From assembly GCA_017466455.1 (NCBI GenBank), contig JAFTUD010000032.1, positions 1-10,997 on the forward strand: DNA of 10,997 nucleotides. Direction: 5' to 3'. Positions 1-10,997 of the stretch are shown here, piece by piece. Source of the stretch: Clostridia bacterium (GTDB lineage Bacteria; Bacillota_A; Clostridia; Oscillospirales; CAG-272). The position numbers and the translations under genes were made by a program. The first letter of the stretch is position 1; the number at the start of each line of letters is the position of its first letter. Below the pieces are notes generated by a model, which worked only from the letters and a program-made list of their open reading frames with translations, was not told the DNA's origin and made no database searches.

Positions 1-21
1 AAAATGCTATTTGATTTTCAC

Positions 22-177
22 TTTTGCTTTAGCAAAACTGTTCGCAAGAACAGGTAGGTTAGGTTCTTATATGTCCCGTTGGGACTCGATATGTTTCGCT
101 ACGCTCAACTCGATATGGACTCTGCGAGTCCTCGATATGCAGCTTCGTTGCGTTGGATAGCCCACCGAGGCTCCCCG
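22..177. repeat. CGATATG mini-hairpin array, copy 1
   Basis: This is a non-coding array of small stem-loops joined by the 7-mer CGATATG (87-93, 111-117, 133-139; degenerate TTATATG at 67-73). Hairpins seen: TTTTGC/GCAAAA (22-37), CTGTTC-GCAA-GAACAG with a GNRA loop (38-53), GTCCC/GGGAC (73-85), a weak two-part stem (93-109), GGACTC/GAGTCC (117-131) and GCAGC/GTTGC (139-151). It ends in a GC-rich module, GGATAGCCC then CGAGGCTCCCCG (155-176). Positions 69-163 match 711-805 at 94 of 95 bases. The array lies just beyond the terminator of the minus-strand PC4-like gene. I do not recognise a named repeat family. The repeat structure is certain; its function is not. Confidence 0.85.
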
Positions 178-181
178 CCAC

Positions 182-214
182 AAAAAAAGCAAGTCAAAAC
201 GACTTGCTTTTTTG
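182..214 (-). terminator. Intrinsic terminator of the PC4-like gene
   Basis: A perfect 13-bp stem (183-195 with 201-213, core AGCAAGTC/GACTTGCT) encloses the loop AAAAC. Its outer arms are A and T runs, so it reads as a rho-independent terminator in both directions. It starts 15 bases after the stop codon of the minus-strand gene at 229-450, which it most likely ends. Confidence 0.85.
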
Positions 215-228
215 TTTGTTAAATGTAA

Positions 229-450
229 TCAGATGTCCATCTCGTTGAGAAGAGCCTTAAGATTCTTAATTTCTTCCTCTGTAAGAGTGATGCCTTTTCC
301 GAGTTTTTCGTGACCTTCCTGCCAAACACGGATGTCATAGACAGGCTCTCTTTCGTTCCAGCTTACAAGATTAACTTCCTTAATCCAACCGTTGTTGCTG
401 TCGGAAACTGCGCCAAAGCTCTTAACGATGTCAAATTTGAATTCAGCCAT
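229..450 (-). CDS. PC4/YdbC-like ssDNA-binding protein
   Basis: This encodes a 73-residue protein resembling the bacterial YdbC branch of the PC4 (positive cofactor 4, p15) family, whose members bind single-stranded DNA or RNA as small dimers. The recognisable pattern is GW-KEVNLVSWN (about residues 22-32), then YDIR-W (38-43) and GKGITLT-EE near the C-terminus (52-61), as in YdbC-type proteins. I chose the ATG at 450 because AGGAGG lies 9 bases upstream; the frame runs open further to a GTG near 486, but that has no ribosome binding site. The gene stands alone, with its own promoter (514-542) and terminator (183-213). A role in transcription or DNA maintenance is inferred from the family only. 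Confidence 0.8.
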   Translation of the reverse strand: MAEFKFDIVKSFGAVSDSNNGWIKEVNLVSWNEREPVYDIRVWQEGHEKLGKGITLTEEEIKNLKALLNEMDI

Positions 451-513
451 TTGAACAAACCTCCTGTAAAATTCCGAAAAACTCACCCTATGGCAAATTC
501 TCCTATATGAGTA

Positions 514-542
514 ATTTTATCACAGTTTGTTCACAATTGCAA
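514..542 (-). promoter_or_regulatory. Promoter of the PC4-like gene
   Basis: On the minus strand, TTGCAA (537-542) and TAAAAT (514-519) are separated by exactly 17 bases. A TG one base before the -10 makes it an extended -10. Transcription would start near 507, giving a leader of about 57 bases. Almost pure A/T sequence lies directly upstream (541-600, one G in 60 bases) and could act as an UP element. Confidence 0.7.
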
Positions 543-649
543 TATATATTTTAAAATTTTTATAATATTTTATATATTATTTAATAAAAAGATATATATT
601 TTAGCAAAAAAAGATGAATTTTTCTTAATTTTCGCCATTTTCTTCCTCG
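543..649. other. A/T-rich intergenic stretch
   Basis: This lies between array copy 2 and the promoter of the PC4-like gene. It holds no plausible gene. Bases 541-600 contain a single G/C base. Apart from possible UP-element function for the minus-strand promoter I see no feature in it. Confidence 0.6.
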
Positions 650-820
650 TTTGCGCCCCGAGGAGCAATGCGCAAATGCGCAAGTGCGGAACGGTGCTAA
701 CGCAAGCTCGATATGTCCCGTTGGGACTCGATATGTTTCGCTACGCTCAACTCGATATGGACTCTGCGAGTCCTCGATATGCAACTTCGTTGCGTTGGAT
801 AGCCCGTCGAGGCTCTCGGG
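650..820. repeat. CGATATG mini-hairpin array, copy 2
   Basis: Four exact CGATATG linkers (709-715, 729-735, 753-759, 775-781) alternate with small hairpins: GTCCC/GGGAC (715-727), a weak two-part stem (735-751), GGACTC/GAGTCC (759-773) and GCAAC/GTTGC (781-793). The last is a perfect stem; copy 1 has a G-T pair at the same place. The GC-rich end module (GGATAGCCC then CGAGGCTC) covers 797-815, and the array stops directly at the stop codon of the EamA gene (821). At the other end a TTTGCGC/GCGCAAA stem (650-656 with 670-676) precedes the first linker. 711-805 is nearly identical to 69-163. Confidence 0.85.
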
Positions 821-1747
821 TTATTTTTTTCGTAAAGAAAAGCGGGAGAGAATGTCGCTTGGGAGCTGAGAGAGGATAATTCCCGTAAACATAAGCGCAC
901 AGCCGATGAGCATAGTAGCTGACGGCACGGTTTTCTCAATAATGCTTTCAAACACGACGGAGAAAAGCCCCTCTGTTGCGAAAAGCAACGACGCAACCGT
1001 TGGCGGAGTGAACTTCTGACCGATGATTTGGCAGGTATAGGCAACGCCTGTTGACATAAGTCCGCAATAGAGAATAGGACCGATAACGAGGACAACGCCC
1101 TCCCATGTTACATGACCGAAGAAAGCGCCTATAACGAGGTTTAAAACGCCAACCGTTATAAACTGTACAGATGAGTAGCGAAGCGCGCTCACACGGTCAA
1201 TAAAGCGGTCAATAACGATAATATGCGCAGTAAAGCAGAACGAAGCAAGAAGCACGAGAAGGTCGCCCGCCTTGAGGGTAAACGCCCCACCGTTAAGACA
1301 TAGGAAGTAAAGCCCCACAATAGAGAAGCCAACCGCGCCTATAATGAGTGGCGAAACCTTTTGTCTGAACAAAATAAACGATACAATAGGCACGAAAATC
1401 AGATACATTCCCGTAATAAAGCCCGCCTTGCCACTCTCACCCGTGAACTGAATTCCAAGCTGTTGAAGGAGCGACGCCATAAATAAGATCGCACCTGTTA
1501 TAATGCCGTAAATAAGCGTTGATTTGTGGCGTGTCGCCTTTTCCTGAACCGAGAGGGTCTTTTCTCTCTCAAAGATAAACCAAAGAGGGATAAGGACAAG
1601 CCCACCGAGTAAGAAGCGAATTCCGCCGAAGAAAAACGCATCAATCTTGTCCGAATTTACCGAGGCGATTTCCTGTACCTTAAAGGCAGCGCCCCAAACG
1701 ATAGCGGCAGTTAAGCAAAGCCCTGCCGAAAGAATTTTCCTTTTCAT
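821..1747 (-). CDS. EamA-family (DMT superfamily) transporter
   Basis: This encodes a 308-residue polytopic membrane protein of the drug/metabolite transporter superfamily with two EamA repeats (about residues 7-148 and 160-294) and about ten predicted membrane helices. The N-terminal helix carries the family-like pattern AAIVWGAAF. The second repeat contains TPPTVASLLFATEG followed by E267, which resembles the conserved end of EamA domains. The length is typical. The likely role is export or exchange of a small metabolite; the substrate cannot be read from the sequence. The start codon directly follows the dusB stop, and the ribosome binding site (AGGTGA) lies inside the end of dusB, so the two are very likely co-transcribed and translationally coupled. 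No U-tract terminator follows; array copy 2 begins at the stop codon. Confidence 0.88.
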   Translation of the reverse strand: MKRKILSAGLCLTAAIVWGAAFKVQEIASVNSDKIDAFFFGGIRFLLGGLVLIPLWFIFEREKTLSVQEKATRHKSTLIYGIITGAILFMASLLQQLGIQFTGESGKAGFITGMYLIFVPIVSFILFRQKVSPLIIGAVGFSIVGLYFLCLNGGAFTLKAGDLLVLLASFCFTAHIIVIDRFIDRVSALRYSSVQFITVGVLNLVIGAFFGHVTWEGVVLVIGPILYCGLMSTGVAYTCQIIGQKFTPPTVASLLFATEGLFSVVFESIIEKTVPSATMLIGCALMFTGIILSQLPSDILSRFSLRKK

Positions 1748-2722
1748 TTATTCACCTGTGTTTAGTAAAAAATCAATTACACGCCTTGCGTCGTCAAGGC
1801 TTGACAGAGTGTTTATCATACCCCTTGCCCCCGAGGAAAAGCGCATACCCTTCGTGTACCACGAAAGATGCTTTCGCGCCTCGCACATTCCAATTCTTTC
1901 GCCCTTTTCGGCGCATAGCATCGTAATTTGCTCAAGCGCAACGCTAAGCCTTTCCTCCTCACTTGGAGGAGTGTAGTCCGTTTTGTCAATAAGAGCGCGA
2001 ATTTCGGCAAAAATAAACGGATTTCCCATAGCACCGCGCCCAACCATTACCGAGTCACAGCCCGTTTCGCTCATCATTCGTATAGCATCAGAGGCGGAGA
2101 AAATGTCGCCATTTCCGATAACAGGGATTGAAATACTGTCCTTTACATGCTTTATTATTTCCCAATTTGCGCTCGGCTCATACATCTGTGAGCGTGTGCG
2201 CGCATGTATTGTAACCGCGCTCGCACCGCACTCCTGCGCGATTTTCGCAATTTCGGTGCAGTTTATGGAGCTTTTGTCCCACCCCGCGCGTATTTTAACA
2301 GTAACGGGAACAAGCGAGCGCCTTACACAAGCGGAAATAATCTCACCGCATAGCTTAGGGTCACGCATAAGCGCACTTCCGTCGCCCGAATTTACGATTT
2401 TTTTGACAGGGCAACCCATATTTATGTCAATGAATGCAGGCACGCGTGCGTTTTTTGCGTGCGCATACTCACCCGAGGAGAGAAGATATGATGCCTCTGC
2501 CATTATTTCGGGGTCGTGACCGAATATTTGAATTGATAAGGGCGTGTCGTCCTCATGAATTTCGGCAAGGGTCGCCGTCTTTTGATCCTTGTAGTGCATA
2601 GCAACGGAGCTTATCATCTCACTTACGCAAAGGTCAGCGCCGTACCTTCTCGCCATCACCCTAAAAGGGTGGTCGCTTACGCCCGCCATAGGAGCGCATA
2701 TTATTTTAGAATTAAAGTTCAT
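1748..2722 (-). CDS. dusB: tRNA-dihydrouridine synthase (DusB type)
   Basis: This FMN- and NADPH-dependent enzyme reduces uridines in tRNA to dihydrouridine in the cytoplasm. The 324-residue product has the expected TIM-barrel landmarks: APMAGVSDHPFR (10-21) at the N-terminus, the catalytic cysteine in INMGCP (C104), the K-x-RAGW segment (143-148), H173 in TIHAR, and FMN phosphate-binding GNGD (203-206) and GRGAMGNPFIF (228-238). I chose the ATG at 2722 because AGGAG lies 6 bases upstream; a TTG at 2728 would touch the ribosome binding site. The next gene, the EamA transporter, begins at the base after the stop codon. Assignment to the DusB branch over other Dus enzymes rests on Firmicutes convention. 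Confidence 0.93.
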   Translation of the reverse strand: MNFNSKIICAPMAGVSDHPFRVMARRYGADLCVSEMISSVAMHYKDQKTATLAEIHEDDTPLSIQIFGHDPEIMAEASYLLSSGEYAHAKNARVPAFIDINMGCPVKKIVNSGDGSALMRDPKLCGEIISACVRRSLVPVTVKIRAGWDKSSINCTEIAKIAQECGASAVTIHARTRSQMYEPSANWEIIKHVKDSISIPVIGNGDIFSASDAIRMMSETGCDSVMVGRGAMGNPFIFAEIRALIDKTDYTPPSEEERLSVALEQITMLCAEKGERIGMCEARKHLSWYTKGMRFSSGARGMINTLSSLDDARRVIDFLLNTGE

Positions 2723-2739
2723 AAGCAACTCCTTTTCTT

Positions 2740-2769
2740 CTACTTTTTCTTTAAGAGAAGAAAAAGTAG
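2740..2769 (-). other. Hairpin in the dusB leader
   Basis: CTACTTTTTCTT and AAGAAAAAGTAG form a perfect 12-bp stem with a six-base loop. It lies seven bases upstream of the dusB ribosome binding site. There is no U tract after it on the minus strand, so it is not a normal terminator. It may affect mRNA stability or translation. Confidence 0.55.
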
Positions 2770-2830
2770 CAAAAAGAAACTAAAACGAAAATGAGCAAAA
2801 TGTGATTTGCAGTGTGCCTAAGCAAGCCCT

Positions 2831-2836
2831 ATTATA
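2831..2836 (-). promoter_or_regulatory. Candidate -10 box for dusB-eamA
   Basis: A perfect TATAAT lies on the minus strand five bases inside the edge of array copy 3. No -35 resembling TTGACA is found 16-18 bases upstream, where the GC-rich repeat boundary lies. If used, it gives a leader of about 100 bases containing the 2740-2769 hairpin. No better promoter was found before dusB. Confidence 0.35.
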
Positions 2837-2840
2837 CAAT

Positions 2841-3031
2841 GTCGGATTTCGCCAGCGGGGACTCCCTCAACTCGGGTCGATATGTCCTACGGACACGATA
2901 TGCTCCGTTCCGTCGCACGATATGTTGCTTGCGCAACGCGATATGGCTAACGCCGTGAAGAATACTGCTCGGGGAGAATGGAAACGCCCCGCACTAAACG
3001 AAGTCGGATATTGCCCGCGGGGGCTCCCCGC
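2841..3031. repeat. CGATATG mini-hairpin array, copy 3 (divergent)
   Basis: Four exact CGATATG linkers (2878-2884, 2896-2902, 2918-2924, 2939-2945) alternate with hairpins: GTCC/GGAC (2884-2894), a two-part stem TGC-CG/CG-GCA (2901-2917), GTTGC/GCAAC (2924-2937) and ATGGC/GCCGT (2943-2956). The hairpin sequences differ from copies 1 and 2, but order, size and linker are kept. The array sits between two direct copies of a 26-base element (2841-2866 and 3003-3028, 22 of 26 identical) beginning GTCGGAT and ending CTCCC. The second copy includes a 6-bp GCGGGG/CCCCGC stem (3017-3031) that runs into the stop codon of the small gene at 3031. Confidence 0.8.
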
Positions 3032-3207
3032 TAGTTTTGCTTTTGAACGGACTTGTATTCGTCGTAGAACTTGTAATAAGGGCAAGACTTGTTTTTGCGA
3101 GTGAGGTAATCAAGATATTCGTCCTCATCAAGGTCAATTACGCACACATAGTCGCCAATATCCTCATCAAAATCAAAATGCTCACAGCTTTCGCAAAGAT
3201 TAGACAT
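3031..3207 (-). CDS. Small four-cysteine protein (DUF6472-like)
   Basis: This encodes a 58-residue acidic protein with a CESC pair (C5, C8), C22 in DYVCVIDLDEDEY and C42 in SCPYYKFYDEYK. The CxxC...C...CPYY arrangement suggests a small metal-binding (zinc-ribbon-like) fold. It resembles the uncharacterised Clostridia family I know as DUF6472; this is from memory of the motif, not a search. I chose the ATG at 3207, which has AAAGGA six bases upstream, over an upstream start near 3237 that lies in the 3226-3250 hairpin. It follows cysS after 49 bases and is probably the last gene of the CPBP-cysS unit. The function is unknown. Confidence 0.75.
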   Translation of the reverse strand: MSNLCESCEHFDFDEDIGDYVCVIDLDEDEYLDYLTRKNKSCPYYKFYDEYKSVQKQN

Positions 3208-3225
3208 AGTGTTCCTTTCTAAAGT

Positions 3226-3250
3226 ATTGCTCGGCATTTAGCCGAGCAAT
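3226..3250 (-). other. Hairpin between cysS and the small protein gene
   Basis: A perfect 10-bp stem (ATTGCTCGGC/GCCGAGCAAT) with a five-base loop begins 6 bases after the cysS stop. On the minus strand it is followed by ACTTTAG, not a U tract, so full termination is unlikely. It may protect the 3' end of the cysS message, be a processing site, or reduce expression of the next gene. Confidence 0.6.
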
Positions 3251-3256
3251 CTAATA

Positions 3257-4675
3257 TTAGTCAATGGTATAGGTTGTACCCTCACGCGTGTCAAGCAAAG
3301 TAACTCCGCGCGCCTTAAGGTCGTTTCTTATCTCATCGGCACGGGCGAAGTTTTTATCCTTCTTAGCCTGCGCGCGCTCAGCGATAAGCGCCTCAATTTC
3401 CTTTTCAAAATCGCTCTTTTCAGCCACAGGTGCGCCGTTTTCTTCATTTTCGCGCACAAGATTAAGAGAGAGAACATAGTCAATGTCCTTAATTGACGCG
3501 CGCTTGGTAGCGTCGTTTGTGTCCGCCTTAAGTATATCGTATACGCAGGTAATACCGAGCGCAGTGTTTATATCATTACCAACGAGCTTTAAAAACTTAG
3601 CCTTGGCTTCCGCAACGAAGGCTGTATCAACCTCACCCTCACAAGAAAGCTTGGCAATTCTCTTAAGAAGCTTGTTGTAGGTTGCACTTGCTTGGTCAAG
3701 CGCCTCATATGAGAAAACAAGAGGCTTTCTGTAATGAGATTGAAGCGCGAAGAATCTGTATGCAATAGGGTCGTAGCCCTTGCTTTCAAGAAGTGAAACG
3801 GTAAGGAACTCACCCTTTGACTTGGACATTTTTCCCGTTTCATCATTCAGGTGGTGAACATGGAACCAGTAATTGCACCACTTGTGACCGAGAAACGCCT
3901 CACTTTGAGCGATTTCATTAGTGTGGTGAGGGAAGATGTTGTCAACACCGCCACAGTGAATATCAAGATACTCTCCGCAGTGCTTCATGCTAATGCAGGA
4001 GCATTCAATATGCCAGCCGGGATAACCGATGCCCCAAGGGCTGTCCCACTTAAGCTCCTGATCGTCAAACTTTGATTTTGTGAACCAAAGCACGAAGTCG
4101 CTCTTGTTCTTCTTGCTTGTATCCTCGGTAACATCCTCACGCACGCCAACCATAAGCTCCTCGCTTGAATGGCCTGTGAGCGCATAGTAGTCGTCAACCT
4201 TAGATGTGTCAAAATAAACATTTCCGTCAGCGATATAAGCAAAGCCCTTGTCAATAAGCCCCTCAATGGTCTTAATAAACTCGGGAATGCACTGTGTCGC
4301 AGGCTCAACAACATCGGGAGTCTTTATATTCAGCTTAGCGCAGTCGGAGAAGAACGCGTTTTTGTAAAATTCAGCGATTTCAAGCACGGTCTTTTTCTCG
4401 CGCTTAGCACCCTTCAGCATCTTGTCCTCACCCGTGTCGCCGTCGCTTGTAAGATGTCCTACATCGGTGATGTTCATAACTCTAAGCACATCGTAGCCCG
4501 CATAGCGTAGAGTTTTTTCAAGCACATCCTCCATCATATAGGAGCGAAGGTTGCCTATGTGCGCAAAGTGATATACGGTAGGACCGCAGGTATACATTTG
4601 AACCTTGCCCTCTACCCTTGGAATAAATTCCTCAATATTTTTTGTAAGTGTGTTAAAAAGCTTAATCTGTGTCAT
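3257..4675 (-). CDS. cysS: Cysteinyl-tRNA synthetase
   Basis: This class I aminoacyl-tRNA synthetase charges tRNA-Cys with cysteine in the cytoplasm. The 472-residue length is typical. The HIGH motif appears as HIGN (39-42) and KMSKS is intact (282-286). The zinc site that selects cysteine is complete: C30, C225, H250 and E254, with the same spacing as C28, C209, H234 and E238 of the E. coli enzyme. The C-terminal part has the usual DALR-like helical region and a short tail. An AGGAG ribosome binding site lies 7 bases before the ATG. It follows the CPBP gene after 18 bases and so probably shares its promoter. I find no T-box leader in front of either gene, although T-boxes control cysS in many Firmicutes. 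Confidence 0.97.
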   Translation of the reverse strand: MTQIKLFNTLTKNIEEFIPRVEGKVQMYTCGPTVYHFAHIGNLRSYMMEDVLEKTLRYAGYDVLRVMNITDVGHLTSDGDTGEDKMLKGAKREKKTVLEIAEFYKNAFFSDCAKLNIKTPDVVEPATQCIPEFIKTIEGLIDKGFAYIADGNVYFDTSKVDDYYALTGHSSEELMVGVREDVTEDTSKKNKSDFVLWFTKSKFDDQELKWDSPWGIGYPGWHIECSCISMKHCGEYLDIHCGGVDNIFPHHTNEIAQSEAFLGHKWCNYWFHVHHLNDETGKMSKSKGEFLTVSLLESKGYDPIAYRFFALQSHYRKPLVFSYEALDQASATYNKLLKRIAKLSCEGEVDTAFVAEAKAKFLKLVGNDINTALGITCVYDILKADTNDATKRASIKDIDYVLSLNLVRENEENGAPVAEKSDFEKEIEALIAERAQAKKDKNFARADEIRNDLKARGVTLLDTREGTTYTID

Positions 4676-4693
4676 TTTTTATCTCCTGAAATG

Positions 4694-5629
4694 TTATTCA
4701 ACTGAAAATCCGTTATTGTCCGAGCCATCCTCGCCCGTATCATCGCCCGTATCATCGCCATTGCCACCGTCGCTTGGCTCGGTAGTAGCCTTTTTGGGTA
4801 GCGTGCATTTTCCGCAAATTGCGATATAAACGATACATAGCGCGAAAAGCACCGCCGAGAGCAGAGCAATCAGCGCAAGCACAATCTCGTTAATTTCAAG
4901 AAGCGAAAGGATTACCGATGAAAGGTTAAAGGTGAAGTGGAATAGGAGCGAGGGAACTATGGAGTTAAACTTCGCATAGAGCCAGCCCATCAAAATTCCG
5001 AGCGAGGTTGCATATATTATCGAAATCGGCGTTCCGTGCATAAGACCGAAGATGAGCGACGCCACGAGAATGGCAACCCATTTTGGCATACCCTCTTGGA
5101 GTGAGCCTTGAATACACGCACGGAAAATAATTTCCTCTGCAATAGGCGCGAAAATCGCGACTGAAATAACCTGCATAAATACCGAACCGCTTGAAATGAG
5201 GTCCGAGCTTTCGTTCAGCATCTCAAGCCAACTCTCGGGGAATGGAATAAGAGAGAGAATTACCGAGATTGCAAACTGTCCAACAATTCCCATAAAGAGG
5301 AAGCACGCAGTCATCTTGCCAAGCGGTGAGTAGCTGACATTTATATCAAGTAGCTTGTCAACACGCCTCTCCCTGCGCTTGAACAGAAATGCAAGCGCCG
5401 CACAGCCAAGAATTGCGAGAATGTTTGAAATGAGCGTAACCTCAAGAGAGTATTTCGTTATAAAGTCAACCGAGTCATCAACGCTTCCGCCCTGAAGCAC
5501 GGTGCTAAATGCAAAAATAATGCCGATAATAAGACCAAGCACAAGCTGACACGCAAAGTATACGCCGAAGTACGCACCCGCCTTCAGAACGCACATAATC
5601 GCGCGCTGTGCCTTTTCCGTTTTATTCAT
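4694..5629 (-). CDS. CPBP-family intramembrane metalloprotease-like protein
   Basis: This encodes a 311-residue membrane protein with the CPBP (CAAX protease/bacteriocin-processing, ABI) motifs: EE at 165-166 with R170 (EExxxR), H198 in FGLMHG, and H231 with N235 (HxxxN). About eight hydrophobic segments are visible (roughly 15-45, 62-83, 106-130, 150-163, 183-200, 204-220, 225-245, 247-272). All residues thought to form the active site are present, so it may be a working protease; the substrate is unknown. It ends in a hydrophilic acidic tail (about 277-311) with a short GDDT repeat encoded by a 12-base tandem repeat. AGGAGG lies 6 bases before the ATG. It is first in a unit with cysS and faces the rimP operon divergently. 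Confidence 0.9.
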   Translation of the reverse strand: MNKTEKAQRAIMCVLKAGAYFGVYFACQLVLGLIIGIIFAFSTVLQGGSVDDSVDFITKYSLEVTLISNILAILGCAALAFLFKRRERRVDKLLDINVSYSPLGKMTACFLFMGIVGQFAISVILSLIPFPESWLEMLNESSDLISSGSVFMQVISVAIFAPIAEEIIFRACIQGSLQEGMPKWVAILVASLIFGLMHGTPISIIYATSLGILMGWLYAKFNSIVPSLLFHFTFNLSSVILSLLEINEIVLALIALLSAVLFALCIVYIAICGKCTLPKKATTEPSDGGNGDDTGDDTGEDGSDNNGFSVE

Positions 5630-5699
5630 AAAAAGCCTCCTAACCCCAAAAAGCAGGGATAAAAAGTCGAAAATAGTATAAAATCCGTTGTTTCAACCT

Positions 5700-5728
5700 A
5701 TTTTAGCACAAATATTTCATTTTGTAAA
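5700..5728 (-). promoter_or_regulatory. Promoter of the CPBP-cysS unit
   Basis: On the minus strand, TTTACA (5723-5728) and TAAAAT (5700-5705) are 17 bases apart, and TGC precedes the -10 (extended -10). Transcription would start near 5693, leaving a leader of about 64 bases. It is back to back with the rimP promoter across an A/T-rich spacer. Confidence 0.65.
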
Positions 5729-5766
5729 TATTATATTATATTTTTTCAAAAAAATTAAAAAAAGTA

Positions 5767-5795
5767 TTGCAATTTGTAAAAGCGTGTGTTATAAT
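5767..5795 (+). promoter_or_regulatory. Promoter of the rimP-nusA-infB operon
   Basis: TTGCAA (5767-5772) and a perfect TATAAT (5790-5795) are 17 bases apart, with TG at 5787-5788 giving an extended -10. The upstream flank (about 5729-5766) is rich in A and T tracts, as in an UP element. Transcription would start near 5802. This is the strongest promoter in the window. Confidence 0.85.
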
Positions 5796-5820
5796 AGCCA
5801 CGAAAATAGTAATTTTACTA

Positions 5821-5852
5821 TCTGCGAAGTCCCACTTCGCAGATTTTATTTT
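5821..5852 (+). terminator. Terminator-like leader hairpin (possible attenuator) before rimP
   Basis: A perfect 10-bp stem (TCTGCGAAGT/ACTTCGCAGA, loop CCC, 5821-5843) is followed by TTTTATTTT. It lies between the promoter and the rimP ribosome binding site (AGGAGG, 5855-5860), so transcription of the whole operon must pass it. Such hairpins are common before rimP (ylxS) in Firmicutes. NusA-dependent autoregulation through a leader terminator has, as I recall, been reported for Bacillus; that it applies here is inference. Confidence 0.65.
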
Positions 5853-5865
5853 GCAGGAGGTAGCA

Positions 5866-6327
5866 ATGAAATCGGCAAAAAGCATTGTCGCTGAGGTTAG
5901 TGAGCTTGCGTTGCCCGTTGCGAGGGAGCTCGGCTATGAGATTTGGGATGTTGAGTTTGAGCGCATCGGTGCTGAATACCACCTTACAATAACCATTGAC
6001 AGCGAAAACGGAATAGGCATTGAGGACTGCGAAAGAATGTCAAGGGCTATTGACCCCGTGCTTGATGAGCATGACCCGATTAAGGAGGAATATCACCTTG
6101 ATGTATCCTCACCGGGAATTGAAAGGGTAATAAAAAACGATACGCACCTGACAAAATGCACGGGCGAGGTAATAATCGCCAAGCTTTACGCACCTATTGA
6201 GGGACAAAAGGCAATCGTTGGCACACTCGTGTCGTTTGATAGCGAGAGCATAACAGTAAAGGGCGAGAGCGAAATACAAATACCAAGAAAATCAATAGCA
6301 AAAATGAACATATATTTTGAATTTTAA
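5866..6327 (+). CDS. rimP: Ribosome maturation factor RimP
   Basis: RimP binds the 30S subunit and helps its maturation, probably during assembly of the S12-containing region. The 153-residue product shows the two-domain layout: an N-terminal part with LGYEIWDVEFER (about 23-34) and the signature YHLDVSSPGIERVI (about 76-89), then an SH3-like C-terminal domain ending in MNIYFEF. The ATG at 5866 has AGGAGG five bases upstream; the frame is open further back, but only through the leader hairpin and promoter, so longer starts are rejected. It is the first gene of the operon. The nusA ribosome binding site overlaps its stop codon, so nusA is only 11 bases away. Confidence 0.95.
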   Translation: MKSAKSIVAEVSELALPVARELGYEIWDVEFERIGAEYHLTITIDSENGIGIEDCERMSRAIDPVLDEHDPIKEEYHLDVSSPGIERVIKNDTHLTKCTGEVIIAKLYAPIEGQKAIVGTLVSFDSESITVKGESEIQIPRKSIAKMNIYFEF

Positions 6328-6338
6328 GGAGTGGAAAA

Positions 6339-7406
6339 ATGAACAAAGAATTTTTTGAAGCACTTGACCTTCTCGAAAGAGAAAAGCAAATTCCAAAGCA
6401 ATACATGATTGAAAAGGTACAGGCTGCGCTTGCTGCCGCTTGTAAGAGGGAGTTTGGAATCGCAAGCCTCAGCGTTGTAATCGACGCTGAAAAGGAGGAT
6501 ATGAAGGTATACCGTAAGTACACCATCGTTGCCGAGGTTGAGGATCCAAATACTGAAATCACAAAGGCGCAAATCGAGGCTCTTGAGGCTCAAAGAAAGG
6601 CAGCGGGAATTAAGCATAAGACCCGTTCAAGAAAGCGTAGCATAGGCGCAGACTATGAATATGAGCTTCATACAAAGGAGTTCCGCCGTCTTAGCGCGCA
6701 AAACGCAAAGCAGGTAATCGTTCAGGCGATAAGAGAATTTGAAAAGCAAAGGCAAACCAAGGAATATGAGGAAAAGCGCGGTGAAATTATGAGCGCTGTC
6801 GTAACCAAGGTTGAGGACAGCACAGGAAATGTTGTAGTAGATACAGGCATTTCACAGGCAGTTCTTTTGAAGGCGGAGCAAATCCCCGGCGAGACACTAA
6901 GGGTTGATGACAGAATTAAGGTTTACGCCCTTCAGGTAAATTCCCAAGGCGATAAGGGACCGCTTGTTTCACTTACAAGAGTTCATCCCTCACTTGTAAA
7001 GCGTCTTTTTGAGCTTGAGGTTCCCGAAATTCAGGACGGAACTGTTATTGTAAGAAGCATTTGCCGTGAGGCAGGCTCAAGAACAAAGATCTCCGTATAT
7101 TCAAGAGATGCCGAGGTTGACGCAGTAGGCGCTTGCATCGGTAATCGCGGTGCGAGAATTAACGCAGTAGTAAATGAGCTTAACGGCGAAAAGATTGATG
7201 TTATTCCATATAACGATGACCCGTGCGAGTATATCAAGAGCGCGCTTCTTCCCGCAACCGTTAAGAGTGTTGATATAGTTGGCGACCGTGAGGCAAGAGC
7301 TATTGTAGATGCTGACCAGCTCTCTCTTGCAATCGGTAAGCAGGGACAAAACGCCCGTCTTGCCGCACGACTTACAGGCTTTAAGATTGATATAAAGAGC
7401 GAGTAG
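6339..7406 (+). CDS. nusA: Transcription termination/antitermination protein NusA
   Basis: NusA binds RNA polymerase and nascent RNA, promoting pausing and intrinsic termination. The 355-residue product has the N-terminal polymerase-binding domain (about 1-145), an S1 domain (about 148-212) and two KH domains with intact GxxG loops, GNRG (268-271) and GKQG (333-336), ending soon after the conserved IDIKSE. This is the short Firmicutes form, without the acidic repeats of proteobacterial NusA. Compared from memory with Bacillus NusA, the N-terminal domain has about 14 extra residues near 78-103, including a very basic KHKTRSRKR (92-100). AAGGAG lies 7 bases before the ATG and overlaps the rimP stop. 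NusA could control its own operon through the leader hairpin. Confidence 0.96.
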   Translation: MNKEFFEALDLLEREKQIPKQYMIEKVQAALAAACKREFGIASLSVVIDAEKEDMKVYRKYTIVAEVEDPNTEITKAQIEALEAQRKAAGIKHKTRSRKRSIGADYEYELHTKEFRRLSAQNAKQVIVQAIREFEKQRQTKEYEEKRGEIMSAVVTKVEDSTGNVVVDTGISQAVLLKAEQIPGETLRVDDRIKVYALQVNSQGDKGPLVSLTRVHPSLVKRLFELEVPEIQDGTVIVRSICREAGSRTKISVYSRDAEVDAVGACIGNRGARINAVVNELNGEKIDVIPYNDDPCEYIKSALLPATVKSVDIVGDREARAIVDADQLSLAIGKQGQNARLAARLTGFKIDIKSE

Positions 7407-7447
7407 TTACAGTTTCATAAACAAAAAGGAACAGGAGGGCTCATTCA

Positions 7448-7708
7448 ATGGTTAAGAAAATACCGATGAGAAAATGCCTCGGCTGTATGCAGTCATTCCC
7501 CAAAAACGAGCTGATAAGAGTAGTTCGTACCCCCGAGGGCGAGATATGTATTGACCTTAAGGGCAAAATGTCGGGCAGGGGCGCATATATTTGTAGAAGT
7601 GAGGCGTGTCTTAAAAAGGCAATAAAGGCTAAAAGGCTTCAAAATAACCTTGACTCCCAAATTTCAGAGGAGCTTCAGGCGGAGCTTTTAAAGGAGTTAA
7701 ATAAGTGA
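7448..7708 (+). CDS. ylxR: YlxR (RnpM) family RNA-binding protein
   Basis: This encodes an 86-residue protein of the YlxR/DUF448 family, a small RNA-binding protein usually placed between nusA and infB. The Bacillus protein has been reported to bind RNase P RNA and modulate its activity (renamed RnpM). The family signatures are clear: PMRKCLGC (6-13), ELIRVVR (21-27) and SGRGAYIC (42-49). Four cysteines (C10, C13, C49, C54) sit in a CxxC...CxxxxC pattern that could bind a metal; this is inference. AGGAGG lies 9 bases before the ATG. It overlaps ylxQ at GTGA. Confidence 0.94.
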   Translation: MVKKIPMRKCLGCMQSFPKNELIRVVRTPEGEICIDLKGKMSGRGAYICRSEACLKKAIKAKRLQNNLDSQISEELQAELLKELNK

Positions 7709-8013
7709 ACAAATTTCTATTGATGCTTGGACTGTGTAAGAGGGCAGGCAAGGTGCAAATAGGCACACCGCAGGTTGTTGAGGCGGTACAAAAGAGGACT
7801 GCTAAGGCGGTTTTCTATGCCTGTGATGCCTCGGCTAACACAAGAAAAAGAATAACGGATAAATGCGCGTTTTACGGAGTAGAATGTATAGAGGTGGAGT
7901 ATAGCTCGCAGGAGCTTTCCCACGCACTCGGTAAAAGCGGAAGCGTGTGCGCAGTCGGCATAATGGATGAAGGCTTTCTTAAGCAGCTAATGGGTCTGTT
8001 AAACAAAAACTAA
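7705..8013 (+). CDS. ylxQ: YlxQ, L7Ae-family (L30e-fold) RNA-binding protein
   Basis: This encodes a 102-residue protein of the L7Ae/L30e/S12e/Gadd45 superfamily, whose members bind kink-turn RNA. Recognisable segments are [21 protein letters not shown] (about 7-27), [18 protein letters not shown] (40-57) and the C-terminal AVGIMDEGF. It starts with GTG at 7705, four bases before the end of ylxR, so GTGA contains both the start and the TGA stop; AAGGAG lies 8 bases upstream. Translational coupling with ylxR is likely. The exact RNA target of YlxQ is not established. Confidence 0.93.
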
Positions 8014-8032
8014 GAGAAACGAGGTAACGAAT

Positions 8033-10801
8033 ATGGCAGATACAAGAATAAAATCAGTCGCAAAGGACTTTGGAATGGATATAAAGGCGTTTAGCGAGCT
8101 TGCGTCAGAGCTGTTTCCAAGCGCAAAGCTCGGGGAGGATGTTGACCCCGCGCTTATGAACGCGCTTCTTGATAAGCTTACCGCATCGGTGAGCAGTGTT
8201 AGCCTTGATAAATACTTAGCTAATGAAACCGATATCCCCGCAGGAGAAAAGAAGGTGAGCAAGAAGGCTAAGGCAGAGGCGGAAGCTAAGGCTAAAGCGG
8301 AAGCAGAAGCAAAGGCTAAAGCAGAGGCGGAAGCTAAGGCTAAGGCAGAGGCAAAGGCTAAAGCAGAGGCAGAGGCTAAGGCTAAGGCAGAGGCAGAGGC
8401 TAAGGCTAAAGCGGAAGCAGAGGCTAAGGCTAAGGCAGAAGCTGAAGCAAAGGCTAAAGCGGAAGCTGAAGCAAAGGCTAAGGCTTCAGAGCAAAAGGGC
8501 AACGCACAGCAAAGAAACGACTTTTCCAAGGGCGAGCAAAGAGGCAACCAAAGGGGCGACTTCCAAAGAAACGATAAATTTGACAGAAATCAAAGACCCG
8601 AGAGGGATAATAAATTTGACCGTGACTCAAAATTTGACCGCGATAACAGATTCGACCGCGACGGTAAATTCGATCGCGATAGTAAATTCGACCGCGACGG
8701 CAAGGGTGATAAGTTCTCAAGGGATAATCAAAGGGGTCAGAACGGCGACTTTAATAAGAAGCGCGATGACCGTCAGAAGCAGGGTCAGGGCGAGAGCAAT
8801 CTCGTAGAGATTAGAAAGAAGACAGGCACGACAAGAGTTGTTGATACCCGTTCAAGCGCGAACTACGACCAATCCAAGTATGATGATAACAGAATAGATA
8901 ACTACGGCTCGTACGACAACTACGGCTCGGGCAAGCAAAAGCTCAAAAAGCAGAATAACCGCGCTCAGCAGGAGGGTGGCTTCTCTAAGAAGGATAAGGA
9001 GCGTCAGGCTCAGGAGAAGGCAAAGAGAGCAATATTTGAAAAGGCAAAGAATACTCAGCTTTCAATCACTGTCCCCGATGAAATCACCGTTGGTGAGCTT
9101 GCATCCCGTCTGAAGGTAACCGCAAGCGAGGTTATCAAGCGCCTTATGCTTATGGGCGTTATGGCGACAGTAAACCAAATAGTTGACTATGATACCGCAT
9201 ATCTTATCGCCGATGAGCTTGGCGCAAAGGTTACAAAGGAAGTGGTAGTAACCATCGAGGAAAAGCTCTTTGACGATACAGAGGACGATGCGTCAAATCT
9301 TGTGGAGCGTGCGCCCGTTGTATGCGTAATGGGACATGTTGACCACGGTAAGACATCAGTGCTTGACGCAATCAGAAACGCAAATGTAACCGCAGGCGAG
9401 GCAGGCGGAATTACTCAGCATATCGGTGCGTACAGTGTAAATATTAACGGAAAGCCAATCACATTCCTTGACACCCCCGGACACGAGGCGTTTACGGCTA
9501 TGCGTCTGCGCGGTGCGATGGCTACCGATATTGCAATTATCGTTGTCGCAGCAGATGACGGAATTATGCCTCAGACAGTAGAGGCTATCAATCACGCTAA
9601 GGCAGCAGGCGTTGATATCATCGTAGCAATCAATAAAATGGATAAGCCAACCGCAAATCCCGACGCGGTTAAGCAAACGCTAACTCAATACGACCTCGTT
9701 CCCGAGGAGTGGGGCGGTGATGTAATTTGCGTACCTGTATCCGCAAAAACAAGATTCGGTCTTGACGACCTTCTTGAAACAGTCCTTCTCGTTGCCGAGG
9801 TTAAGGAGCTAAAGGCTAACCCCAACCGCCGTGCAAAGGGTATTGTTATTGAGGCGAAGCTTGATAAGGGTCGCGGACCTGTTGCAACCGTTCTTGTTCA
9901 AAACGGAACACTTAAGAGTGGCGATGTCGTAATCGCGGGAACAAGCGTAGGACATGTAAGAGCTATGACCGACCATAACGGTAAGGTGGTTAAGGTAGCA
10001 GGACCGAGCGTGCCTGTTGAAATCATCGGTCTTGCCGAGGTTCCGCTTGCTGGTGATGAGTTTAACGCGGTTGAGGATGAGAGAATGGCAAGGGAGCTTG
10101 CCGAAAAGCGCCGTGCAAGGGCTAAGGAGGAGCAGTTCAAGGCTAATGCTAAGCTCAACCTTGATGATTTGTTCGCTCAGATTAACGAGGGCGCAAAGGA
10201 AATCAATGTTATCGTTAAAGCCGATGTTGGCGGAAGCGCAGAGGCAGTTAAGGCGTCACTTGTTAAGCTCTCAAATGCCGAGGTTAAGGTCAGCGTAATT
10301 CACACAGGTGTTGGCGGAATTACCGAAAGCGATGTTATGCTCGCTGCCGCATCAAACGCAGTTATCGTTGGCTTCAATGTCCGCCCCGATAAGAGCGCTA
10401 TTGACTCCGCGGCAAGACAAAATGTAGATATCAGAACACATAGAATTATTTACGAAATCATTGAGGAAATGGAAGCCGCAATGAAGGGAATGCTCGCTCC
10501 AACCTATAAAGAGGTTATAAACGGTCATGCCGAGGTAAGACAGACAATCAGAGTTCCAAATGTCGGCACAATCGCAGGATGCTACATTCAAGACGGAAAG
10601 GTTACCCGTCAATCTCAAATCCGTGTTCTCCGTGACGGCGTCGTAATATTTGAGGATAAGATTTCCTCACTTAAGCGCTTTAAGGACGACGCAAAGGAGG
10701 TTGCCGCAGGCTATGAGTGTGGTGTAGGACTTGAAAAGTTCAACGACATCAAGGAGGGCGACATCCTCGAGGCATTCGTTATGGAAGAGGTCGCAAGATA
10801 A
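8033..10801 (+). CDS. infB: Translation initiation factor IF-2
   Basis: This GTPase brings formyl-Met-tRNA to the 30S subunit and promotes 50S joining. The 922-residue product has a short N-terminal segment resembling an IF2_N fold (1-30), a lysine/alanine/glutamate repeat (77-151), a charged xKFDRD repeat region (about 181-231), a canonical IF2_N domain (about 351-402), the GTPase domain and domains II-IV. GTPase motifs are intact: GHVDHGKT (434-441), GGITQHIGA (458-466), DTPGH (480-484), NKMD (534-537) and SAK (570-572). Domain II begins near 600 and domain IV ends at the C-terminus. The ATG at 8033 has a modest GAGGT seven bases upstream. It is the last gene of the operon, followed by a strong terminator. 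Confidence 0.97.
8261..8485 (+). repeat. 24-base tandem repeat inside infB (KAKAEAEA units)
   Basis: Residues 77-151 of IF-2 are eight full 8-residue units KAKAEAEA, one shortened unit lacking EA (102-107) and a partial last unit. At the DNA level each unit is 24 bases and differs by silent changes (GCA/GCT/GCG, GAA/GAG), so the array is old enough to have diverged. A long open frame on the opposite strand here is a by-product of this composition. Confidence 0.9.
8573..8725 (+). repeat. 18-base repeats inside infB (xKFDRD units)
   Basis: Residues 193-222 are five consecutive six-residue units of the form x-(K/R)-FDRD, with related degenerate units on both sides (FDRN at 183-186, KFSRD at 227-231). 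The stretch is highly charged and probably disordered. It joins the KAKAEAEA repeat to the remainder of the N-terminal extension. Confidence 0.85.
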
Positions 10802-10828
10802 TACCGCGCTATCATAAATCTAAAATAG

Positions 10829-10861
10829 AAAAGGATTTGCCCGTATCGGCAAATCCTTTTT
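10829..10861 (+). terminator. Intrinsic terminator after infB
   Basis: A perfect 13-bp stem (10829-10841 with 10848-10860, core GGATTTGCC/GGCAAATCC) with a six-base loop ends in a T run. It begins 28 bases after the infB stop codon. It marks the end of the operon at infB, without rbfA. Confidence 0.9.
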
Positions 10862-10883
10862 ATTGGAGTCTTTAGCGAAAATA

Positions 10884-10997
10884 AACCACCAGTTAAACTG
10901 GTGAGGGTAAAAAATCTTTAGATACAAGTAAAAAAAGAGACCTCCTATGATATAATGATAAAGGTTCGCCAACCGTATCAAAAAACATAGGAGGAAT
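10884..10997 (+). mobile_element. Probable left end of an IS200/IS605-type element (transposase beyond the window)
   Basis: After the infB terminator a stem CACCAGT/ACTGGTG with a bulged A (10886-10905) is followed by a promoter and by a large imperfect hairpin (10941-10994) that encloses an AGGAGG ribosome binding site at the window edge. A subterminal stem-loop plus a sequestered transposase ribosome binding site is the known layout of IS200-type ends, and the region looks to me like sequence upstream of a clostridial IS200 tnpA. No coding sequence is visible; the start codon would lie just past 10997. The exact element boundary is not determined. It could instead be the leader of another regulated gene. 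Confidence 0.5.
10941..10994 (+). promoter_or_regulatory. Extended -10 promoter inside a ribosome-binding-site-hiding hairpin
   Basis: CCTCCTATG (10941-10949) is perfectly complementary to CATAGGAGG (10986-10994), which contains the AGGAGG ribosome binding site. Inside, TGATA/TATCA (10956-10960 with 10976-10980) and GGTT/AACC (10963-10966 with 10971-10974) extend the stem. A perfect TATAAT (10951-10956) with TG at 10948-10949 lies within it; no good -35 is seen. Transcripts from this promoter would start near 10963 and lack the anti-Shine-Dalgarno arm, whereas read-through transcripts would contain it and be poorly translated. Confidence 0.65.

Follow-up and report, generated by a model that had tools for sequence, protein, structure and literature searches.

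REP and BIME sequences are dispersed intergenic palindromes arranged in mosaics, for which a partner protein (RAYT) is expected in trans, and the STRR of cyanobacteria are arrays of heptameric repeats. The 23S rRNA IVS lie within rRNA helices and are excised by RNase III; the account of those of Coxiella burnetii (PMC4990558) calls them 'selfish' and describes terminal inverted repeats, tandem heptamers upstream of S23p, and a role of the open reading frame (ORF) in mobility that was once proposed. The same account presents S23p as a family without known function and the Xanthomonas protein as a homopentamer of four-helix bundles. Tandem 7-mers in many intergenic copies have also been described in marine Beggiatoaceae (TAACTGA; PMC4679880), where a repeat-binding protein was proposed, and in other bacteria (PMC4692102).

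The window, that is the whole 10,997-nt stretch of DNA analysed here, has the gene content of a Clostridia-type chromosome. Read by eye from its ORFs, it carries genes for a YdbC-like protein and an EamA-type transporter, dus, cysS and a CAAX protease gene, followed by rimP-nusA-ylxR-infB. The N-terminal part of infB (8240-8530) is a long low-complexity Lys/Ala/Glu repeat with a 12-nt period. A sequence-only reading had reported eleven exact copies of CGATATG and one degenerate copy in three clusters, and our recount confirmed this. The exact copies start on the + strand at 87, 111 and 133; at 709, 729, 753 and 775; and at 2878, 2896, 2918 and 2939, forming clusters of three, four and four with start-to-start spacings of 18-24 nt, and the degenerate copy, TTATATG, occupies 67-73. 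An extra exact CGATATG at 9419 on the - strand lies within infB and is unrelated to the arrays. With one mismatch allowed, the window holds 39 matches against 26.6 expected, a number reached in 3 of 200 shuffles; it is the recurrence of the arrays across genomes, not the counts within the window, that excludes chance.

The repeating unit consists of a 7-nt linker, NCGATAT, and a small hairpin closed by a G-C pair (5' G, 3' C). We assign all three arrays to the - strand, on which the loops are of the GNA/GNNA type (the ATATCGA strand). Copy 1 (67-178) begins with the degenerate linker at 67-73 and contains hairpins at 73-85, 93-109, 117-131 and 139-151, TCGATAT linkers at 86-92, 110-116 and 132-138, and a terminal module (GTTGGATAGCCC..GGCTC) at 152-178. 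Copy 2 (695-820) carries the hairpin TGCTAACGCA at 695-704, linkers TCGATAT at 708-714, 728-734, 752-758 and 774-780, hairpins at 715-727, 735-751, 759-773 and 781-793, and a GGCTC module at 794-820, immediately followed by the EamA-type gene's stop codon (TTA, 821-823). The ydbC-like gene is enclosed by copies 1 and 2. In copy 3 (2877-2954), the first base of the linker is T, A, A and G in order (TCGATAT 2877-2883, ACGATAT 2895-2901, ACGATAT 2917-2923, GCGATAT 2938-2944), and the hairpins lie at 2884-2894, 2902-2916, 2924-2937 and 2945-2954; the second of these is weak, as had been remarked from the sequence before. Beyond copy 3, a GGCTC-type hairpin module on the - strand (3004-3030) adjoins the stop codon (CTA, 3031-3033) of a small gene (3031-3237), and an imperfect direct repeat resembling this module lies to the left of copy 3, at about 2841-2866. 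The GGCTC hairpin is a second repeat that flanks or ends the arrays at these four places (152-178, 794-820, ~2841-2866 and 3004-3030), twice beside a stop codon. Our array detector, which requires at least two units of a 7-nt linker recurring every 16-37 nt with palindromic stretches in between, accepts copies 2 and 3; copy 1, with its degenerate first linker, falls below the two-unit minimum, and all three are recognizable by eye.

Among 44 genomes tried (39 with a match), the closest relative of the window is G006, whose NusA is 84% identical and whose matches cover about four-fifths of the window at 70-81% identity. CGATATG is absent from G006 at both the EamA/ydbC and the dus/3031 intergenic regions. 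The former is rearranged, with the ydbC-like gene inverted relative to its neighbours (window 205-705 against the reverse complement of L332 at 7893-8240); at the latter, G006 (L332) has a GGCTC-kind module that adjoins the stop codon and no array. The comparison yielded no clean empty insertion site. The arrays that G006 does possess are near-identical to each other. Copies 1 and 2, which are 97% identical over 105 nt (69-173 and 711-815), differ from the common G006 array in all four hairpins, in support of the earlier suggestion that the hairpins diversify. Copy 3 and the common G006 array have the stem types TCC/GGA and TTGC/GCAA in common, and one G006 array (L349) contains the copy 2 hairpin CAACTTCGTTG. 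The G006 comparison thus indicates that array positions are lineage-specific and that hairpins turn over, with the linker held constant. Beside its CGATATG arrays, G006 also has a second dispersed hairpin-array family with the linker ATGAATT (L253, L335, L337, L351).

A search of related genomes, which the sequence-only reading had called for, found the three-linker pattern in all 40 genomes chosen for having an array and the reversed pattern in none of them. The arrays recur in gut and rumen Clostridia MAGs, with 1 to 109 pattern matches per genome in these 40 (maximum in G007), where matches overlap and a four-linker array counts twice. Scanning one genome per species for three linkers gave at least 117 loci. 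Among the matches listed were 243 chains in genome and viral loci; the hairpin filter retained 81 of these, including 65 from the genome collection. The record titles of the retained loci are mostly those of gut or rumen Clostridia MAGs, and some others (e.g. L008, L049, L070) are coding or simple repeats. In the order containing G026, the pattern occurs in 9 of 297 genomes; three were known before, and in at least two (G041, G080) the matching sequences have no hairpins. In the genus of G006, the figure is 5 of 29, G006 included. The arrays are distributed patchily and have been amplified in single lineages. Four linkers are present in 48 of the 61 one-armed arrays from G006, G010 and G026 loci. 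In G026 (L265-L284), the linkers are separated by hairpin modules from a limited repertoire, whose order and number vary as though modules had been shuffled among copies. At four G010 loci (L292, L293, L301, L304), another repeat (near TGTCATCCTGAGCGACAGCGAAGGATCTGAAAA) directly precedes the CGATATG array.

Upon examination of the hairpins, we found that their stems covary within a single genome. In an alignment of the 18 G010 copies that fit the start and end pattern (from 20 fetched loci), 97.8% of cells pair, and 8 pairs are changed on both sides against 2.6 in shuffles, with none of 500 shuffles as high. This is the covariation that had been proposed as a check, and it supports selection on structure. 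Unique segments between CGATAT linkers number 385, of which 317 pass the pairing filter. Read on the ATATCG strand, perfect hairpins have GNA in 59 of 118 triloops and GNNA in 51 of 112 tetraloops (110 of 230 together), and the opposite-strand versions of these loops do not occur. G.A mismatches outnumber T.C by 51 to 3 in the filtered set and by 47 to 10 in the unfiltered first set, and in arrays with other linkers, read in the matching sense, G..A loops make up 45 of 81 and T..C loops none. The one-sided loops and the G.A excess mark one strand as the folding strand. In the window, the same loop and mismatch evidence leads us to take the - strand as the folding one, and an earlier claim on copies 1 and 2 has to be divided accordingly: their single change within 69-163, a G/A difference in hairpin 4, does keep pairing on the + strand (G.T for A-T), but on the - strand, where folding is likely, it creates an A.C mismatch.

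These structures bear on two other explanations. The arrays might be a neutral mutational product: short palindromes that template switching during replication keeps perfect around a sticky 7-mer, S23 genes being simply tolerated in the vicinity. The predominance of Watson-Crick pairs (1181 of 1265 inner stem pairs in hairpins passing the pairing filter) and the shuffled look of the G026 modules would suit such an origin; we nevertheless give it very little credence, as it predicts neither GNA/GNNA loops confined to one strand nor the within-genome match of linker to S23 clade and the moved array-plus-S23 units described below. Alternatively, the folding molecule could be RNA: S23 would bind the array in the leader of its own messenger and regulate translation, and dispersed arrays would bring further genes under its control. 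GNRA loops, G.A pairs and a one-strand excess of G.T over A.C, which is expected of RNA too, fit an RNA equally well; where an S23 gene has an array, the nearest one mostly ends within 300 bp upstream of the start codon (see below), and a translational role has been proposed for the TAACTGA heptamers (PMC4679880). The G.T excess is 20 to 6 (p 0.009) in the larger filtered set and 29 to 21, not significant, in the first unfiltered one. On the other side, GNYA loops (23) are nearly as frequent as GNRA loops (28) and G.T makes up 20 of 1265 inner pairs, both of which lean towards DNA over RNA. Moreover, array orientation relative to neighbouring genes is even, with counts of 39 and 38 for codirectional neighbours and 19 and 18 for oppositely oriented ones among 171 detected arrays (some redundant; 24 inside called ORFs, 33 without a neighbour), a test blunted by two-armed arrays, which are alike on both strands. 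On balance, we consider an RNA element unlikely.

Two of the ORFs that arrays closely flank encode S23/IVP proteins (PF05635, the 'four helix bundle' family). Of 22 array genomes, 21 contain PF05635 at E up to 0.001 and 20 score above the family cut-off, against 6 of 40 array-poor genomes of one order; the family also scores above the cut-off in 21 of 36 genomes of assorted, mostly other phyla. Because the sets differ in taxonomy and so many of the assorted genomes are positive, the presence of S23 alone is weak evidence, and position beside S23 genes is stronger evidence than mere presence. We fetched 90 of 101 S23 matches (91 rows, including one duplicate locus; the other 11 are mostly contig-end or low-scoring pieces). 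An array lies within 700 bp of 42 of these 90 distinct genes (43 rows), upstream in 42 of the 43 rows and on both sides in 13. The nearest array ends 8-300 bp upstream of the start codon in most of them and 470 bp upstream in L501. As controls, the detector found arrays at 0 of 19 UvrC loci, 1 of 25 Y1 loci and 0 of 30 in each of four shuffles. Two of the S23 hits (L445 and L457) have linkers unlike the others and are probably due to chance, and the counts leave aside arrays with 6- and 8-nt linkers, which are visible by eye and missed by the detector. The S23-upstream arrays have the same two-armed plan as dispersed arrays.

Further features of the S23 loci and proteins were noted. At L467, L476, L477, L462, L490 and L493, the S23 gene comes soon after apparent tRNA genes and terminators, and these six loci have 6- or 8-nt linkers (e.g. 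CACAGT/ACTGTG, CTTCAT/ATGAAG) or plain heptamers. In the two S23 proteins scanned, Pfam recognises no domain besides PF05635, and S23 is not known to contain a cutting domain. Among solved structures, sequence matching retrieved only 2rld, an entry of five chains, and a search with a single S23 member returned 3390 protein clusters. A GIY-YIG nuclease was tried as an alternative partner and rejected: by frame length, 19 of 30 fetched loci are UvrC, with arrays at none of them, and the other 11 have an array only at the G019 locus and at L559 (linker ACTTCAT), which amounts to no general association. The single-domain GIY-YIG gene of G019 (L312 1649-1957; L543) has a CGATATG array on either side.

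The linkers beside S23 genes are TCGATAT or GCGATAT, GTTATAT, GTGATAT, GCTAAAT, GTGATGT or GTGATGC, GTGAAAT, and ATGAATT, with near variants. We grouped them into seven classes, which labelled 39 of the 91 rows, and left four short rows out of the tree. On the resulting tree of 87 S23 proteins, the 39 labelled rows require 8 linker changes, against at least 18 in 1000 free shuffles and at least 12 when labels are shuffled within genomes. A careful tree without near-identical partners (32 rows, 18 genomes) again requires 8, against at least 16 in free and at least 9 in within-genome shuffles. The CGATAT S23 genes form a clade that includes one unlabelled row (bootstrap 99), within which TCGATAT (5 rows) and GCGATAT (the unlabelled row and 5 others, of which two represent one locus) are sister subclades with bootstraps of 100 each. 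Linker classes C and F coincide exactly with clades, and D, E, B and Bt do not separate cleanly. One of the S23 genes of G006 (L472) bears the linker ATGAATT, as in the second array family of that genome. By sequence comparison, these patterns suggest that each S23 protein recognises its own linker and helps the element to spread. They also lend support to the earlier idea of the linker as a putative binding site, in that the constant linker matches the S23 protein beside full-length copies.

The window linkers are those of the one TCGATAT/GCGATAT clade, with ACGATAT twice in copy 3 as well; inspection of the window ORFs by eye revealed no S23 gene. Of the 21 array-rich genomes, 6 yielded an S23 gene of this clade (in one of the six, without an array), and G006, G010 and G026 did not; the three S23 genes of G006 all belong to other clades. 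Gaps in MAGs at repeats could explain this shortage.

The fit between linker and S23 clade also weighs on a model akin to REP/RAYT, in which the hairpins would be recognised by a Y1 (IS200-type) transposase and mobilised in single-stranded form. Strand-specific hairpins, dispersed copies and even orientation would all be expected of such an enzyme, and Y1 is found in 10 of 21 array-rich genomes against 9 of 40 array-poor ones. Yet Y1 (PF01797) was not found in the other 11 array-rich genomes, G006, G010, G026 and G037 among them (MAG gaps being possible), for which we rejected it as the partner, and the model offers no reason for linkers to track the S23 clade. We regard it as highly improbable.

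Comparisons among S23 loci show that the array and the S23 gene have moved or been copied as a unit. L423 and L454, in one genome, are 98% identical over 636 bp of array plus S23 and have unrelated flanks; L432 and L459, in two genomes, are 91% identical over 719 bp with different flanks. Two further pairs agree with moved units: L424/L428 (84% over 559 bp, each after a tRNA gene) and L455/L460 (89% over 603 bp, with one end at a contig end). By eye, we recognised no target duplication, such as would mark a MITE, at the edges of 18 G010 and 12 G006 copies, and no exact insertion junction was seen.

We therefore think it probable that the window arrays represent non-autonomous, dispersed members of a mobile repeat family linked to S23, whose spread would be promoted by S23 binding to the linker. 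The full-length form consists of (linker-hairpin)n followed by (hairpin-complementary linker)m, often two-armed, directly upstream of an S23/IVP gene and sometimes with a further array downstream of it. The S23 ring, of five subunits in the described relative, would bind several of the 7-nt linkers at once (TCGATAT for this clade), while the hairpins would fold away from it, with the DNA most likely in single-stranded form. In this manner S23 may help its own gene, as well as arrays that lack the gene, to be copied to intergenic positions, with cutting and joining presumably carried out by other enzymes. The plain tandem heptamers beside other S23 genes may be the same type of site without hairpins.

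Outside these Clostridia, at S23 genes of other phyla, we observed such tandem heptamers, and a hairpin array at 1 of 30, a doubtful case. With a threshold of at least 17 of 21 bases, a period of 7 occurs within 200 bp upstream of S23 in 13 of 28 genes from other phyla and 27 of 91 rows of the first set. In the first set, period-7 rows are almost all distinct from array rows (1 in both), and either feature is present in 69 of 91. Other periods from 4 to 13 reach at most 2 of 28 and 0 of 91, and period 14, a multiple of 7, gives 13 and 20. Controls gave 2 of 127 and 12 of 761 ORFs, the latter from loci picked by array pattern; an initial control (13 of 228 at lag 7) had taken in ORFs inside S23 loci.

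Of 23 plasmid S23 records matched, 20 were listed, and all 8 that were opened have period-7 heptamers; in at least four (L588, L589, L591, L593) the reverse complement of the heptamer lies downstream of the gene. The two phage records, retrieved with a TCGATAT-clade query (54% identical), both contain hairpin arrays, whose linkers are GTGAAAT and GTGATAT and not those of the query clade. Blind tests on viral contigs found a relative for 1 of 4 queries, and this contig, retrieved with a GTGAAAT-clade query, carries GTGAAAT/ATTTCAC arrays, the linker that its clade predicts (1 of 1). In the Bacteroidales genome G371, 136 sites match the heptamer that adjoins S23, and ten other genomes have none; the reversed-heptamer control gave 13 matches in G370, which stem from a different heptamer. 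The heptamer of G367 is scarce, with 6 matches in that genome, all but one at the S23 locus, and 5 in G370; its reversed control is uninformative, as AGTTGA reads alike both ways. Genome-wide dispersal of heptamers held in one of the two genomes tried and is thus not general. On the Anabaena cylindrica plasmid pANACY.01 (L590), an S23 gene accompanied by tandem heptamers is located between cas1 and cas2, and in Planktothrix (L591) one sits between drmD and pglX, positions that suggest insertion of S23 into defence gene clusters. A figure legend in PMC10910872 lists '23S rRNA IVP' among genes associated with CRISPR adaptation modules, a listing that the plasmid S23 between cas1 and cas2 may explain.

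A broader proposal, to which we give about even chances, is that S23/IVP proteins are specific recognisers of their own 7-nt repeat and form bacteria-wide minimal mobile elements with plain or hairpin-interrupted heptamer arrays, gene-less arrays included. If true, it would account for the 23S rRNA IVS, the unexplained heptameric repeats of several phyla and the window arrays, and would make Avd a derived member. The clade-specific link to a 7-mer would give these very common proteins a testable function, the recognition of a repeat by its sequence, and S23 would be a candidate for the heptamer-binding protein that PMC4679880 (2015) says should be sought. The term S23 is absent from the main texts of PMC4679880 and PMC4692102, and in the literature covered (most subscription journals and all preprints lying outside it) we found no paper linking S23 to hairpin arrays or to heptamers in general.

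The sequence-only reading could assign the arrays to no known family (REP, BIME, MITE, CRISPR). Rfam gave no match in the window, and 11 array loci gave seven matches, none overlapping an array, so a known structured RNA was rejected. As for CRISPR, the constant part is 7 nt long, the intervals are palindromic, and no cas gene was seen by eye among the window ORFs. REP/BIME mosaics are built on one conserved palindrome, whereas these arrays combine a constant linker with free hairpins, and the Y1 transposase of REP/RAYT was not found in 11 of the 21 array-rich genomes, G006 included. The TAACTGA and other heptamers resemble the S23 heptamers in being intergenic, many-copy tandem 7-mers; unlike the present arrays, they are described in PMC4679880 and PMC4692102 as far as these texts go without interposed hairpins. 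Avd of diversity-generating retroelements resembles PF05635 in sequence and structure, according to PMC10053308, and differs in that it works with a reverse transcriptase and template repeats. The 23S rRNA IVS have the S23p family in common with our arrays. The window copies, by contrast, lie between protein genes, none of them in a 23S rRNA helix, and the arrays as a group are intergenic, many per genome in some hosts and often gene-less, with hairpins between their 7-mers.
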